DNA from: Caballeronia calidae
GTDB lineage: Bacteria; Pseudomonadota; Gammaproteobacteria; Burkholderiales; Burkholderiaceae
Length of the DNA: 64,000 nt
NCBI RefSeq assembly: GCF_900044055.2
Contig: NZ_FCOX02000009.1
Location: forward strand, 62,001 to 126,000
Reading direction: 5' to 3'
The position numbers and the translations under genes are program-made. Position 1 is the stretch's first letter; each line of letters opens with the position of its first letter. Shown in pieces: positions 1 to 64,000 of the stretch. A model generated the notes under the pieces. It was not told the origin of the DNA and did not search any database. It saw only the letters and a list, made by a program, of their open reading frames with translations.

Positions 1-566
1 TGCGCGTCGGAGAGCGCGGGCATCGCGAGCGAGAGCACGTTGGTCTTGTCGTCGAAAGACAGCACGCTCGCGCTCGATCCGAGCGACACGCTGATCGTCT
101 TGCCGAGATACGGAAACTGCGCGCCGTCCTTCCATTCGATGCGCGGCAGCGCGCGCTGCTCGACGCGCGTCTGCCATTCGGTGAGCTTCTTGACGATCCA
201 GTTCTGCTTGTCGAGGATCGCGCTCTCGATGTCGGCGACCGTCACCCAGCGCGGCGCGGTGATCGCGAGCCCGGTGCCGTCGATGCAAAAGCCGATCGTG
301 CGCCGCGACGAGCGCTTCAGCCGATACTCGAGCGCGCCCGCCTTGAGCGCGATGCGGCGCAGGCGCACGCCATCGGGAAGCGGAGCCGCCGGCGTTGCGG
401 GCGTGAGCACGGGAACGGGATCGGCGGCCGGAACGTCGCCGCGCAGCGGAGCGGGGCCGCTCGCGGGCGGTGCGCCGGAGTAAGCCGGCGCATGCTCGAA
501 CGGAAGATCGAGTTGCAGGGTATCGAGCGCGACGGCGGGGCGCTGTCGCGATGGGGCTTTCTGCAT
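1..566 (-). CDS. YgjP-like M48-type metallopeptidase (partial)
   Basis: The first 188 residues of a minus-strand protein are visible; the C-terminus, where the family's zinc HExxH motif should lie, is outside the window. After a Pro/Ala-rich N-terminus of about 65 residues comes a segment (LEYRLKRSSRRTIGFCIDG, then a region with WIVKKLTEWQ and FPYLGK) typical of the YgjP-like (DUF45) zinc-dependent peptidase domain. I chose ATG at 566; an in-frame GTG about 50 bases further upstream is possible, and neither has a strong ribosome site. It follows plsC by 84 bases in the same direction, the usual end of the glyQS-gmhB-plsC cluster in this group. The family call rests on the N-terminal half only. 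Confidence 0.75.
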   Translation of the reverse strand, partial: MQKAPSRQRPAVALDTLQLDLPFEHAPAYSGAPPASGPAPLRGDVPAADPVPVLTPATPAAPLPDGVRLRRIALKAGALEYRLKRSSRRTIGFCIDGTGLAITAPRWVTVADIESAILDKQNWIVKKLTEWQTRVEQRALPRIEWKDGAQFPYLGKTISVSLGSSASVLSFDDKTNVLSLAMPALSDA

Positions 567-650
567 CGGCTCGGCTTTGCGCTCACGGCGCAGGAATGAC
601 GAGAAGAACGAGTAAGGCACGCCGCGGCTCGATATGAATGCGAGAACCGC

Positions 651-1424
651 TTAGCGGCCCGCGCCCGCGGCGCCGGCTTCACCCGGCTGCGCGTTCGGCG
701 CGGCGTAAGCGTGCGGATCGATGCGGCGCATTTCCGTCTCGATCCAGCTTTCGACACGCGTGTTCACTTCCTCGGGCGTGAGGCCGGCCGTATCGATCGG
801 CTTGCCGATCGACACCGTGACTATACCCGGATATTTGATGAACGAATTACGCGGCCACACGTGCCCCGCGTTGTGCGCGATCGGCACGACGGGCGCGCCG
901 GTCGCGACAGCGAAGCGCGCGCCGCCCGTCTTGTACTTGCCCTGACTGCCCACTTTGGTGCGCGTGCCTTCCGGAAACATGATGACCCATGCGCCTTCGT
1001 CCATGCGCGCGCGGCCCTGGCGCGTGACGGACACGAACGCGTCGCGGCCCTGCTTGCGGTCGATATGCACCATCTTCAGGAGTCCGAGCGCCCAGCCGAA
1101 GAACGGCACGTAGAGCAGCTCGCGCTTGAACACGTAGCAGAGCGGACGTGGCATCAGCGCGGGGAACGCGAGCGTTTCCCATGCGGACTGATGCTTCGAC
1201 AGCAGCACGGCGGGGCCATTCGGCAGGTTCTCCATGCCTTCGATCGTGTAGCGGATGCCGATCAGATACCGCAGTACGACGATCGTCGACTTGCACCAGC
1301 CGGCCGCCATCCAGTAGCGCCTGTCGGCGCGCATGAACGGAAACGCGATGAAGCAGGCGATCGCGTACGGCATCGTGTACACGATGAAGTAGAGCATCAA
1401 CAGCAACGAACGGATGAAGCGCAT
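651..1424 (-). CDS. plsC: 1-acyl-sn-glycerol-3-phosphate acyltransferase (PlsC family)
   Basis: 257 residues. It transfers an acyl chain to lysophosphatidic acid to make phosphatidic acid at the inner membrane. The N-terminus is a hydrophobic anchor (residues about 3-30). The acyltransferase blocks are visible: KHQSAWET near residue 77 (the HX4D/E box, here with Glu) and FPEGTR near residue 150, followed by the VVPIAHNAG block. The length is normal for bacterial PlsC. It starts 12 bases after the gmhB stop and is probably co-transcribed with it. Glu in place of Asp in the HX4D box is common in this branch. Other lysophospholipid acyltransferases share these motifs, so the exact acceptor is inferred. 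Confidence 0.9.
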   Translation of the reverse strand: MRFIRSLLLMLYFIVYTMPYAIACFIAFPFMRADRRYWMAAGWCKSTIVVLRYLIGIRYTIEGMENLPNGPAVLLSKHQSAWETLAFPALMPRPLCYVFKRELLYVPFFGWALGLLKMVHIDRKQGRDAFVSVTRQGRARMDEGAWVIMFPEGTRTKVGSQGKYKTGGARFAVATGAPVVPIAHNAGHVWPRNSFIKYPGIVTVSIGKPIDTAGLTPEEVNTRVESWIETEMRRIDPHAYAAPNAQPGEAGAAGAGR

Positions 1425-1436
1425 GGAGTGTCGGTG

Positions 1437-2009
1437 TTACTGGGCCGCGTTGCGGTCCTGATGCCTTGCCAGGAAGTCGAGCGCGAAGGCGCGCAAATCC
1501 TTGTGAACGACGGTGCCTTCGGGCAACTGGCCTTCCTTGAGCGTCTTTTCGCCCTTGCCGGTGAGCACGAGATGCACGGGAAAGCCGAGCGCCGCGCCCG
1601 CCTGCAGATCGCGCAGCGAGTCGCCGACGACCGGCGTGTCCTCCGGATCGATCTCGAAGCGGTCGATGATCTGCTGCAACATGCCCGGCCGCGGCTTTCT
1701 GCAATCGCACTGGTCTTCCGCCGTGTGCGGGCAGAAGAACACCGCGTCGATGCGCCCGCCGACAGCCGCCGCCGCGCGATTCATCTTCTCATGCATCGCG
1801 TTCAGCGCGGCCATGTCGAAGAGACCGCGCCCGATGCCCGACTGATTCGATGCGATCGCCACGCGATAGCCCGCCTGATTCAGGCGCGCGATCGCTTCGA
1901 GGCTGCCGGGAATGGCGACCCATTCGTCCGGCGACTTGATGAAGGCATCGGAATCGACGTTGATGACGCCATCGCGATCGAGGATGACCAGTTTTCGGTT
2001 CATGACCAT
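1437..2009 (-). CDS. gmhB: D-glycero-beta-D-manno-heptose 1,7-bisphosphate 7-phosphatase
   Basis: 190 residues. GmhB removes the C7 phosphate from heptose bisphosphate in ADP-heptose synthesis for LPS core. The HAD motif I is LDRDGVIN at residues 10-17, followed by the ASNQSGIGRG segment (motif II) and the zinc loop CPHTAEDQCDCRKPRPGM, which separates GmhB from other HAD enzymes; motif IV is VVGDSLRDL. The start is ATG at 2009, with an alternative ATG two codons on (2003) that brings the N-terminus closer to homologues. It lies between glyS and plsC, nine bases after the glyS stop. Confidence 0.93.
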   Translation of the reverse strand: MVMNRKLVILDRDGVINVDSDAFIKSPDEWVAIPGSLEAIARLNQAGYRVAIASNQSGIGRGLFDMAALNAMHEKMNRAAAAVGGRIDAVFFCPHTAEDQCDCRKPRPGMLQQIIDRFEIDPEDTPVVGDSLRDLQAGAALGFPVHLVLTGKGEKTLKEGQLPEGTVVHKDLRAFALDFLARHQDRNAAQ

Positions 2010-2018
2010 GGCGTTGCT

Positions 2019-4118
2019 TTAAGCGGCGAGCTTCGAAATGTCGGCGACGCAGTTCATCTGCTGATGCAATGCACTGAGCAACGCGAGACGATTGTTGCGC
2101 AGCGCGGCGTCTTCCGCGTTCACCATCACATCGTTGAAGAACGTGTCGACGCTCTCGCGCAACGCGGCGAGCGCGGTCAGCGCTTCCGTGTAGTTGCGCG
2201 CGGCGAGCTGGCTTTGCACGCGCGGCGTCACTTGCTCGATCTGCGCGTACAGGTTCTTCTCCGCCGCTTCGACGAGCAGCTCCTTGTTCACCGACGACGG
2301 CGCGCCCTGTTCCGACTTCTTCAGGATGTTCGAGATGCGCTTGTTGGCCGCGGCGAGCGCAGCGGCTTCCGGCAGCGCGGCGAACTCGCGGACCGCATCG
2401 AGGCGCGCGACGATGTCGTCGAGACGCGTCGGGTTCAGGCTCAGCACCGCTTCGATATCGTTGGCCTCGAAGCCGCGTTCGCGCAACAGGCCGCGCAGGC
2501 GGTCGATGAAGAACGCGTACACCGCTTCCTGCGAATCCGCGACTTGCGGCACGTTGGCGAACTGGCGCTGCGCGGCCGCGACGAGATCGCGCAAGTCGAT
2601 CGGCAGCTTCTTTTCCAGCAGGATGCGCAAGACGCCCAACGCGTGACGGCGCAGCGCGAACGGATCTTTCTCGCCGGTGGGCGCGAGACCGATGCCCCAG
2701 ATACCGACGATCGTTTCCAGCTTGTCCGCGAGCGCGACCGCCGCGCCGACACCCGTGGACGGCGTTTCGTCGCCCGAGAAGCGCGGCTGATAGTGCTCCG
2801 AGCACGCGAGCGCGACTTCTTCCGGCTCGCCGTCGTGACGCGCGTAGTACGTGCCCATCGTGCCTTGCAGCTCGGGGAACTCGCCGACCATGTCGGTCAG
2901 CAGGTCCGCCTTCGCGAGACGCGCGGCGCGGCGCGTCAACGCGGCATCGACGCCGACCATCGGCGCGATTTCGCCCGCGAGGGCTTCGAGACGTTCGATG
3001 CGTTGCAGCGTCGAGCCGAGCTTGTTGTGATAGACCACGTTCGCGAGCAGCGGCACGCGGTCTTCGAGACGCTTCTTCTTGTCCTGCGTGAAGAAGAATT
3101 TCGCATCGGCGAGACGCGGGCGCACGACGCGCTCATTGCCTTCGACGATCTCGCCGGGCGTCTTCGTATCGATGTTCGACACGATCAGAAAGCGCGAGCG
3201 CAGCTTGCCGTGCTGGTCGGTGAGCGCGAAATACTTCTGGTTCGTCTGCATCGTGAGAATCAGACATTCCTGCGGCACTTGCAGGAACTCTTCGTCGAAG
3301 CGGCATTCGTAGACGACCGGCCATTCGACGAGCGCGTTCACTTCATCCAGCAGCGCTTCGGGCATCACGACGCGGTCTTCGCCCGCAAAGGCCTGCAACT
3401 GCGTGCGGATCGATTCACGGCGATCGTCGAAGTTCGCGACCACGTGACCTCGGCTGCGCAGCGTCGCGGCGTACTCGTCGGCATGCGGAATGGCGACGAA
3501 GCCTTCCGACATGAAGCGATGGCCGACGGTCGTATCGCCCGAATCGACGCCGAGCGCGCTGACCGGCACGACCTTGCGGCCATGCATCGCGATCAGGCGC
3601 TGCACCGGACGCACGAACTGCACGCTGGTGCCGTCCGGGCGCTGATAGGTCATGACCTTCGGAATGGGCAGCTTGCCGAGCGTTTCGTCGAGCGCGGCCT
3701 GCAGGCCATCGGCGAGCGTCGCGCCCGGCGCGGCATAGCGCAGGAAGAACGCTTCGGCCTTGCCGTCCTGCGCGCGTTCGAGTTCGGCGATGGGGAAATC
3801 GGGGAAGCCGAGCGCCGCGAGCTTCTTCGCGAGCGGCGGCGTGGGATTGCCTTCCTTGTCGAGCGCGACCGTCACCGGCAGCACTTTCTCGCGCACCTGC
3901 CTTTCCGGCGCGACATCGCGCACGTTCCGAATGAGCACGGCGAGGCGGCGCGGCGTCGCGAATTTTTCGAACGAAGGCGCGCCGTCGATCAGATCGCGCG
4001 CGGCCAGGCGCTCGACGATGCCATCGGCAAACGCGGTGCCGAGACGCGCGAGCGCTTTCGGCGGCAGTTCTTCAGTCAGCAGCTCGACGAGCAGAGAAGC
4101 GTTGTTGGATTGCGTCAT
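2019..4118 (-). CDS. glyS: glycyl-tRNA synthetase beta subunit
   Basis: 699 residues. It is the large subunit of the alpha2beta2 bacterial glycyl-tRNA synthetase, needed for tRNA recognition. The N-terminus [19 protein letters not shown] is diagnostic, as is the internal [19 protein letters not shown] segment of the HD-like domain; an anticodon-binding DALR-like C-terminus follows. I chose ATG at 4118 because it matches the family N-terminus. An upstream in-frame start at 4139 would overlap the end of glyQ. The gene follows glyQ by 17 bases, so the two subunits are made from one transcript. Confidence 0.96.
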
Positions 4119-4135
4119 TGTTCTGTCGAGCCTCG

Positions 4136-5155
4136 TCAAACCTGTTCGTTATTGCCCGTGGGCGAGCTTTCCACCTTCAGCGGCGGCGCCCATGCGGGAC
4201 GCTGCGCTTCCTGCTCGTCGGTGATGAGATCGCGATCGCCCTTGACCGGATTGCCGAGCATCGGGAAGCCGAGCGCTTCACGCGAGTCGTAGTAGGCCTG
4301 CGCCACGAGACGCGACAACGCGCGGATGCGGCCGATATACGCCGCGCGCTCCGTCACGGAAATGGCGCCGCGCGCATCGAGCAGATTGAACGTGTGGCCT
4401 GCCTTCAGCACGAGTTCGTAGGCGGGCAGCGCGAGCTTCGCGTCGATCATCTTCTTCGCTTCTTCTTCGTAGCTCTTGAAGAAGGTGAAAAGCAGATCGA
4501 CGTTCGCGTGTTCGAAGTTGTACGTGGACTGTTCGACTTCGTTCTGGTGGTACACGTCGCCGTAGGACAGCTGACGCAGCACCTTACCGTTCGGGCCGTC
4601 TTCTTCCCACTCGGTCCAGACGAGGTCGTACACGTTCTCGACCTTCTGCAGATACATCGCGAGGCGTTCGAGACCGTAGGTGATTTCGCCGAGCACCGGC
4701 TTGCAGTCGATGCCGCCCGCCTGCTGGAAGTACGTGAACTGCGTCACTTCCATGCCGTTCAGCCACACTTCCCAGCCGAGGCCCCACGCGCCGAGCGTGG
4801 GATTTTCCCAGTCGTCTTCGACGAAGCGCACGTCGTTCTGCTTCAGGTCGAAGCCGAGCGCTTCGAGCGAGCCGAGGTACAGATCGAGGATGTTCTCAGG
4901 CGCGGGCTTCAGCACGACCTGATACTGATAGTAGTGCTGCAGGCGGTTCGGGTTCTCGCCGTAGCGGCCGTCCTTCGGGCGGCGCGACGGTTGGACATAG
5001 GCGGCGCGCCACGGCTCGGGGCCGATCGCGCGCAGGAACGTGTGGACGTGCGAGGTGCCCGCGCCGACTTCCATGTCGATCGGCTGGAGCAGTGCACAGC
5101 CCTTCTCGTTCCAGTAGGACTGCAGCGTCAGAATGATTTGCTGGAAAGTGAGCAT
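4136..5155 (-). CDS. glyQ: glycyl-tRNA synthetase alpha subunit
   Basis: 339 residues. It is the catalytic class IIc subunit that activates glycine and charges tRNA-Gly with GlyS. It begins [20 protein letters not shown], then carries [20 protein letters not shown] and [19 protein letters not shown], all strongly conserved in GlyQ. It is slightly longer than the E. coli protein because of a C-terminal tail (about residues 305-339). A gap of about 190 bases separates it from lnt upstream, so it may have its own promoter there. Confidence 0.97.
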
Positions 5156-5342
5156 GATTGCCTTATGCGGGGCGCGGCCATCGTCGTGACGACGCGACTC
5201 GGAGGCTCGGCCGAAGTGCTAAAACCTTGAATTTTAGCCGAATGGAAGGGTGGGTGCGGCTTTTTGGGAAGCCGGGCACGCGGAAAGAGCGGATGCGCGA
5301 GCCGCCCCGCAGCGCGCGGCGCGGCTTTGTTTCAATCGATAT

Positions 5343-7016
5343 TCAACGTGTGCCCGACCGTTTCCGGTTCGGCGCGAACGCAAATCCGAACGCCAGCAGA
5401 ACCAGCGACACCACGATCACCGTCATGTTCCCGCTCGTCACATAAGGCGTGCGTCCCGTCGTTCCTTGCACGCGCGCTTCGAGCACGCCTGTCGTGAACG
5501 TCGGCAGCCTGGACACAACATCGCCGTTCGCCGCGATCACTGCCGTCATGCCGGTGTTGGTCGCGCGCAGCATCGGCCGGCCGGTTTCGATCGAACGCAT
5601 GCGCGCGATCTGAAGATGCTGATCGAGCGCGATCGTGTTGCCGAACCACGCGAGGTTCGTCGAATTGACGAGAATGCCCGCGGGCGTTTCCTGCTCGCGG
5701 ATCGTGCGCGCGATCTCTTCACCGAAGATGTCCTCGTAGCAGATATCGACGGCGATCGGCTGGTTGTGCACGAGGAACGCCTTCTGCGCGATCGGGCCGC
5801 GCGCGAGATCGCCGAGCGGAATGCCCATCATCCGCACGAACCAGTGAAAGCCGAGCGGCACGAATTCGCCGAACGGCACGAGATGATGCTTGTCGTAGCG
5901 GTAGACGCCATTCACGTGCGGCGTGACGCCGAAGAGGCTGTTGGTGAAATCGGTCGCCCGGCCGTCCGGGAGGATCGTGACGCCGACCACGCCGAAGAGA
6001 ATCGACGAGTTCGTGTCGTCCGCGAAGTTGCGGATGGCGAGCGCGAAGTCCTGCGGAATCTGCACCGACAGCACCGGCAACGCGGTCTCCGGCGTGACGA
6101 TCAGATCGGCGGGCTTCTCGGTGATGAGCCGCCTGTAGAGCGCGAGCGATTCATCGATGCCCGCCTGCTCGAACTTCATCTCCTGCTTCACGTTGCCTTG
6201 CAGGAGGCGAACGTCGAGCGGCGCGTTGGCGGGCGTCGTCCATTGCACGAGCGACAGCAGCATGCCCGCGACGATCAGCGCAATCGCGACGATGCCCGGC
6301 GCGAAGCGCGCTCCGAAACCCTGCGCACGCCGCAGGTTATAGAGCGTCTGCACGATCAGCGCGGCGACGAGCGCGAGCACCCAGCCGACGCCATACACGC
6401 CGACGATCGCGCCGAAGCCCTTGAGCGGTCCGTCGACCTGCGCATAGCCGCTCGCGAGCCACGGGAAGCCGGTGAACACGAGACCGCGCAACCATTCGCC
6501 GAGCGCCCACGCGCTCGCGAAGGCGAACGCGCCGTGCCATGTCGGCGCATGGCGCGGCGAGGCTTCGATATCGCGCGCGGTCGCGGCGTCTTCATCGCCG
6601 AAACGGGCGCGGCCCGCGACGAACGACCAGACCACGCTCGCCAACGCCGGATAGATCGCGAGATACAGCGAGAACAACGCGACGGCGGCCGCGGCGAGCG
6701 CCGGAGCCATGCCGCCATAGACGTGCATGCTGACATAGAGCCACCACACGCCTGTCACGAAGTTGCCGAAGCCGAAGGCCCAGCCGGTCGCGGCGGCGCT
6801 CTTCCAGCCGTTCGTGCGCGACAGCCACGCGAAGAACAGCGCGAAGACGACGAGCTCGATCCAGCCGCCGTGCGGCGTCGGCGCGAACGAAAGCGTGTTG
6901 ACGGCGCCGAGCACGGCGGCGACGAGGTAATGCCAGAAGGGCAGCGCACGCGGCGTCGTGGCGATCACCGAGGTGTCGCGTTGACGGGAGAGAAAGGGAA
7001 ACGATGAATCGGCCAT
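5343..7016 (-). CDS. lnt: apolipoprotein N-acyltransferase
   Basis: 557 residues. It adds the third acyl chain to the N-terminal cysteine of lipoproteins in the inner membrane. The first 220 or so residues hold several hydrophobic helices, then a nitrilase-type domain: VTPETALPV holds the catalytic Glu, a Lys-rich loop (YDKHHLVPFGEFVPLG) follows, and VDICYEDIFGEE holds the catalytic Cys. A final membrane helix lies near the C-terminus. I chose ATG at 7016; a TTG at 7097 that overlaps the corC stop is an alternative. corC lies directly upstream, the arrangement found in many proteobacteria. Confidence 0.95.
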   Translation of the reverse strand: MADSSFPFLSRQRDTSVIATTPRALPFWHYLVAAVLGAVNTLSFAPTPHGGWIELVVFALFFAWLSRTNGWKSAAATGWAFGFGNFVTGVWWLYVSMHVYGGMAPALAAAAVALFSLYLAIYPALASVVWSFVAGRARFGDEDAATARDIEASPRHAPTWHGAFAFASAWALGEWLRGLVFTGFPWLASGYAQVDGPLKGFGAIVGVYGVGWVLALVAALIVQTLYNLRRAQGFGARFAPGIVAIALIVAGMLLSLVQWTTPANAPLDVRLLQGNVKQEMKFEQAGIDESLALYRRLITEKPADLIVTPETALPVLSVQIPQDFALAIRNFADDTNSSILFGVVGVTILPDGRATDFTNSLFGVTPHVNGVYRYDKHHLVPFGEFVPLGFHWFVRMMGIPLGDLARGPIAQKAFLVHNQPIAVDICYEDIFGEEIARTIREQETPAGILVNSTNLAWFGNTIALDQHLQIARMRSIETGRPMLRATNTGMTAVIAANGDVVSRLPTFTTGVLEARVQGTTGRTPYVTSGNMTVIVVSLVLLAFGFAFAPNRKRSGTR

Positions 7017-7093
7017 TGACGACGGTCGAGTTGGAACGGAAGCAGGCAAGCAATGACGACGGGCGTCGCTCGATGGCGACGCCCGCGAAGCGC

Positions 7094-7999
7094 TCAATCG
7101 CGCAGTTCGTCTTCGTCGTCGCCCGCGTGATGATGTTGCTGCGCGAAGTTCGGCACGCGCCGCACGAGGAGAACGTGAATCTGGCGGGCGTCGCCGCGCA
7201 GGATCTCGAACACGAAATCGTCGATGCGCACCTTCTCGCCGCGATGCGGCACGCGCCCGAAGCGATGCGTGACGAGACCGCCGATGGTATCGACTTCGTC
7301 GTCGGAGAATTCGGTGCCGAATTCCTCGTTGAACTGTTCGATGCCGGTGAGCGCGCGCACGCGGAACTTGCCGTCCGGCGTCGCGATGATATTGCCGGCT
7401 TCCTCGTCGAAATCGTATTCGTCCTCGATGTCGCCGACGATCTGCTCCAGCACGTCCTCGATCGTGATGAGGCCGGCGACGCCGCCGTATTCATCGACGA
7501 CGATCGCGATGTGATTGCGGTTCACGCGAAAGTCGTGCAGCAGCACGTTCAGACGCTTCGATTCGGGGATGAAGACGGCGGGGCGCAGCATGCCGCGCAC
7601 GTCGAACTCTTCCTCGGCGTAATAGCGCAGCAGGTCTTTCGCGAGCAGCACGCCGATGACGTTGTCGCGATTGCCTTCGTAGACGGGATAGCGCGAGTGT
7701 GCTTTTTCGAGCACGAAGGGGATGAACTCGGCGGGCGTGTCCGCGATGTTGATGGCGTCCATCTGCGCGCGCGGAATCATGATGTCGCGAGCGCAGAGAT
7801 CGGACACCTGGAAGACGCCTTCGATCATCGAGAGCGAATCGGCGTCGAGCAGGTTGCGCTCGTGTGCGTCCTGGAGCACTTCGAGAAGTTCGTCGCGCGA
7901 TTCGGGCTCGTGCGAGATGAAATCGGTCAGGCGTTCGAGAAGCGAGCGCTTTTCCTGCGGTTTGTCGGTATGGCGTCGACTGGGATAGGGTTCGTTCAT
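7094..7999 (-). CDS. corC: HlyC/CorC family CBS-domain protein
   Basis: 301 residues, ATG start. The protein has a paired CBS domain (about residues 70-190, with RDIMIPRAQMDAI opening the first repeat and VDEYGGVAGLITIEDVLEQIVGDIEDE closing the second), then the CorC/HlyC-associated FAD-binding-like domain (about 205-290). There is no DUF21 membrane domain, so it is the soluble YbeX/CorC type. It is linked by context to magnesium/cobalt homeostasis and to ribosome maturation alongside YbeY and YbeZ. Here ChaC sits between it and ybeY. The biochemical role of YbeX is not settled. Confidence 0.93.
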   Translation of the reverse strand: MNEPYPSRRHTDKPQEKRSLLERLTDFISHEPESRDELLEVLQDAHERNLLDADSLSMIEGVFQVSDLCARDIMIPRAQMDAINIADTPAEFIPFVLEKAHSRYPVYEGNRDNVIGVLLAKDLLRYYAEEEFDVRGMLRPAVFIPESKRLNVLLHDFRVNRNHIAIVVDEYGGVAGLITIEDVLEQIVGDIEDEYDFDEEAGNIIATPDGKFRVRALTGIEQFNEEFGTEFSDDEVDTIGGLVTHRFGRVPHRGEKVRIDDFVFEILRGDARQIHVLLVRRVPNFAQQHHHAGDDEDELRD

Positions 8000-8199
8000 A
8001 GCGGAGCGCCCGGGAGTTCCCGGGCGCGGGTTAGCGGAGAGTTAAGCATACACCAAGGCAAAACGCGGGCAGCGTGGCGCGGCGCGCATGTCATGAGCCA
8101 TGCTAGCCGATAAATATGCGAGAAGTATGTCGCCCCGTGATCCTTGGCCGAACGGACGATAGCCGGACGCAAAATTCATACGGAACGAAGTGCCGCGCG

Positions 8200-8892
8200 T
8201 CACTTCCCGGCCTGCGCCTGACAGCGCTTCAACAGCGCTTCGAGCGCGCGATCCGGCATGCCGCTTTCGCGCAATGCATCGACCGTCCGGCTGACGTAAT
8301 CGAGCGTCGTGCCGTAGCGGCCGCTCGCACAGCCGAGCACGGTGCGCACGATCGGATCGGCGAGCTTGCCGGTATAGGACGTCGCCTCGCGGCGCATGAC
8401 GAACGCGAGGGCTTCGACGCGCCGTCCGTCCGCGAGCGTGCAAGGCAGCCACGCGGGCCGATACGATGCCATCGCCATTTCGCGACGCCACAGCACATCC
8501 AGATGCTCGATCGCATCGGCGCCGGCGAGCCGGAACGCCATGCCGGTGCACGAGCCGCCGCGATCGAGCGCGAGCACGAGGCCCGGCTGCTCCGGCGTGC
8601 CGCGATTCACGCGCGACCACAGATACAGCCCGCGATGATAGCCGTGCACCTTGCCGCGCACGGCTTCGAGCGTCGGCAGGCCGGGGTTCCAGATCAGCGA
8701 GCCGTAGCCGAAGAGCCACAGGTCCGACTTGCGGTCCCACTTCACGAGCGTCGCCTCGCGCGAGGCGGCGAGCTCCTCATCGGTCAGAAGCGCCGATTCG
8801 CCGAGCGCGGGCGGATAGTCCGGGCACGGCGCGGACATCGGTTCGGCGGGGAGCGTTGCGGGTTGCGCGGGTTCGGGCGTTTTATCGTTCAC
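8200..8892 (-). CDS. ChaC-like gamma-glutamylcyclotransferase
   Basis: 230 residues. ChaC-type enzymes cleave glutathione (or other gamma-glutamyl compounds) to 5-oxoproline. The signature FGYGSLIWNPG lies near residue 60 and forms the substrate loop. The acidic segment RREMAM near residue 140 is at the position where the family's catalytic Glu is expected. The likely start is GTG at 8892; an in-frame ATG at 8838 would still keep the fold. It lies 40 bases after ybeY in the same direction, an insertion into the usual ybeY-corC order. A 200-base gap with no recognised gene (8000-8199) separates it from corC. Confidence 0.88.
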   Translation of the reverse strand: MNDKTPEPAQPATLPAEPMSAPCPDYPPALGESALLTDEELAASREATLVKWDRKSDLWLFGYGSLIWNPGLPTLEAVRGKVHGYHRGLYLWSRVNRGTPEQPGLVLALDRGGSCTGMAFRLAGADAIEHLDVLWRREMAMASYRPAWLPCTLADGRRVEALAFVMRREATSYTGKLADPIVRTVLGCASGRYGTTLDYVSRTVDALRESGMPDRALEALLKRCQAQAGK

Positions 8893-8932
8893 GGCGTTCA
8901 GAACATCGGACCGGATTCAGGCCAAAGTCACG

Positions 8933-9397
8933 TCAAGTCAAAGGCACATAAGGATCGGAAAATCCCAGAGACTGCATGATATCCGTCTCGATGGATTCCA
9001 TCTCTTGCGCCTCGCTTTCGACTTCGTGGTCGTAGCCCTGCGCATGCAGCGTGCCGTGGACGATCAGATGCGCATAGTGCGCGGCGAGCGGCTTGCCCTG
9101 CTCGGCGGCCTCGCGCCCGACGACCGGGCAGCACAGGATCAGATCGCCCGCGACGGGGTCGTCCTCCGATTCCGCGTAGGCGAACGTCAGAACGTTGGTC
9201 GCGTAGTCCTTCTGCCGATACGTCCGGTTGAGCAGGCGGCCTTCGTCCTCGTCGACGAAACGCACGGTCAGTTCGGCGTCCGCGAAAAGCGATGCCTTGA
9301 TCCAGCGCACGACCGTCGCGCGCGGCAGGATCGCCTTGTGCGACGGAAACGCCTTCGCGGCGGGGAACTGCAAGGTCAAAGTGAGGCGCGGCTTCAT
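8933..9397 (-). CDS. ybeY: endoribonuclease YbeY, rRNA maturation factor
   Basis: 154 residues. YbeY is a zinc-dependent endoribonuclease needed for 16S rRNA 3'-end processing and ribosome quality control. The zinc motif [11 protein letters not shown] (H-x3-H-x5-H) lies near residue 115, and the [19 protein letters not shown] region is the typical UPF0054 core. The ATG at 9397 overlaps the ybeZ stop in an ATGA tetranucleotide, so translation is probably coupled. The short length matches the family. Confidence 0.96.
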
Positions 9398-10509
9398 TCG
9401 GGCTTTTGCGCCTGCTGTGCCGCACGCGCGGCTTCGGCGAGCGCGGCGTCCTTCTGCGCCTGCGCGTCGTAGGCCTCGACGATGCGCGCGACGAGCGGAT
9501 GCCGCACCACGTCCGCCGACGTGAAGTGCGTAATGGCGATGCCGCGCACTTCCGACAGCACGTGCTGCGCCTCGATCAGCCCGCTCTTCTGGCCGCGCGG
9601 CAAGTCGACCTGCGTCGTATCGCCGGTGACGACCGCCTTCGAGCCGAAGCCGATACGCGTGAGGAACATCTTCATCTGCTCGGGCGTGGTGTTCTGCGCC
9701 TCGTCGAGAATGATGAACGCGTGGTTCAGCGTGCGCCCGCGCATGTACGCGAGCGGCGCGATCTCGATCATCTGGCGCTCGAACATCTTCGCAGTCTTGT
9801 CGAAGCCGAGCAGATCGTAGAGCGCGTCGTAGAGCGGACGCAGATACGGATCGACCTTCTGCGCGAGATCGCCCGGCAGGAAGCCGAGCCGCTCGCCCGC
9901 CTCGACGGCCGGACGCGTGAGCACGATGCGCTTCACCTGATCGCGCTCGAGCGCATCGACCGCGCACGCGACCGCGAGATACGTCTTGCCCGTGCCCGCC
10001 GGCCCGATGCCGAAGGTCACGTCGTGCTGCAGGATCTGCTTCAGATACTCGCGCTGGGCCGGCGTGCGGCCGCGCAGATCGGCGCGGCGCGTGTAGAGCT
10101 TCGGCCCGTGGTCCTCGTCTTCGCCGAGATCGATCGTCGCGCTGGGTTCATCGAACGGATGATCCAGGTCGCCGCGAAAACGCGGATCGGCCTCGGCCTC
10201 TTCGCCGTTGGCCTCGCGCGCGTCTTTCGCGCGGCGCGTCGCATGGCTGGCTTCGACGAGCGCGAGCTGGATGTCATCGACGGAAATCGGATCGCGCGCG
10301 CGGTTGTAGAAGTTTTCGAGCGCCGCGAGCGCGACTTTCGCGCCACGGCCGCGAATCGAAATCTTGTGGCCGCGCCGCGAGAGCGTCACGTCGAGCGCCT
10401 GCTCGATCTGCCGCAGGTTTTCGTCGAGCGGCCCGCAGAGGTTGGCGAGCCGCGCGTTGTCCTCGCGCGGTGCGGTGAATTCCAGATGCTGCGTAGGAGC
10501 GTTCTTCAA
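9394..10509 (-). CDS. ybeZ: PhoH-family ATPase YbeZ
   Basis: 371 residues. It is a PhoH-like P-loop ATPase and partner of YbeY. Walker A GPAGTGKT lies near residue 170 and Walker [11 protein letters not shown] near residue 270, followed by [17 protein letters not shown], the PhoH hallmark. An N-terminal KH-like region (about residues 20-95) precedes an acidic linker. The start appears to be TTG at 10509: the miaB stop lies in the same frame 21 bases upstream, and there is no ATG between. The N-terminus then matches Burkholderia homologues. Confidence 0.93.
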
Positions 10510-10530
10510 AGTGACGTTGAATTCCTGTCT

Positions 10531-11892
10531 TTAATGCGTCAGCTCGGGCGCCATCACCAGCTCGCCGCGCAGCGAGTGCGGATACGCGTGCACGATCTTC
10601 ACGTCGATCATCTGGCCGATCAGGCGCGCGTGCGATGCCACCGGCGCGGGGAAGTTGACGACACGGTTGTTCTGCGTGCGTCCGGCGAGCTCGTTCGGAT
10701 CCTTGCGCGCCGGGCGCTCGACCAGAATGCGCTCGACCTTGCCGACCATCGACTCGCTGATGCGCTGCACGTTCTGCTCGATCGTCGCCTGCAAATGTTG
10801 CAGACGTTCGAGCTTCACTTCGCGCGGCGTGTCGTCGTGCAGGTTCGCGGCGGGCGTGCCGGGGCGCGGGCTGTAGATGAACGAGAAGCTCGTGTCGTAG
10901 CTCATCTCGTCGACGAGCGCCATCATCTTGTGGAAATCGTCCTCGGTCTCGCCGGGGAAGCCGACGATGAAGTCCGTCGACAGCGACAAGTCCGGGCGGA
11001 TCGCGCGCAATTTGCGGATGACTGACTTGTATTCGAGCACGGTGTAGCCGCGCTTCATCGCCATCAGGATGCGGTCCGAGCCGTGCTGCACCGGCAAATG
11101 CAGATGCGAGACGAGCTTCGGCACCTTCGCGTAAGTGTCGATGAGGCGCTGCGTGAATTCCTTCGGATGCGACGTGGTGTAGCGAATGCGCTCGATGCCC
11201 GGCACGTCCGCGACATACTCGATGAGCGTCGCGAAATCCGCGATCTCGCTCGAACCGAGCGTCAGCGCGCCACGATAGGCGTTCACGTTCTGGCCGAGCA
11301 GCGTGACTTCGCGCACGCCCTGATCGGCGAGGCCGGCGATTTCGGTCAGCACGTCATCCAGCGGGCGTGACACTTCTTCACCGCGCGTGTAGGGCACGAC
11401 GCAATAGCTGCAATATTTCGAGCAGCCTTCCATGATCGACACGAACGCGCTCGGGCCGTCGACGCGCGCGGGCGGCAGGTGATCGAACTTCTCGATTTCC
11501 GGGAACGTGATGTCGACCTGCGCGCGGCCGGTGGCGCGGCGTCGATCGATCATCGCGGGCAGGCGATGCAGCGTCTGCGGACCGAACACGAGATCGACAT
11601 ACGGCGCGCGCGCGACGATCGAAGCGCCTTCCTGGCTCGCGACACAACCGCCGACGCCGATCAGCAGATTCGGGTTCGCTTCCTTGAGCTCGCGCACGCG
11701 GCCGAGATCGGAGAACACTTTCTCCTGGGCCTTCTCGCGCACCGAGCACGTGTTGAACAGAATGACGTCCGCGTCTTCGGGCGTGTCCGTCTTGACGAGT
11801 CCTTCTGCCGCGCCGAGCACGTCGACCATCTTGTCGGAGTCGTACTCGTTCATCTGGCAGCCGAAGGTCTTTACATAAACTTTCTTGGTCAT
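10531..11892 (-). CDS. miaB: tRNA-2-methylthio-N6-dimethylallyladenosine synthase
   Basis: 453 residues. MiaB is a radical-SAM methylthiotransferase that modifies i6A37 in tRNAs reading UNN codons. The N-terminal UPF0004 domain has the three cluster cysteines ([28 protein letters not shown]). The radical-SAM motif is [17 protein letters not shown] near residue 155, and a C-terminal TRAM domain spans about 380-445. The start is ATG at 11892. It heads the miaB-ybeZ-ybeY transcription unit. Its substrate depends on MiaA, encoded at 37323-38270. Confidence 0.96.
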
Positions 11893-12005
11893 GAATCGTC
11901 GCCGGTCGCAGTGGTTAACCTGGGGGCGCTATATAAGAGATTGATCGGGAGTTTCGCGGACTTCTACAGTGATCTGCCCGCTTTTTACTGTAATTTAGCC
12001 CGATA

Positions 12006-12977
12006 TTATAGCTCCGGCGGCAATTCCTGACGCCGCGGCCTGCGATCCGGCGGATAGGCGAGATCGCCGAGCAGTTCCTCCGTCGTTTTCTCGAAGCGCC
12101 CGACCAGGAAGTCCAGCAGCACGCGCACGCGCGGCGCCATGTAGCGGTTCGCATGAAAGAGCGCGTGCACGGCGGCCTCGTGCGTGCACCAGTCGGGCAG
12201 CACCATCCGCAGCGTGCCGGCGCGCACGTCGGCGGCGATATCCCAGATCGATTTATGCGCGATGCCGTGGCCCGCAAGCGCCCACTCGCGCAACAGCGCG
12301 CCGTCGTTGGTTTCCCACGCGTCCGCGAGCGGGATCGTGTACGCATAGCGCTCGTCGCCGCGCACGAAGCTCAGCTCGTTGAGCGGCCCGTTCGCCGTGA
12401 CCACGACGACGAAATCGTGCCCGACCAGATCCGCGGGCGTCTTCGGCACGCCATGCTTCGCGAGATAGTCCGGCGACGCGCACAGCACCCGGCGGTTCGG
12501 CGCAAGCGCGCGCGCGGCGAGTCCGCTTTCGGGCGGCGCGCCGAAGCGGATCGCGAGATCGATTTCCTCCAGCAGCAGATTCGACACCGAGTCCGACAGC
12601 GTGAGCGCGAACCGCACGTCCGGATGCAGCGCGCTGAATTCATCGAGCCAGCCGCGCAGCAGCGAGCGCCCGAAATTCGACGTCGCCGAAATGCGCACCT
12701 TGCCGCGCACCACGTTCTGACCGGCCTGCAGGGCGGCTTCGGCGTCGTCGATCGCCTGCAACGCGACGCGGCAATGCTGCAGATACATGCGACCTTCGTC
12801 CGTGACGCGCAGCTGGCGCGTGGTGCGCTCGAAGAGCCGCGTGCGCAGCGCCTTTTCCAGCTTGATGAGTCGCGCACTCGCCGCCGCCGGCGACAGTCCG
12901 AGCTTGCGCCCCGCCGCCGACAGGCTGCCCGCGGTCGCAGCTTCCACGAAAAGGCGCATGTCGCCCAGCCGGTCCAT
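12006..12977 (-). CDS. LysR-family transcriptional regulator
   Basis: 323 residues. An N-terminal winged helix-turn-helix (FVEAATAGSLSAAGRKLGLS, LIKLEKALRTRLFERTTR) is followed by a substrate-binding domain from about residue 95 (ISATSNFGRSLL to the C-terminus). ATG at 12977 is preferred over a TTG four codons upstream because the family normally begins just before the helix-turn-helix. It is divergent from the VOC/MFS pair with about 110 bases between. That gap holds a perfect inverted repeat at 12993-13015, so the regulator most likely controls those genes and itself. The ligand is unknown. Confidence 0.92.
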   Translation of the reverse strand: MDRLGDMRLFVEAATAGSLSAAGRKLGLSPAAASARLIKLEKALRTRLFERTTRQLRVTDEGRMYLQHCRVALQAIDDAEAALQAGQNVVRGKVRISATSNFGRSLLRGWLDEFSALHPDVRFALTLSDSVSNLLLEEIDLAIRFGAPPESGLAARALAPNRRVLCASPDYLAKHGVPKTPADLVGHDFVVVVTANGPLNELSFVRGDERYAYTIPLADAWETNDGALLREWALAGHGIAHKSIWDIAADVRAGTLRMVLPDWCTHEAAVHALFHANRYMAPRVRVLLDFLVGRFEKTTEELLGDLAYPPDRRPRRQELPPEL

Positions 12978-12992
12978 CGTTATTTTCAAATC

Positions 12993-13015
12993 CGCTTTGA
13001 TAATGATTCAAAGCG
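12993..13015. promoter_or_regulatory. Candidate LysR operator (perfect inverted repeat)
   Basis: CGCTTTGA (12993-13000), a 7-base AT-rich spacer TAATGAT, then TCAAAGCG (13008-13015): 8-base arms that match perfectly. It lies in the intergenic region between the divergent LysR gene and the VOC/MFS genes, 16 bases before the LysR ATG. LysR regulators bind interrupted dyads in this position. The assignment to this regulator is inferred from location. Confidence 0.6.
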
Positions 13016-13087
13016 TAGACCAATTCTCAAAACAATGCCCGTCTCGCACAATGCGCCTAAGCGTAAACCCTTGCGGGGCATCCACGT

Positions 13088-13492
13088 ATGCAACTCGACC
13101 ACGTCACGATCGTCGCGCCCGACTGCGATGCGCTCATGCGCTTTTTCGTCGATATCGCCGGGATGCGGGTCGGGCCGCGTCCGCCTTTCGGCGTCGGCGG
13201 CTACTGGCTGTATCTCGGCTCGCGGCCGGCGGTGCATCTGATCGCATCGGGCGCGGCGTCGGCATCGGCATCGGCATCGGCGGAGCGGCCGGGCGCGACG
13301 CGCATCGACCATCTGGCGCTGCGCGTCGGCGACGAAGCCGAATGGCGCGCATTGCTCGAACGTCTCGATTGCCACGGCTACGCGTATCAGCTTGCCGACG
13401 TGCCGGTCGCGCGCGAGTTGCAGCTGTTCGTGCGGCTGGCGCCGGGCGTCGTCGTCGAATTCGTGGTTGCTCAAACTCGCGCTCAATCCTGA
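13088..13492 (+). CDS. VOC (glyoxalase/bleomycin-resistance) superfamily protein
   Basis: 134 residues with the paired beta-alpha-beta-beta-beta motifs of the vicinal oxygen chelate fold. MQLDHVTIVAPD opens the first half and RIDHLALRVGDEAEW the second, each with a His at the usual metal position; FVRLAPGVVVEF closes the fold. Between the halves is an Ala-Ser linker made by a hexanucleotide repeat (about 13253-13280). The next gene, an MFS exporter, begins 12 bases later, so the two are probably an operon under the divergent LysR protein. The substrate cannot be told from sequence. Confidence 0.82.
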   Translation: MQLDHVTIVAPDCDALMRFFVDIAGMRVGPRPPFGVGGYWLYLGSRPAVHLIASGAASASASASAERPGATRIDHLALRVGDEAEWRALLERLDCHGYAYQLADVPVARELQLFVRLAPGVVVEFVVAQTRAQS

Positions 13493-13504
13493 TCTGGAGT
13501 CACC

Positions 13505-14683
13505 ATGCCTCTTCCGCTTCTCGCGCTGGCGATCAGCGCCTTCGCCATCGGCACGACGGAGTTCGTCATCATGGGCTTGCTGCCCAACGTCGCGCGCGAT
13601 CTTTCCGTGTCGATTCCGTCGGCGGGCCTGCTCGTCACCGGCTACGCGCTCGGCGTCGCGGTCGGCGCGCCGCTGCTCGCCGTGCTGACGAGCAAGCTGC
13701 CGCGCAAGCTCGCGCTGCAATTGCTGATGCTCGTGTTCATCGTCGGCAACGTGCTGTGCGCGGTCGCGCCCACCTATGGCCTGCTGATGATCGCGCGCGT
13801 CGTGACCTCGTTCGCGCACGGCTCGTTCTTCGGTATCGGCGCGGTCGTGGCCGCGTCGCTCGTGCCGGCGGAAAAGCGTGCGAGCGCCATCGCGCTGATG
13901 TTCACCGGGCTCACGCTCGCGAACGTGCTGGGCGTGCCGTTCGGCACCTTCATCGGCCAGGAGCTCGGCTGGCGCGCCACGTTCTGGATCGTCGCGGGTC
14001 TCGGCGTGCTGTCCGCGCTCGGCGTGACGGCGCTCGTGCCGAATCGTCACGATGTCGCGCAAAGCCGCCTCGGCCAGGAAGTGCGCGTGCTCCGCGACGG
14101 CCAGGTCTGGCTCGCGCTCACGATGACCGTGCTCGGCTTCGGCGGCGTGTTCGTCGTGTTCACGTACATCGCGCCGATTCTCGAACAGGTGGGCGGCTTC
14201 TCGCCGCGCGCCGTCACGCTGATTCTGGTGCTGTTCGGCATCGGCCTCACGATCGGCAATACCATCGGCGGCAAGCTCGCCGATCGCGCGCTGATGCCGT
14301 CGTTGATGGGCATTCTGGTCGCGCTCGCGATCGTCATGGCGGTGTTCGCGAAGACGAGCCACAGCCAGATCGGTGCGATCGTGACGATTTTCGTATGGGG
14401 CATCGCGGCGTTCGCGACGGTGCCGCCGTTGCAGACGCGCGTCGTCGAGAAGGCGAAAGATGCGCCGAATCTCGCGTCGACGCTGAATATCGGCGCGTTC
14501 AACGTCGGCAATGCGGGCGGCGCGTGGCTCGGCGGCGCGGTGCTGACGCACGGCTACGGGCTCGATGCGCTGCCGTGGGCCGCCGCCGCGGTCGCACTCG
14601 CCGCGCTGGCCGTGACGTGGTTCGCCGCGCGACTGGATGCGCCACGGGTTACATCGGAAGTAAATGCGGCCGACGCTTGCTGA
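13505..14683 (+). CDS. MFS transporter, DHA1/AraJ-like exporter
   Basis: 392 residues with about 12 hydrophobic helices. The N-terminus ISAFAIGTTEFVIMGLLPNV is typical of the AraJ/YdhP/SotB group of DHA1 drug and sugar exporters. Helix 4 is RVVTSFAHGSFFG, and helix 5 is GLTLANVLGVPFGTFIGQ, resembling the antiporter motif C region. It lies 12 bases after the VOC gene. The C-terminal end overlaps the non-coding lead of the HAD gene. The substrate is unknown; export of a toxic or signalling compound is the likely job. Confidence 0.88.
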   Translation: MPLPLLALAISAFAIGTTEFVIMGLLPNVARDLSVSIPSAGLLVTGYALGVAVGAPLLAVLTSKLPRKLALQLLMLVFIVGNVLCAVAPTYGLLMIARVVTSFAHGSFFGIGAVVAASLVPAEKRASAIALMFTGLTLANVLGVPFGTFIGQELGWRATFWIVAGLGVLSALGVTALVPNRHDVAQSRLGQEVRVLRDGQVWLALTMTVLGFGGVFVVFTYIAPILEQVGGFSPRAVTLILVLFGIGLTIGNTIGGKLADRALMPSLMGILVALAIVMAVFAKTSHSQIGAIVTIFVWGIAAFATVPPLQTRVVEKAKDAPNLASTLNIGAFNVGNAGGAWLGGAVLTHGYGLDALPWAAAAVALAALAVTWFAARLDAPRVTSEVNAADAC

Positions 14684-14720
14684 GCGCTTATCATGTTGGC
14701 TCAACGTAATCCGAGACAAC

Positions 14721-15407
14721 ATGATCGATCATCTCATCTGCGATTGCGACGGCGTGCTCGTCGACAGCGAAGTCATCGCGGATCGCGTCATGCTGGACGT
14801 TCTCACCGAGACGTTTCCCGGCATCGACTTCAAACCGGCCGTCAAGACGGCTTTCGGGCAGCAGACCTCGCGCTTTCTGGCCCATCTGGAGACGAAGTTC
14901 GGCATTCTGATGCCGCCCAATTTCGTCGATACGATCGAGGCGCGCGTCTCGGTGGAACTCGCGCGCTCGGTCGGACCGATCGCCGGCGTGCGTGCCGCGC
15001 TGGAAAGTTGCGGCCTGCCGGTTGCGGTGGTGTCGAACAGCCGCATGGAGCGTGTGCGTGCATCGGTGCGGCGCGCGGGGCTCGACGAGATCGTCGGCGC
15101 GCGCGTGTTCAGCGCGCAGCAGGTCGAGCGGCCGAAGCCTTTTCCGGACGTTTATCTGCTTGCGGCGCGCACGCTGGAAATCGACCCGGCGCGCTGCCTC
15201 GTCGTGGAAGACAGCATCGCCGGACTCACGGCGGCGCGCGCGGCGGGGATGAAGACCATCGCGTTCGTCGGCGCGAGCCATATTCCGTCCGGCTACGCGC
15301 AAGTGCTGCGCGAAACCGGCATCACCCGGATCATGGAGCACATGGACGAATTGCCCGCGCTCGTCGCTGCCGGCGTTCGCGGGGATTTCGGCGACGTGCT
15401 GTCCTGA
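14721..15407 (+). CDS. HAD-superfamily hydrolase, subfamily IA
   Basis: 228 residues. Motif I is CDCDGVLVDSE at residues 6-16, motif II lies in VAVVSNSRMERV, the conserved Lys is in QQVERPKPFPDVY, and motif IV is CLVVEDSIAGLTAARAAGM. An alpha-helical C1 cap lies between motifs I and II. It resembles YieH-type sugar-phosphate phosphatases. I chose ATG at 14721; an upstream ATG at 14664 lies inside the MFS gene and would add an unrelated 19-residue extension. The gene converges on ribB, ending 13 bases from it. Confidence 0.87.
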   Translation: MIDHLICDCDGVLVDSEVIADRVMLDVLTETFPGIDFKPAVKTAFGQQTSRFLAHLETKFGILMPPNFVDTIEARVSVELARSVGPIAGVRAALESCGLPVAVVSNSRMERVRASVRRAGLDEIVGARVFSAQQVERPKPFPDVYLLAARTLEIDPARCLVVEDSIAGLTAARAAGMKTIAFVGASHIPSGYAQVLRETGITRIMEHMDELPALVAAGVRGDFGDVLS

Positions 15408-15420
15408 AGGCGCTTCCGGC

Positions 15421-16158
15421 TTAAGCCGCTTCCTCGACGGCTTCGCGCGCGGCTGCCAGCGCCGCGCGGAATTCGACCAGTTCCGCGATGGTGAGCATCG
15501 GCAGCGCGTGTTCCTTCGCGAAGCGCTCGACCTGCGCGCCGCGCGTCATCGTGCCGTCGGCGTTCATCAGTTCGCACAGCACGCCCGCCGGCTTGAGGCC
15601 CGCGAGAATCGCCAGATCGACCGTGCCTTCCGTATGGCCGCGCCGCGCGAGCACGCCGCCCGGCATCGCGCGCAGCGGGAACACGTGGCCGGGCCGCACG
15701 ATGTCGGCCGGCTTCGCTTGATCGGCAATGGCCGCGCGGATCGTCGTCACGCGATCGGCCGCCGACACACCCGTGGTCACGCCTTCCCGCGCCTCGATCG
15801 ACACCGTGAACGCGGTGCCGTAGCGGCTGCCGTTCGCGGCGGCCATCGGCGGAAGTTCGAGCGCGCGCACTTTTTCGTCCGGCAGGCACAGGCAGACGAT
15901 GCCGCTGCATTCGCGGATCAGAAGCGCCATCGTGGCATCGGTGAGTTTTTCGGCGGCGACGATCAGATCGGCTTCGTTTTCGCGATCGTCGTCGTCCTGG
16001 AGAACGACGGGGCGGCCTGCGCGCATGGCGTCGAGCGCGGCAGCGATGCGCGGGGGAATCTCGAACGAAGCGAGTTGCGGGAGATCGGCAGTGGCGTCAT
16101 CGGCGATGACGGCGGGGGCGGCGAACGACAGGCTGCTGGTGAACTGAATCTGGGACAT
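15421..16158 (-). CDS. ribB: 3,4-dihydroxy-2-butanone-4-phosphate synthase
   Basis: 245 residues. RibB converts ribulose 5-phosphate to the four-carbon precursor of riboflavin. The core begins [33 protein letters not shown], which includes the acidic Mg-binding loop; [12 protein letters not shown] and [23 protein letters not shown] hold the catalytic His/Glu residues. There is no GTP cyclohydrolase II domain, so this is stand-alone RibB. It has an N-terminal extension of about 30 residues compared with E. coli. ATG at 16158 is chosen because upstream sequence in frame is leader that contains the FMN riboswitch (16318-16470). Confidence 0.95.
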
Positions 16159-16317
16159 GTGAAACGCTCTCGCGAAAAATTGGGCGAAAAACGTTTCAGG
16201 GCATTGCAAACAGACAGAACGGCACCCCGCGGCGACGCACCAAAAGGCGCGGCGTCGTCCGGTTCGGCGCGATGCATGAATCGCCAAGGGGAACGGACAT
16301 GACCATCTGCACATCTT

Positions 16318-16470
16318 CTCTCATCCGGACTGTGACCGTCGGCTCTGGCTTCGCACCAGATCTGCTGACCCCGCGCATGAATTGATCGCGCGGGCGCTCG
16401 CGGGCTCGTGGTCCGGCCTCGAAGCCTCGCCACATACCGCCGGTGGGGAATTACACCCCGCCCTGAAGAC
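16318..16470 (-). ncRNA. FMN riboswitch (RFN element)
   Basis: On the minus strand the leader holds the conserved RFN blocks in order: AGGGCGGGGTGTAATTCCCC, then ACCGGCGGTATG, GAGCCCGCGAGCG, GATCTGGTGCGAAGCCAGAGC and finally GACGGTCACAGTCCGGATGA. These are the near-invariant joints of the six-helix FMN aptamer. It lies about 160 bases before the ribB start codon, so flavin mononucleotide should repress ribB when it binds. The stretch between aptamer and gene is the likely expression platform; I did not resolve whether it works by termination or by hiding the ribosome site. Confidence 0.95.
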
Positions 16471-16591
16471 GTACTGAACGCCGGCAAGCTCAACACTCGA
16501 CGGCTTTTTTAGGATACCGCACGCGATCATTTTTTGCACTGCCGCATGCGTCGCGGCCTTTCCGGAAAACGACATATGCTGCTCGCGCGCC

Positions 16592-18088
16592 CTAGCTGTC
16601 CGCCCAGGTTTTTGCCGCGTCGACCGCGCGTCGCCATCCGGCGAGACACGATTCGATCTCGGGCGCGGGCATCGAAGGCGTGAAACGTCGCTCCAGTTGC
16701 CATTGAGCCTTGAGTTCGTCGACATCCTTCCAGTAGCCGACTGCGAGCCCCGCCAGATAGGCCGCGCCGAGCGCCGTGGTTTCCGCGATGCGCGGGCGCG
16801 CGACATCGACGCCGAGGATGTCCGCCTGGAACTGCATCAGCAGGTCATTCGCGCAGGCTCCGCCATCGACCCGCAATTCGCCGATGCGTATGCCGGAATC
16901 CGCTTCCATCGCCTTCAGCACGTCGAGCGATTGATACGCGATGGAGTCCAACGCCGCCCGCGCGATATGCCCCGACGTCGTGCCCCGTGTCACACCGAAG
17001 AGCGTGCCGCGTGCGCGCGCGTTCCAGTGCGGCGCGCCGAGACCGGCGAAGGCCGGCACGAGATAGACGCCGTCACTATGCGGCACGCCGCGCGCGAGCG
17101 TTTCGACCTCGCTGGCGCGGCGGATGAGCCCGAGCCCGTCGCGCAGCCATTGCACGACCGCGCCGGCGATGAAGATGCTGCCTTCGAGCGCGTAGCTGAC
17201 CTGATCGCCGATTTGCCAGGCGATCGTCGTCACGAGGTTGTTGCGCGATTCGATCGGCTTGTCGCCCGTGTTCATGACGAGAAAGCAGCCGGTGCCGTAG
17301 GTGTTCTTCACCATGCCGGAATCCGTGCACATTTGTCCGAAGAGCGCGGCGTGCTGATCGCCGGCGAGCGATGCGAGCGGGAGGTCCGCGGCGAACACGG
17401 CGCCTTGCGTCGTGCCGTACACCTCCGACGACGTGCGCACTTCGGGCAGCATGCTGCGCGGAATGTCGAGCGCGTCGAGGAGTTCGTCGTCCCAGCGCCG
17501 CTCGTGAATGTTGAAGAGCATCGTGCGCGAGGCGTTCGTGATGTCGGTGACATGCATGCCGTGCCGCGTGAAATTCCACATGAGCCAGCTGTCGACGGTG
17601 CCGAACGCGAGCTGTCCCTGCTTCGCCTTGTCGCGCGCGCCTTCGACGTTATCGAGGATCCAGCGGATTTTCGTCGCGGAGAAATATGCGTCGATGGGCA
17701 GGCCGGTTTTCGCGCGCACCATCGCTTCGAGGCCGCGCGATTTCAGTTCGTCGCAAAACGCGGCGGTGCGGCGGTCCTGCCAGACGATCGCGTTATAGAC
17801 GGGCTTGCCCGTCTCGCGGTCCCAGACGATCGTGGTTTCGCGCTGATTCGTGATGCCGACCGCCGCGATCGACGAGGCGCTCGCGCCGGCGCGCGTGACG
17901 GCTTCCGCGGCGACGCCCGCCTGCGTCGACCAGATTTCCTGCGGGTCGTGCTCGACCCAGCCCGCTTCCGGATAAATCTGCTGGAATTCCTTCTGCGCCA
18001 CGGACACGACGTTGCCTTTTCTGTCGAAAAGCATGGCGCGCGAGCTGGTGGTGCCCTGGTCGAGCGCGAGAACGTACTGATCCTGCAT
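16592..18088 (-). CDS. glpK: glycerol kinase
   Basis: 498 residues. GlpK phosphorylates glycerol to glycerol 3-phosphate. It begins [20 protein letters not shown] (phosphate-binding loop), and carries [40 protein letters not shown] and [20 protein letters not shown], all FGGY-family landmarks. ATG at 18088 has the ribosome site GGAGA seven bases upstream. No other glp gene adjoins, so the gene is isolated here; a 210-base gap upstream probably holds its promoter. Length and motifs are complete. Confidence 0.97.
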
Positions 18089-18299
18089 GGTCTTCTCCGG
18101 GTCTGGGTGGACGTCGATGTCCGCCGATGTTCGTTCGGGCAATCTATCGGACCGGGCCGCCGCGGACAACTCGGCCGAACGGCATAAGCCGATCAACACC
18201 TTTTGCGTCGAGTGCAAAATGCCTATGCCATTCGGCCGAGTGGCGCGACCGTTCCGTTCGTCCGATACTGGCTGCACGAATTCGAACGAGGGGGCTGCG

Positions 18300-18680
18300 A
18301 TGCGAATGCTGATGGCTTCAGGCGTGCTGGGCGCGGCGATTCTGGCGGGCTGCGTGGGCACGCCGAACCTGGATGGCACGAGAGGCGCGCCGTCGTTCAG
18401 TGCGCTGCAAGAGATGTGCGGAACGTCCCCGGTCGATTACGGCGCGGACGCGCAATCGGTCTACTCGGCTTTTTTCGATGCCTATGTGGCCCAGCGGCGC
18501 GGCGGGCTGTCGAAGGAGCGCTACTGCGCGTTCCAGGCGGGGATCGCCGAGCGCTATCGCGCTTATCGCGCGAATCCCGGCCCCGAGGCGCAAAGCGCAT
18601 GGGCGAATTTCTTCCTCGATCAGCGAGCGCAGGCGCTGAGCTGGCGAGCAGCGGTCGATCCGACGCTACGCGCCGGATGA
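18300..18680 (+). CDS. Small putative lipoprotein
   Basis: 126 residues. The N-terminus [20 protein letters not shown] is a lipoprotein signal with lipobox LAGC (Cys at residue 18). The mature part is about 108 residues, rich in Ala, Tyr and Arg, with [19 protein letters not shown] followed by [20 protein letters not shown]; it has one extra Cys pair that could form a disulphide. I do not recognise the family. It is divergent from glpK. The start at 18300 gives a canonical signal; longer starts are in unlikely sequence. Confidence 0.65.
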
Positions 18681-18752
18681 AGCGGCTTGATCCGAGATGC
18701 GAAGGAGGGTGAGACGGACGCAGCCGCCGGCCGCGCCCCGAGTCCTGCCGCG

Positions 18753-18950
18753 CTACGAGTAACGCTTGAAAGCCTTGACGGTGGAATCACCGGTGGCGGT
18801 GAGGCGCCATTGCTGGCGTCCTGATGCGAGATTTTCGAGTTGAACGAGCTGGCGTTCGAGCAGGGCGTCGAGCTCCTCGCGTTCCATGTCGACCTGATTG
18901 GGTGCTTCCTGAACCAATAGCAGCGTGGCAAATTCGTGCGGACTCAGCAT
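18753..18950 (-). CDS. Small conserved-looking hypothetical protein
   Basis: 65 residues: an acidic, helical N-terminal half (MLSPHEFATLLLVQEAPNQV, then EREELDALLERQLVQLEN) and a C-terminus WRLTATGDSTVKAF that resembles the wing of a winged-helix domain (LTxxG). The start is chosen at 18950 because GGAGAA lies five bases upstream; another ATG four codons earlier exists. The pattern of Leu-rich helix plus LTxxG suggests a miniature winged helix, but this is only a shape impression. Nothing nearby indicates its role. Confidence 0.6.
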   Translation of the reverse strand: MLSPHEFATLLLVQEAPNQVDMEREELDALLERQLVQLENLASGRQQWRLTATGDSTVKAFKRYS

Positions 18951-19411
18951 TGTGTTCTCCATGACGACCGAACGGCATAAGCAGCCGGCTTTGTAAGCCG
19001 GATCTTTTTGCATCGAAACGTTGTGCGGGGAAAACTGAAAAGCCGGGCAAGCGCGTTGATTTTGTGCTGCGGTTGCCGGGAATTGGGATTGTAGGCAAGC
19101 GTCTGACAAGTGCCAAATTCGAAACGAAAATTTTCGCTTTGACTTTTTGCCACGAGGGAGGCGGTCCATGGCTGCCGGAAATTCGAAGAATCGACATGAA
19201 CTTCGTGCCGCAGTGCACACAAGCATGGTGCATCGCTGAATCGCTTTCAGCAGCCGCAACGGCGCGAGCGACCCATGCGCGTTATTCATTAATTTATACG
19301 ATAAATGAATTTGTTTCGGATTAAGCGGACAATGCAATATTCGTCTTTTGCCCGGCCTTCCCTCAAAATCGCCAGGGTAGTTCTGCCCGCTGGTATTTCG
19401 GACTTCATTCA
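18951..19411. other. Intergenic region before the gamma-glutamyltransferase gene
   Basis: About 460 bases without a convincing gene between the divergent small protein and the gamma-glutamyltransferase. An AT-rich interrupted dyad lies at 19284-19310 (ATTCATT ... ATTTAT-ACG-ATAAAT ... AATGAAT, partly overlapping), about 100 bases before the gamma-glutamyltransferase start. It stands out in a GC-rich background and may be a regulator site. Nothing else was recognised. Confidence 0.5.
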
Positions 19412-21049
19412 ATGACTCGCTTCAACTGGCAAAACCCGTATCCCACGCCGCGCTTGCCGGTGTTCGCCCGCAATATCGTTTCGACCTCCCATCCGCTCGC
19501 CGCGCAAGCGGGCCTGCGCATGCTGTGGAAAGGCGGCAATGCCGTCGATGCAGCCATTGCCGCCGCAGCGGCCATCACTGTGGTCGAGCCGGTGTCCTGC
19601 GGCCTGGGCGGCGACGCCTTCGCGCTCGTCTGGGACGGCAGGAAGCTTCACGGTTTGAACGCGTCGGGCGTGTCGCCGGCGGCCTGGAACGTCGATTATT
19701 TCCGCCACAAGTACGGCGAGGAAAACGGCCTCGCGCGCCAGCCCAAGCGCGGCTGGGACGCGGTGACCGTGCCGGGCGTCATCGCCGGATGGGAGGCGCT
19801 GCATACGAAGTTCGGCTCGCTGCCGTTCGCGGACCTGATGGAGCCGGCCATCGAGATCGCCGAGCGCGGTCATGCGGTGGCGAGCATCGTCGCGTACAAG
19901 TGGGCGGCGGCGGTGCCCGAGCTGAAGAATCAGCCGGGTTTCGCGGATGTGTTCATGCCGCACGGCCGCGCTCCTGAAGTAAGTGAGCTCGTGCGCTTTC
20001 CGGGCCACGCGAAGACGCTGCGCCTGCTCGCGCAGCACGGTCCGCGCGCCTTCTACGAAGGCGAGATCGCGGAGCGCATCGCCGCGTTCGCGCGAGAGGG
20101 CGGCGCCGCGTTGACCATGAACGACCTGCGCGGCTATCGCGCGGACTGGGTCGAGCCGATCAGCAAGGACTATCGCGGCTACACGGTGCACGAGATTCCG
20201 CCGAACGGGCAGGGCATTGCCGCGTTGATCGCGCTCGGCATTCTCGACAAGTTCGATGTCAGTGCGCTGTCGGTGGACCGCATCGAGTCGCAGCACTTGC
20301 AGATCGAGGCGATGAAGCTCGCCTTCGCCGACGTCTATCGCTACGTCGCCGATCCGCGCTCCATGGAAGTGACGCCCGAGCAGATGCTCGACGACGCCTA
20401 CCTGACGGAACGCGCGAAACTCATCGATCCGGTCAAGGCCACGCAGTTCGATTTCGGCATGCCGAAGGCGGGCGGCACCATCTATATGTCCGTCGCCGAC
20501 GAGCGCGGCATGATGGTGAGCTTCATCCAGTCGAACTACATGGGCTTCGGCTCGGGCGTGGTCGTGCCGGAAACCGGCATCGCGTTGCAGAACCGCGGTT
20601 GTGGCTTCTCGATGGACCCGAAGTCCGCAAATGTGGTCGAGGGCGGCAAGCGCCCGTTCCATACGATCATTCCCGCTTTCCTGACGCAGGAAGTCGACGG
20701 CGCCCGCGAAGCCGTCATGAGCTTTGGCGTGATGGGCGGCGACATGCAGCCCCAAGGCCACCTGCAATCGATCGTGCGCATGCTCGACTACGGCCAGCAG
20801 CCGCAGGCCGCATGCGACGCGCCGCGCTGGAAGGTGAACCGCGACTTCACGATCGACATCGAAGCCACGCTCGATCTCGACACCGCGCGTGCGCTCGAAG
20901 GGCTCGGCCACACGATCAAGTCCATCGACGATCCGTACATGGACTTCGGCTCCGGCCAGTACATCTGGAAGCTGGATCGCAACGATCCCGAGCGTGGCTA
21001 CGTCGCGGCGAGCGACAGCCGGCGCGACGGACTCGCTGCCGGGTTCTGA
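19412..21049 (+). CDS. Gamma-glutamyltransferase family protein (Ntn-hydrolase)
   Basis: 545 residues. The proenzyme form of the family: a large-subunit region with GGNAVDAAIAAAAAITVVEP and CGLGGDAFALVWDG near residues 43-75, and a small-subunit region starting at GGTIYMSVADERGMMVSFIQ near residue 353, where the Thr would be the autoprocessing nucleophile. PFHTIIPAF and FGVMGGDMQPQGHLQ complete the family landmarks. No signal peptide is seen, unlike periplasmic Ggt, so this is the cytoplasmic YwrD-like branch. It is followed 122 bases later by an MHS-type permease, which suggests uptake and hydrolysis of a gamma-glutamyl compound. Confidence 0.9.
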   Translation: MTRFNWQNPYPTPRLPVFARNIVSTSHPLAAQAGLRMLWKGGNAVDAAIAAAAAITVVEPVSCGLGGDAFALVWDGRKLHGLNASGVSPAAWNVDYFRHKYGEENGLARQPKRGWDAVTVPGVIAGWEALHTKFGSLPFADLMEPAIEIAERGHAVASIVAYKWAAAVPELKNQPGFADVFMPHGRAPEVSELVRFPGHAKTLRLLAQHGPRAFYEGEIAERIAAFAREGGAALTMNDLRGYRADWVEPISKDYRGYTVHEIPPNGQGIAALIALGILDKFDVSALSVDRIESQHLQIEAMKLAFADVYRYVADPRSMEVTPEQMLDDAYLTERAKLIDPVKATQFDFGMPKAGGTIYMSVADERGMMVSFIQSNYMGFGSGVVVPETGIALQNRGCGFSMDPKSANVVEGGKRPFHTIIPAFLTQEVDGAREAVMSFGVMGGDMQPQGHLQSIVRMLDYGQQPQAACDAPRWKVNRDFTIDIEATLDLDTARALEGLGHTIKSIDDPYMDFGSGQYIWKLDRNDPERGYVAASDSRRDGLAAGF

Positions 21050-21171
21050 CTTCACCGTCGGAGGCCGCGTCATGTGACCGGCCTCCATCCAACGAGACAT
21101 AGCGTCCATTCGCCGCTCCCGGGCCGGCGAAGGGGACCGCGCGCCCGCGCCGGGCGCAAGAGAGGGACATC

Positions 21172-22521
21172 ATGAACGAACAGGTGTATGAGACGCCGAA
21201 TGCTCGAGAGGCCGCGGCGGCGAATAGCGAAACGTTCACGCCGAAAGCACCGCCGTCGAAGGCGATGATTCGTCGCATCGTATTTTCATCGTCGGTGGGC
21301 AATGCGCTCGAGTGGTTCGACTTTCTCGTCTACGGCTACTTCGCGACGGTCATCGCGAAGGCGTTCTTTCCGACGAACGACGAGTGGCTCTCGACGATGC
21401 TGGCTATCGGCACGTTCGGCATCTCGTTCCTGATGCGCCCGCTCGGCGCGATCGTGCTGGGCGTCTACGGCGACCGCAAAGGGCGCAAGGCCGCGCTCAC
21501 GCTCGCCATTCTGCTGATGATGGTCGGCACCCTGACGATGGCCGTGATGCCGTCGTATCAGCACATCGGCGTGGCGGCGCCGCTGTTGATCCTGCTCGCG
21601 CGTCTCGTGCAAGGCTTCGCGGTCGGCGGGGAGTTCGGCAGCGCGACCGCGTTCATGGTCGAGCACAGCGAGGCGCGGCGCGGCTATTACGCGAGCTGGC
21701 AGTTCGCGAGCCAGGGCCTTGCCGCGATCATGGCCGCGGCGTTCGGCTCGGTTCTGAGCGCGTGGCTGCCGCAGCCGCAACTCGAAAGCTGGGGCTGGCG
21801 CATTCCTTTCGTTTTCGGGCTGCTCGTCGGGCCGGTCGGCTACTACATTCGCTCGCATCTGGACGAAACGCCGGAATTTCTCGCGACGCGTCCCGCGAAG
21901 AAGGCGAGCTCACCGGGCGTCTCGTTCTCGAACCAGTGGCTGAATCTGCTGCTCGCCGTCGGCATCGTCGCGCAATCGACGGTCGGCGTGTATGTGCTGC
22001 AGCTCTATATGCCGATGTACGCCGTGAAGCAACTGCATCTGCCGGCCACGGCGTCGTTCGCCGTCGTGGTGCTCAACGGCGGACTGCAGTTCATGTTTTC
22101 GCCATTGATGGGCGCGCTGTCCGACCGGGTCGGGCGCATCCGCATCATGCTCGGCACGTCGATCTTCATGGGCGTGACGATTTATCCGATGTTTGCGTGG
22201 CTGCAGGCGCATCCGACGGTCGCGTCGCTCGTCGTGTTGCAAGCGGTCGCCGGCATTCTCAAGGCGGCGTATTCCGGCCCGATGCCCGCGCTCATGTCGG
22301 AAATCTTCCCGACGCGCGTGCGTTCCACCGGCCTCTCGATCGGCTACGCGCTCGGCGTCACGCTGTTCGGCGGATTCGCGCCGACGATCGTCGAGGCGTT
22401 CATCCATGCCACCGGCGACAAGCTCGCGCCGAGTTACTACGTGCTGTTCGCCGCGGTGTTGTCGGGCGTATCGCTCGCGATCGTCGCGTGGCGCATGCGC
22501 AGCGCGCGGCGTGGCACCTGA
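21172..22521 (+). CDS. MFS transporter, metabolite:H+ symporter (MHS) family
   Basis: 449 residues with 12 predicted helices. The MHS signature is clear: SSVGNALEWFDFLVYGYFAT in helix 1, GDRKGRKAALTLAI after helix 2, and LVQGFAVGGEFGSATAFMVEH in helix 4. This branch takes up citrate, alpha-ketoglutarate, proline/betaine or similar compounds with protons. ATG at 22-mer spacing from an AGGGACAT ribosome site. It follows the gamma-glutamyltransferase in the same direction, and a TTCG-loop hairpin with a T-tract lies just after it. Confidence 0.9.
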   Translation: MNEQVYETPNAREAAAANSETFTPKAPPSKAMIRRIVFSSSVGNALEWFDFLVYGYFATVIAKAFFPTNDEWLSTMLAIGTFGISFLMRPLGAIVLGVYGDRKGRKAALTLAILLMMVGTLTMAVMPSYQHIGVAAPLLILLARLVQGFAVGGEFGSATAFMVEHSEARRGYYASWQFASQGLAAIMAAAFGSVLSAWLPQPQLESWGWRIPFVFGLLVGPVGYYIRSHLDETPEFLATRPAKKASSPGVSFSNQWLNLLLAVGIVAQSTVGVYVLQLYMPMYAVKQLHLPATASFAVVVLNGGLQFMFSPLMGALSDRVGRIRIMLGTSIFMGVTIYPMFAWLQAHPTVASLVVLQAVAGILKAAYSGPMPALMSEIFPTRVRSTGLSIGYALGVTLFGGFAPTIVEAFIHATGDKLAPSYYVLFAAVLSGVSLAIVAWRMRSARRGT

Positions 22522-22872
22522 CGTCGCAGGTCGGGTATTCCTCATTCCAATCAAAGGGGCGGCTTCGGCCGCCTTCGTGCTTTTTGGGGCTTTTCAAACT
22601 TCCCGTGGACGCCCGATCGGCATGTTTCATGCAGCACTGCATCGATGGCCGCTCGCTACGACTCGTAAGAATTTGGCATCAAAGGAACCGGCACGCCGCG
22701 AGCGAGTCTGTCCCCATGCCTGCAAACTCGTTGCAGGGCGGCTAAGATGGAAAAACAAGCCGTCAAGACTTGAAGTTGAGGACGCTGCGACCGAACCGTT
22801 CACGGCGTCGCCTGACATCGGCCGTCTCTTGCTGGCCGATGGCGCGTTCAGTTCAGCCTGGGAGCGCGATAT
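22522..22872. other. Intergenic region with terminator
   Basis: About 350 bases. A factor-independent terminator sits at 22556-22585 (described separately). The remainder, up to the ferritin-like gene, is likely promoter and leader for that gene; no coding sequence or RNA was recognised. Confidence 0.5.
22556..22585 (+). terminator. Rho-independent terminator after MHS permease
   Basis: Stem GGCGGC / GCCGCC closed by a TTCG tetraloop, followed eight bases on by a run of five T. It lies 35 bases after the permease stop and points in the same direction. Confidence 0.7.
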
Positions 22873-23697
22873 ATGCACGCAGAAAGTAGCCACGTGATGC
22901 CGTGGCGCATCGAAGACATCGATCTCGCCCGGATCGATCGTCAGAAGGCGGTATCGAACGAACATCTTCTCTTGTTGCTGTGCGCCTGCTCATTCATCGA
23001 GAGCGGCACCGATCTCTACACGAGCAATCTCAGCAAGTATTTTCACGACGACCCCGAGATCTCGGCGTGGCTCAACAATGAATGGGAGCCCGAAGAGATG
23101 CAGCACGGCAGGGCACTCAAGACATATATCAATCACGTGTGGCCCGAGTTCGACTGGGACACTGCGTTCAGGAATTTCTTCGACGAATACTCGCTCACGT
23201 GTTCCTATGAGGAATTCGAGAAGAAGCGCGCCCTCGAAATGGTGGCGCGCTGCGTCGTCGAGACGGGAACGGCCACGCTCTATCGCGCGATTGGCGAATG
23301 CTCGGATGAACCGGTGCTCAAGGAGATCACCGACAACATCCGCACCGACGAAGTGCGGCACTACAAGCACTTTTTCCATTTCTTCAAGAAGTGGAACAAG
23401 ATCGAAGGCAATGGCCGCATGGCCGTGCTCGGCGCCCTCGTGCGGCGCGTGATGGAGCTGAAAAGCGAGGATTCCGAGATTGCACTGCGGCATGTCTTCG
23501 CCATTCGTTATCCTGAGCGTGCGCAGGACGCGGAGTACAACCGCGACCTTTCGGCGCGCGTGAACGCGCTCGTGCGGCGCAATCTGTCAGCGGATCAGGC
23601 CATCAAGATGCTGCTCAAGCCGCTCGACTTGCCCGCGCGCATTCAGCCCGGCGTGCACTATCCGCTCTCGAAGATGACGCAGCTGTTCTTCCGATAA
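22873..23697 (+). CDS. Ferritin-like di-iron protein
   Basis: 274 residues. A long helical protein carrying two metal-ligand motifs of ferritin-like di-iron proteins: Glu (FIESGTDLYTSN) with EPEEMQHGRAL in the first pair, and VETGTATLYRAI with RTDEVRHYKHFFHFF in the second (ExxH/DExxH). This matches the ferritin-like oxygenase/desaturase-like superfamily rather than iron storage. ATG at 22873 has GGGAG eight bases upstream. The next gene, an FMN-split-barrel protein, starts 16 bases after the stop. A redox function is likely; the substrate is unknown. Confidence 0.8.
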   Translation: MHAESSHVMPWRIEDIDLARIDRQKAVSNEHLLLLLCACSFIESGTDLYTSNLSKYFHDDPEISAWLNNEWEPEEMQHGRALKTYINHVWPEFDWDTAFRNFFDEYSLTCSYEEFEKKRALEMVARCVVETGTATLYRAIGECSDEPVLKEITDNIRTDEVRHYKHFFHFFKKWNKIEGNGRMAVLGALVRRVMELKSEDSEIALRHVFAIRYPERAQDAEYNRDLSARVNALVRRNLSADQAIKMLLKPLDLPARIQPGVHYPLSKMTQLFFR

Positions 23698-23712
23698 AAC
23701 TTGCTCGACGCG

Positions 23713-24222
23713 ATGACCGATTCCAACGCGCCAAATCCGCTTTCATCGCATTCCGTCTTCGACGAATGGCCGCCCGAGTTGCGTGCGCTCTTCGACGGCA
23801 CGCTCGCCATTGCGGATCGCGGTTTCACCGCATCGCTGTGCGCGGCCGATCACGCGCATCGGGTGCGCACAGCGCTTTTGAGCGTAGGCGAACTGCTCGC
23901 GCCCGATGCGCGCACGCTCGCCTTCGCGCTGTGGCCCGCGTCGCGGACCGCGCAGGCCGTCGCCGCAACCGGACGCGCGACGCTCGCCTTCGTGTTCGAT
24001 GAGGCGTTCTATCAGGTGCATCTCGATGCGCGCCGCGTACCGCTCAACGACGTGCCGCTCGCGTGCTTCGTCGGCACGATCGAGAGCGGAGAAATTCAGC
24101 GGGTGGGATATGCGCGACTCCGGAATGGAATCGCGTTCGAACTGACTGAAGCGCAACCGGTGCTCGCGCGCTGGCGCGAGCAGCTCGAATGGCTGAAGCG
24201 GGCGGCGAGCGCCGCCGCCTGA
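23713..24222 (+). CDS. FMN-binding split-barrel (pyridoxamine-phosphate-oxidase-like) protein
   Basis: 169 residues. The pattern AADHAHRVRTALLSVGELLAPDARTLAFALWPASRTAQAVAATG followed by a beta strand TLAFVFDEAFYQVHLDARRVP resembles the flavin-reductase/PNPOx-like split barrel that handles FMN, F420 or heme. The match is by overall pattern, not by strict motifs. It starts 16 bases after the di-iron protein and is probably translated from the same message. It could be that protein's reductase or partner. Confidence 0.55.
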   Translation: MTDSNAPNPLSSHSVFDEWPPELRALFDGTLAIADRGFTASLCAADHAHRVRTALLSVGELLAPDARTLAFALWPASRTAQAVAATGRATLAFVFDEAFYQVHLDARRVPLNDVPLACFVGTIESGEIQRVGYARLRNGIAFELTEAQPVLARWREQLEWLKRAASAAA

Positions 24223-24269
24223 AGCACCGATGCGGCGCGCTCGCGCCGCATCGAATCACATCGAATGGC

Positions 24270-25820
<1,551 letters not shown>

Positions 25821-26055
25821 AAATTGGTGTTCGTTGTGTCGAACGGCGCGCATGCGAATCGAGGCTGCGGCGAATCATGGTTCGGCCGGCAGAGCGCATG
25901 TGCGACGCTCGGAAATGAATCGGGCGGCGGGCCAGTCGGCGATCAGCGATCGCCCGGCGTTGCCGCGAGGTTCGACGTGCTATCAAGACACGTCATCTGG
26001 CGGTAAGTTGCATCGATGACACTGCGACGCAGCGGCGCCCGTTTCTGTCCGGCGC

Positions 26056-26676
26056 TCACGCGACATAGCGCGCGACGCTCACGAACTGGCACAGGCTGCC
26101 TGCGAGCACGAACAGATGCCAGATTCCGTGTCCGTGCCGGATGCGCTCGTCGTTGATGAAAAAATAAATGCCGGCGCTGTAAATCACGCCGCCCGCCACC
26201 AGCCACGCGGTCCCCGCGGTTGGCAGCGCCGTCACGAGCGGATGAATGGCAACGAGCGCGAGCCATCCCATCAGCACGTACAGCATCATCGATACGCTGC
26301 GGGTTCGGCGCCCGAGCGTGAGTTCCTGCGTGATGCCGAGCACGGCAAGCCCCCAGCTCACGCCGAAGAGCGACCAGCCCCAGGGACCACGCAAGGTCAC
26401 TAGTGTATACGGCGTGTAGCTGCCCGCGATCAACAAGTAGATGGCCGAGTGATCGCACTTCTGCAGCACCGCTTTCATGCGCGGCGTACGCGCGCAGTGA
26501 TACAGCGTGGAGACGATGTAGAGCGCGCAGAGCATCGCGCCATACACCGAGAAGCTGACGACCTTGTACGCGTCGCCGTCGAGCGCGCCCATGATCACGA
26601 GGGCGGTCAGTCCCGCCACCGAGAGCAGCGCGCCGATCAAATGGCTGATGCTGTTGAAACGCTCACCTGCATGCAT
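26056..26676 (-). CDS. Hemolysin III family / PAQR-like membrane protein
   Basis: 206 residues and seven hydrophobic helices. Landmarks are ERFNSISHLIGALLS (helix 1), YIVSTLYHCARTPRMKAVLQKCDHSAIYLLIAGSYTP (the conserved His and Asp), and GHGIWHLFVLAGS (C-terminal HxxxH), the metal-ligand set of the PAQR/YqfA superfamily. ATG at 26676 was chosen over an upstream TTG. A terminator for the cytochrome operon lies just upstream. The true function of bacterial family members is unclear. Confidence 0.88.
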   Translation of the reverse strand: MHAGERFNSISHLIGALLSVAGLTALVIMGALDGDAYKVVSFSVYGAMLCALYIVSTLYHCARTPRMKAVLQKCDHSAIYLLIAGSYTPYTLVTLRGPWGWSLFGVSWGLAVLGITQELTLGRRTRSVSMMLYVLMGWLALVAIHPLVTALPTAGTAWLVAGGVIYSAGIYFFINDERIRHGHGIWHLFVLAGSLCQFVSVARYVA

Positions 26677-26702
26677 GACACCCTGCCGCAAAAACGAATG
26701 CG

Positions 26703-26747
26703 CAAAAAAGCAAAGGGCGCGGCCCCAACTACGAAGGCTGCGCCCCA
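26703..26747 (-). terminator. Terminator after the cytochrome c operon
   Basis: On the minus strand, GGGCGCAGCC and GGCCGCGCCC form a stem with one G-T pair, followed by a T-rich tract (TTTGCTTTTTTG). It lies about 55 bases after the triheme cytochrome stop and before the hemolysin III gene. Confidence 0.7.
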
Positions 26748-26799
26748 GAGCGTATTGTACGCTGTCGATGCGATGAACGTCGGCAGTGGCCGTCGGACC

Positions 26800-28098
26800 T
26801 CAGTCGAGCGGTGCCGAACGCAGGTTGCTCACCTGCTGCGGCGACACCGGCGTGCCGTGGTTGCCCCACGACATCCGGATGTACGTCACGACCGCGGCGA
26901 CATCCGTATCCGACAGCGACTGCGCGAAAGGCGGCATGCCGTGCGGCATGGGGTTGCCTTCCGTACTCGGCGGATAGCCGCCGTTCAGCGTCATGCGGAT
27001 CGGATTGACGGCCGATTGCATCTGGATCGACGGGTTGTTCGCGAGCGGCGGGTAAGCAGGCGGCTTGCCGAGACCGTTCTCCGCGTGGCACTTCGCGCAG
27101 TTCTCGGTGTACACCTTCTTGCCCAGCGTGAGCAGCTCGCCGCCGAATTTGTCGGAGGTCTCGAGCTGCATGACTTCCGGCGCTTCCTTCTTCTGCGGGA
27201 TCGACTTGAGATACGTCGACATCGCGTTGATGTCCGCGTCGGTCATGTACTGCAGGCTGTTATGGACCACTTCGGCCATCGGACCGAACACCGCGCCGCG
27301 CTGCGACACGCCGGTCTTCAGCAGATCGTTGATGTCCTTGATGTCCCAGTCGCCGAGACCCGCTTCCTTGTTCGACGTGAGCGACGGCGCATACCAGTTC
27401 TGCAGCGGGATCAGGCCGCCGGCGAAGGCCGCCGAGTTGACCGGGCCGCCCATCGCGTTGATCGACGTGTGGCACATGCCGCAGTGGCCGAGGCCTTCGA
27501 CGAGATACGCGCCGCGGTTCCATTCGACCGACTTGGTCGGATCCGGCTTGTACTCGCCTTCGCTGAAGAACAGCGTGCGCCAGCCGATCAGCAGGTTGCG
27601 GTTGTTGAACGGGAAGCGCAGTTCATGCGGACGGCTCGGCTCGGAAACCGGCGGGACCGAGCGCAGGTACGCGTAGATCGCGTCGGAGTCGGCGCGCGTG
27701 ACCTTCGTGTAGCTCGTGAACGGGAAGCCCGGATACAGCAGCGAACCGTCCTTCGAGCGGCCGGTGTGCATCGCGCGATAGAAGTCGTCGGAGGTCCACT
27801 TGCCGATGCCGTATTGATCGTCCGGCGTGATGTTCGGCGTGAACATCGTGCCGAACGGCGTGGCCATCGGCAGGCCGCCCGCGAACTGCTTGCCGCCGCG
27901 CACCGTGTGGCACGCGATACAGTCGCCGGCGCGCGCGAGGTACTCGCCTTGCTTGACGAGCGCGGCTTTGTCGGCAGGCGTTGCCGCGATGGCGCCGCCC
28001 GAATGCAGATTGTCGCCGCCCGACCAGAGGACGGCGCCGGCTGCGACGGCTGCCACCACGACAGCCGAGGAAAGTGCGAACAGGGACTTGCGTTTCAT
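26800..28098 (-). CDS. Triheme cytochrome c (dehydrogenase cytochrome-subunit type)
   Basis: 432 residues. A signal anchor (residues 4-27) is followed by three CxxCH heme sites: CIACH near 60, CGMCH near 208 and CAKCH near 337. The three-domain layout, with KQFAGGLPMATPFGTMFTPNITPD in domain 1, is that of the membrane-bound cytochrome subunit of alcohol, gluconate or aldose dehydrogenases, which passes electrons to ubiquinone. No dehydrogenase catalytic or small subunit gene adjoins; instead a c4-type cytochrome is 21 bases upstream. The partner enzyme must lie elsewhere. Confidence 0.9.
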   Translation of the reverse strand: MKRKSLFALSSAVVVAAVAAGAVLWSGGDNLHSGGAIAATPADKAALVKQGEYLARAGDCIACHTVRGGKQFAGGLPMATPFGTMFTPNITPDDQYGIGKWTSDDFYRAMHTGRSKDGSLLYPGFPFTSYTKVTRADSDAIYAYLRSVPPVSEPSRPHELRFPFNNRNLLIGWRTLFFSEGEYKPDPTKSVEWNRGAYLVEGLGHCGMCHTSINAMGGPVNSAAFAGGLIPLQNWYAPSLTSNKEAGLGDWDIKDINDLLKTGVSQRGAVFGPMAEVVHNSLQYMTDADINAMSTYLKSIPQKKEAPEVMQLETSDKFGGELLTLGKKVYTENCAKCHAENGLGKPPAYPPLANNPSIQMQSAVNPIRMTLNGGYPPSTEGNPMPHGMPPFAQSLSDTDVAAVVTYIRMSWGNHGTPVSPQQVSNLRSAPLD

Positions 28099-28119
28099 TA
28101 TGTTGTCGCTCCAGACGCC

Positions 28120-28866
28120 TTATTGCGGTTCGCTGCCGCACTTGAGCGGCATCTTCAACGAGCCAGCGGGCGCGGGCACCGGGTTGGCGGGTGCTTGTTG
28201 CGTGGACAGCCAGGCGGCGACGGCGGTCACGTCGTCGTCCGTCAGGCGCGAGGCGATCTGCTGCATGCAGTCGGGCGCCTTCGCGTGACGCGTGCCCGAC
28301 TTCCATGCGCCGACTTGCGCGCTGATGTAGTCCGAATGCAGGCCGACGAGACCCGGGATGGCCGGCTGCATGCCGGTCAGACCCTTGCCGTGGCAGGCCG
28401 CGCACGCGGGAATGTTCTTCGAGCTATCGCCGTTCAGCACGATCTGCTGGCCGCGCGCGAGCGCCGTGGCCGAGACATTCGACTTGGCCGGCTGCGGATA
28501 CGGCGGACGCTGGTTCGAGAAGTACGTCGCGATCTGATGAAGGTAATCGTCCGAGAGATACGTGACGAGGTAGTTCATCGGCGGGTACTTGCGCCGGCCT
28601 TCGCGGAAGTTCTGGAGCTGGTTGTACAGGTAGTCGGCAGGTTTGCCGGCAAGACGCGGGAAGTAGTCGTTGTCCGTGCCTTCACCGTGAACGCCGTGGC
28701 ACGCGGTGCAGCCTTGCACGCGAGCGGCCATCGTATCCGGTGCGATCGGCTGGTTTTGCGCCTGCGCGGCGGAGCTGAAAACGCCAGCGCTGCCTACCAG
28801 AGCCGAGGCAAAAGCCATAGCGAGCAGCGGACGAAAAATGCGTCTTGAAAACACGCGACACTCCAT
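28120..28866 (-). CDS. Cytochrome c4-type diheme protein
   Basis: 248 residues. A signal peptide (residues about 10-36, ending SSAAQAQ) is followed by two heme sites, CTACH near residue 53 and CAACH near residue 153, in the two-domain arrangement of c4. FPRLAGKPADYLYNQLQNFREGRR is typical of the first domain and AIPGLVGLHSDYISAQVGAW of the second. It precedes the triheme cytochrome by 21 bases and is co-transcribed. It probably relays electrons between the quinone pool or the triheme protein and a terminal oxidase. ATG at 28866 gives a normal signal; longer starts lack one. Confidence 0.9.
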   Translation of the reverse strand: MECRVFSRRIFRPLLAMAFASALVGSAGVFSSAAQAQNQPIAPDTMAARVQGCTACHGVHGEGTDNDYFPRLAGKPADYLYNQLQNFREGRRKYPPMNYLVTYLSDDYLHQIATYFSNQRPPYPQPAKSNVSATALARGQQIVLNGDSSKNIPACAACHGKGLTGMQPAIPGLVGLHSDYISAQVGAWKSGTRHAKAPDCMQQIASRLTDDDVTAVAAWLSTQQAPANPVPAPAGSLKMPLKCGSEPQ

Positions 28867-29325
28867 GAAATTCGGGGACCTGCCGAGCTTCGTGCGGCTC
28901 GGTGCGAAGGTGGCGAACCACGGCCACGCAAGGGGCGGTGGGTGGCGGACCACGGCCACAGCGGCTCGACGAGCCTCTGATGCGACGCGGCATTCTATCA
29001 TCGAAGCATGATGATGACTATTTGACACAATCTGGCTCTAAGTCCCACTGCAGCGCATTCGCGACAATATGCCGCGCGGCTATTGACCGCCCGCGACGAA
29101 CCCGGGATGCACGCACGCTTCATTGCGTTTCGACAAATCATCGACCCGAATGAGCCGCGTCATTCCGACGTGCTTCATGCAGTTTCGGAAGCGTCCGGCA
29201 AAAATTCAAGGCGTTTCGCGCGCGTTCGATGTTGTGCTGCACCGTGGAGGTTCGTTTAGACTCCGCACGTTCTCCTCGATGACCCCCGTTTCCGCAAGCG
29301 GCATTCACGCCGCGACCCGTTCCGC
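28867..29325. other. Divergent intergenic region, cytochromes versus CopD-like gene
   Basis: About 460 bases with no convincing gene. It must hold the promoters of the cytochrome operon (minus) and of the CopD-like gene (plus). A near-duplicate of a short motif, GGCGAACCACGGCCACG and GGCGGACCACGGCCACA (28912-28959), is visible close to the cytochrome start. No other feature was recognised. Confidence 0.45.
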
Positions 29326-30261
29326 ATGATGAACGACGATCCTCTCTGGTTGGCTCAAACCGCGTTCGCGGCGCTTGCCGACATCGCCTTTGCAACTGCG
29401 CTCGGCGCGTTGCTCCTGAACGCGTGGCTGTCCCGCGAACAGGCGTTCGCTCCCGTGTCGCCCGCGCGGCTCGGCTGGCGGCGCGCGGCGCGAGGCGGCC
29501 TGGCCGCTGCGGCGGCTCTGATGCTGTGCAATTTAGTTTCGTTGTGGCTGCAGTCGGCGGCGATGAGCGGCGCGCCGCTCGCCGACGCGGGCGCGTCGCT
29601 GTGGCTCGTCGCGACGGGCACGCATGCGGGCATCGGCTGGTCGGTCGCGCTGGCGGGCAGCGTGCTGTTGTCGTTGGCGGCGGCGGGCGGCGGTCCGCTA
29701 TCGGCTTCGCGGATCGGATGGGCGGGGCTCGCCGCGCTGATCGTCGCGGCGGGCAAGTCGGCGATCGGCCATGCCGCCGATGCGGGCACGTTCTCCGTTG
29801 CCGAAGCGGTCCAGACGCTTCATCTGCTCGCGACGGGCGTATGGGGCGGCATCGTGATCGCGGGGGCGTTCGTGTTGCCGGCGCTCGATACGTCGGTGGC
29901 GCGCGCGTTCCTGATCCGCACGGTCGCGCGGATGTCGCGCACGGCGACGATCGCCGTTGCGTTCGTCGTCCTGACGGGCATCTTCAATGCGTGGCGCGGC
30001 ATCGGCGGCTCGCCTTCGGTGCTGACCGCGAGCGCATGGGGTCACGCGCTGATCGTGAAAATCGTGCTGATTGCGGCGGCGCTCGCGTTCGGCGCGCTCA
30101 ATCGATGGTCGGGGCTGCCGCGCCTGCAACGCTCGGCATCGACGATGGACGCCCACACGGTCATCAACGTGATCCGGATCGAAGCGGTGACGATGGCGGG
30201 TGTTTTCGTGGCAGCGGCGGTGCTGTCGCACAGCGTGCCGGGGGCGGCGCTCGTGAATTGA
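29326..30261 (+). CDS. CopD-domain copper-resistance membrane protein
   Basis: 311 residues with about eight hydrophobic helices. The pattern matches the CopD family (copper export or uptake, partner of CopC): His residues in GTHAGIGWSVALAG, AIGHAADAG and AVQTLHLLATGVWGGIVIAG, plus the C-terminal region. A second ATG three bases on (29329) is equally plausible. No CopC gene adjoins, so metal specificity is inferred from the family only. Confidence 0.75.
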   Translation: MMNDDPLWLAQTAFAALADIAFATALGALLLNAWLSREQAFAPVSPARLGWRRAARGGLAAAAALMLCNLVSLWLQSAAMSGAPLADAGASLWLVATGTHAGIGWSVALAGSVLLSLAAAGGGPLSASRIGWAGLAALIVAAGKSAIGHAADAGTFSVAEAVQTLHLLATGVWGGIVIAGAFVLPALDTSVARAFLIRTVARMSRTATIAVAFVVLTGIFNAWRGIGGSPSVLTASAWGHALIVKIVLIAAALAFGALNRWSGLPRLQRSASTMDAHTVINVIRIEAVTMAGVFVAAAVLSHSVPGAALVN

Positions 30262-30310
30262 TGCGCGAGCCGCCGTGCTGATCTGGATGGCGAAACAAGT
30301 GGCAGCGCGC

Positions 30311-30616
30311 TTATTCGTACCCGAGTCTGTGACTGACGATCGGCGCGCAAAAAAGCGCCACCGCGCAGCCGACGATCTTGCCCTGCAGCTCGACGAACGC
30401 CGTATGCGAATCGGCGATGAAGATCACTTCGAGCAACTGCGGCAGGCAGAAAACAACCGCCGCGCCGATGAACCAGCGCGTCACCGACGAGATGCGCCAG
30501 CCTTGCTGAGCGCCGATGCCGGCGGCCACCACGCGCGCGACGCCCAGCGCGACGAGCGAGCCGACCGCCAGTTGCGCCCGGACGTATTCATCGGGGAGGG
30601 CGTGCCACATGATCAT
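30311..30616 (-). CDS. Small predicted membrane protein
   Basis: 101 residues with three hydrophobic helices (about residues 17-36, 47-65 and 77-93). No family was recognised. It lies 85 bases after the panB stop on the same strand and might be the last gene of that operon. ATG at 30616 is used; a second ATG at 30610 would shorten it by two residues. Confidence 0.6.
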   Translation of the reverse strand: MIMWHALPDEYVRAQLAVGSLVALGVARVVAAGIGAQQGWRISSVTRWFIGAAVVFCLPQLLEVIFIADSHTAFVELQGKIVGCAVALFCAPIVSHRLGYE

Positions 30617-30701
30617 TCTCGCTTTTGCCGGTGACTATTGGCAAGCCTATGCGCAAGAAGCTCGCCAGTATGTACGAGAAAACGCAGAGCGCGCCCGGCG
30701 C

Positions 30702-31517
30702 TCAGAACGTGTGCTCGGGACCGGGAAAGCTGCCTTCCTTCACCGCGCGCACATACGCTTCGACGGCTGCGAAGATGCTCGGCTGGCCCTGCATGAAATC
30801 CTTGACGAAGCGCGGCCGCTTGCCGTGGAAGATGCCGAGCATGTCGTGCAGCACGAGCACTTGCCCGGAACAGTCGATGCCCGCGCCGATGCCGATCGTC
30901 GGAATCGCGAGCGCTTGCGTGACTTCGCGTGCGAGCAACGTCGGCACCGCTTCGATCACGAGCAGTTGCGCGCCCGCTTCCTGCAGCGCGATGGCGTCGC
31001 GCTTCATCTGCTCGGCGGCCGCTTCGGACTTGCCCTGCACCTTGAAGCCGCCGAACGCATGCACCGATTGCGGCGTGAGCCCCACGTGACCGCACACCGG
31101 AATCGAGCGCTCGACCAGAAAGCGCACCGTCTCCGCGAGCCATTCGCCGCCTTCGATCTTGACCATCTGCGCGCCCGCGCGCATCAGCGCAACGGCGTTC
31201 GCGTAGGCATCTTCCTTCGAGCCGATGGTGCCGAACGGCATGTCCGCGACGATGAGCGCGCTCTTGTTGCCGCGCGCGACCGACGCCGTGTGATACGCGA
31301 TGTCGGCGAGCGTGACGGGCAGCGTCGTGCCGTGACCTTGCAGCACGTTGCCGAGCGAGTCGCCGATCAGCATGACGTCGACGCCCGCGCGCTCGAGCAG
31401 CGCGGCGAAGCTCGCGTCGTAGCATGTCAGCATCACGATGCGTTCGCCCGCCTCGCGCATGGCCTGGAGCTTGGGGACGGTGATCGTCGAGCGATTCGTT
31501 TCCTGCAGATACGTCAT
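30702..31517 (-). CDS. panB: 3-methyl-2-oxobutanoate hydroxymethyltransferase
   Basis: 271 residues. PanB makes ketopantoate from alpha-ketoisovalerate with methylene-tetrahydrofolate, the first step of pantothenate synthesis. Metal-binding Asp residues lie in [20 protein letters not shown] and IVADMPFGT; the catalytic region is [15 protein letters not shown], followed by IPTIGIGAG. Standing downstream of folK, it keeps a folate-related gene close to a folate-using enzyme. The start is ATG at 31517. Length is normal. Confidence 0.97.
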
Positions 31518-31553
31518 GATCGTTTCACTAGAGAGAGTAGCCGGGAGACGAGT

Positions 31554-32234
31554 TCAGACCGATACGCCTTTGACGAAGAATTCCTTGCGTCCGCGCATGG
31601 TCTCGATGCGCTCGACCAGCAGCGCAAGATCTTCATCCGATGCAAGCGGGTTCAGGTGCTCGGCGTTCACCGTGAGCAACGGCGTTGCGTCGTAGTGATA
31701 GAAGAACTCGTTATAAGCATCGCAGAGCGCGCGCAGATACGAATCCGAAATCTGCAATTCCATGGGCAGCGCGCGTTTCTGAATGCGCGAGAACAGCACT
31801 TCCGGGCTCGCCTGCAGATAGATGACGAGATCGGGCGCGGGCCCGCTCGAACGAATGTGCGAGGCGATGTCCCTGTACAACTGGAACTCGTCGTCCGGCA
31901 GTGTGAGGCGCGCGAAAAGCTCGCTCTTTTGCGTGAGGAAGTCCGTCATCAACGTGGCGCCGCTCGTGACGATATCGGCGGCTTCCTTCGTCTGCGATGC
32001 GCGCTGCAACGCGAAGCTCAACTGCGTGGCGAGTGCGTGCCGCGTGGTGTCGCGGTAAAAGCGCTCGAGAAACGGATTGTCCTGCGGGCGCTCGAAGAGC
32101 GTGCGCATCGACCAGCGTTCGGCGAGCAGCGTCGCGAGCGTGGTCTTGCCGACGCCGATCGGACCTTCGATCGCGATATAGCGGTGCGGCGGCCGCAACT
32201 GCGGCGCGGTGACGGTGAGTGGCGGAACGCTCAT
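31554..32234 (-). CDS. Deoxynucleoside kinase family protein
   Basis: 226 residues. A P-loop GPIGVGKTTLATLLAERW near residue 25 is followed by NPFLERFYRD, QKSELFARLTL and DLVIYLQASPEVLFSRIQKR with the lid Arg residues. This is the deoxyguanosine/deoxyadenosine kinase-like family that often sits between folK and panB in betaproteobacteria. Its ATG overlaps the folK stop in ATGA, so the two are translationally coupled. The preferred nucleoside is not known from sequence. Confidence 0.88.
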   Translation of the reverse strand: MSVPPLTVTAPQLRPPHRYIAIEGPIGVGKTTLATLLAERWSMRTLFERPQDNPFLERFYRDTTRHALATQLSFALQRASQTKEAADIVTSGATLMTDFLTQKSELFARLTLPDDEFQLYRDIASHIRSSGPAPDLVIYLQASPEVLFSRIQKRALPMELQISDSYLRALCDAYNEFFYHYDATPLLTVNAEHLNPLASDEDLALLVERIETMRGRKEFFVKGVSV

Positions 32235-32800
32235 CGGCAGTCTGTCTTGTTGGAAGAGGCGGGGGGAGTCGGGTTCGCGTCGGCGCTCGTGCCGCGCGCC
32301 TGCGTACCGACCATGCACTGACACGTGGCAACCTTCTCGATGCGCTGATCGGCAACGCCCGCGATGAACGCATCCGCGCGGCCGCGTTGAGGAAGGATGA
32401 GATCGGGCTCGAGCTCGACGAGCGGCACGAGCACGAAGGCGCGCTCGGTCATGCGCGGATGCGGCACGACGAGATCCGCTTCGTCGATGCTCGATGCGCC
32501 GTACAGCAGGATATCGAGATCGAGCGTGCGCGGCGCATTGCGATACGGCCGCTCGCGCCCGAACTGCAACTCGATGTGATGACACAGACGCAGCAGCGAT
32601 CGGGCGGGCAGGCTCGTCTCGAGCTTGACGACGCAATTGAAATAATCGTCGCCCGATGCATCGATCGGCGCGGTGCGATAGAGGCTCGATTTCGCGAGCA
32701 CGGTGATCGTGTGCTGCTGGGCGAGACACACGACTGCGTCTTTCAGGGTCTGGCGCGCATCGCCGAGATTCGCTCCCAGGCCCAGATAAGCAATCGTCAT
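32231..32800 (-). CDS. folK: 2-amino-4-hydroxy-6-hydroxymethyldihydropteridine pyrophosphokinase
   Basis: 189 residues. FolK transfers pyrophosphate from ATP to the pterin alcohol in folate synthesis. YLGLGANLGD opens the protein, RTAPIDASGDDYFNCVVKLET holds the pterin loop, and PRTLDLDILLYG holds the Mg-binding Asp pair. The last 30 residues are an unconserved tail. ATG at 32800. It sits 78 bases after pcnB. Confidence 0.95.
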   Translation of the reverse strand: MTIAYLGLGANLGDARQTLKDAVVCLAQQHTITVLAKSSLYRTAPIDASGDDYFNCVVKLETSLPARSLLRLCHHIELQFGRERPYRNAPRTLDLDILLYGASSIDEADLVVPHPRMTERAFVLVPLVELEPDLILPQRGRADAFIAGVADQRIEKVATCQCMVGTQARGTSADANPTPPASSNKTDCR

Positions 32801-32878
32801 GGCAGAAGTCCTACGCGTGGGTCACAGCGAAAAGCGGGAAAGCGAAATCGCTCTTCGCTACTGTAACCAAAACCGGCG

Positions 32879-34447
32879 TTATTCGTTGTCGGCGCCTTCG
32901 CGCTTGTTCGCCGCACTGGATTCCGCGTCGCCCTGGTCTGCTTGCGCGGTCTGCTCCGCCGGCTCGCCCGTGCGACGCTTCGCGTTGCTGCGACGGCGCC
33001 GCTTCTTTGGCGCGCTGCGGTCCTTGCCGCCTTGCGACAACATCGCTTCGCGCGCGGCGTGATCGCCGTCGATGAAATCGCCCCACCATTGACCGATGGC
33101 CGCATCGAGCTCGCCCGATTCGCAACGCAGTAGCAGGAAATCATACCCCGCTCTGAATCTTTGGTGTTCGAGCAGCTTCAGCGCGCTGCGGCCACGCTTT
33201 TCCAGCCGATGCTGAAGACCCCAGATCTCGCGCATGTCCGACGAGTAGCGCTTGTGGATCGCAAGCTTTTCGGTCTGCATGTCGAGCACGTCGTCCATCG
33301 CGCGATGCAACGCGGGCACCGGATATTCGCCGTTCGCCGTGAATTGCTGCCAGCGCGTCTGCACGTCGTGCCACAAGAGCGTGGCGAACAGGAAGCCCGG
33401 CGACACCGGCTTGTTCGCGCGCACGCGTTCATCGGTGCTGGTCAGCGCGAGCGTCACGAACTTCTCGCCGTGCGGCTGCTCGAGCACGACATCGAGCAAG
33501 GGCAGCACGCCGTGATGCAGGCCTTCCTGACGCAGACGCGTGAGACACGCGAGCGCATGGCCGGACAGCAGCAGCTTCAGCATCTCGTCGAAGAGGCGCG
33601 CAGCCGGCACGTTGTTCATCAGGTCGGCGAGATCCTGGATGGGCGCGCGCGTGGCTTCGTCGATCTCGAAGCCGAGCTTCGCCGCGAAGCGCACGACGCG
33701 CAGCATGCGCACCGGATCTTCGCGATAGCGCGTTGTCGGATCGCCGATCATGCGCAACAGGCGCGCGCGGATGTCGGCCATGCCGTCGTGATAGTCCAGC
33801 ACGGTTTGCGTGGCCGGATCGTAGTACATCGCGTTGATGGTGAAATCGCGGCGCGTGGCGTCTTCGTGCTGCTCGCCCCAGACGTTGTCGCGCAGGACGC
33901 GCCCGCTCGCATCGACGGCATGCGTGCGGCCGTCGAGCTCGCCGCGCTTGAGCCGTCGCGGCGGTTCGGCGGAAGGCTCGGGCGGGACATCCATGAGCGC
34001 GCGGAACGTGGAGGTCTCGATGATCTCCTGCCCGAACTGCACGTGCACGATCTGAAAGCGCCGTCCGATGATGCGCGCGCGGCGAAAGAGCTTCTGCACC
34101 TGATCCGGCGTGGCGTCGGTGGCGACGTCGAAATCCTTCGGCGCGACGCCGAGCAGGAGATCGCGCACCGCGCCGCCGACGATGAACGCGCGGTGCCCGG
34201 CCTGCTGCAAGCCTTCGGTCACGCGAATCGCGTTCTTCGAGATCAGCGACGGATCGATGCCATGAATGTCCGACGACAAGATGACCGGCACGTTCGGGTC
34301 GCGCCTCATAGTCGCGGCGGCTTTCTTGCGCGGGCTTTTGCGGGCGGGTTTGGCTTCGGAGGAAGCAGTCGGATTGTCGTTGGCCGCGCCTTCGATCGAA
34401 TCGGCGCTGTCTTGCCCGAACAGCTTGCGGATGAGTTTTTTAATCAC
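32879..34447 (-). CDS. pcnB: Poly(A) polymerase I
   Basis: 522 residues. PcnB adds 3' poly(A) tails that speed RNA decay. The nucleotidyltransferase head has AFIVGGAVRDLLLG and KDFDVATDA (catalytic Asp pair), then ATRRDFTINAMYYDP and GDPTTRYREDPVRMLRVVRFAAKLGF. A Lys/Arg-rich tail (about 465-490) is typical of poly(A) polymerase and separates it from CCA enzymes. The start is GTG at 34447, overlapping the end of the upstream HAD gene by eight bases (GTGATTAA), so translation is coupled. Confidence 0.94.
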   Translation of the reverse strand: MIKKLIRKLFGQDSADSIEGAANDNPTASSEAKPARKSPRKKAAATMRRDPNVPVILSSDIHGIDPSLISKNAIRVTEGLQQAGHRAFIVGGAVRDLLLGVAPKDFDVATDATPDQVQKLFRRARIIGRRFQIVHVQFGQEIIETSTFRALMDVPPEPSAEPPRRLKRGELDGRTHAVDASGRVLRDNVWGEQHEDATRRDFTINAMYYDPATQTVLDYHDGMADIRARLLRMIGDPTTRYREDPVRMLRVVRFAAKLGFEIDEATRAPIQDLADLMNNVPAARLFDEMLKLLLSGHALACLTRLRQEGLHHGVLPLLDVVLEQPHGEKFVTLALTSTDERVRANKPVSPGFLFATLLWHDVQTRWQQFTANGEYPVPALHRAMDDVLDMQTEKLAIHKRYSSDMREIWGLQHRLEKRGRSALKLLEHQRFRAGYDFLLLRCESGELDAAIGQWWGDFIDGDHAAREAMLSQGGKDRSAPKKRRRRSNAKRRTGEPAEQTAQADQGDAESSAANKREGADNE

Positions 34448-35126
34448 GTGTGTCGAAGAGATTCAGGATGCGCCAGCCTTTGGCTTGCGCATGCGCGCGC
34501 AGGGTGTCGTCGGGATTGGTGGCGACGGGGTCGGTGACGCGCTCGAGCAGCGGAATGTCGTTGTGCGAGTCGCTGTAGAAATAGCTGTGCTTGAAGTCGT
34601 CGAGCGTCTTGCCGAGCGACGCGAGCCATGCTTCGACGCGCACGATCTTGCCTTCGCGATAGCTCGGCGTGCCGCTCGGCCGCCCGGTGAGCGCGCCATG
34701 CGGATGATCGTCGACGGTCTCCACTTCGCACGCGATCAGGGTTTCGATGCCGAAGGCTTCCGCGATCGGCGCGGTGATGAACGCGTTGGTCGCGGTGACG
34801 AGGCAGCAGAGATCGCCGTTGTCCTGATGCTCGCGCACCAGCGTGACGGCCGCCGGCACGATGCGCGGATTGATCACCTCGCGCATGAACTGCGCGTGCC
34901 AGTCGGTGAGCTGCTCGCGCGAGTATTTCGCGAGCGGCGCGAGCATCGCGTGCAGATACGCGTTGATGTCGAGCACGCCTGCCTTGTAGTCGGCGTAGAA
35001 GGCGTCGTTCTGACGCGCGAAGGATTCCGCCTCGACGATGCCGAGCTTCACCATGAAGCGGCCCCATTCGTGGTCGCTGTCGGTGGGAATGAGCGTGTGA
35101 TCGAGATCAAAGAGGGCGAGGTTCAT
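34440..35126 (-). CDS. HAD-IB phosphatase (SerB-like)
   Basis: 228 residues. Motif I is FDLDHTLIPTDSDHEW at residues 6-21, motif II CLVTATN near 105, the Lys motif near 155 (SYREGKIVRVEAW), and motif IV YSDSHNDIPLLE near residue 180. The N-terminal motif and length match the group of HAD-IB phosphatases found next to pcnB in Burkholderiales; phosphoserine or histidinol phosphate are possible substrates. ATG at 35126, 11 bases after hda. Confidence 0.88.
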   Translation of the reverse strand: MNLALFDLDHTLIPTDSDHEWGRFMVKLGIVEAESFARQNDAFYADYKAGVLDINAYLHAMLAPLAKYSREQLTDWHAQFMREVINPRIVPAAVTLVREHQDNGDLCCLVTATNAFITAPIAEAFGIETLIACEVETVDDHPHGALTGRPSGTPSYREGKIVRVEAWLASLGKTLDDFKHSYFYSDSHNDIPLLERVTDPVATNPDDTLRAHAQAKGWRILNLFDTRD

Positions 35127-35137
35127 GGGTGCGCATT

Positions 35138-35965
35138 TTACTTGAAGCGGGTCGGAGCGTTGTCCGGCGTGGCCGGGCTGGATTCGGGGCCGGGCGGATC
35201 GCCGAGGAGGTCGGCCGGTGTATCGGTCGGCGCATCGGTTGCGTGCTCCGGCGAGGTCACGGGGACGAGCGGCGCCGCGCGGCCGGTCTGCTGCAGCATC
35301 GCGCGCAGGAGCGGGCGCGTCACCGCGCGCTTTTGCTCCAGCGAGAAGCGGTCGAGCTCGTCGAGCAGGGCCATCAGGCTCGGCATGTCGCGGCGGAAGT
35401 GCGTGAGCAGATAGCCCGGCACGTCGTCGGCGAGCACGATGCCGCGCTCGCGCGCCGCGTGCTTCAGCACCGACGCCTTCGCGTCGTCCGAAAGCGGCTG
35501 CAGATGGAACACGAGACCCCAGCCGAGCCGGGTGCGCAGGTCCTCGCGCACGGTGAGCGCGAGCGGCGCGTCGTTGCCGGTCGCGACGAGCGCGCTCGTC
35601 GGATACGCGCGGACTTCGTTGAAGAGATTGAAGAGCGCGATCTGCTGCGCCGGCGACAGGCGGTCGCAATCGTCGACGGCGTAGAGCGTCACGCGCGGAT
35701 CGAAGCCGAATGCGTTGAGCGCGCTTTGCGGGCTCAGATAGCGCGCGTGGCCGTTCGCCTCGTGCGTGAGCGCCTGCAGCAAGTGGCTGCGGCCGCTGCC
35801 CGGCTCGCCCCACACGTAGAACGTGCGGTCCGCGACCGGCCCGGCCGCGAGCGCGCCTTCGAGCTCGCGCAGCCGCGCGACCAGTTCATGGTTGCCGGCG
35901 GCAAAAAAATTGTCGAAGGTGGCGGGCGGCGGCGTGCCCAGATCGAGCGTCAGTTGGCGTTGCAC
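35138..35965 (-). CDS. hda: DnaA regulatory inactivator Hda
   Basis: 275 residues. Hda acts with the DNA-loaded sliding clamp to make DnaA hydrolyse ATP after initiation. The N-terminus QLTLDLGTP is the clamp-binding motif. The AAA+ domain has WGEPGSGRSHLLQAL (Walker A variant), YAVDDCDRLS (Walker B region) and LRTRLGWGLVFHL (sensor/Arg region). The C-terminal 45 residues are an extra Pro/Thr-rich tail compared with E. coli. The start is GTG at 35965. It leads the hda-HAD-pcnB cluster. Confidence 0.93.
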   Translation of the reverse strand: MQRQLTLDLGTPPPATFDNFFAAGNHELVARLRELEGALAAGPVADRTFYVWGEPGSGRSHLLQALTHEANGHARYLSPQSALNAFGFDPRVTLYAVDDCDRLSPAQQIALFNLFNEVRAYPTSALVATGNDAPLALTVREDLRTRLGWGLVFHLQPLSDDAKASVLKHAARERGIVLADDVPGYLLTHFRRDMPSLMALLDELDRFSLEQKRAVTRPLLRAMLQQTGRAAPLVPVTSPEHATDAPTDTPADLLGDPPGPESSPATPDNAPTRFK

Positions 35966-36165
35966 GGGAGATCGATTTCGTCGGGGCTTCGAGCCGGGTA
36001 ATATCTTGAAAATGAACGGATCAGCCGGGCCGTGGCGCGCGAAGCTGCCTTCGGCCGCTTCTTGCCCTCGTCACGCGGTCGGCCGCTCGATCCGTCTTTA
36101 TCCCGAAAAGGGCGCCTTCACGGTGTTTCCCGCGCGCGGGAAATCCGGTTGGCCGGTCATCATCG

Positions 36166-36184
36166 GGTAAAATCGCATTTTACC
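36166..36184. promoter_or_regulatory. Inverted repeat in the purM leader with -10-like element
   Basis: GGTAAAAT - CGC - ATTTTACC, a perfect 8-base dyad with a 3-base loop, 22 bases before the purM start. It includes TAAAAT, which resembles a -10 hexamer. It may be a purM promoter element or a small hairpin near the ribosome site; which one cannot be told by eye. Confidence 0.4.
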
Positions 36185-36205
36185 GACCTTCGAGCACTCC
36201 CCTCC

Positions 36206-37261
36206 ATGAATCAACCGAAATCCGCCTCTGACGCCCAAGGTTTGTCGTATCGCGACGCGGGCGTGGACATCGACGCGGGCGACGCGCTCGTCGATCGCAT
36301 CAAGCCGTTTGCCAAGAAGACGTTGCGCGACGGCGTGCTGGGCGGCATCGGCGGATTCGGCGCGCTCTTCGAGGTGCCGAAGAAGTACAAGGAGCCGGTG
36401 CTGGTGTCGGGTACGGACGGCGTCGGCACGAAGCTGCGTCTGGCGTTCACGCTGAACAAACATGACACCGTCGGCCAGGATCTCGTCGCGATGAGCGTGA
36501 ACGATATCCTCGTGCAGGGCGCCGAGCCGCTCTTCTTCCTGGATTATTTCGCGTGCGGCAAGCTGGATGTCGACACGGCCGCGGACGTCGTGAAGGGCAT
36601 CGCGCAGGGTTGCGAGCTGGCCGGTTGCGCGCTGATCGGCGGCGAAACGGCGGAAATGCCGGGCATGTACCCGGACGGCGAGTACGATCTCGCGGGCTTC
36701 GCGGTCGGCGCGGTGGAAAAGAGCAAGATCATCGACGGCAGCACGATCAAGCCGGGCGATGTCGTGCTGGGTCTCGCGTCGAGCGGCATTCATTCGAACG
36801 GCTATTCGCTCGTGCGCAAGATCATCGAGCGCGCGAATCCGGATCTGAACGCCGATTTCGATGGCCGCACGCTGGCGGACGCGCTGATGGCACCCACGCG
36901 CATCTACGTGAAGCCGCTGCTTTCGGCGATGCAGAGCGTGACGGTGAAGGGCATGGCGCACATCACGGGCGGCGGTCTGGTCGAGAACATTCCGCGCGTG
37001 CTGCGCGAAGGCCTGACGGCCGAGCTGGATCATCGCGCGTGGCCGCTGCCGCCGCTTTTTGCGTGGCTGCAGAAGCATGGCGGCGTCGCGGACGCGGAGA
37101 TGCATCGCGTGTTCAACTGCGGCATCGGGATGGCGGTGATCGTGGCGGCGGAAGATGCCGATGCGGCTACCGGATTGCTGTCCGGCGCGGGCGAGCAGGT
37201 GTGGAAGATCGGCGTCGTGCGCGAGAGCAAGGAAGGCGAAGCGCAGACGGTAGTGGTCTGA
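36206..37261 (+). CDS. purM: Phosphoribosylformylglycinamidine cyclo-ligase
   Basis: 351 residues. PurM (AIR synthetase) catalyses the fifth step of purine synthesis. Recognisable segments are [20 protein letters not shown] at the N-terminus, [25 protein letters not shown], and [19 protein letters not shown] at 36206 matches the family N-terminus; upstream in-frame sequence is leader. A two-way terminator at 37281-37313 separates it from convergent miaA. Confidence 0.97.
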
Positions 37262-37280
37262 TATTGCCGGGCCGTACAGT

Positions 37281-37313
37281 AAAAAACCCTCGCCGAGTGC
37301 GAGGGTTTTTTGT
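37281..37313. terminator. Bidirectional terminator between purM and miaA
   Basis: AAAAAACCCTCG - CCGAGTG - CGAGGGTTTTTT: a six-to-twelve base stem with an A run on one side and a T run on the other. It stands between the convergent purM and miaA genes and can serve both. Confidence 0.9.
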
Positions 37314-37322
37314 TTTGGGGGG

Positions 37323-38270
37323 CTATGGACGCGTTATCCGCTCCACCGCCTCCACCGCCCGCTCCGTCGCGTCCCCCGCGCAGCAATCCACCACGATTCT
37401 CTCCGGCATCGCCCGCAACCACGTCAACTGCCGCTTGCACAACTGCCGCGTCGCGAACACGCCCTTGTCGCGCATGTCGTCGTAGTTCGTCGCGCCGTCG
37501 AGGTATTCCCACGCTTGCCGATAGCCCACGCAACGCATCGACGGCATCGACAGATTCAGATCGCCGCGAGCACGCAACGCGCGAACTTCGTCGATGAAAC
37601 CGTGCGCGAGCATCGCATCGAAGCGCGCGGCGATGCGCGCATGCAGCACCGCGCGATCCGAAGGCTCCAGCGCGACCGGCACGAAGCGATACGGCGCATC
37701 CGCGTCCTGGGAACGCGGCGCCGCGAGCAACGCGGACATCGGCTGCCCGCTCAGCATGAAGATTTCGAGCGCGCGCTGGATGCGCTGCGAATCGTTCGGC
37801 GCGAGACGCGCGGCCGTCGCCGGATCGACCGCCGCGAGCCGCGCATGCAGCGCGGGCCAGCCGTCGCGGGCGGCGTCGGCGTCGAGCGCGGCGCGCACAT
37901 CGGCATCGGCGCCGGGGAGATCGTTCAGCCCTTGCGTGAGCGCCTTGTAGTACAGCATCGTGCCGCCGACGAGCAAGGGCACGTTGCCGCGCGCGACGAT
38001 CTCGCCGACGAGCCGCAACGCATCCGCGCGAAACTGCGCGGCGGAATACGTGTCGGCCGGATCGATGATGTCGATCAGATGATGCGGTGCCGCCGCGCGC
38101 TCCGCGGCGCTCGGCTTGGCCGTGCCGATATCCATCTCGCGATAGACGAGCGCCGAATCCACGCTGACGATCTCGACCGGATGCCGCGCCGCGAACGCGA
38201 GCGCCGCCGCCGTCTTTCCCGATGCGGTCGGCCCGAGGAGACAGGCCACAGGCAAGGCGGAATCGCTCAT
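37323..38270 (-). CDS. miaA: tRNA dimethylallyltransferase
   Basis: 315 residues. MiaA adds the isopentenyl group to A37, giving MiaB its substrate. The P-loop GPTASGKT is near residue 13, [21 protein letters not shown] follows, and [14 protein letters not shown] and [13 protein letters not shown] are conserved. ATG at 38270 overlaps the mutL stop in ATGA, as in E. coli where mutL precedes miaA. The length is standard. Confidence 0.97.
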
Positions 38271-40219
38271 TGTCCGCGCATGAAAAGGCGGTCGAGATCG
38301 GCGAGCGTGAGCTGATACCACGTCGGACGGCCGTGATTGCACTGATCGGCGCGCTCGGTCGCTTCCATCTGGCGCAACAGCGCGTTCATCTCGTCGAGCG
38401 TGAGCCGGCGGTTCGCGCGCACCGCGTTGTGGCAGGCGAGCGTGCCGAGCAGTTCGTGCTGGCGCTCGGTGAGCACGCGCGAGCCGCCGTATGCGTGCAG
38501 ATCGGCCAGCACGGCGCGCGCGAGCGATTGCAGATCGGCGTCCTTCAGCAGCGCGGGCACGGCGCGGATCGCGATGGAAGTCGGCGAAAGCACGGCGAGA
38601 TCGAAGCCGAGCGCATCGAGCGTGTCGCGCTCTTCCTCGACTATGCCGATCTCGACCGGCTCCGCCGTCATCGACACGGGAATCAGAAGCGGCTGCACGG
38701 CGATCGCGCGATCGGCTAGGGCGTGCTTGAACTGCTCGTAGAGAATGCGCTCGTGCGCGGCGTGCATGTCGACGATCACGAGCCCGCGCGCGTTCTGCGC
38801 CAGCACGTAGATGCCGTGAATCTGGCCGACGGCAAAGCCGAGCGGTTGTTCATCGGCGTGATCGAGCGCGCTGTCGTTCGCCATGAGCGGCGCCGATGGT
38901 TTCTCGTCGAATGTCGGATAAGGCGCGTCGATAGTCGTCGTCGCGCTTTGCGTGCCCGCGCCGACATCCTTGCGGCCGAAGAGCGCGTCATACAGCGCGA
39001 GCGGCTGCGCGACCGGCAGCGTGCCTTGCGTCATGCGCGACTGGCGCATCCACGAGGTGCCGTTCTCGCTCTTCAGCGTGAGCGTGTCCGGCGCGCCGAC
39101 GAACGGCTTCGCACTGAACGACGCCGGCCCGGTGGGCTGCAACTGCGCCGCGTGCCCGCCCGATGTCGTCTCCGGCGAAGCGCCCGCGTGCCGCGCGAGC
39201 GCGCGCTGCACCGCATGGAAGACGTACTGGTGAATCGAGCGCGAATCGCGAAAGCGCACTTCGATCTTCGACGGATGCACGTTCACATCGACCGACTCGG
39301 GCGGCAGATCGAGAAACAGCACGTAGGCCGGATAGCGATTGCCGTGCAGCACGTCTTCATAGGCGGCGCGCACGGCGTGCGTGAGCAGCTTGTCGCGCAC
39401 GAAGCGGCCGTTCACGAAGAAATACTGCTGATCCGCGCGGCCGCGGCTGGCGGTCGGCAAGCCCGCGCAGCCATACACGGCGAGCGGCCCGGCGCGCTCG
39501 TCGAGCGGCAGATGCGAGGTTTCGAACACCTCGCCGAGAATCTTCGCGACGCGCGTCTGCGGGTCGCTCGCGTTCCAGTGCTCGACGGCCTTGCCGTTGT
39601 GCATCACCGAAATCGCGACATCCGGCCGCGCGAGCGCGGTGCGGCGAATCACTTCGAGGCAATGCCCGAGCTCGGTCTGCTCGCTTTTCAGGAACTTGCG
39701 GCGCGCGGGCGTGTTGAAGTACAGCTCGCGCACTTCCATCGTCGTGCCGACGGTGCCCGCGGCGGGCGAGAGCGCGCCCGTCTGCGCGTCGATGCGCGTC
39801 GCGTGCGGGCAGCTTTCGGTGCGGCTCGTGATGAACAGCTCGGCTACGGACGCGATCGAGGCGATCGCCTCGCCGCGAAACCCGAGCGTGGCGACGGCTT
39901 CGAGATCGGCGAGGGAGCGAATCTTGCTGGTTGCATGGCGCATCAGCGCGAGCGCGAGTTCGTTCGGCGGGATGCCGCAGCCGTCGTCGGCGACCACGAT
40001 GCGCTTCACGCCGCCTTCGTCGAGCGTGATGCGCAGGGTCGTCGCGCCCGCGTCGAGCGCATTTTCCAGCAGTTCCTTGACGACCGACGCCGGCCGCTCG
40101 ACCACTTCGCCCGCGGCGATCTGGCTGATGAGCTGGTCGGGCAGCGGGGCAATGACGCGCGAACGGCGCGCGCCGTCGGCTGTCAAAGCGCCGGCGGAGG
40201 GTTCGTTGAGATCGGCCAT
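38267..40219 (-). CDS. mutL: DNA mismatch repair protein MutL
   Basis: 650 residues. GHKL ATPase that links MutS to MutH or to strand-specific nicking. The N-terminal ATPase holds [21 protein letters not shown] (Glu and Asn), [26 protein letters not shown], and [17 protein letters not shown]. The linker (about 350-450) is Ala/Pro rich; the C-terminal dimerisation domain ends in [23 protein letters not shown] at 40219 matches the family start. miaA follows, translationally coupled. Confidence 0.96.
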
Positions 40220-40422
40220 GGCGAAATTATAGCGATTCGCAAGCCGCCGTCCGTCGCGCGCCCGCCATCCGTCCATGTCCGCCAACGCGGCGCGCAACGG
40301 CGCCTCGATGCGGGTTTTTAACCGGTGCGACGCGTCACTTCGGTATCATGGCGCGACTCCCATATTTCATGCCGCGCGCCGGTTTTCCCGGCGTCGGCGC
40401 AATTTTTTTCGAGGAAAGCTTT

Positions 40423-41082
40423 TTGGACACGCTGCTGCAATTCCTGGGACTCATCCTTCACATAGACAAGTCGCTCGGGGTCTTCATCCAGCATTACGGC
40501 GCCTGGGTCTACGCGGTATTGTTCCTGATCGTGTTCTGCGAAACCGGGCTCGTCGTGTTTCCGTTTCTGCCGGGCGATTCGCTGCTTTTCATCGGCGGCG
40601 CGTTTGCCGCATCGCACGAGATGGATCTGTTCGCGCTGATCGCGCTGCTGCTCATCGCGGCGATATCCGGCAACACGGTGAATTACTGGATCGGCCGCGC
40701 GATCGGGCCGAAGGTCTTCGACACGAACATTCCCGTGCTCGAGCGCTTTCTCGACCGCGCCGCGTTGCAAAAGACGCATAACTTCTATGAGAAGCACGGC
40801 GGCAAGACCATCGTGATCGCGCGTTTCGTGCCGGTGGTGCGCACGTTTGCGCCGTTCGTCGCGGGGGTGTCGTCGATGAGCCACACGCGCTTTCAGCTCT
40901 TCAACATCATGGGCGCGCTGATCTGGGTGCTGCTGCTGGTGCTGCTCGGCTATTTCTTCGGCAACATTCCGTTCATCAAGCAGTATCTGAACGTGATCGT
41001 GCTGGTGGGGATCGGTGCGGCGGTCGTGCCGATCGCGATCGGCGCGTTGTGGAAGATGAGCCGTCGCAATTCGAAGGCTTGA
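40423..41082 (+). CDS. dedA: DedA-family membrane protein
   Basis: 219 residues. DedA proteins are inner-membrane transporters of polyprenyl or phospholipid carriers. The segment LILHIDKSLGVFIQHYGAWVYAVLFLIVFCETGLVV...PFLPGDSLLF matches E. coli DedA closely, and a later FVPVVRTFAPFVAG is the conserved reentrant motif. The start is taken as TTG at 40423: it has GAGGA seven bases upstream and gives the same N-terminus (MDTLLQF...HID) as E. coli DedA, whereas ATG at 40348 adds 25 residues of unlikely sequence. Confidence 0.88.
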   Translation: MDTLLQFLGLILHIDKSLGVFIQHYGAWVYAVLFLIVFCETGLVVFPFLPGDSLLFIGGAFAASHEMDLFALIALLLIAAISGNTVNYWIGRAIGPKVFDTNIPVLERFLDRAALQKTHNFYEKHGGKTIVIARFVPVVRTFAPFVAGVSSMSHTRFQLFNIMGALIWVLLLVLLGYFFGNIPFIKQYLNVIVLVGIGAAVVPIAIGALWKMSRRNSKA

Positions 41083-41141
41083 GGATGAGCCGATGCTCGC
41101 GCGGTCGCCGTGCGGCGCCGCGCGGGCGTCCTGAAGCGACC

Positions 41142-41402
41142 TTAGCCGCGGCGGAACAGGCGGATGATGAACAGCAGCAGCACCGCGCCGATCACGGCGG
41201 TGATCAGCGTGCCGAGGATGCCGCCGCCGAACGAGATGCCGAGGGTGCCGAAGAGCCATCCGCCGATCACGCCGCCGACGATGCCGACGATGATGTCGAC
41301 GATCACGCCGAAGCCGCTGCCGTTCATGATGAGGCCGGCGAGCCAGCCGGCTACGCCGCCGATGATCAGGCTGAGGATGATGCCGTGTTGCATGAGGTGC
41401 AT
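41142..41402 (-). CDS. GlsB/YeaQ/YmgE family small membrane protein
   Basis: 86 residues, nearly all hydrophobic and Gly-rich: IIGGVAGWLAGLIM, VIVDIIVGIVGGVIGGWLFGTLGI and LGTLITAVIGAVLLLFIIRLF. This is the Transgly_assoc (YeaQ/YmgE) pattern of three short helices with glycine motifs. ATG at 41402 is preceded by AGGAG. Members are often stress-induced; the molecular role is unknown. It is convergent with dedA. Confidence 0.88.
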   Translation of the reverse strand: MHLMQHGIILSLIIGGVAGWLAGLIMNGSGFGVIVDIIVGIVGGVIGGWLFGTLGISFGGGILGTLITAVIGAVLLLFIIRLFRRG

Positions 41403-41772
41403 ACGATGAGACTCCTGTGAGATGTTGAGTTGCGGGATGCAGGCGGAACCTTCATCCGGGCGCGGGGAATGTAGCGGAAATGACCGTCGGACGGGCGCGG
41501 CAACCGTCAAGGATTGTCGATGCCGGGAGGCATCCGTCCGTCGCGCGATCGGCGGCGCATGGGCGCCGCGGTGTACGTCAAAAATTTAGAATGCCAAAGG
41601 GTTTCCTCGGCAATGTCCGAAGTGTGTCGTTTAGGTCACTCGGACGAATTTGCGTCTGTAATGTTTTATGCTGGCGGGGTGGTGTTTTCTTAGAAATTGG
41701 GTGTTTCGCAGGACGAGCGGAAACGCGGCGCAAGACGCAGCCGACAGAGTGAAAAAGTTCAAGACGACAAGC

Positions 41773-42708
41773 ATGAGAGAGCGGGTGGTGATGCACAAGA
41801 AAGGTTTCGGATCCAAGGGGACGGTCGCCTGCGCGGCGATCGTGGCGGGGGTAGTCGCGGGATTGGCGGGATGCACATCGACGCCGCGCACGCCGGCGCC
41901 GATCGTCGAGAATTCGGCGCTGAATGCGCCGCCGGTCGCGCAGGTCACGCCGCCGGACGTCACGCCGGCGCCGCTGATCGCGCCCGGCCCGACGGCCGCC
42001 GCGCCTGTCGCGCCGGGGTTTTATCGTGTGAAACCGGGCGATACGCTCTACGGCATCGCGCGCACCTTCAACCAGAAGCCCGCCGATCTGGCCAAGTGGA
42101 ACAATCTGCCGGAAAGCAAGCAGGTGAACATCGGGCAGACGTTGCGCGTCGTGCCGCCGGGCGCATCGGCGGCGAGCACCGCCGCCGTGGCCCCCGCGAC
42201 ATCGAAGATGGCGCAGCCGCCGCTTTTGCCTACGCCGGAGAAATCGGCGGCCCAGAAACCCGTGGCGGAGAAACCCGTGGCGGAGAAGCCCGCGGCGGCC
42301 GAAGAGCGTCAACCCGCGGTCGCCGCCACCGCGCCCAAGGGCACCTTCGTCTGGCCCGCGCACGGAGAAGTCGTGCGCAAGTTCGGCACGAGCGGCAACA
42401 AGGGCATCGATATCGAGGGCAAGGTCGGACAGCCGGTCAAGGCGGCGGCGTCGGGCAAGGTGGTGTACGCCGGCAGCGGCTTGCGTTCCTACGGGCGCAT
42501 GATCATCGTCAGGCACAGCAACGACTATCTGACCGCCTACGCGTACAACGAAAAGCTGCTCGTGAAGGAAGGCGACACCGTCAAGCAGGGCGCGACGATC
42601 GCGGACATGGGCACCGGCCCGAGCGGCACGCCGGCATTGCATTTCGAAGTGAGAAAATCCGGCGCGGCCGTCGATCCGGTGCCGCTGCTCAGCGCGGCGG
42701 GCGGCTGA
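41773..42708 (+). CDS. NlpD-like LysM/M23 lipoprotein (probable amidase activator)
   Basis: 311 residues. The lipobox GLAGC places the lipidated Cys at residue 34. A LysM domain (about 83-127, FYRVKPGDTLYGIARTF) binds peptidoglycan; a Pro/Ala-rich linker with an EKPVA repeat follows, then an M23 domain (about 215-305). The metal site is incomplete: GNKGIDIEG lacks the usual His, and YAYNEKLLV has Tyr where active enzymes have His, though LHFEVRK is kept. This degenerate pattern is that of NlpD, which activates AmiC rather than cutting peptidoglycan itself. ATG at 41773; a second ATG lies at 41791. Confidence 0.88.
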   Translation: MRERVVMHKKGFGSKGTVACAAIVAGVVAGLAGCTSTPRTPAPIVENSALNAPPVAQVTPPDVTPAPLIAPGPTAAAPVAPGFYRVKPGDTLYGIARTFNQKPADLAKWNNLPESKQVNIGQTLRVVPPGASAASTAAVAPATSKMAQPPLLPTPEKSAAQKPVAEKPVAEKPAAAEERQPAVAATAPKGTFVWPAHGEVVRKFGTSGNKGIDIEGKVGQPVKAAASGKVVYAGSGLRSYGRMIIVRHSNDYLTAYAYNEKLLVKEGDTVKQGATIADMGTGPSGTPALHFEVRKSGAAVDPVPLLSAAGG

Positions 42709-42737
42709 TTCGTCCGCCGGCACGAAGGGAGTCCAAG

Positions 42738-43298
42738 GTGAGGAAGATCGTGTTCGCCGCGCTGGCCGCGGCGTCGCTGGCGCTGCCGTTAACCGGCTGC
42801 GATCAGCAGCAGAGCGAGGAAGGCTTGAACAAGCTCAAGGCATTTTTCAATGCGGTGAAGCCGGACAACCTGCTGCTGAAGAATCTGCAGCCGGGCGTGA
42901 CGACCGAGGCGCAGATCCGCGAACAGATGGGCGAGCCGGAAATGGAGCGCAAGTTCACGGACGGATCGAAGCGCCTCGAATATCCGCGCGGCCCGGCCGG
43001 AACGAACACCTACATGGTCGATATCGACTCCGACGGTCTCTTCGTTTCCGTGACGCAAGTGCTCACCGCCGAGAATTTCGCGAAGGTGCGGCCTGGCATG
43101 ACGATGGACGAAGCCCGCCGCCTGCTCGGCAAGCCGACCGAGGTCGCGGAATATCGCCTGAAGAAGGAGCGCGTCTGGAGCTGGCATTGGCTGGAGGATG
43201 GCGTGAATCAGGACGCGATGTTCAACGCGCACTTCGGGCCCGACGGCACGGTCGTGACCACATCGCGTTCCGAAGCGATCCGCGGCGGCCAGCGCTGA
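42738..43298 (+). CDS. SmpA/OmlA (BamE-like) domain lipoprotein
   Basis: 186 residues. The signal ends in lipobox LTGC (Cys near residue 18). Two repeats follow that resemble the SmpA/OmlA fold of BamE: LLKNLQPGVTTEAQIREQMGEPE and AKVRPGMTMDEARRLLGKPTEVAEYR, each with the 'xPGxTxxexxxxlGxP' pattern. The second ends with VWSWHWLED. The start is GTG at 42738 with AGGGAG eight bases upstream. It follows the NlpD-like gene by 29 bases. It is probably an outer-membrane lipoprotein, but whether it serves the BAM complex is unknown. Confidence 0.82.
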   Translation: MRKIVFAALAAASLALPLTGCDQQQSEEGLNKLKAFFNAVKPDNLLLKNLQPGVTTEAQIREQMGEPEMERKFTDGSKRLEYPRGPAGTNTYMVDIDSDGLFVSVTQVLTAENFAKVRPGMTMDEARRLLGKPTEVAEYRLKKERVWSWHWLEDGVNQDAMFNAHFGPDGTVVTTSRSEAIRGGQR

Positions 43299-43316
43299 TT
43301 CATCCGCTCACGAACC

Positions 43317-43703
43317 ATGAACGATTCTGTCATCTGCGATACGCGTCTCCGTCTGATGGACGAAGCGTCGCGCTATCGCGATCAGGCGTTCGAGGATGGC
43401 GGCGAGCCTCTGTCGATACGCTGGGAGTGCGGCCGCGGTCATAGCTGGGACAAAGCGCTCGACGTCGAGCACAACGTGCGCTGTATGAACTGCACGGCGG
43501 AGCGGCGCGAGAGAGAGACGAGGCGCCTGCGCGAACTGGCGGAGGTGCGCGGCGGCGCGCTGCTTTCGCGCCGCTACGTGGACGCCGCGACGCCGCTCAC
43601 CTGGCGATGCGCATACGGCCACGAGTGGGACGCCCGTCCCGGCACGGTATCGCGTCACTGGTGCGCGCAATGCGCGCGTACGTTGTTCGCCTGTATCCGC
43701 TGA
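43317..43703 (+). CDS. Small protein with two treble-clef-like zinc ribbons
   Basis: 128 residues. Two similar units are seen: WECGRGHSWD then CMNCTAERRE (about residues 36-65), and WRCAYGHEWD then CAQCARTLFA (about residues 96-125). Each has the Cys-x3/4-His then Cys-x2-Cys spacing of the DUF4379-like probable zinc ribbon, often joined to Vsr-like or other nuclease domains. Here it stands alone. It lies 18 bases after the BamE-like gene, but a shared function is not suggested by the sequence. DNA or RNA binding is a guess. Confidence 0.7.
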   Translation: MNDSVICDTRLRLMDEASRYRDQAFEDGGEPLSIRWECGRGHSWDKALDVEHNVRCMNCTAERRERETRRLRELAEVRGGALLSRRYVDAATPLTWRCAYGHEWDARPGTVSRHWCAQCARTLFACIR

Positions 43704-44077
43704 TCCGTTCAGCCGCCATTCAGCGCCGCGACCGGTTCACTCGCCGAACCGTGCAACGCGTTCCGGCGAGGCAAAAGAAAAAGCCGGCGAATGCCGGCTT
43801 TTGAACTTCGTTGTCGGGACGCCGGCTTCCTTCGCCTGCGACTCGCCGCGCCGTTGGCAAAAGCTCGCGCTGTGTTTTTATTGTTGCGCTCTGCTTTTAC
43901 CCACGACCCGGCCGAGTGCCGCCCATCCTGTTTTTCGGTCTCTCAGCGCGTTTTGCTGCTTCCCCCCGTGCGCTGGAATAAGTATTGCCAACGTCGATTT
44001 CTCGGAATGTACGCTCGCAAACACATTCGCAGAATGATAAGCGTATTAGGGGAAAGCCCTGATCTCAGGCGTGGCTT
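43704..44077. other. Intergenic region, with one terminator
   Basis: About 370 bases between two convergent genes. A hairpin terminator sits at 43777-43806 (separate entry). The remaining 270 bases are of lower GC; no gene or RNA was recognised. Confidence 0.5.
43777..43806 (+). terminator. Rho-independent terminator after the zinc-ribbon gene
   Basis: AAAAAGCCGGC - GAAT - GCCGGCTTTTGA: a 7-base GC stem with flanking A and T runs. It follows the zinc-ribbon gene by 75 bases. Confidence 0.85.
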
Positions 44078-44545
44078 TTAGCCAACGGACGACACCGCTT
44101 GCGTCCCGACGCCCGAGCGCATGTTCGCCGCGACGAGCGATTGCGTGACCATGCGCGCTTCCGCCTCTGCGATGTGTTCGAGCGTCGCGTCTTGCAGTTG
44201 CGCCGCGAGGACGGCGAGCGCCGTGCAGAGCCGCGCGTGCTCGCCTTCATCGAGCGTCCAGGCGCCTTCGGCCGAGTGGCGCGCATCCAGCTCGACCAGC
44301 GCTTCGTGCGCGAGCGTGATGTCGTTCTCGTCATCCGGCGCATGACCGAGCTGGCACAACTCCTCCGCGACCAGCATGTGACGGCACAGCGCCATGAAGA
44401 GCGCGTGCGAGCCGTGCCCGCGATGAAACGCGTCGAGCGCCACGTAGCATCGCAGCAACATCGCGTCGATCATCGGTTCGCGCGCCGTGCGGTTGTACGT
44501 CAGCGCGCGCAGCAGCGGCGACATCGCGGGACGGGCGGATTTCAT
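44078..44545 (-). CDS. Hypothetical helical protein
   Basis: 155 residues, mostly helical, Ala/Leu/His-rich: EPMIDAMLLRCYVALDAFHRGHGSHALFM, LCRHMLVAEELCQLGH and ALVELDARHSAEGAW. The numerous His, Glu and Cys residues could bind a metal, but no known motif was recognised. The start is ATG at 44545; a GTG at 44566 is an alternative. It ends head to head with a terminator-flanked region and stands alone. Confidence 0.65.
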   Translation of the reverse strand: MKSARPAMSPLLRALTYNRTAREPMIDAMLLRCYVALDAFHRGHGSHALFMALCRHMLVAEELCQLGHAPDDENDITLAHEALVELDARHSAEGAWTLDEGEHARLCTALAVLAAQLQDATLEHIAEAEARMVTQSLVAANMRSGVGTQAVSSVG

Positions 44546-44690
44546 GTTCGTCGATTTCCTCTTCACGACAGTGCTCCCAAAGAAGGTTCTCGCGTACGCG
44601 GCGGCGGTTCGCCGCGCCGCCGGATGCGTGTTGATGCGTTTGACGTCGCAAGCATCATCGCAGCGGAAAATGAGCGGTGAATTAGGGCGC

Positions 44691-45407
44691 TCACGCGGGC
44701 GTCAGCGTCTCGCCGGACACGTGCACCTTCTGGCCGACCGCCACGCCGGGCGCGGCCTCATAGTTGAAGTTGCGCACGCTGCCGTCGTTCATGCGGACCT
44801 GCACCTGATAGGTCGTCGCCTTGTGAACCACGTGTTCGATCTGATTGCCCGCGAGCCCGCCGCCGATCGCACCGATGATCGTCGCCGCCGTGCGTCCGCG
44901 GCCATTGCCGATCTGCGTGCCCGCGAGGCCGCCGACCACCGCGCCGCCGATCGCGCCGAGGCCGGTCGTCGGCTGCGCGGTCTGCACGGCGTTGACGGCC
45001 GTCACTTCGCCGGCGTAGGGATCGTAGGCGGGCGCGGGAGGCGGCGTGTACGAAGCGTTTTCCTGAACGGGCGCGGGGCGGCGCACCGGCGTCGGATGAT
45101 GCCCACGCACGGCGCGCGGCAAGGATGCAGCCGGTTGCGTCGCGGCCGCGGGCTGCGATGCCTGCGAGACGGGCTGCGACGCTTGCGTCACGGGCTGCGA
45201 AGCCTGCGTCACCGCTTGCGTCTTCACGACCTGCGCATCGACGAGCGGCGAAGCGGTGACCGTCGTGGCCGTCGCTTTCGACGACGGCAGCAGACCTGTC
45301 ATGGCCGCGACGCCCGTGCCGCACGCGAGGATGACCGATACGGCGGCCGCCGCGACGAGCGGATGAATGCGGGACGGCTTCGTTTGAATCTCGGGAACGG
45401 CGTTCAT
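44691..45407 (-). CDS. Glycine-zipper 2TM (17 kDa surface antigen-like) membrane protein
   Basis: 238 residues. Residues 18-40 form a membrane anchor (LVAAAAVSVILACGTGVAAM). A low-complexity stretch with repeated TQASQPV units (about residues 65-95) and a Pro-rich linker follow. The Rick_17kDa_Anti/glycine-zipper 2TM domain is GAIGGAVVGGLAGTQIGNGRGRTAATIIGAIGGGLAGNQIE (about 150-190), then a beta-rich end (YQVQVRMNDGSVRNF). It should insert a glycine-zipper hairpin in the envelope. ATG at 45407 with CAGGAG upstream. Confidence 0.85.
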   Translation of the reverse strand: MNAVPEIQTKPSRIHPLVAAAAVSVILACGTGVAAMTGLLPSSKATATTVTASPLVDAQVVKTQAVTQASQPVTQASQPVSQASQPAAATQPAASLPRAVRGHHPTPVRRPAPVQENASYTPPPAPAYDPYAGEVTAVNAVQTAQPTTGLGAIGGAVVGGLAGTQIGNGRGRTAATIIGAIGGGLAGNQIEHVVHKATTYQVQVRMNDGSVRNFNYEAAPGVAVGQKVHVSGETLTPA

Positions 45408-45545
45408 GGCAGCGACTCCTGTGGATGCCTGCTAGCTATAACGCCGCGCAACGTGCGCGGTGGACGCGGTTGCTGTGACATTTGTAAGCAAAAATCGCAA
45501 GACGGCCGGCCTAGGGTGAATACACATGTTGCGTTAATTTTTTCG

Positions 45546-45560
45546 ATGGCAACATATGTA
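45546..45560. promoter_or_regulatory. Candidate RpiR operator before the binding-protein gene
   Basis: GGCAACATATGTA at 45549-45560 is a near match to the perfect palindrome CAACATATGTTG found before the aminotransferase (48518-48529): ten of twelve bases agree. A further CACATGTTG lies at 45524-45532. It is 26 bases before the binding-protein start codon. The regulator is inferred to be the RpiR protein encoded at 48589-49449. Confidence 0.5.
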
Positions 45561-45585
45561 TCATTCCACACGAAAAGAGGAAGCC

Positions 45586-46488
45586 ATGAAATTCAAGCCG
45601 CTCGCATCCACTCTGGCGCTTGCCGCGCTTTCGCTCGTCACGGGGGCGAGCTACGGCCAGGACGGTCAGTCGACGCTGGCGAAGGTGCAGAACGTCAATC
45701 TGATCGCGATCGGCCATCGCGAGACGTCGGTGCCGTTCTCGTATGTCGATGCGAGCAACAACGTCGTCGGTTTTTCGCAGGACCTGTGCAACAAGGTGAT
45801 CGACGCAGTCAAGGCGAAGACGAAGCATCCTGATCTACGCGTGCGCTTCATTCCGGTGACGTCGCAGAATCGCATTTCGCTCGTGCAGAACGGCACGGTC
45901 GATCTCGAATGCGGTGTGACGACCAATCTCACGTCGCGGCAGAATCAGGTCGCGTTCTCCGATACGTTCTTCGTCGCGACGACGCGCCTGCTCACGAAGA
46001 AGGATTCCGGCATCAAGGACTTTCCGGATCTCGCGGGCAAGACCGTCGTGACGAATCAGGGCACGACGTCGGAGCGCATCCTGCGCAAGATGAACGAAGA
46101 GAAGAAGATGAACATGAGCATCATCAGCGCGAAGGACTACGGCGAAGGGCGCGCGACGCTCGAAACCGGCCGCGCGGTGGCCTACATGATGGACGACGTG
46201 CTGCTTGCGGGCACGCGCTCGCTGACGGCGAAGCCTTCGGACTGGGTGCTGGTCGGCACGCCGCAGTCGTCGGAGGCGTACGGCTTCATGATGAGGAAGG
46301 ACGATCCGGAGTTCAAGAAGCTCGTCGACGACGCGCTGAGCCAGGTGATGAAGAGCCCCGAGATCAACACGATGTACGACAAGTGGTTCACGAAACCCGT
46401 GCCGCCGAAGAACATCAACTTTGATTTCCCGATGAGCGACACGATGAAGAAGCTCTACGCGGAACCGAACGACAAGGCGTTCGAATGA
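45586..46488 (+). CDS. Amino-acid ABC transporter substrate-binding protein (GltI-like)
   Basis: 300 residues. A signal peptide (residues 1-24, ending GASYG) is followed by a two-lobe binding fold: GHRETSVPFSYVDASNNVVG, DLCNKVIDAVKAK, and AVRLLTKKDSGIKDFPDLAGKTVVTNQGTTSE. The general layout is of the glutamate/aspartate-binding GltI type. ATG at 45586 follows AGGAAG. No permease or ATPase gene adjoins, so it must join a transporter encoded elsewhere. The operator-like dyad upstream suggests control by the RpiR gene 3 kb away. Confidence 0.9.
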   Translation: MKFKPLASTLALAALSLVTGASYGQDGQSTLAKVQNVNLIAIGHRETSVPFSYVDASNNVVGFSQDLCNKVIDAVKAKTKHPDLRVRFIPVTSQNRISLVQNGTVDLECGVTTNLTSRQNQVAFSDTFFVATTRLLTKKDSGIKDFPDLAGKTVVTNQGTTSERILRKMNEEKKMNMSIISAKDYGEGRATLETGRAVAYMMDDVLLAGTRSLTAKPSDWVLVGTPQSSEAYGFMMRKDDPEFKKLVDDALSQVMKSPEINTMYDKWFTKPVPPKNINFDFPMSDTMKKLYAEPNDKAFE

Positions 46489-46496
46489 CGAACGGG

Positions 46497-46525
46497 CCGG
46501 GCGCGAAGCTGCGCCCGGTTTTTTT
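46497..46525 (+). terminator. Rho-independent terminator after the binding-protein gene
   Basis: CCGGGCGC - GAAGCT - GCGCCCGG followed by seven T. The stem is perfect. It ends the binding-protein transcript, and the T run touches the stop codon of the convergent decarboxylase-family gene. Confidence 0.92.
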
Positions 46526-47079
46526 CATTCGGCGAAAGGCAGATCCGTTTGTCCTTCGGCGCGCATCCCGAAGGTATTGAGCGTCATCGCGACGAGCGCG
46601 TAATAGCCCAGCAGGCCGACGAGATTCACCACGACCGTATGGCCGAAGCGCGCGACGGCGGCGTCGTAGGTTGCATCGCTCACGCGCTTCGTTTCGTAGA
46701 GCTCGGTCGCGAAATCGAAGACGAGCTTGTCGTCGGCGTCGGCGAAGGTCGGCGTCTTGTTCGTGCGCAGCGCTTCGGCGATATCGGCGGGCAGGCCCGC
46801 ATCGAGCGCGATCGGATGATGGATATGCCATTCCGCCTGCGAGCGCCAGCGCGCCGCCGTCACGAGAATCGCGAGTTCGGAAAGGCGCAGCGGCAGGCCT
46901 GTCTTGTAGCGGCAGAACGCACCGAGTTGCTGCGCGTTCTGTGCGAGCTCCGGACTGAAGATCCAGCCGAGGAACGGACCGTTGAGATTGCCGCGCGGCC
47001 CGCTCAATATGTCCTGCAGCACGGCCTTCTGTTCTTCCGAGGCGGTGGCGATGTCGAAATCGGGAAGTCTCTTGTTCAT
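46525..47079 (-). CDS. Carboxymuconolactone-decarboxylase family protein
   Basis: 184 residues. A helical AhpD/CMD-like protein: GPRGNLNGPFLGWIFSPELAQNAQQLGAFCRYKTGLPLRLSELAILVTAARWRSQAEWHIHHPIALDAG matches the CMD family core. The AhpD CxxC is absent; a single Cys and AEWHIHHP remain, so it is of the CMD type rather than the peroxidase-linked type. ATG at 47079. It lies 37 bases after the aminotransferase on the same strand, so they are co-transcribed. The substrate is unknown. Confidence 0.85.
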   Translation of the reverse strand: MNKRLPDFDIATASEEQKAVLQDILSGPRGNLNGPFLGWIFSPELAQNAQQLGAFCRYKTGLPLRLSELAILVTAARWRSQAEWHIHHPIALDAGLPADIAEALRTNKTPTFADADDKLVFDFATELYETKRVSDATYDAAVARFGHTVVVNLVGLLGYYALVAMTLNTFGMRAEGQTDLPFAE

Positions 47080-47116
47080 GGTTCGATCGATGTTCGTTGG
47101 TTCAGGCGCGTGACGA

Positions 47117-48460
47117 TCAGGCCGTCTTCGCGCCGATGACCGAAAGCGCGCCGTCGATGGCATCCGAAAGCCGCGCGACGATCGTTTCGATCTGCTCGCT
47201 CGTCGTGATGAACGGCGGCGCGATGAGCACGTGATCGCCGATCCGGCCATCGACGGTGCCGCCCATCGGATAGACCATGAGGCCGCGCTTCATCGCCTCG
47301 CTCTTGATGACCGCGTGCAGCTTGAGCTTCGGATCGAACGGCGCCTTGCTCGCGCGATCCTGCACCAGCTCGACGCCGGTGAAGAGACCGCGCCCGCGCA
47401 CATCGCCGATGAAAGGATGATTCGCGTGCCGCTCGCGCAACGACGCGCGCAGTTGCTCGCCGCGCGCCTTCACGTTGTCGAGCAGTTTGTCTTCGGCGAT
47501 GACCTTCTGTACTTCGAGCGCAGCGGCGCAGGCCGTCGCGTGACCGATGTAGGTATGACCGTGCTGGAAAAAGCCCGAGCCGCCGACGATCGTATCGAAG
47601 ATTTCGTTGCTCACGAGCGTCGCGCCGATCGGCTGGTAGCCCGCGCCGAGTCCCTTCGCGATCGCGAGAATATCGGGCGATACGCCGTCTTCCTCGCACG
47701 CGAAGAGATAGCCCGTGCGGCCCATGCCTGACATCACTTCGTCGAGGATCAGCAGCACGCCGTATTTGTCGCAGACCGCGCGGATCTTGCGGAAGTACTC
47801 GCGCACGGGCGGCACCGCGCCCGCCGTCGCGCCGACGACCGTCTCCGCGACGAATGCCGCGACCGACTCCGGACCGAGTTCGAGGATCTTCGCTTCGAGT
47901 TCGTCGGCGAGACGTTGCGCGAAGGCTTCGTCGGTTTCGCCCGCTTGCTGCTCGCGATACGCGAAGCAGGGCGAGACGTGATGCGCTTCGATCAGGATCG
48001 GCAGGAACGGCTCGCGGCGCCACGCGTTGCCGCCGATCGCGAGCGCGCCGAGCGTGTTGCCGTGATAGCTCTGCCGGCGCGCGATGAAATGCCGGCGCTC
48101 GGGCTGGCCCTTCTCGACGAAATACTGGCGCGCGAGCTTGAGCGCGGCTTCCATCGCCTCGGAGCCGCCCGACACGAAGTACACGTGGCCGAGATTCTTC
48201 GGCGCCGCTTCGACGAGCCGGTCCGCGAGTTCCTCGGCCGGTTCCGTCGTGAAGAAGGACGTGTGCGCGTAAGGCAATTGCTGCACCTGGCGCTGAATGG
48301 CTTCGATCACGCGCGGATGGCTGTGACCGAGGCACGACACGGCCGCGCCGCCGCACGCGTCCATATAGCGCTTGCCGTTCGAATCGATGATTTCGATGCC
48401 GTCCCCGCGCACGGCGACGGGAAGCGTGGCGCGCGGCGCGCGATGAAATACCGTGGTCAT
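47117..48460 (-). CDS. Class III pyridoxal-phosphate aminotransferase
   Basis: 447 residues. The fold type I landmarks are DACGGAAVSCLGHSHPRV, YFVSGGSEAMEAALKLAR, ILDEVMSGMGRTGYLFAC (Asp binding the PLP pyridine) and ILAIAKGLGAGYQPIGA (Schiff-base Lys). The binding of omega-amino acids, diamines or taurine-like compounds is typical of this branch. ATG at 48460; the leader holds a perfect 12-base palindrome, the likely RpiR operator. The companion genes (CMD-like, amino-acid binding protein, RpiR) suggest an amine/amino-acid catabolic set. Confidence 0.88.
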   Translation of the reverse strand: MTTVFHRAPRATLPVAVRGDGIEIIDSNGKRYMDACGGAAVSCLGHSHPRVIEAIQRQVQQLPYAHTSFFTTEPAEELADRLVEAAPKNLGHVYFVSGGSEAMEAALKLARQYFVEKGQPERRHFIARRQSYHGNTLGALAIGGNAWRREPFLPILIEAHHVSPCFAYREQQAGETDEAFAQRLADELEAKILELGPESVAAFVAETVVGATAGAVPPVREYFRKIRAVCDKYGVLLILDEVMSGMGRTGYLFACEEDGVSPDILAIAKGLGAGYQPIGATLVSNEIFDTIVGGSGFFQHGHTYIGHATACAAALEVQKVIAEDKLLDNVKARGEQLRASLRERHANHPFIGDVRGRGLFTGVELVQDRASKAPFDPKLKLHAVIKSEAMKRGLMVYPMGGTVDGRIGDHVLIAPPFITTSEQIETIVARLSDAIDGALSVIGAKTA

Positions 48461-48513
48461 GGTGTCTGCCCTTTTAAGTGCGTGCGCAACACGCGATGTA
48501 TTATTCTAACTCC

Positions 48514-48535
48514 ATTGCAACATATGTTGTCAATG
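48514..48535. promoter_or_regulatory. Candidate RpiR operator before the aminotransferase
   Basis: The palindrome CAACATATGTTG (48518-48529) is perfect over 12 bases, and outer ATTG / CAAT arms extend the dyad with a one-base offset (CCATTG ... CAATGG). It sits 58 bases before the aminotransferase start and 60 bases downstream of the RpiR coding end. The same motif occurs before the binding-protein gene. Confidence 0.6.
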
Positions 48536-48588
48536 GGGCTATGCACATCGCAGCGGCGACGGCGGGCGGCGTCGCGTACCGGGTTCGC

Positions 48589-49449
48589 TCAGTTCGCCGC
48601 GTAGGCGCCTTGTGAATGCAGCGCGGCTTCGGCCTGCTCGAGATTGGCGATGGCTTCCTTGCCTTCGAGCGCGAGCAGTTGCGCGACGAGCATTTCCGCC
48701 AGCGCCGACGCCGCCACGAGCGACGGAAAGAACGACGGCGATTCGTGCGAGAAGATGAGCGTGTGATCCGCGTTCAACGCGATGGGCGACACGGCGCTGT
48801 CGGTGAGCGCGATGAGCTTCGCGCCGCGCTCGATGGTCGCCTGCGCGACGCGCACCGCTTCGACGGAATACGGCGCGAAGCTGACGACGACCGTCGCGTG
48901 CCGCTTCTCGATGCCGCGCAATTGCATCTCGAGCGTGCCGGCTTCGCCCGAGATGAGGCTCACGGACGGGCGAAACAGCCGATAGCCGTAGAGCAGGCCG
49001 AACGCGACGGGATAGCACGAGCGAAAGCCCGCGACGTGGACGTGCGGCGCCTTCTTCAGCGTCTTGGCCGCGTCGATGACGCTTTCGGCGTTTTGCGCGA
49101 GCGTGAGTTCGAGATTGTGCGATTGTGCCTGCGCGAGATCGCGGCCCAGGTGATTGTCGGCGCCGCCTTTCACGAGCGAGCGCGCTCGTGACGTCAGCGG
49201 TTCGGGGCGCGTGCGCACGCGGCTCACGAAGATCTCGCGCAGTTCGTTCCAGCCGGGAAAGCCGAGTTGCTGAGACAGACGGACCATCGCGGCGGGCTGC
49301 ACCTTCGCGCGCTCGGCGACCTTGCGCATCGAGAGGACGGCGACTTCGTCGGGGTAGTCGAGAAGGAAAGCGGCGCCCGCCTGGAATTGCGGGCTCAGGT
49401 CGGGGAAGCGGTCGCGGATGGTCGCGGCGAGTTGGTCGAAGGTGGGCAC
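48589..49449 (-). CDS. RpiR-family transcriptional regulator
   Basis: 286 residues. An N-terminal RpiR helix-turn-helix (about residues 1-75: LSMRKVAERAKVQPAAMVRLSQQLGFPGWNELREIF) and a C-terminal SIS sugar-phosphate-binding domain (about 120-255: VHVAGFRSCYPVAFG ... KLIALTDSAVSPIALNADHTL). The likely start is GTG at 49449; no in-frame ATG lies near, and longer forms run into the terminator. It most likely represses or activates the aminotransferase set through the CAACATATGTTG sites; the ligand may be an amino-acid or amine derivative. Confidence 0.88.
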   Translation of the reverse strand: MPTFDQLAATIRDRFPDLSPQFQAGAAFLLDYPDEVAVLSMRKVAERAKVQPAAMVRLSQQLGFPGWNELREIFVSRVRTRPEPLTSRARSLVKGGADNHLGRDLAQAQSHNLELTLAQNAESVIDAAKTLKKAPHVHVAGFRSCYPVAFGLLYGYRLFRPSVSLISGEAGTLEMQLRGIEKRHATVVVSFAPYSVEAVRVAQATIERGAKLIALTDSAVSPIALNADHTLIFSHESPSFFPSLVAASALAEMLVAQLLALEGKEAIANLEQAEAALHSQGAYAAN

Positions 49450-49522
49450 GTTCAGGTCGAGTGAGGCGGACGTGCTATTTAAGCATGAGCGAGACGGGGA
49501 GGGCGTGCGCGGAGGAGAAAGC

Positions 49523-49558
49523 AAAAAGCCGCTGTCCTTTTGGAACAGCGGCTTTTTG
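49523..49558. terminator. Hairpin at the edge of the accessory region
   Basis: CAAAAAGCCGCTG - TCCTTTTGGAA - CAGCGGCTTTTTGA: a 12-base dyad with A and T runs on either side. It lies before the RpiR start codon (about 75 bases), so it ends transcription that would come from the right, or from the left. It marks the end of core-like sequence. Confidence 0.75.
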
Positions 49559-49760
49559 ATGAAGCTGGTGGCGAATCAGGGAAGCGCATTCCGGAGAAGC
49601 ACCCGACGCTATCCTGCTCAAAAATCAACACCTTAGCAAAACTGACCGCGCCACGCTTTGTTCCAGCCTTTTGTACCAAAATTGCGCGGAGCGCACAAGC
49701 TGAAAAGAACCGTAAGGCGCAACTTTCGAGCAGATTCGGGCAGTCGGACTTAACTTTCCG
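49559..49760. other. Non-coding stretch at the start of the accessory region
   Basis: About 200 bases (49559-49760) and the 49450-49522 stub together carry no convincing gene. I looked for a tRNA 3' end or a repeat that could be an attachment site and found none. Base composition turns more AT-rich here. Confidence 0.4.
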
Positions 49761-50003
49761 ATGACGACGTTAGAACCGAAAGACTCGTCCGAGGCAGATG
49801 CGACCCAACGACTTGCGGACGATATTGACCAACGATTTTTCGTTAATCCGGTAACCGAAGAGGCGTATTCGCAAAGCATTATTCAGGCGATGAACAGCAG
49901 GTGCCTGAACTGTGGCAGGGTCCCGCAGCTACAGTCGTTTTCGAACTTGGGTCCGGCAGCAATTCTTCGTCCGTCGGTTCGGAAGCGAACAGACCGAGGG
50001 TAA
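49761..50003 (+). CDS. Small hypothetical protein, possibly a remnant
   Basis: 80 residues: DDIDQRFFVNPVTEEAYSQSIIQAM, then a single CxxC (SRCLNCGRVPQ) and a basic end. There is no good ribosome site before ATG at 49761. A hairpin with a T run follows the stop at 50008-50041. It might be a short regulatory protein, or the start of a decayed larger gene. It lies 93 bases before the S8 protease gene. Confidence 0.35.
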   Translation: MTTLEPKDSSEADATQRLADDIDQRFFVNPVTEEAYSQSIIQAMNSRCLNCGRVPQLQSFSNLGPAAILRPSVRKRTDRG

Positions 50004-50007
50004 GTCA

Positions 50008-50041
50008 ACCCGGCACGCTTTTAGCACTTGCGCGGGTTTTT
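50008..50041 (+). terminator. Hairpin with T run before the S8 protease gene
   Basis: AACCCG ... CGGGTTTTTTG with a 20-base interior that pairs partly (GGCACG / TGCGCG), followed by six T. It lies right after the small reading frame ending at 50003 and 55 bases before the protease start; it could be an ordinary terminator or an attenuator for the protease gene. Confidence 0.5.
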
Positions 50042-50096
50042 TGTCTCAAGTGCTCGTGCCGTACCGAATCACCGACCACCTCACGAAGAGGGTGTT

Positions 50097-51674
50097 ATGA
50101 CGAAAATTCGGCAGCTCCATTCGTCACGTAGGTTCTGGTGGCCCGAGGATGGTCGAAGGGAATCTCTGCCGCTTGAATGGCGGCGGTCAGATGGCACGGC
50201 ATTGCTGACTCAGTTAGAAGCACGGGGCGTGAAAGTTCCTGGCCCGTTGAAAACCGTTCTCACGCGCCAGATTGGAGCGACGGTTCGAGCGTTAGGGCTC
50301 GCAGACCGCCTATTTGTCACCTTTGCGCTACCTTCTGGTGGCTGCCCGGGCCAGACTGCCAACCAGCTTAATTATTCTTCTGGACGCGCGGCCGCTTCCG
50401 ATGCGATTGATGCCGCCGTCGGCCACCTCGAAAATCTTGGATTTACTCGAGTTTTGCGCCTTGCGTCTGCTATTTCGGCTGCAGGGAGTGTCGAACTGGT
50501 CACGAACTTTCTGAATGTTAGTCTTTCGCTCCAATATGCTGGTACGGTGAGCTCAAAGTCGGAGACGCTGGACGAGGATGAACCGCTCGACGAGCACCGA
50601 TTGTTCATTGCCCCGCCCGAACTGGTCGTGCACTGCCCCGAAGATTCTGGGCTTGAATTCGCTGCGTTTTCGCCGCCTGCCCAGTTAGCGCACGAGATGC
50701 GAAGCCCACCATCAGTCAGCTACTACAGTCCGGCGCCGACGGAGATTGCGAAGTTGCTCAAGGTGCCCAGCGGACTTACGGGGGAGGGCGTAACAGTCGC
50801 TATCGTTGATACGGGCTTTTACCGCCATCGATGTTTTAAAGGCTATAGTTACCACCCAGTGCCGACTTCTGACGAACCGGACGCGGATATTGATGACCGT
50901 GGGCACGGCACCGCCATGGCTTGGAACATATTCGCTGTGGCCCCAAAAGCCAAAATCCTAGGTTACAAGTTCGGTGTCTGGACACCTGAATACCGACCAT
51001 TTCAGGCTGCGGTTGACTCTGGAGCGCATGTCATCTGTTGCTCGTGGGGCTATCTCGAAGCGAATGAGAACGCATACGAAACGTCGCTTAAACCCGAAAT
51101 ACGACGTGCAATCGAGAAAGGCATTATCGTGATTTTTGCCGCTGGTAACCGGTCACGAGCCAGCGTTCTTCATAATGTTGCGACCGAAAATTCGTGGCCA
51201 GCTTCAATGCCAGAGGTGATATCGGTGGGTGGTATCCACGCCGATACAAAAGGTAATCTTCACAAAAGTGACTTATCACACGAATTCAACAGTATAAATT
51301 ACCCGGGGCGAGCCGTGCCAGACGTGTGCGGCCTGTGCGGAACAGCACCGTACGGGATTTATTTTGTATTACCAACACAGCCACGAAGCGAAAGAGATAA
51401 GGCACGTCCGGGGCGTCCGCACCCCGATTATGATGAGACTAAGAAAGACGATGGTTGGTGGGGCGGCAGCGGAACAAGTTCTGCTACCGCTCAAATTGCG
51501 GGGGCTGCGGCTTTGCTCATTCAAGCCGCGCGACAAAAGGGTTGTCGGCATTTAGTGAACCAGCAATACATAAAGCAAGTCCTTTGCGCATCGAAGCGCA
51601 TAGTGCCTCAGACGTTAACGGGAATTTCCCATCTGTTAGCAGATGTCGAGGCATCTGTCAACAACATACCTTAA
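50097..51674 (+). CDS. Cytoplasmic subtilisin-like (S8) serine protease
   Basis: 525 residues. The S8 triad is complete: Asp238 in AIVDTGF, His270 in DDRGHGTAMA, Ser461 in GSGTSSATAQIAGA; Asn351 in FAAGN is the oxyanion residue. No signal peptide or membrane helix is seen, so it should act in the cytoplasm. Residues about 70-185 form an N-terminal domain (beta strand LFVTFALP, helix ASDAIDAAVGHLENLGF, strand TRVLRLASAI, then FIAPPELVVHC) that looks like a propeptide fold. The following gene encodes the same kind of domain on its own. ATG at 50097 with GAGGG upstream. AT-richer than the core genes. Confidence 0.9.
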   Translation: MTKIRQLHSSRRFWWPEDGRRESLPLEWRRSDGTALLTQLEARGVKVPGPLKTVLTRQIGATVRALGLADRLFVTFALPSGGCPGQTANQLNYSSGRAAASDAIDAAVGHLENLGFTRVLRLASAISAAGSVELVTNFLNVSLSLQYAGTVSSKSETLDEDEPLDEHRLFIAPPELVVHCPEDSGLEFAAFSPPAQLAHEMRSPPSVSYYSPAPTEIAKLLKVPSGLTGEGVTVAIVDTGFYRHRCFKGYSYHPVPTSDEPDADIDDRGHGTAMAWNIFAVAPKAKILGYKFGVWTPEYRPFQAAVDSGAHVICCSWGYLEANENAYETSLKPEIRRAIEKGIIVIFAAGNRSRASVLHNVATENSWPASMPEVISVGGIHADTKGNLHKSDLSHEFNSINYPGRAVPDVCGLCGTAPYGIYFVLPTQPRSERDKARPGRPHPDYDETKKDDGWWGGSGTSSATAQIAGAAALLIQAARQKGCRHLVNQQYIKQVLCASKRIVPQTLTGISHLLADVEASVNNIP

Positions 51675-51752
51675 TTTAGGTGACTCTCAGTAACGGATGG
51701 CTTGCGGAAATTTAGTCTACTTATAATTCCCGCATCGCCAAAGGAGGTCCGC

Positions 51753-52052
51753 ATGACAATCAGTGCCGTCGTGAGAGTCGTGCCAGACAAGAATACGGGG
51801 ACCGCTCTGCCCGAGCCGTCCACGGACAAGCTTCAGGCGGCCGCGAATGTGCTTGTACGCCTCGGATTCGTTCGTGTACGAACACTATCTTTCGGCGTTT
51901 CGTTTTTGGGACAACCCGACGACTTCAAGCGAGTCTTCGATGTTGAACTTCGTGAGGGGCAAGCTTTCGCCGAGGAGATTCGCCCCATGGGCGAGTTGGC
52001 AGACTTGGTCGACCGCCTCGAAGTGACGCCGCCCGCCATCTTATACGCATAA
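51753..52052 (+). CDS. Free-standing propeptide-like protein (putative S8 inhibitor/chaperone)
   Basis: 99 residues. It aligns over its whole length with the N-terminal domain of the protease next door (residues about 70-180): TDKLQAAANVLVRLGFVRVR against SDAIDAAVGHLENLGFTRVL, then FLGQPDDFKRVFDVEL against AGSVELVTNFLNVSL, ending VTPPAILYA against IAPPELVVHC. A long shared helix followed by 'LGFxRV' and 'F..xFxVxL' resembles inhibitor-I9/pro-kumamolisin folds. ATG at 51753 is preceded by AAAGGAGGT, the best ribosome site in the window. It should be made at high level relative to the protease and could inhibit or fold it. Confidence 0.7.
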   Translation: MTISAVVRVVPDKNTGTALPEPSTDKLQAAANVLVRLGFVRVRTLSFGVSFLGQPDDFKRVFDVELREGQAFAEEIRPMGELADLVDRLEVTPPAILYA

Positions 52053-52285
52053 TCTCAACGCCTTGCGCCGTTCAGCGTGAAACAAAGACAGCATCGATGA
52101 GCGCGTACAAGGCGTTGATTTCCCGCGCTTCAAACGTTGGTCTCCGAGGCATCTTCCCGCACCGGATTTCACCACCAGCCGCTCTCCGAACTGTCGGCTA
52201 GCAAGGAAGGGAGCCGGAGTGCCACGATTGTCCGCAGTGGCACTATTGCTCCCGAGGTACCCATGAAAGCACATAAGGGGCTCAC

Positions 52286-53479
52286 ATGGCCTTCGCACTC
52301 TACGTTGTTTCGCTCATAGCGATTGCAGTTGTATCCGTGCTTCTTGCACTGCATCTAACAACGAAAGCCGAGTTGCTCGCCAGGGAATGGGAGAAACCTC
52401 GTTCAGAGTCTATATTGGCCTCTGACTCATTGCCAGAGGTGGGCAAAGCGGGGTTCCTCAAACCTTCGTCTTGGACATCTGTCGTCTCGTCCGTGTTGAC
52501 CATCGCTGTTGTGCTTGCGTATGCGGGCACCGTTCAGTGGATGCTAGGTCCGTTGGAAGAAGCTCGAAACGATGTCCTCACGCATCTGCCGTTTTGTACC
52601 CCTGCGCAAGCGAAACCCCGCAGTGCCCAAGCAGTGCCGACATGTGCAGATGAAGTGGCGCATATCACAGGACGATTCGCTGAAGGCAGAGCAAGGCTGG
52701 CCGAGAATCAATGGCTTGTCCTGGGTTTTGCGTTCGTTGCTGTGATGGCCCTTCTGTTCGTCCCACATGGAGCCTACTGGTTTCATACGAAGTGGTTCCA
52801 TAATGACAGGCACGTTCTCACTCCTAAGGCGTTTATTCATCAAACTCATCTAGCGACGATAACGGGGCTTTTGTTTTGTTCTGTTTTGGCATTCGTGGTA
52901 ACGCACTATGGGAAGTCGTTGCAGGAGGCGGGTAATGGAGTGGCCGACATTGGCTCAAATGTCATCAGTCCGCTGACTTTTGATGCGGAACAGTATATAA
53001 AAACACTGACCACCTACGGCCCAATGTCTCAAAGTAAAAAGGTCGTTGATGATATCGTCCATATTCGAAGTGCCTTACATATAGTGTCGGCGCAAAGCTT
53101 TATACTTTTGTTGATACTGTTTGAAATCCTGAAAGAGTCCTTTATCAAGCCTATTCTGAAAGAAGGTGTTAGCGAATTTCGCCATACCCCAGAGAAGAAA
53201 GGGGAGAATAAAAACGACGATTCTTCGCCACGTGACAAGGCGTCTTGCCCCCTCTCTACGGTTGCAAATTTCGCTTCAACTGGAGCGACCGGCGCCGCGA
53301 AACCGCCAATCGATGCAATGGTCTCAGAGAACGCCGCGCCGGTGGTCGACCAGGGAAGTTTGCCCCCTCTTGCATCAAAACTTGACTTCGCCGCAACGGA
53401 GGGGACGCCGGATAACGTTGAGAATCCACTAGCTCCAGGGCGCGCAAAGGCCTCCCAAAACGGAGACACCGATAAGTAG
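52286..53479 (+). CDS. Five-helix membrane protein of unknown function
   Basis: 397 residues with hydrophobic helices at about 4-24, 64-88, 142-165, 188-208 and 265-290. Loops carry FCTPAQAKPRSAQAVPTC (two Cys) and HGAYWFHTKWFHNDRHVLTPKAFIHQTH, a His-rich stretch that could bind metal. The last 100 residues are low-complexity and probably cytoplasmic. ATG at 52286 has AAGGGG upstream. It starts 233 bases after the propeptide-like gene in the same direction and might be part of the same unit. No family was recognised. Confidence 0.65.
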   Translation: MAFALYVVSLIAIAVVSVLLALHLTTKAELLAREWEKPRSESILASDSLPEVGKAGFLKPSSWTSVVSSVLTIAVVLAYAGTVQWMLGPLEEARNDVLTHLPFCTPAQAKPRSAQAVPTCADEVAHITGRFAEGRARLAENQWLVLGFAFVAVMALLFVPHGAYWFHTKWFHNDRHVLTPKAFIHQTHLATITGLLFCSVLAFVVTHYGKSLQEAGNGVADIGSNVISPLTFDAEQYIKTLTTYGPMSQSKKVVDDIVHIRSALHIVSAQSFILLLILFEILKESFIKPILKEGVSEFRHTPEKKGENKNDDSSPRDKASCPLSTVANFASTGATGAAKPPIDAMVSENAAPVVDQGSLPPLASKLDFAATEGTPDNVENPLAPGRAKASQNGDTDK

Positions 53480-53773
53480 CACCCGCAGCCTGCATACCTC
53501 GGTTATGCGCCTCGTTGCTGGATTGCTTCTGAAGCGCGTTGACGGCCGAAATCGCGCCGATGCATCAACTGTAGTCGGGGTCTGTCGGCCCTAGACTTCG
53601 GCGGCCCGAAAGTCAATGGCTCGCCGAGTTGCTGATAATCGAGACTGCTCGGTTGACGACGCGAATCGCACAAACTTGTTTTGAACGCGGCGTGTGGGTA
53701 CTGGATGCTGGTTTGCTTGATGGCGACTCTCGCGGCGGAGAAGGACCGCCCGATAGTCCGTGGGCGGGGAGAG

Positions 53774-53905
53774 ATGACTGTAAATGCCCTCTTGCGCCCG
53801 CAAATCCTGACTTTGGACCTGCTTACTCAAAAGGCTCAACGGGAATCGCTGGCCAGGTTCGCATTATGTTTGATGGAGCTGAGCCGAATGGAGGCGCACA
53901 AATGA
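53774..53905 (+). CDS. Very small protein A of an overlapping pair
   Basis: 43 residues: MTVNALLRPQILTLDLLTQK, then a Leu/Met-rich helix. GGGGAGAG lies before the ATG. Its stop overlaps the next start in ATGA. Longer in-frame starts exist at 53705 and 53720. The coupling pattern and ribosome site are what favour coding; no homology is recognised. Confidence 0.3.
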   Translation: MTVNALLRPQILTLDLLTQKAQRESLARFALCLMELSRMEAHK

Positions 53906-54057
53906 GCCAGAGTGTGCAGGTCGACCAGAATGCGGTGCGGGAGCTCCTCAAGCTCACGCCTTTTCAGGAGCCGTGTAACGTTCCCGAAGCGCTCTTAATG
54001 CAAAAAGCAGATTTTGCGCCTGGGGGACAAGACCTTCGAATTCGGCACGATGCTTGA
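53902..54057 (+). CDS. Very small protein B of an overlapping pair
   Basis: 51 residues: MSQSVQVDQNAVRELLKLTP, then FQEPCNVPEALLMQKADFAPGG. It begins in the ATGA that ends the previous frame, so it would be translated by coupling. No homology is recognised. It could be spurious. Confidence 0.3.
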   Translation: MSQSVQVDQNAVRELLKLTPFQEPCNVPEALLMQKADFAPGGQDLRIRHDA

Positions 54058-54224
54058 ATAGGCTTGGGCTCACTTCCGGAGCAGAATCGCCAAAGTCAGT
54101 GACAGTTGTAGGCTTCGGCTTTCGACTAGCAATTCGACTCAGTTCGCGTATTCGTGCCGCCGTTGAGTCGACAGCGCGTCTCTCCGTGTTGGCGCCCAAA
54201 GTGCCAACTGAGCTTAGAGCGAGA

Positions 54225-54252
54225 AAAAACCCTAGCGCGTATGGGGGCTAGG
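54225..54252 (-). terminator. Minus-strand hairpin terminator without an obvious gene
   Basis: On the minus strand: TAGCCTAGC ... GCTAGGGTTTTTTCTC. Stem CCTAGC / GCTAGG, then six T. No minus-strand gene ends before it within 300 bases, so it may end a non-coding transcript. Confidence 0.45.
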
Positions 54253-54551
54253 CTAAAAAGCGCTGCTACACTCCCAGAATCGTACTGATTCCCGACGGGG
54301 AGGGGTAGACCACCGCGACCGCTGTGAAAAGCATTCCAGCGGGCAGCCAAGAGTGCGGCCCGGTGCTGAATCGAGGGGCGGCTGGCGTGAGATGATTCAC
54401 GTATACGCTTGACTAACGTGAGCGTATCAATCGCGACTTAACATGCCCGATGGTGCGAACTGGCTCCGACGCTGCATAGGGCGGCACGCTCACTCACGCT
54501 TTCGCTTGGGGGTGCTTCGCCCAAAAGTGCTTGACCTCACCAACACCGCAG

Positions 54552-54577
54552 AAAGTACTCTAAAATAAAAGTACTTT
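54552..54577. repeat. AT-rich inverted repeat
   Basis: AAAGTAC - TCTAAAATAAAA - GTACTTT: 7-base arms, 12-base AT-rich spacer. It is the most AT-rich spot in the region and could be a regulator site or promoter for a minus-strand transcript ending at 54225. Confidence 0.4.
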
Positions 54578-55143
54578 AAAAATGCTTTTTGAGGAAGAAA
54601 ATCTTCAGTTGAAGATATTGACGAACGGACTGTCTTCCTGCGCACGGACAAAACGGGATAACGAAGATGTCGCACATCTCGCATCGTTGCTAACTCTCCG
54701 TATCGTTCGACAGGTAGCTGTGACGCCGGTTAGTTGGTTCCGGTCCACAAACGTCTTCTCTGCAAGGCCGTTGCTTCTTAGAAGATGCTCGTTTTCGGTA
54801 CCGTCCCGTATCGGCAGCGACGACGCGCTGGTTAGATGACTGCCTAGCTGTGAAAGCCCTGCGAGCCGTTACATGCCGCCAATGAAGAGTCTAGTCGGGC
54901 GCCTTGAAATTCGGAGGTACGCGCAATTGAAGCTCTTGGACTGCCGCTCATCAATTCACTTCAAATGCTTCGCCACGAGACTCAGGACGTGCTCGTAAGC
55001 TATGGCTCAGTACTACTTTAGCGTGCTGATTTCAGCACCTCGTGCCGATTGTGTTCCCACGTCGTCAAGGACGTCGGCTAGCTGCTAGCCAAATTTGGCC
55101 CCCCAACGGAGGAGGGCTGCCTAAGCAGCCCTGTTAATCAAAG

Positions 55144-55479
55144 TTACTTGTCGTAACCCGTTCTAAATTTCTGCATCAGAGCTCGCATTAACGCCGTGCC
55201 TCGCTCGTAACCGAAAACGTGATGAATGTCGAAGCCATTCTCCGCGAACCGGAACCACCTCATTACAAACAACACGTCCTCAAAATGTTCTGCTTCGATG
55301 CAACGGCAGAGAATGTAGGCGTCCAGCTTGGCGACCCGTGCGTCATAGAGCGACAGCAGGAAGTCTGCTAACGACGCTGCGGCTTGGCCGTCGCGCTCAA
55401 GGCAATTGGCCAAGAGGCGATGCGTGGCAAGCGCGCCCATGTCGCGTTCAAATTTTGGTAGTAACCCAGGAAGTTCCAT
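55144..55479 (-). CDS. Small hypothetical protein (DUF7673-like pattern)
   Basis: 111 residues, helical: ALATHRLLANCLERDGQAAASLADFLLSLYDARVAKLDAYILCRCIEAEHFEDVLFVMRWFRF. The pattern 'ADFLL.LYDA...(F/L)D' followed by 'D.LFVMRW' recalls the DUF7673 family of mobile-element proteins, but I am not certain. ATG at 55479. It is transcribed toward the long empty region and stands 170 bases after the SSB-like gene. Confidence 0.6.
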   Translation of the reverse strand: MELPGLLPKFERDMGALATHRLLANCLERDGQAAASLADFLLSLYDARVAKLDAYILCRCIEAEHFEDVLFVMRWFRFAENGFDIHHVFGYERGTALMRALMQKFRTGYDK

Positions 55480-55582
55480 CTCATGTGGCCTCTATGTATT
55501 CGTGTGTCTTGTGTAGCGAACTAATCGCTAGAGCAAAAAGGTCTTCCCGCGACCTACAAAACAGTCTTCGACTCGCAAGACG

Positions 55583-55610
55583 AAAAAAAGCCACCCGTGT
55601 ACGGGTGGCT
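55583..55610 (-). terminator. Terminator after the SSB-like gene
   Basis: On the minus strand: AGCCACCCGT - AC - ACGGGTGGCT followed by seven T. The stem is perfect over 10 bases. It lies 40 bases after the SSB-like stop. Confidence 0.88.
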
Positions 55611-55649
55611 GAATAAGAAGGTAGCGATTGTTTCGCTCGGGACTGAACG

Positions 55650-55973
55650 TTACGCCGCCATTTGTTGCTCTGACGAAGTCGCTGCAACGGGCTTCGCAAT
55701 CTTTGTGGACTCGAAGGCAATGATTAGCAACGTTCCGGTGGGCTTACCCTCGCGGGACAAATAGAAGTCCGCCTTAAGCTTTCCTGTCGTTTTTACGAAA
55801 TCCCCTTTCTTAAGCTCAGGGCTCACGTCCTTCATAATCCGTACCGTGTACCAGGTGGGGTCCGCATCGGTACCCCGCTGACTCTCGCACATCCGAAATT
55901 CATAGTAAGCGCGTCCCGATGTTTTCGAGATTTTGCGCACGGGCTCCGTGGCAACATTGCCAAACGCTTGCAT
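55650..55973 (-). CDS. Short single-stranded DNA-binding (SSB-like) protein
   Basis: 107 residues of OB fold: FGNVATEPVRKISKTSGRAYYEFRMCE, WYTVRIMKDVSPELKKGDFVKTTGKLKADFYLSREGKPTGTLLIIAFE. The 'GDxVxxxGKLxxxxY..REGKP...L.I.A' pattern is that of SSB. The long linker and acidic tip of chromosomal SSB are missing, as in phage or plasmid forms. ATG at 55973. It follows the replication-relaxation gene by about 70 bases on the same strand, which points to a replication module. Confidence 0.82.
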   Translation of the reverse strand: MQAFGNVATEPVRKISKTSGRAYYEFRMCESQRGTDADPTWYTVRIMKDVSPELKKGDFVKTTGKLKADFYLSREGKPTGTLLIIAFESTKIAKPVAATSSEQQMAA

Positions 55974-56041
55974 TTTCTTCCCTCTTCGAAGTTAGGTCCT
56001 AGTGTCCAACAACACGTATAGTCACCAGACCTCCTCAACTT

Positions 56042-57280
56042 TCACGGAGTTATGAACGGGGAGTTGGGGCGCTTACCCCACGAGCTGCCCCGAGGGCGTC
56101 GGTAGGGCAAGTAATTCTCATCAAACCAGCCCAGGAATATGTTGTCGCTTTGGGTTCCCGAGCGATAACTCGGCAACCAAACCGGTAACTGCTGCACAAT
56201 CACGTGACCCACGCAAATGTCGAAATATTGCGCTTTAGCTTCCGAGTACCTCATGGCCCAAACCTCGAACATTCCTTCCTCAACCTCGACAAAGCGCCGT
56301 GCTGATTCGGTGGTAAGAGATGCTTGAGTCGTGTCTCGTACTCGATTTCGAAGGACCGTCAGCGCGTCTCTTAGCCGTTGTTCGCCACGGGCTAAAACAA
56401 CGACGCGGCGCAAATAGGCCCGGTTCTCTAATGGAGCACCGACGCGACCGGCCAGCAGACGCAATGAAACACGCCTGTCGCTTCCGCGTTTCGTATTGTC
56501 AATCTCAAACCAGGTAAGTCCGTCGCGTTCGATTGCAATCGCGTCGGGGCGTAGACGTCTTTGCTCATCGCCCGCGTGTACGGTTAGCAGACCTTGGGGT
56601 GCATTTCCGCTGATGAGGTTTTCCTGACTCAACTGTTCGAGGAGTTCAGATTCGGTGCTGGCTTGCAGCCCACGTACTTCGCAGCATGCAACAATGAAGT
56701 TCATCCACAGACGATGCTCGGGATTTGACATCGATGCAACGCGCCGCCCCGACGCCGAGACGTTATTCACGCCTTGTTCGTCAAGCCATCGTGCGCCGCG
56801 CACTGTCAGCCCGTTGATTGTCTGGTGCCTATCTGTCTTTTTAGTGTTGATGAAGCCAGCCTTTCGAAGACTGCGCATTGTCCGTTGGGCGGCAGAGAGA
56901 GCAGTCTTGAATGGTCGCTCGGGATAGCAGATGGCAGCGATGTCAAGCGCCCGTATTACACGAAAACGGTTGAGAGCGATAAGCGCGCGTTCCCATTCAA
57001 TCCCCCTGAGTTCTTTCGGACTTATCTCAGCGGTCAAGCCTCGGCTGACTCTGCGCGACGGCGTTGTGTTTCCTGTGCTGCGAGCTTGGGTGTCACTGAA
57101 GGAGTCGGTAGCATCGACAGTGGGTCCGTGGCTGAATGTCTCTGCTTCACTGGTCAAGGTGTCGACGTGACACTCCGGAGGTATTTCTGTTTGACGGCTT
57201 GCGTGCCTCTGTGATGCTTCTGCTTCTTGATTGAATGTCTTTTCCATCGGTTGTAACTGTTCAGGTGTTTTCGAGGCCAC
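56042..57280 (-). CDS. Replication-relaxation (Replic_Relax) family protein
   Basis: 412 residues. After a polar N-terminus of about 85 residues, a winged-helix region (LIALNRFRVIRALDIAAIC ... TMRSLRKAGFINTKKTDRHQTINGLTVRGARWLDEQG) leads into SNPEHRLWMNFIVACCEVRGLQAS and RLRPDAIAIERDGLTWFEID, which is the PF13814 pattern: winged helix plus a nuclease-like core with 'RPDA...wfEiD'. Such proteins are on plasmids and integrative elements and are linked with relaxation at origins. The start is GTG at 57280; ATG at 57247 is the alternative. A large inverted repeat lies 250-460 bases upstream. Confidence 0.75.
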   Translation of the reverse strand: MASKTPEQLQPMEKTFNQEAEASQRHASRQTEIPPECHVDTLTSEAETFSHGPTVDATDSFSDTQARSTGNTTPSRRVSRGLTAEISPKELRGIEWERALIALNRFRVIRALDIAAICYPERPFKTALSAAQRTMRSLRKAGFINTKKTDRHQTINGLTVRGARWLDEQGVNNVSASGRRVASMSNPEHRLWMNFIVACCEVRGLQASTESELLEQLSQENLISGNAPQGLLTVHAGDEQRRLRPDAIAIERDGLTWFEIDNTKRGSDRRVSLRLLAGRVGAPLENRAYLRRVVVLARGEQRLRDALTVLRNRVRDTTQASLTTESARRFVEVEEGMFEVWAMRYSEAKAQYFDICVGHVIVQQLPVWLPSYRSGTQSDNIFLGWFDENYLPYRRPRGSSWGKRPNSPFITP

Positions 57281-58111
57281 GCGTTTTCGAGGCGCGATTC
57301 AACACGCGTGGTGCGTATCTCCTATAGAGATTGCGCATGCAATTCGAAAAGGGTGAACACCTCGCAAACGCAAAAGGCGCGTCTTTTCGAGTGACGGTGC
57401 ACGGCGAGACACGGGCAATGGGGCAACTGTCTGTCCCCCGCGTCTAGCCTCGCGCGCACGGCGCGCGTCACCGCGTCTTCGTCGCGAAATTCGCCGAGGC
57501 CACTGTTCTTCCTCCGACGTTGCCGTCGGGGCGACCCCCCCCCGCCGCTGCCTGGACCTTTGCGCAACGCCACCGTGTTTTCTGGGCTGCGGCGGCGACT
57601 GTTTTCCCGGCACGCCGTTCGACTTAGCTGCCCCAAGCAGCGGAGCTGCTCGGGGACCCCGCGCCAAGAGGATTTGCGCTTTGCGCAACGAGTGACGATG
57701 AGGCGTGCGCTGCAGCGGCGGGGGGGGGTCGCCCCGACAACGCCGAATGTTCGCGAGCAACTCTTCTTCCGAAACTGTCCGGCCAGAGGAAGATGTGACC
57801 CGCGCACGCTGCCGGTCGTGTCCAAAAGGCACGCGGCTGAACGCCGCGCAGTCCGTCGGCTGGTCCGTCGAGTGCAAATCTTTTTGTCGCTTCAAGGAGG
57901 GCGTATCAAATGACGTACGGACCGATGGTGAGGGTCCCGTCGATAGTCGTGGAGCAGAGTCACTCGGTTTGTCGACACGTGTTCCGTGGTCACGTGTCAC
58001 TTAGACAGTGTTCGCTATACCTGTTGGGGAGCGATTCGGTGCCGCAGACCGACCAAGTCGGCCGGTGGCAACGGCTGCTTATCGTTCATGCACAACGACG
58101 GGAAGAAATTT
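57281..58111. other. Large structured non-coding region (possible origin)
   Basis: About 830 bases between the divergent replication-relaxation gene and a plus-strand hypothetical gene. It holds a 27-base perfect inverted repeat (57525-57551 and 57712-57738) around a smaller hairpin (57631-57655) and a direct repeat TTTGCGCAACG (57559-57569 and 57680-57690). Open frames in it read low-complexity Arg/Pro-rich peptides on both strands and are rejected as genes. Its position and structure suit an origin of replication or transfer. Confidence 0.5.
57525..57738. repeat. 27-bp perfect inverted repeat with inner hairpin
   Basis: The left arm (57525-57551) starts GTCGGGGCGA, has nine C, and ends GCCGCTGC; the right arm (57712-57738) is its exact reverse complement. 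The 160-base interior has the hairpin CCCCAAGCAGC - GGA - GCTGCTCGGGG (57631-57655, ten of eleven pairs). Coordinates may be off by one. No transposase is nearby. Confidence 0.8.
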
Positions 58112-58741
58112 ATGCATCTGAAGAAAAAGAATCGCCGAGGATACCTCTACCGAAGCGTTTGGGTACGGAAGGACCTCAAGAACGGAATTCCGCACGGTTA
58201 CAGTAAGCCGATATTGGTTGGAGCAATTTCATTGGACGCGGAAAGCATACCTCCGAAGCTTGATGCAGAGCTTACGGACGACGAGCGGCGGTATATTTTG
58301 ATGAAGGTAATTGAACCGGCCCGGCAACGCGTGGAGGCGAAACGACAAGAAGAGGCGCGCCGACGCGTGGACCCGAATTGGCGAATCGCAGATGCGGTTC
58401 GGTTGCTGAACGAAGCGCATCAGCTTATTGATGCAATGTCTCCGAAGGAGGTTCAGCCGCAAGTTTTGGACGACCTGCAGAATTCCTTCGATTTCTTCGC
58501 CGACATGCGACTTGCGAGCAGCATGAATAGCCCCGGGCCGAACTCACTCGAGGTAGCTCTCGAAGCAATCATTCGCGCCGCTCAATCGGTGAGAGAAGGG
58601 GAATTCGGGGCTGCGAAGACGTATGTTAAAAGCACGGAACCGAATCGCCTATGGCTGCAATTACGTTCGGCCTTGCTAGGCGACAACGCAGAGAGTCTCA
58701 TGAGGGCCTTGCAGGACAAGCGCTTCGTCGCAACGAGGTAA
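58112..58741 (+). CDS. Hypothetical protein of the replication module
   Basis: 209 residues, charged. A beta-rich head (MHLKKKNRRGYLYRSVWVRKDLKNGIPHGYSKPILVGAISL) is followed by helices (ERRYILMKVIEPARQRVEAK, DPNWRIADAVRLLNEAHQLI) and a C-terminus with LEVALEAIIRAAQSVREG. I have no family for it; the pattern is seen among plasmid/integrative-element proteins of this group. ATG at 58112 with GGAAG upstream; an earlier ATG at 58088 is possible. It is divergent from the replication-relaxation gene across the structured region, so DNA binding is plausible. A strong terminator-like stem follows at 58887-58913. Confidence 0.6.
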   Translation: MHLKKKNRRGYLYRSVWVRKDLKNGIPHGYSKPILVGAISLDAESIPPKLDAELTDDERRYILMKVIEPARQRVEAKRQEEARRRVDPNWRIADAVRLLNEAHQLIDAMSPKEVQPQVLDDLQNSFDFFADMRLASSMNSPGPNSLEVALEAIIRAAQSVREGEFGAAKTYVKSTEPNRLWLQLRSALLGDNAESLMRALQDKRFVATR

Positions 58742-58886
58742 GGAGCAGGACGGGTCTGTCATTCGATGATATCCGCACATGAAGCTAAGCTCGGTGCCTG
58801 TTTCCGCAGCGAACCGGCTACGGTGACCGTTTCATTGGTAAACCTCGAGGAGAGCGCCTGGCAGGTGTCTCGTCAAGCTTATGCAT

Positions 58887-58913
58887 AACAAGCCCGCTTG
58901 CTGCGGGCTTGTT
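58887..58913. terminator. Strong hairpin between convergent genes
   Basis: AACAAGCCCGC - TTGCT - GCGGGCTTGTT: 11 perfect pairs. The T run after it is short, so termination may be imperfect. It lies between the 58112 gene (plus) and the 59025 gene (minus) and could serve both. Confidence 0.65.
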
Positions 58914-59024
58914 GCTTGACGTTGAGTAGTTCTTTGATGTTACCCGCCCGAACCATTTTAGTTACTGACTCGGGCGCCACGCTGGGAAGCGGTCCAGGCG
59001 GCGCGGCGTCGTAGTGGCAGCTTC

Positions 59025-60512
59025 TTACTGCGCAGTGGCATTAGGAGGTGGCGCGGCGACCGCCTGGGCAAGCTTGAACGCCATTTTGATGCCTTCGGGC
59101 GGTCGCAGGCCGGCTTTCTGAATCATCTGCTCGGCTTGGGTCACGATGGACTGCGTGATGGCACAGTCAGCAGAATTGCAGTCGTTACCGGTGCTGGAGT
59201 AATCCGAGTCCAGGTCGCTCACGAACTTCCAGTCGTCCGCTGTCACCGGATGCGAGAGGAGGGTCGCGATGCGGGTCATGTCGTCCTGTGTGATTTCAGA
59301 CGTGGACTTCGAGTCGTGCAGCTTCTTCATCGCTGCGTCGTAGGCCGCCGTCAAGCCTCCTTCGCCAACATCTGCGACTGCCTGCGGCGCCTCGGGCGCG
59401 GGAACCGGGGTGCTCAAGGGACCGGTAATCATCGCGATGGAAATCTGTTGCAACGCTGTCACTACTTCGGCGGAGGAGGCTTGCAGTTGCACGAGTTGTT
59501 GAGCTTCGCCCGCGTCCGCGACTTCAAACTGGAGGGTCCACAGGTTTTCCGGGTCGCGAACGATTTCGCTTGACGAGTATTCGCTCTCTCGGACCCATGC
59601 GGAGTAAACGCCCGGGCGAGTGACGCCCGAGCCGTCCGGCGCGTGCACCAGTACGCGCGAACGTTGCGGGTACCGAGGCATATAGGCGAGGAAATATTGT
59701 CCACGGGAGGCTACAACGTGAATCGGCGCGCCTACGAAAAGGTCGACCTTCTCGAAACGGCCCAAGTCTTTGTTGTCAATGAAGGGCTTGAACGCATCAT
59801 TTGCCGTCTGCAAAAGTTTGCTGGCTTCGCCAAGCCGAAGGACGCTGATTCCCGCGCCCGCCTGGGCGAGCGAGGACAGCAAGGTCGCCGTCTTGAGCTT
59901 TTCGTTCGCGTCCGACAGAGTTTCTGCGTATTTGGCGGAGTCGTGAGGCAAACGTAGGGAACCGAGAAGCTTGACGTCCTGAACTAGGGCATTTCGTTGG
60001 AGATAGTAATCTCTCGCTATCTCGGCGGTGTAGCGTTGAGCGAAAAGTTTTTGGTTCGCAGGCGTCGCTTTGGCGGCGTCCGATGCAACTTCGAGCACAA
60101 GTTTGTCGTCAAGCTTGGCTAGGGCTCCGCCACCTTTTGCGAGTAATCGCGGACCGAACTGATGGCTCTCGTCCTTCATCTTGCCGAAGATGGAGACCAG
60201 TGTGTCCAAGGATTCATTCGGCGAGAACGTGTCGAACGCGGCGACGAGCAGGTTTTCGTCCGTCCGCTTAATCGAACACGTGTCCGCGATTTTGAGCAGC
60301 AGCTTGGAGTGCTCGGGTTCGTTCATTTCGGGGGACCCGAAGAACCCACCGCCCAGCTTACCGTAGAAATAATCGTCATCGGCGGGGTTGCAGGTCGAGG
60401 TCGCGTGTAACCTGTCCAGCCATGTTGCTTTGTTGTGGTGCATGAGCGCGCCGATTGCGCAAACGATGGTCGCTGCTCCAATAAACCCCCAAGCGATGTT
60501 TTTGCGTTGCAT
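59025..60512 (-). CDS. Large membrane-anchored hypothetical protein
   Basis: 495 residues. After a short basic start, one membrane helix (WGFIGAATIVCAIGALM, about 7-23) anchors the protein; the rest lies on one side of the membrane. It contains long helices (about residues 125-260, Ala/Leu/Lys rich), then a beta-rich part with VGAPIHVVASRGQYFLAYMPRYPQRSRVLVHA and WTLQFEVADAGEAQQLVQLQ. ATG at 60512 has GGGAG nine bases upstream. No catalytic motif or known family was recognised. Moderately AT-rich, as are its neighbours. Confidence 0.7.
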   Translation of the reverse strand: MQRKNIAWGFIGAATIVCAIGALMHHNKATWLDRLHATSTCNPADDDYFYGKLGGGFFGSPEMNEPEHSKLLLKIADTCSIKRTDENLLVAAFDTFSPNESLDTLVSIFGKMKDESHQFGPRLLAKGGGALAKLDDKLVLEVASDAAKATPANQKLFAQRYTAEIARDYYLQRNALVQDVKLLGSLRLPHDSAKYAETLSDANEKLKTATLLSSLAQAGAGISVLRLGEASKLLQTANDAFKPFIDNKDLGRFEKVDLFVGAPIHVVASRGQYFLAYMPRYPQRSRVLVHAPDGSGVTRPGVYSAWVRESEYSSSEIVRDPENLWTLQFEVADAGEAQQLVQLQASSAEVVTALQQISIAMITGPLSTPVPAPEAPQAVADVGEGGLTAAYDAAMKKLHDSKSTSEITQDDMTRIATLLSHPVTADDWKFVSDLDSDYSSTGNDCNSADCAITQSIVTQAEQMIQKAGLRPPEGIKMAFKLAQAVAAPPPNATAQ

Positions 60513-61178
60513 CCGGCTGTTCTCCCTCGAAGCCTGTCGCACAACTGTTCGTTTTTTATGGACGTTGCACCCATTACAGCTTGTCGCTGAGAGGGTGCGT
60601 TAAATTTCGCCCGATTATAAAGGCATCGCTTGGAATCTTGAACGGTACTATCCTCGCGTTCGCCACCGACGAACTGCGCGCATCTATTGAAATTAACAAC
60701 TTGGTCGTAGGCACGATTCCGGCAGCAGGGGAGCTATTCGACCGAGGACACCACAGGCGAATCGCCGAAGGGCAGTGACGCTAGCAATTTCTCTAGAAGA
60801 CTGCTCCTTTTCTGCTGTTCTTCCGGATTTGCTCGCCGGGTGCGGGCTCCCGTGATGCGGAGTTTGCAACGGGCTGTGCCTATCCGACCGATGGGCCGGA
60901 AGCGAGAGACTTTCTGGCGGAGAGTGGTGAGTCACTTCAACGCTTGCGTGCTTGAATATTTCCTGCGTGATTTATGAGCTGACACCCGGTGTCGTTTTTT
61001 CTGTAGACGTCGGTGCTAAGAGAACTATTGCTATTGGACTTTCACTTACGCTTACGTGCACTAGAATGACCTTGTGCGATTTCGCATCCGACGTAGGCTG
61101 GGAGATAGCTGAAACGAGCCCCGCCAAGAAGCCGCACATCTTAACCGGGGAGGGGCGGTCATCTTTGGGAGAACACTA
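60513..61178. other. Intergenic region with a weak promoter candidate
   Basis: About 665 bases without a convincing gene. Near the right end TTTCAC (61040-61045), a 16-base spacer and TAGAAT (61062-61067) resemble a promoter for the NTF2-like gene at 61179. Several frames are open for 60-80 codons but read as random. Confidence 0.35.
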
Positions 61179-61562
61179 ATGCTTGACGAAGCTGGTGCAA
61201 TACAAGCCACTCTAAACCTCATCGAAGCCGAGAACCTAAGCAGTACAAGCGGTCCAAAAGCGGTGGAAGACGCAACGCCGTTGCTGTGCGAGGGCTTGGT
61301 CTTCACGTCTAGCAAAGGCGATGAGTTGGGCAAGTTGAAGTATCTAGAGGTACTTCGCGAGGGAAAGCCGGGCGTCCGTAAGCCGCAACTACCGTTCGAC
61401 AAGGTCTGGGTACAACAGAAACTTGCGGTCGTCAGAGGCGTGATTGAATGGGAAGGCAAAACGTTTCGGAACTTGTGGGTCTTCGAGGCGGCCGACGGGC
61501 GCTGGTGTTGCGTTGCGTGGCAAGTGACTGCACACCCGGAGGCAGGGTACCCCAAGCCCTAG
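61179..61562 (+). CDS. NTF2/SnoaL-like (DUF4440-type) small protein
   Basis: 127 residues: an N-terminal helix AIQATLNLIEAENLSSTSG, then GLVFTSSKGDELGKLKYLEVL, and strands VWVQQKLAVVRGVIEW, FRNLWVFEAADGRWCCVAWQVTAH. Helix-helix-then-curved-sheet with a final 'W...(V/A)WQ.T' strand is the NTF2-like/DUF4440 pattern. ATG at 61179 follows GGGAGAACACTA. No neighbours indicate a role; family members may be enzymes, ligand binders or toxins' partners. Confidence 0.65.
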   Translation: MLDEAGAIQATLNLIEAENLSSTSGPKAVEDATPLLCEGLVFTSSKGDELGKLKYLEVLREGKPGVRKPQLPFDKVWVQQKLAVVRGVIEWEGKTFRNLWVFEAADGRWCCVAWQVTAHPEAGYPKP

Positions 61563-62056
61563 CGGCGCGTCAGTTAGACGCGCAAGCAAAGAAAAGTGGT
61601 AGCCGAAACTAACATCGTCTGTTGTAGACGCAGGACCGCATCCGTTGCGCCTGCTAGGCACTCCGCCTTTACCCCCTGGGCGAAGGCCGTCGAGCGAAAC
61701 TGCGTGGCAAATCGTCCGCTCGCTAGGTGTTTGGCTTTGTCGAATTACTGGTCGAACGCCTCGTCACTTCTGCTCGAGCGCGTCGTTGGTCGCGAGCGGG
61801 GCCAATTGGGTGTAGCTCCCGCAGTGCATGCAGCAACTGCCCTGCTCCGGGGCGTTCTTCGCTAGAACGCCGTCAGGTCGCGTTCATGCCCGATGCTCTC
61901 GTCTGCTTAAGCCACGGCCGAATCCGTTTGCTGCGGCACGAGAGCGGGAAGCGTCCCCGTAAAGGTCGAACTCCGATGGGACAGTCGACGGGTTCGGGAC
62001 GGGTCGCGCGCTGCAGGGACACGACTCGTCCGCGCATGGCTGCCGGCCTGAACGCG
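61563..62056. other. Non-coding stretch
   Basis: About 490 bases between convergent genes. No gene, hairpin with T run, or repeat was recognised. An open frame at 61727-62140 reads basic, low-complexity sequence and overlaps the small coiled-coil gene, so it is rejected. Confidence 0.4.
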
Positions 62057-62311
62057 TTACTGGCCCTCGACGACCATAGCGACGCCCTTCTGTACGGCCT
62101 CGTAGTTGGCTGCGAGAGCCTGAGCTTGCTGGAGCATTGACTCTAAGGCAGCGGCAATAAGCTTGTACTCGGCCGGCGTGGTGAATCCCTTCTTGTAGAA
62201 ATAGTTCACAATGTCCTCTCGCTTGTTGGAACGGACAAACGTCTCCAACAATGTGAGAAGGCCGTCAACGTTCTTTTCGAGATGAGCGACGTCGTGGCTG
62301 AATTCAGACAT
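62057..62311 (-). CDS. Small coiled-coil protein, paralogue 1
   Basis: 84 residues, nearly all helical: SHDVAHLEKNVDGLLTLLETFV, a turn (YKKGFTTPAEY), then KLIAAALESMLQQAQALAANYEAVQKG. It is the clear paralogue of the gene at 62483-62911: both have 'LEK.V...(L/I)L..F', '(T/S)(P/S)AEY.LI', 'L.QA......Y' and 'EG' near the end. ATG at 62311 has GGAGGC upstream. It probably forms dimers or a coiled-coil assembly. Function unknown. Confidence 0.72.
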   Translation of the reverse strand: MSEFSHDVAHLEKNVDGLLTLLETFVRSNKREDIVNYFYKKGFTTPAEYKLIAAALESMLQQAQALAANYEAVQKGVAMVVEGQ

Positions 62312-62482
62312 AAAGCCTCCAATGAAGGTGTTGGCTGCGCGCCGGCCATGAAGGGCGCGCAGAGGGAGCGATAGCTCCGCCGTTGCGGAGTCTCGTTTGC
62401 CGGACGAAGTGTTGCCGGCGAAAGTGACGCATACTTCTTGTGATATCGCTGTTGTGAGACAACTTCCCGCGCTAGTTGCTAG

Positions 62483-62911
62483 CTAGACCGATTGTTGTGC
62501 TGGGGCACTTCCGGAAGGGCTTTGCGCTCCTTCTGCCGCGCGGCGCTGAACGATAAGCCGTTGGTTGCGGCACCGAGGGCGTGGGGGCCGCGACCGCAGA
62601 GCGCGAAAGCGCGTGCGTGTGGAACCGTTTCGTACTTTCTGAGGCAACAACGCTCCCTCAAGGCGAAGCCCAACTTTCTCTGCGGCGTCCATCAACGCTG
62701 AGTATCGATTTGAGACTCCCCGTGCTTGCTCGAGGATGCCATCTAATGTTTGCGATATCAGTGTGTACTCGGCAGAACTCGGGCACCACAACGGATTGAA
62801 GATGGTGCTAATAAGGCGTCGTTCTTGATGACCGCCTGAAAATTTCAGTAGGATATCTTGGATGGCTTCAACCTTCTTTTCGAGGACCGCAATGTTGGTT
62901 GACGTTGACAT
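62483..62911 (-). CDS. Small coiled-coil protein, paralogue 2, with extended C-terminus
   Basis: 142 residues. Residues 1-85 match paralogue 1: STNIAVLEKKVEAIQDILLKF, then PSSAEYTLISQTLDGILEQA, then RYSALMDAAEKVGLRLEGA. The following 55 residues are Arg/Pro/Gln-rich and unlike the first part; they may result from a frameshift or be a true tail. ATG at 62911 has GGGAGG just upstream. It is 171 bases before paralogue 1 and in the same direction, so the pair arose by tandem duplication. Confidence 0.65.
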   Translation of the reverse strand: MSTSTNIAVLEKKVEAIQDILLKFSGGHQERRLISTIFNPLWCPSSAEYTLISQTLDGILEQARGVSNRYSALMDAAEKVGLRLEGALLPQKVRNGSTRTRFRALRSRPPRPRCRNQRLIVQRRAAEGAQSPSGSAPAQQSV

Positions 62912-63367
62912 GGGAACCTCCCTGTTTGCGACATACATGGAGAGGGCGAGGCGAGACAGTTATCGAGGCGACACGGACGTTTCTTTCGTGAGTCGCTCTC
63001 GGGCCTCAACGATATTGCGCTAGCGAATCCAGTAAAGCTGAAGGAGGGCGCATGCCTAAGACGATAGACCTTCGGCGGAATTGAAAAGGCCCTAATCGAT
63101 GGGTCTGGGACCCAGCAAAAGTAGGGGCTGACGGCAAGAGGTGCGGCGGCGGCCGTTCGACGGCTTTTGTGGTGCGCGAAAGCTTGTCGACCCGTGGGGG
63201 TCCTCGGACTTCAGGCATCAAGATGAGTCGTTTATTTCAAATGGGAGCTGGAGTGCTGGAGTACCTCCTCTTTTGATGGATTTTTTTTTTATTGAACTAA
63301 CCTTTCACCTTATGGCGGGCTTGTAGGTCTCGGCTCAAAACGAAATCGTCAATACGAGGGATATCGG
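62912..63367. other. Non-coding stretch with an 11-base T run
   Basis: About 455 bases between the divergent paralogue 2 and the chitosanase-like gene. A run of about 11 T is seen near 63282-63292. No gene was recognised; promoters of both flanking genes must lie here. Confidence 0.4.
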
Positions 63368-64000
63368 ATGCGCAACGCTTTCTCTGCCACTATCGCGGTT
63401 ATCGCTCTTCTGTCGACCTCGCTCTCCTATGCAGAGAGATATGAGCCTCCTCAGTCTTCTGCAGACGCTCTGAAACACATAGACCTCTCAGGAAGGCCAA
63501 TGGCAGACAGTTTCCGGCAGGCATTCGCCGCTTGCGACAAGGGAAATGGCAAGCCGCAGTGCGACGGCAACGACCTGAATCGAAACACGACCATCCTGGA
63601 ACTCAACAGCGGTGCCATCCTGTTCGACGCTAAGATGGCTGTCGACAACGACGGGTCACCGTTTGCAGGCAAATGGCCAAGCCAACCTCAAACCTCCCTC
63701 TTCTACTCGGACGGGCGAACCAGTATCAACGCGGACAAAATCCGCTACATCGCAGTGCCCGGCGGGTTCGACGCAAAAGCCGGCTTCGTTTTGGGAGACG
63801 TCGCGGCCGTCATCTACAGGGATAAAGTCGCGTTCGCACTGGTGGCCGACCACAGCAAGTCTTACCGTGTCGGAGAGGGTTCCGTCGCGCTGCACACCGC
63901 ACTTGGACACGACGGATGTAGGCAGTTGGCGCCGGACGGTAACTGCAAAAGACCACGGAACGATAGCATCGGCTCTGGTGTGACCTACATTGTGTTTCCT
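63368..64000 (+). CDS. Secreted GH75 (fungal-type) chitosanase-like protein (partial)
   Basis: 211 residues are visible before the window ends. The signal peptide is residues 1-22 (SATIAVIALLSTSLSYA). ILELNSGAILFDAKMAVDNDG (residues 76-96), TSLFYSDGRTSINADKIRYIAVP and VLGDVAAVIYRDKVAFALVADHSKSYRVGEGSVALHTALG match the GH75 fold; the pair Asp161 and Glu170 stands where the family's catalytic Asp/Glu are expected. Two to four Cys (residues 56, 65, 184, 193) may form disulphides. ATG at 63368 follows GAGGG. It would degrade chitosan or a similar glucosamine polymer outside the cell. The family call is by pattern. Confidence 0.7.
   Translation, partial: MRNAFSATIAVIALLSTSLSYAERYEPPQSSADALKHIDLSGRPMADSFRQAFAACDKGNGKPQCDGNDLNRNTTILELNSGAILFDAKMAVDNDGSPFAGKWPSQPQTSLFYSDGRTSINADKIRYIAVPGGFDAKAGFVLGDVAAVIYRDKVAFALVADHSKSYRVGEGSVALHTALGHDGCRQLAPDGNCKRPRNDSIGSGVTYIVFP

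Follow-up and report, generated by a model that had tools for sequence, protein, structure and literature searches.

A subtilisin-type protease of Caballeronia calidae and an adjacent free-standing protein of its own prodomain type as a candidate protease-brake pair

The 64,000 nucleotides of the Caballeronia calidae genome analysed here (contig NZ_FCOX02000009.1, in the following referred to as the window) contain at positions 50097..51674 of the plus strand a gene for an S8 (subtilisin-type) protease of 525 amino acids, with its ATG at 50097 and its stop at 51674. The catalytic domain (residues 229-497; 50781..51587, plus strand) matches Peptidase_S8 (PF00082) with an E-value of 3.8e-25 and 89.2 bits against a cut-off of 21.8, and D238, H270 and S461 as well as the oxyanion residue N351 are invariant in an alignment of 51 proteases, which places the protein in peptidase family S8 and confirms the complete catalytic triad reported in an earlier note on this DNA. 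A further match was obtained with the PADLOC 'subtilase' profile (residues 173-480, E 1.6e-12). The catalytic domain is preceded by a prodomain-like N-terminal domain (residues 66-199; 50292..50693, plus strand) containing the motif PPAQL (residues 193-197; 50673..50687, plus strand), which is the equivalent of a PPxxF motif at the presumed self-cleavage point of related proteases. In agreement with the earlier note, a signal-peptide-like stretch is absent from the first 60 residues, where the best 12-residue Kyte-Doolittle hydropathy is 1.02; the highest value amongst 55 compared proteases, some with uncertain starts, is 1.64.

Separated by 78 bases from the stop of the protease gene there follows on the same strand an open reading frame (ORF) of 99 codons, starting with ATG at 51753 (51753..52052), so that the coordinates, protein length and gap given previously are all correct. 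It is preceded by the ribosome site AGGAGGT (51742..51748, plus strand), the only occurrence of this motif in the window at a distance of 3-9 bases from an ATG, with 0.19 expected, whereas the eight matches to the shorter pattern AGGAG do not exceed chance expectation. As far as tested, it can thus indeed be regarded as the strongest ribosome site in the window, and it suggests that the small protein might be made in excess over the protease. A sigma-70-like promoter was not found, and the number of terminator-like sites is close to that in shuffled sequence (5 vs 4.0).

The small protein has no match in Pfam (E 1), NCBIfam or PADLOC, and no export signal was seen (best 12-residue Kyte-Doolittle hydropathy 1.67). 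Its predicted fold (pLDDT 89) is beta-alpha-beta-beta-alpha-beta, with strands (E) and helices (H) at E3-9, H24-36, E40-44, E48-53, H55-62, E72-75 and E86-92 and a free tail at 93-99, and corresponds as a model to the subtilase prodomain or I9-type fold. The top row of the VIA structure comparison was pro-kumamolisin, with unrelated ferredoxin-like proteins at similar Z, and Foldseek gave no significant row for this model. At the level of the family, Inhibitor_I9 is absent among the best 25 of the 35 Pfam families matched by 49 small-protein members, while Pro-kuma_activ (PF09286) was matched by 16 of these 49 at E ≤1 (best 6.5e-5), the window protein not being one of them. On S8 relatives the latter profile matched one of seven, its 16.1 bits falling short of the cut-off at 23.5. 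The N-terminal domain of the protease is predicted to have its strands and helices at residues 71-77, 101-113, 117-121, 125-131, 132-139, 144-148, 168-172 and 188-191, and the VIA comparison of the protease model with solved structures was confined to residues 202-525. For the comparison of folds, which had been proposed as a check, the model of the small protein was thus set against the order of elements in the protease model, and not superposed on it.

With respect to sequence, BLASTP found no similarity between the two window proteins (best E 30), and a hidden Markov model of the small-protein family matches the N-terminal domain of the window protease only at E 0.95. Alignment of family against family by hhalign (49 small proteins vs 51 proteases), however, yielded a match (99.5%, E 1.2e-22) of small-protein positions 2-99 to protease positions 66-199, and most proteases are matched in their N-terminal domain by the small-protein model at E 1e-9 to 1e-25. 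Weaker values were obtained, besides the window, for L006 (0.32), L008 and L009 (0.0028) and L040 (6.8e-4), and no such match was listed for the proteases of L007, L037, L060, L070, L073 and L074. In a quick tree, whose placement the program itself flags as unsure, the proteases of the window, Paraburkholderia aspalathi and Roseateles cluster on long branches. Given this grouping and the weak match, the window pair is best taken as a divergent member of the family. Homology between the small protein and the protease N-terminal domain is therefore clear from the family profiles and not from the two sequences alone. The view of the small protein as a free-standing version of the prodomain is borne out by this match together with the predicted fold. 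The details of the earlier alignment need to be revised. The matching stretch spans residues of about 66-199 and not 70-180, and the counterpart of the small protein's PP (residues 93-94) is the protease PP at 193-194, rather than the one near residue 173.

At the C-terminus of the small protein, members of the family typically end in PPE(F/L/Y)(F/Y), and in 50 of 59 copies, a count that takes in close kin and one duplicate locus, the protein stops within two residues of the end of the model match. A phenylalanine or tyrosine is found within the last three residues in 44 of the 59, the two amino acids together making up 6.6% of all residues. This end aligns with the PPxxF-type stretch of the proteases, directly before an ESPLPP-type linker to the catalytic domain. 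A comparison of 50 loci, eight of which were out of register (L003, L012, L021, L025, L028, L034, L052, L054), found P..(F/Y/L/M/H) at that protease position in 39 of the 42 that lined up. The window versions read PPAILYA in the small protein (residues 93-99; 52029..52049, plus strand) and PPAQLA in the protease. According to PMC10580911, subtilase propeptides place their C-terminal tail in the cleft in a product-like manner, and POIA1 and YIB2 differ in potency when their tails are modified. From the conserved tail aligned with the PPxxF motif and this published behaviour we infer that the small protein inhibits through an end already in the cleaved form, with the tail proposed to occupy the active-site cleft. 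The conserved C-terminus is compatible with inhibition in trans, and on the sequence data an inhibitor is most likely the best explanation for the small protein.

A search of genome contigs with the single protein found nothing, whereas an alignment search with the protease returned 66 loci. Adding the window, five plasmid loci and L008 (which duplicates L009) brings the number of scanned loci to 73. Leaving aside L008 and L072, the latter having a small gene but no called S8 ORF, the small gene is present in 57 of 71 non-duplicate S8 loci in bacteria and archaea, which answers in the affirmative the question whether it is linked to S8 genes elsewhere; it is lacking in L005, L006, L007, L020, L027, L033, L037, L060, L063, L067, L069, L070, L073 and L074. 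The gap is below 400 bases in 56 of the 57 pairs, and 2.1 kb in L048. Amongst the 55 loci of the quick tree (which omits L008, L017, L068, L072 and the S8 matches below 150 bits, L070, L073 and L074), the small gene lies upstream on the same strand in 25, downstream in 23 and downstream in convergent orientation in seven, requiring six changes of arrangement. Carriers include cyanobacteria, actinomycetes, proteobacteria and Bacteroidota as well as, amongst the archaea, Methanosarcina, Bathyarchaeota, Lokiarchaeota and Thermoplasmata.

Since these loci had been found via the protease, a reverse search from the small protein was added. In 299 genomes of its family the window protein matched only itself and a protein of P. 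aspalathi, where an S8 gene ends 14 bases before the small gene. A profile search of 50 whole genomes, scoring at most the best 91 candidates per genome, gave 93 matches, two in each of 43 genomes and one in each of seven. A free copy was found in 45 of the 50, always on the same contig as the protease and within about 4 kb, the protease domain alone in the other five, and an unlinked free copy away from the protease locus in none. Three further samples were drawn without regard to the pair, with at most the best 11, 15 and 22 candidates scored per genome, respectively. Free copies were present in one of 398 Pseudomonadota (the window genome), in one of 292 genomes from the phylum of Moorena (the sample centre itself) and in seven of 200 from the order of Nonomuraea. 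All nine adjoin an S8 gene, two (G1092, G1156) being new to the locus set, and G1155 and G1178 being the genomes of L025 and L034. Counting any profile match, these three samples give 9, 9 and 11 genomes, respectively, nine of these carrying a pair. The other matches, in long ORFs, comprise eight S8 proteases with the N-terminal domain from the phylum of Moorena and 14 matches in proteins that have no S8 match themselves; one of these proteins (L076) we take from its motifs to be an S53-type protease. Searching plasmids with the small protein gave no match, though a relative from Calothrix (L004) sits on a plasmid of that collection, and this search must therefore be considered insensitive; a scan of viral contigs yielded 35 pattern stretches and no relative. 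The pair is thus rare and scattered across bacteria and archaea.

Some relatives deserve separate mention. For the eight S8 proteases with the same N-terminal domain from the phylum of Moorena (L088-L095) a free copy was not found, and in five of the six whose ends were read the C-terminus is extended by over 100 residues. At L117, near one of these eight and in the same genome as L090, a 36-residue open fragment weakly matches the small protein (E 6.6e-4) and may be a remnant of a small gene. Another S8 subtype of 828-910 residues (L056, L062, L064, L065, L067) has a C-terminal extension ending in a Cys-rich motif and is accompanied by the small gene in four of these five loci. The small proteins of L062 and L064 end in GVPF or GFPF, and in the protease N-terminal domains a comparable PF motif precedes the linker.

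In 21 close pairs, pN/pS of the small gene ranges from 0.05 to 0.48 and lies above that of its protease in 17. The small gene thus behaves as a coding gene, and both genes are under purifying selection in the close pairs compared. Distances between small proteins correlate with those between catalytic parts (r 0.76, n=55, 0 of 2000 permutations). In a joint tree of 51 small proteins and 52 N-terminal domains only five label changes are needed vs about 34.6 after shuffling, and the data do not reject a grouping of all small proteins in one clade (p-AU 0.308, on few columns and with weak branch support). Only matches at E 1e-6 or better and covering at least 70 positions entered this tree, a threshold that the N-terminal domains of the window, L009 and L040 did not reach; a further eight loci, comprising near-copies and L008, were set aside. 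The pattern fits one or a few old duplications behind the free copies.

A natural deletion was also found. Compared with the sister locus L031, about 250 bases holding nearly all of the small gene are missing from Nonomuraea guangzhouensis (L027) and from Nonomuraea sp. NEAU-A123 (L033), with its first codons and the protease gene remaining; the loss was probably a single event. Between the two strains the protease genes differ by 13 non-synonymous and 36 synonymous changes (pN/pS 0.129) with the triad intact, and by this measure the comparison shows a protease kept and constrained without the small protein. This argues against both an indispensable antidote and an obligatory chaperone, and points to a tuning brake instead.

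Taken together, we favour, with a probability of roughly 0.7, a two-gene cytoplasmic unit of a prodomain-bearing subtilase zymogen and a trans-acting, product-like inhibitor that would serve as a tuning brake. In this reading the protease is a zymogen with its own prodomain, and the second gene supplies a free copy of that prodomain type. Upon self-cleavage after the PPxxF-type motif, the small protein, which already ends at this motif, could dock like a cleaved prodomain, its tail entering the active-site cleft and inhibiting reversibly in the manner of a product. Such a second brake would mop up protease molecules that have destroyed their own prodomain.

The alternative that the small protein is a folding chaperone acting in trans and needed for maturation of the protease seems unlikely to us. 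Prodomains of mesophilic bacterial subtilases do act as chaperones, as stated in PMC10580911, and the small protein shares predicted fold type and family with the protease N-terminal domain. However, nearly all partnered proteases keep that domain in cis, if weakly recognisable in the clade of the window, and the two Nonomuraea proteases are under purifying selection without the small gene.

In the window, a drop in G + C content (about 0.65 to about 0.54) occurs at about 49.5-51 kb. The pair stands at the start of an accessory stretch of lower G + C content (about 49500-64000) with SSB-like (55650-55973) and Replic_Relax-like (56042-57280) ORFs, both below Pfam cut-offs; G + C fall and ORFs together suggest an integrated mobile region. 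Elsewhere in the window an FMN riboswitch (Rfam RF00050, 104 bits) lies at 16309-16474 on the minus strand. Amongst 585 neighbour ORFs from 70 loci the widest gene groups span five loci, i.e., Nonomuraea kin with an opposite-strand ORF and an ABC-type ATPase that lies 1.2-5.2 kb away in five unrelated loci; groups of four comprise Nonomuraea or Moorena kin and an enolase-type protein at 0.9-3.7 kb. A recurrent third gene was thus not found in the 70 loci, the wider groups being made up of close kin or, some kilobases away, of common enzymes and ABC-type ATPases. In three loci (L035, L048, L063) a gene family is shared 0.4-2.5 kb downstream of the protease. For 147 neighbour ORFs, drawn from a list of 175 that omitted 20 loci and ORFs above 700 residues, no Pfam family had more than two members at E 1e-5, PADLOC at E 1e-10 matched five families with one member each, and no defence island was seen.

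The earlier note put forward a stress, defence or toxin-like switch that is thrown when the small protein is lost and the protease is thereby set free. A toxin-antitoxin or defence unit, whose active protease kills the cell unless held by the small protein, would be in line with two adjacent genes of sporadic distribution, the accessory region of lower G + C content and the PADLOC 'subtilase' match. However, a toxin is not expected to be retained in working order without its antitoxin, and the two Nonomuraea strains keep an intact, constrained protease; the neighbourhood holds no family in more than five loci and, amongst the 147 ORFs compared, five PADLOC singletons, and the scan of viral contigs found no relative. 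We therefore consider this part of the earlier interpretation not to be upheld, and such a unit improbable.

Two S8 relatives on Rhizobium and Mesorhizobium plasmids (L005, L006) lie among purine/pterin-type enzymes (FolE, adenylosuccinate lyase, PurH), in surroundings that resemble a biosynthetic cluster; no small gene was found within these 6.6 kb loci. That some relatives reside in such clusters could speak for the small protein being the dedicated substrate of the protease, e.g., the precursor of a signal or modified peptide. However, a small gene was not found in these two loci, no modifying enzyme or exporter recurs beside pairs in the neighbours examined, an export signal was not seen, and what is conserved is a fold rather than an excisable peptide. 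We regard this reading as improbable. Mere coincidence of neighbours with a chance resemblance, for which the blindness of BLASTP might be invoked, is practically negligible in view of the linkage and the profile match in bacteria and archaea, and is contradicted by the search of 50 genomes.

The closest functional precedent for the proposed inhibitor pair is SpeB-Spi of Streptococcus pyogenes, where, as described in PMC2873492, the protease gene is juxtaposed to that of Spi, 'a propeptide analogue'. In both cases a protease gene adjoins a free copy of its propeptide type. However, SpeB is a C10 cysteine protease, whereas the window protease belongs to the S8 serine proteases and shows no signal peptide, its prodomain fold is predicted to be that of subtilisins and sedolisins, and pairs of its type occur in bacteria and archaea. 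By analogy, the window pair would work like SpeB-Spi, being itself no C10 system and hence no member. POIA1, YIB2 and AtSPI-1 are free-standing inhibitors of family I9 that are not known to be encoded beside their target protease. They are eukaryotic and differ in sequence family, the nearest Pfam family of the small-protein members being Pro-kuma_activ. In S53 sedolisins PF09286 is fused to the S53 catalytic domain, whereas here a domain resembling it is found on an S8 protease and also free. The intracellular subtilisin of Bacillus has only a short propeptide, and its inhibitor BsuPI has another fold; the likeness to the window pair as proposed here lies in a cytoplasmic subtilase held by a separate inhibitor, the difference in the inhibitor fold and the short propeptide. 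A description of a pair of S8 protease and free prodomain was not found in the literature searched, which mostly excludes subscription papers.

More tentatively, and as a possibility that we rate as doubtful, the pair may constitute an intracellular protease switch of bacteria and archaea, in which an ancient duplication of a sedolisin-like prodomain gave rise to a second, reusable brake in trans, and the removal or degradation of this brake upon a cue times the onset of cytoplasmic proteolysis. It would then be the prokaryotic counterpart of yeast proteinase B and its inhibitor IB2. If inhibition is confirmed, the known propeptide-analogue pairs would be joined by one that is built on a subtilase and occurs in bacteria and archaea. 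A function would also be assigned to the small-protein family, the window member of which matched no Pfam, NCBIfam or PADLOC profile. The pair would further provide genetically simple models for the safety of cytoplasmic subtilases, with and without a second brake, even within Nonomuraea.
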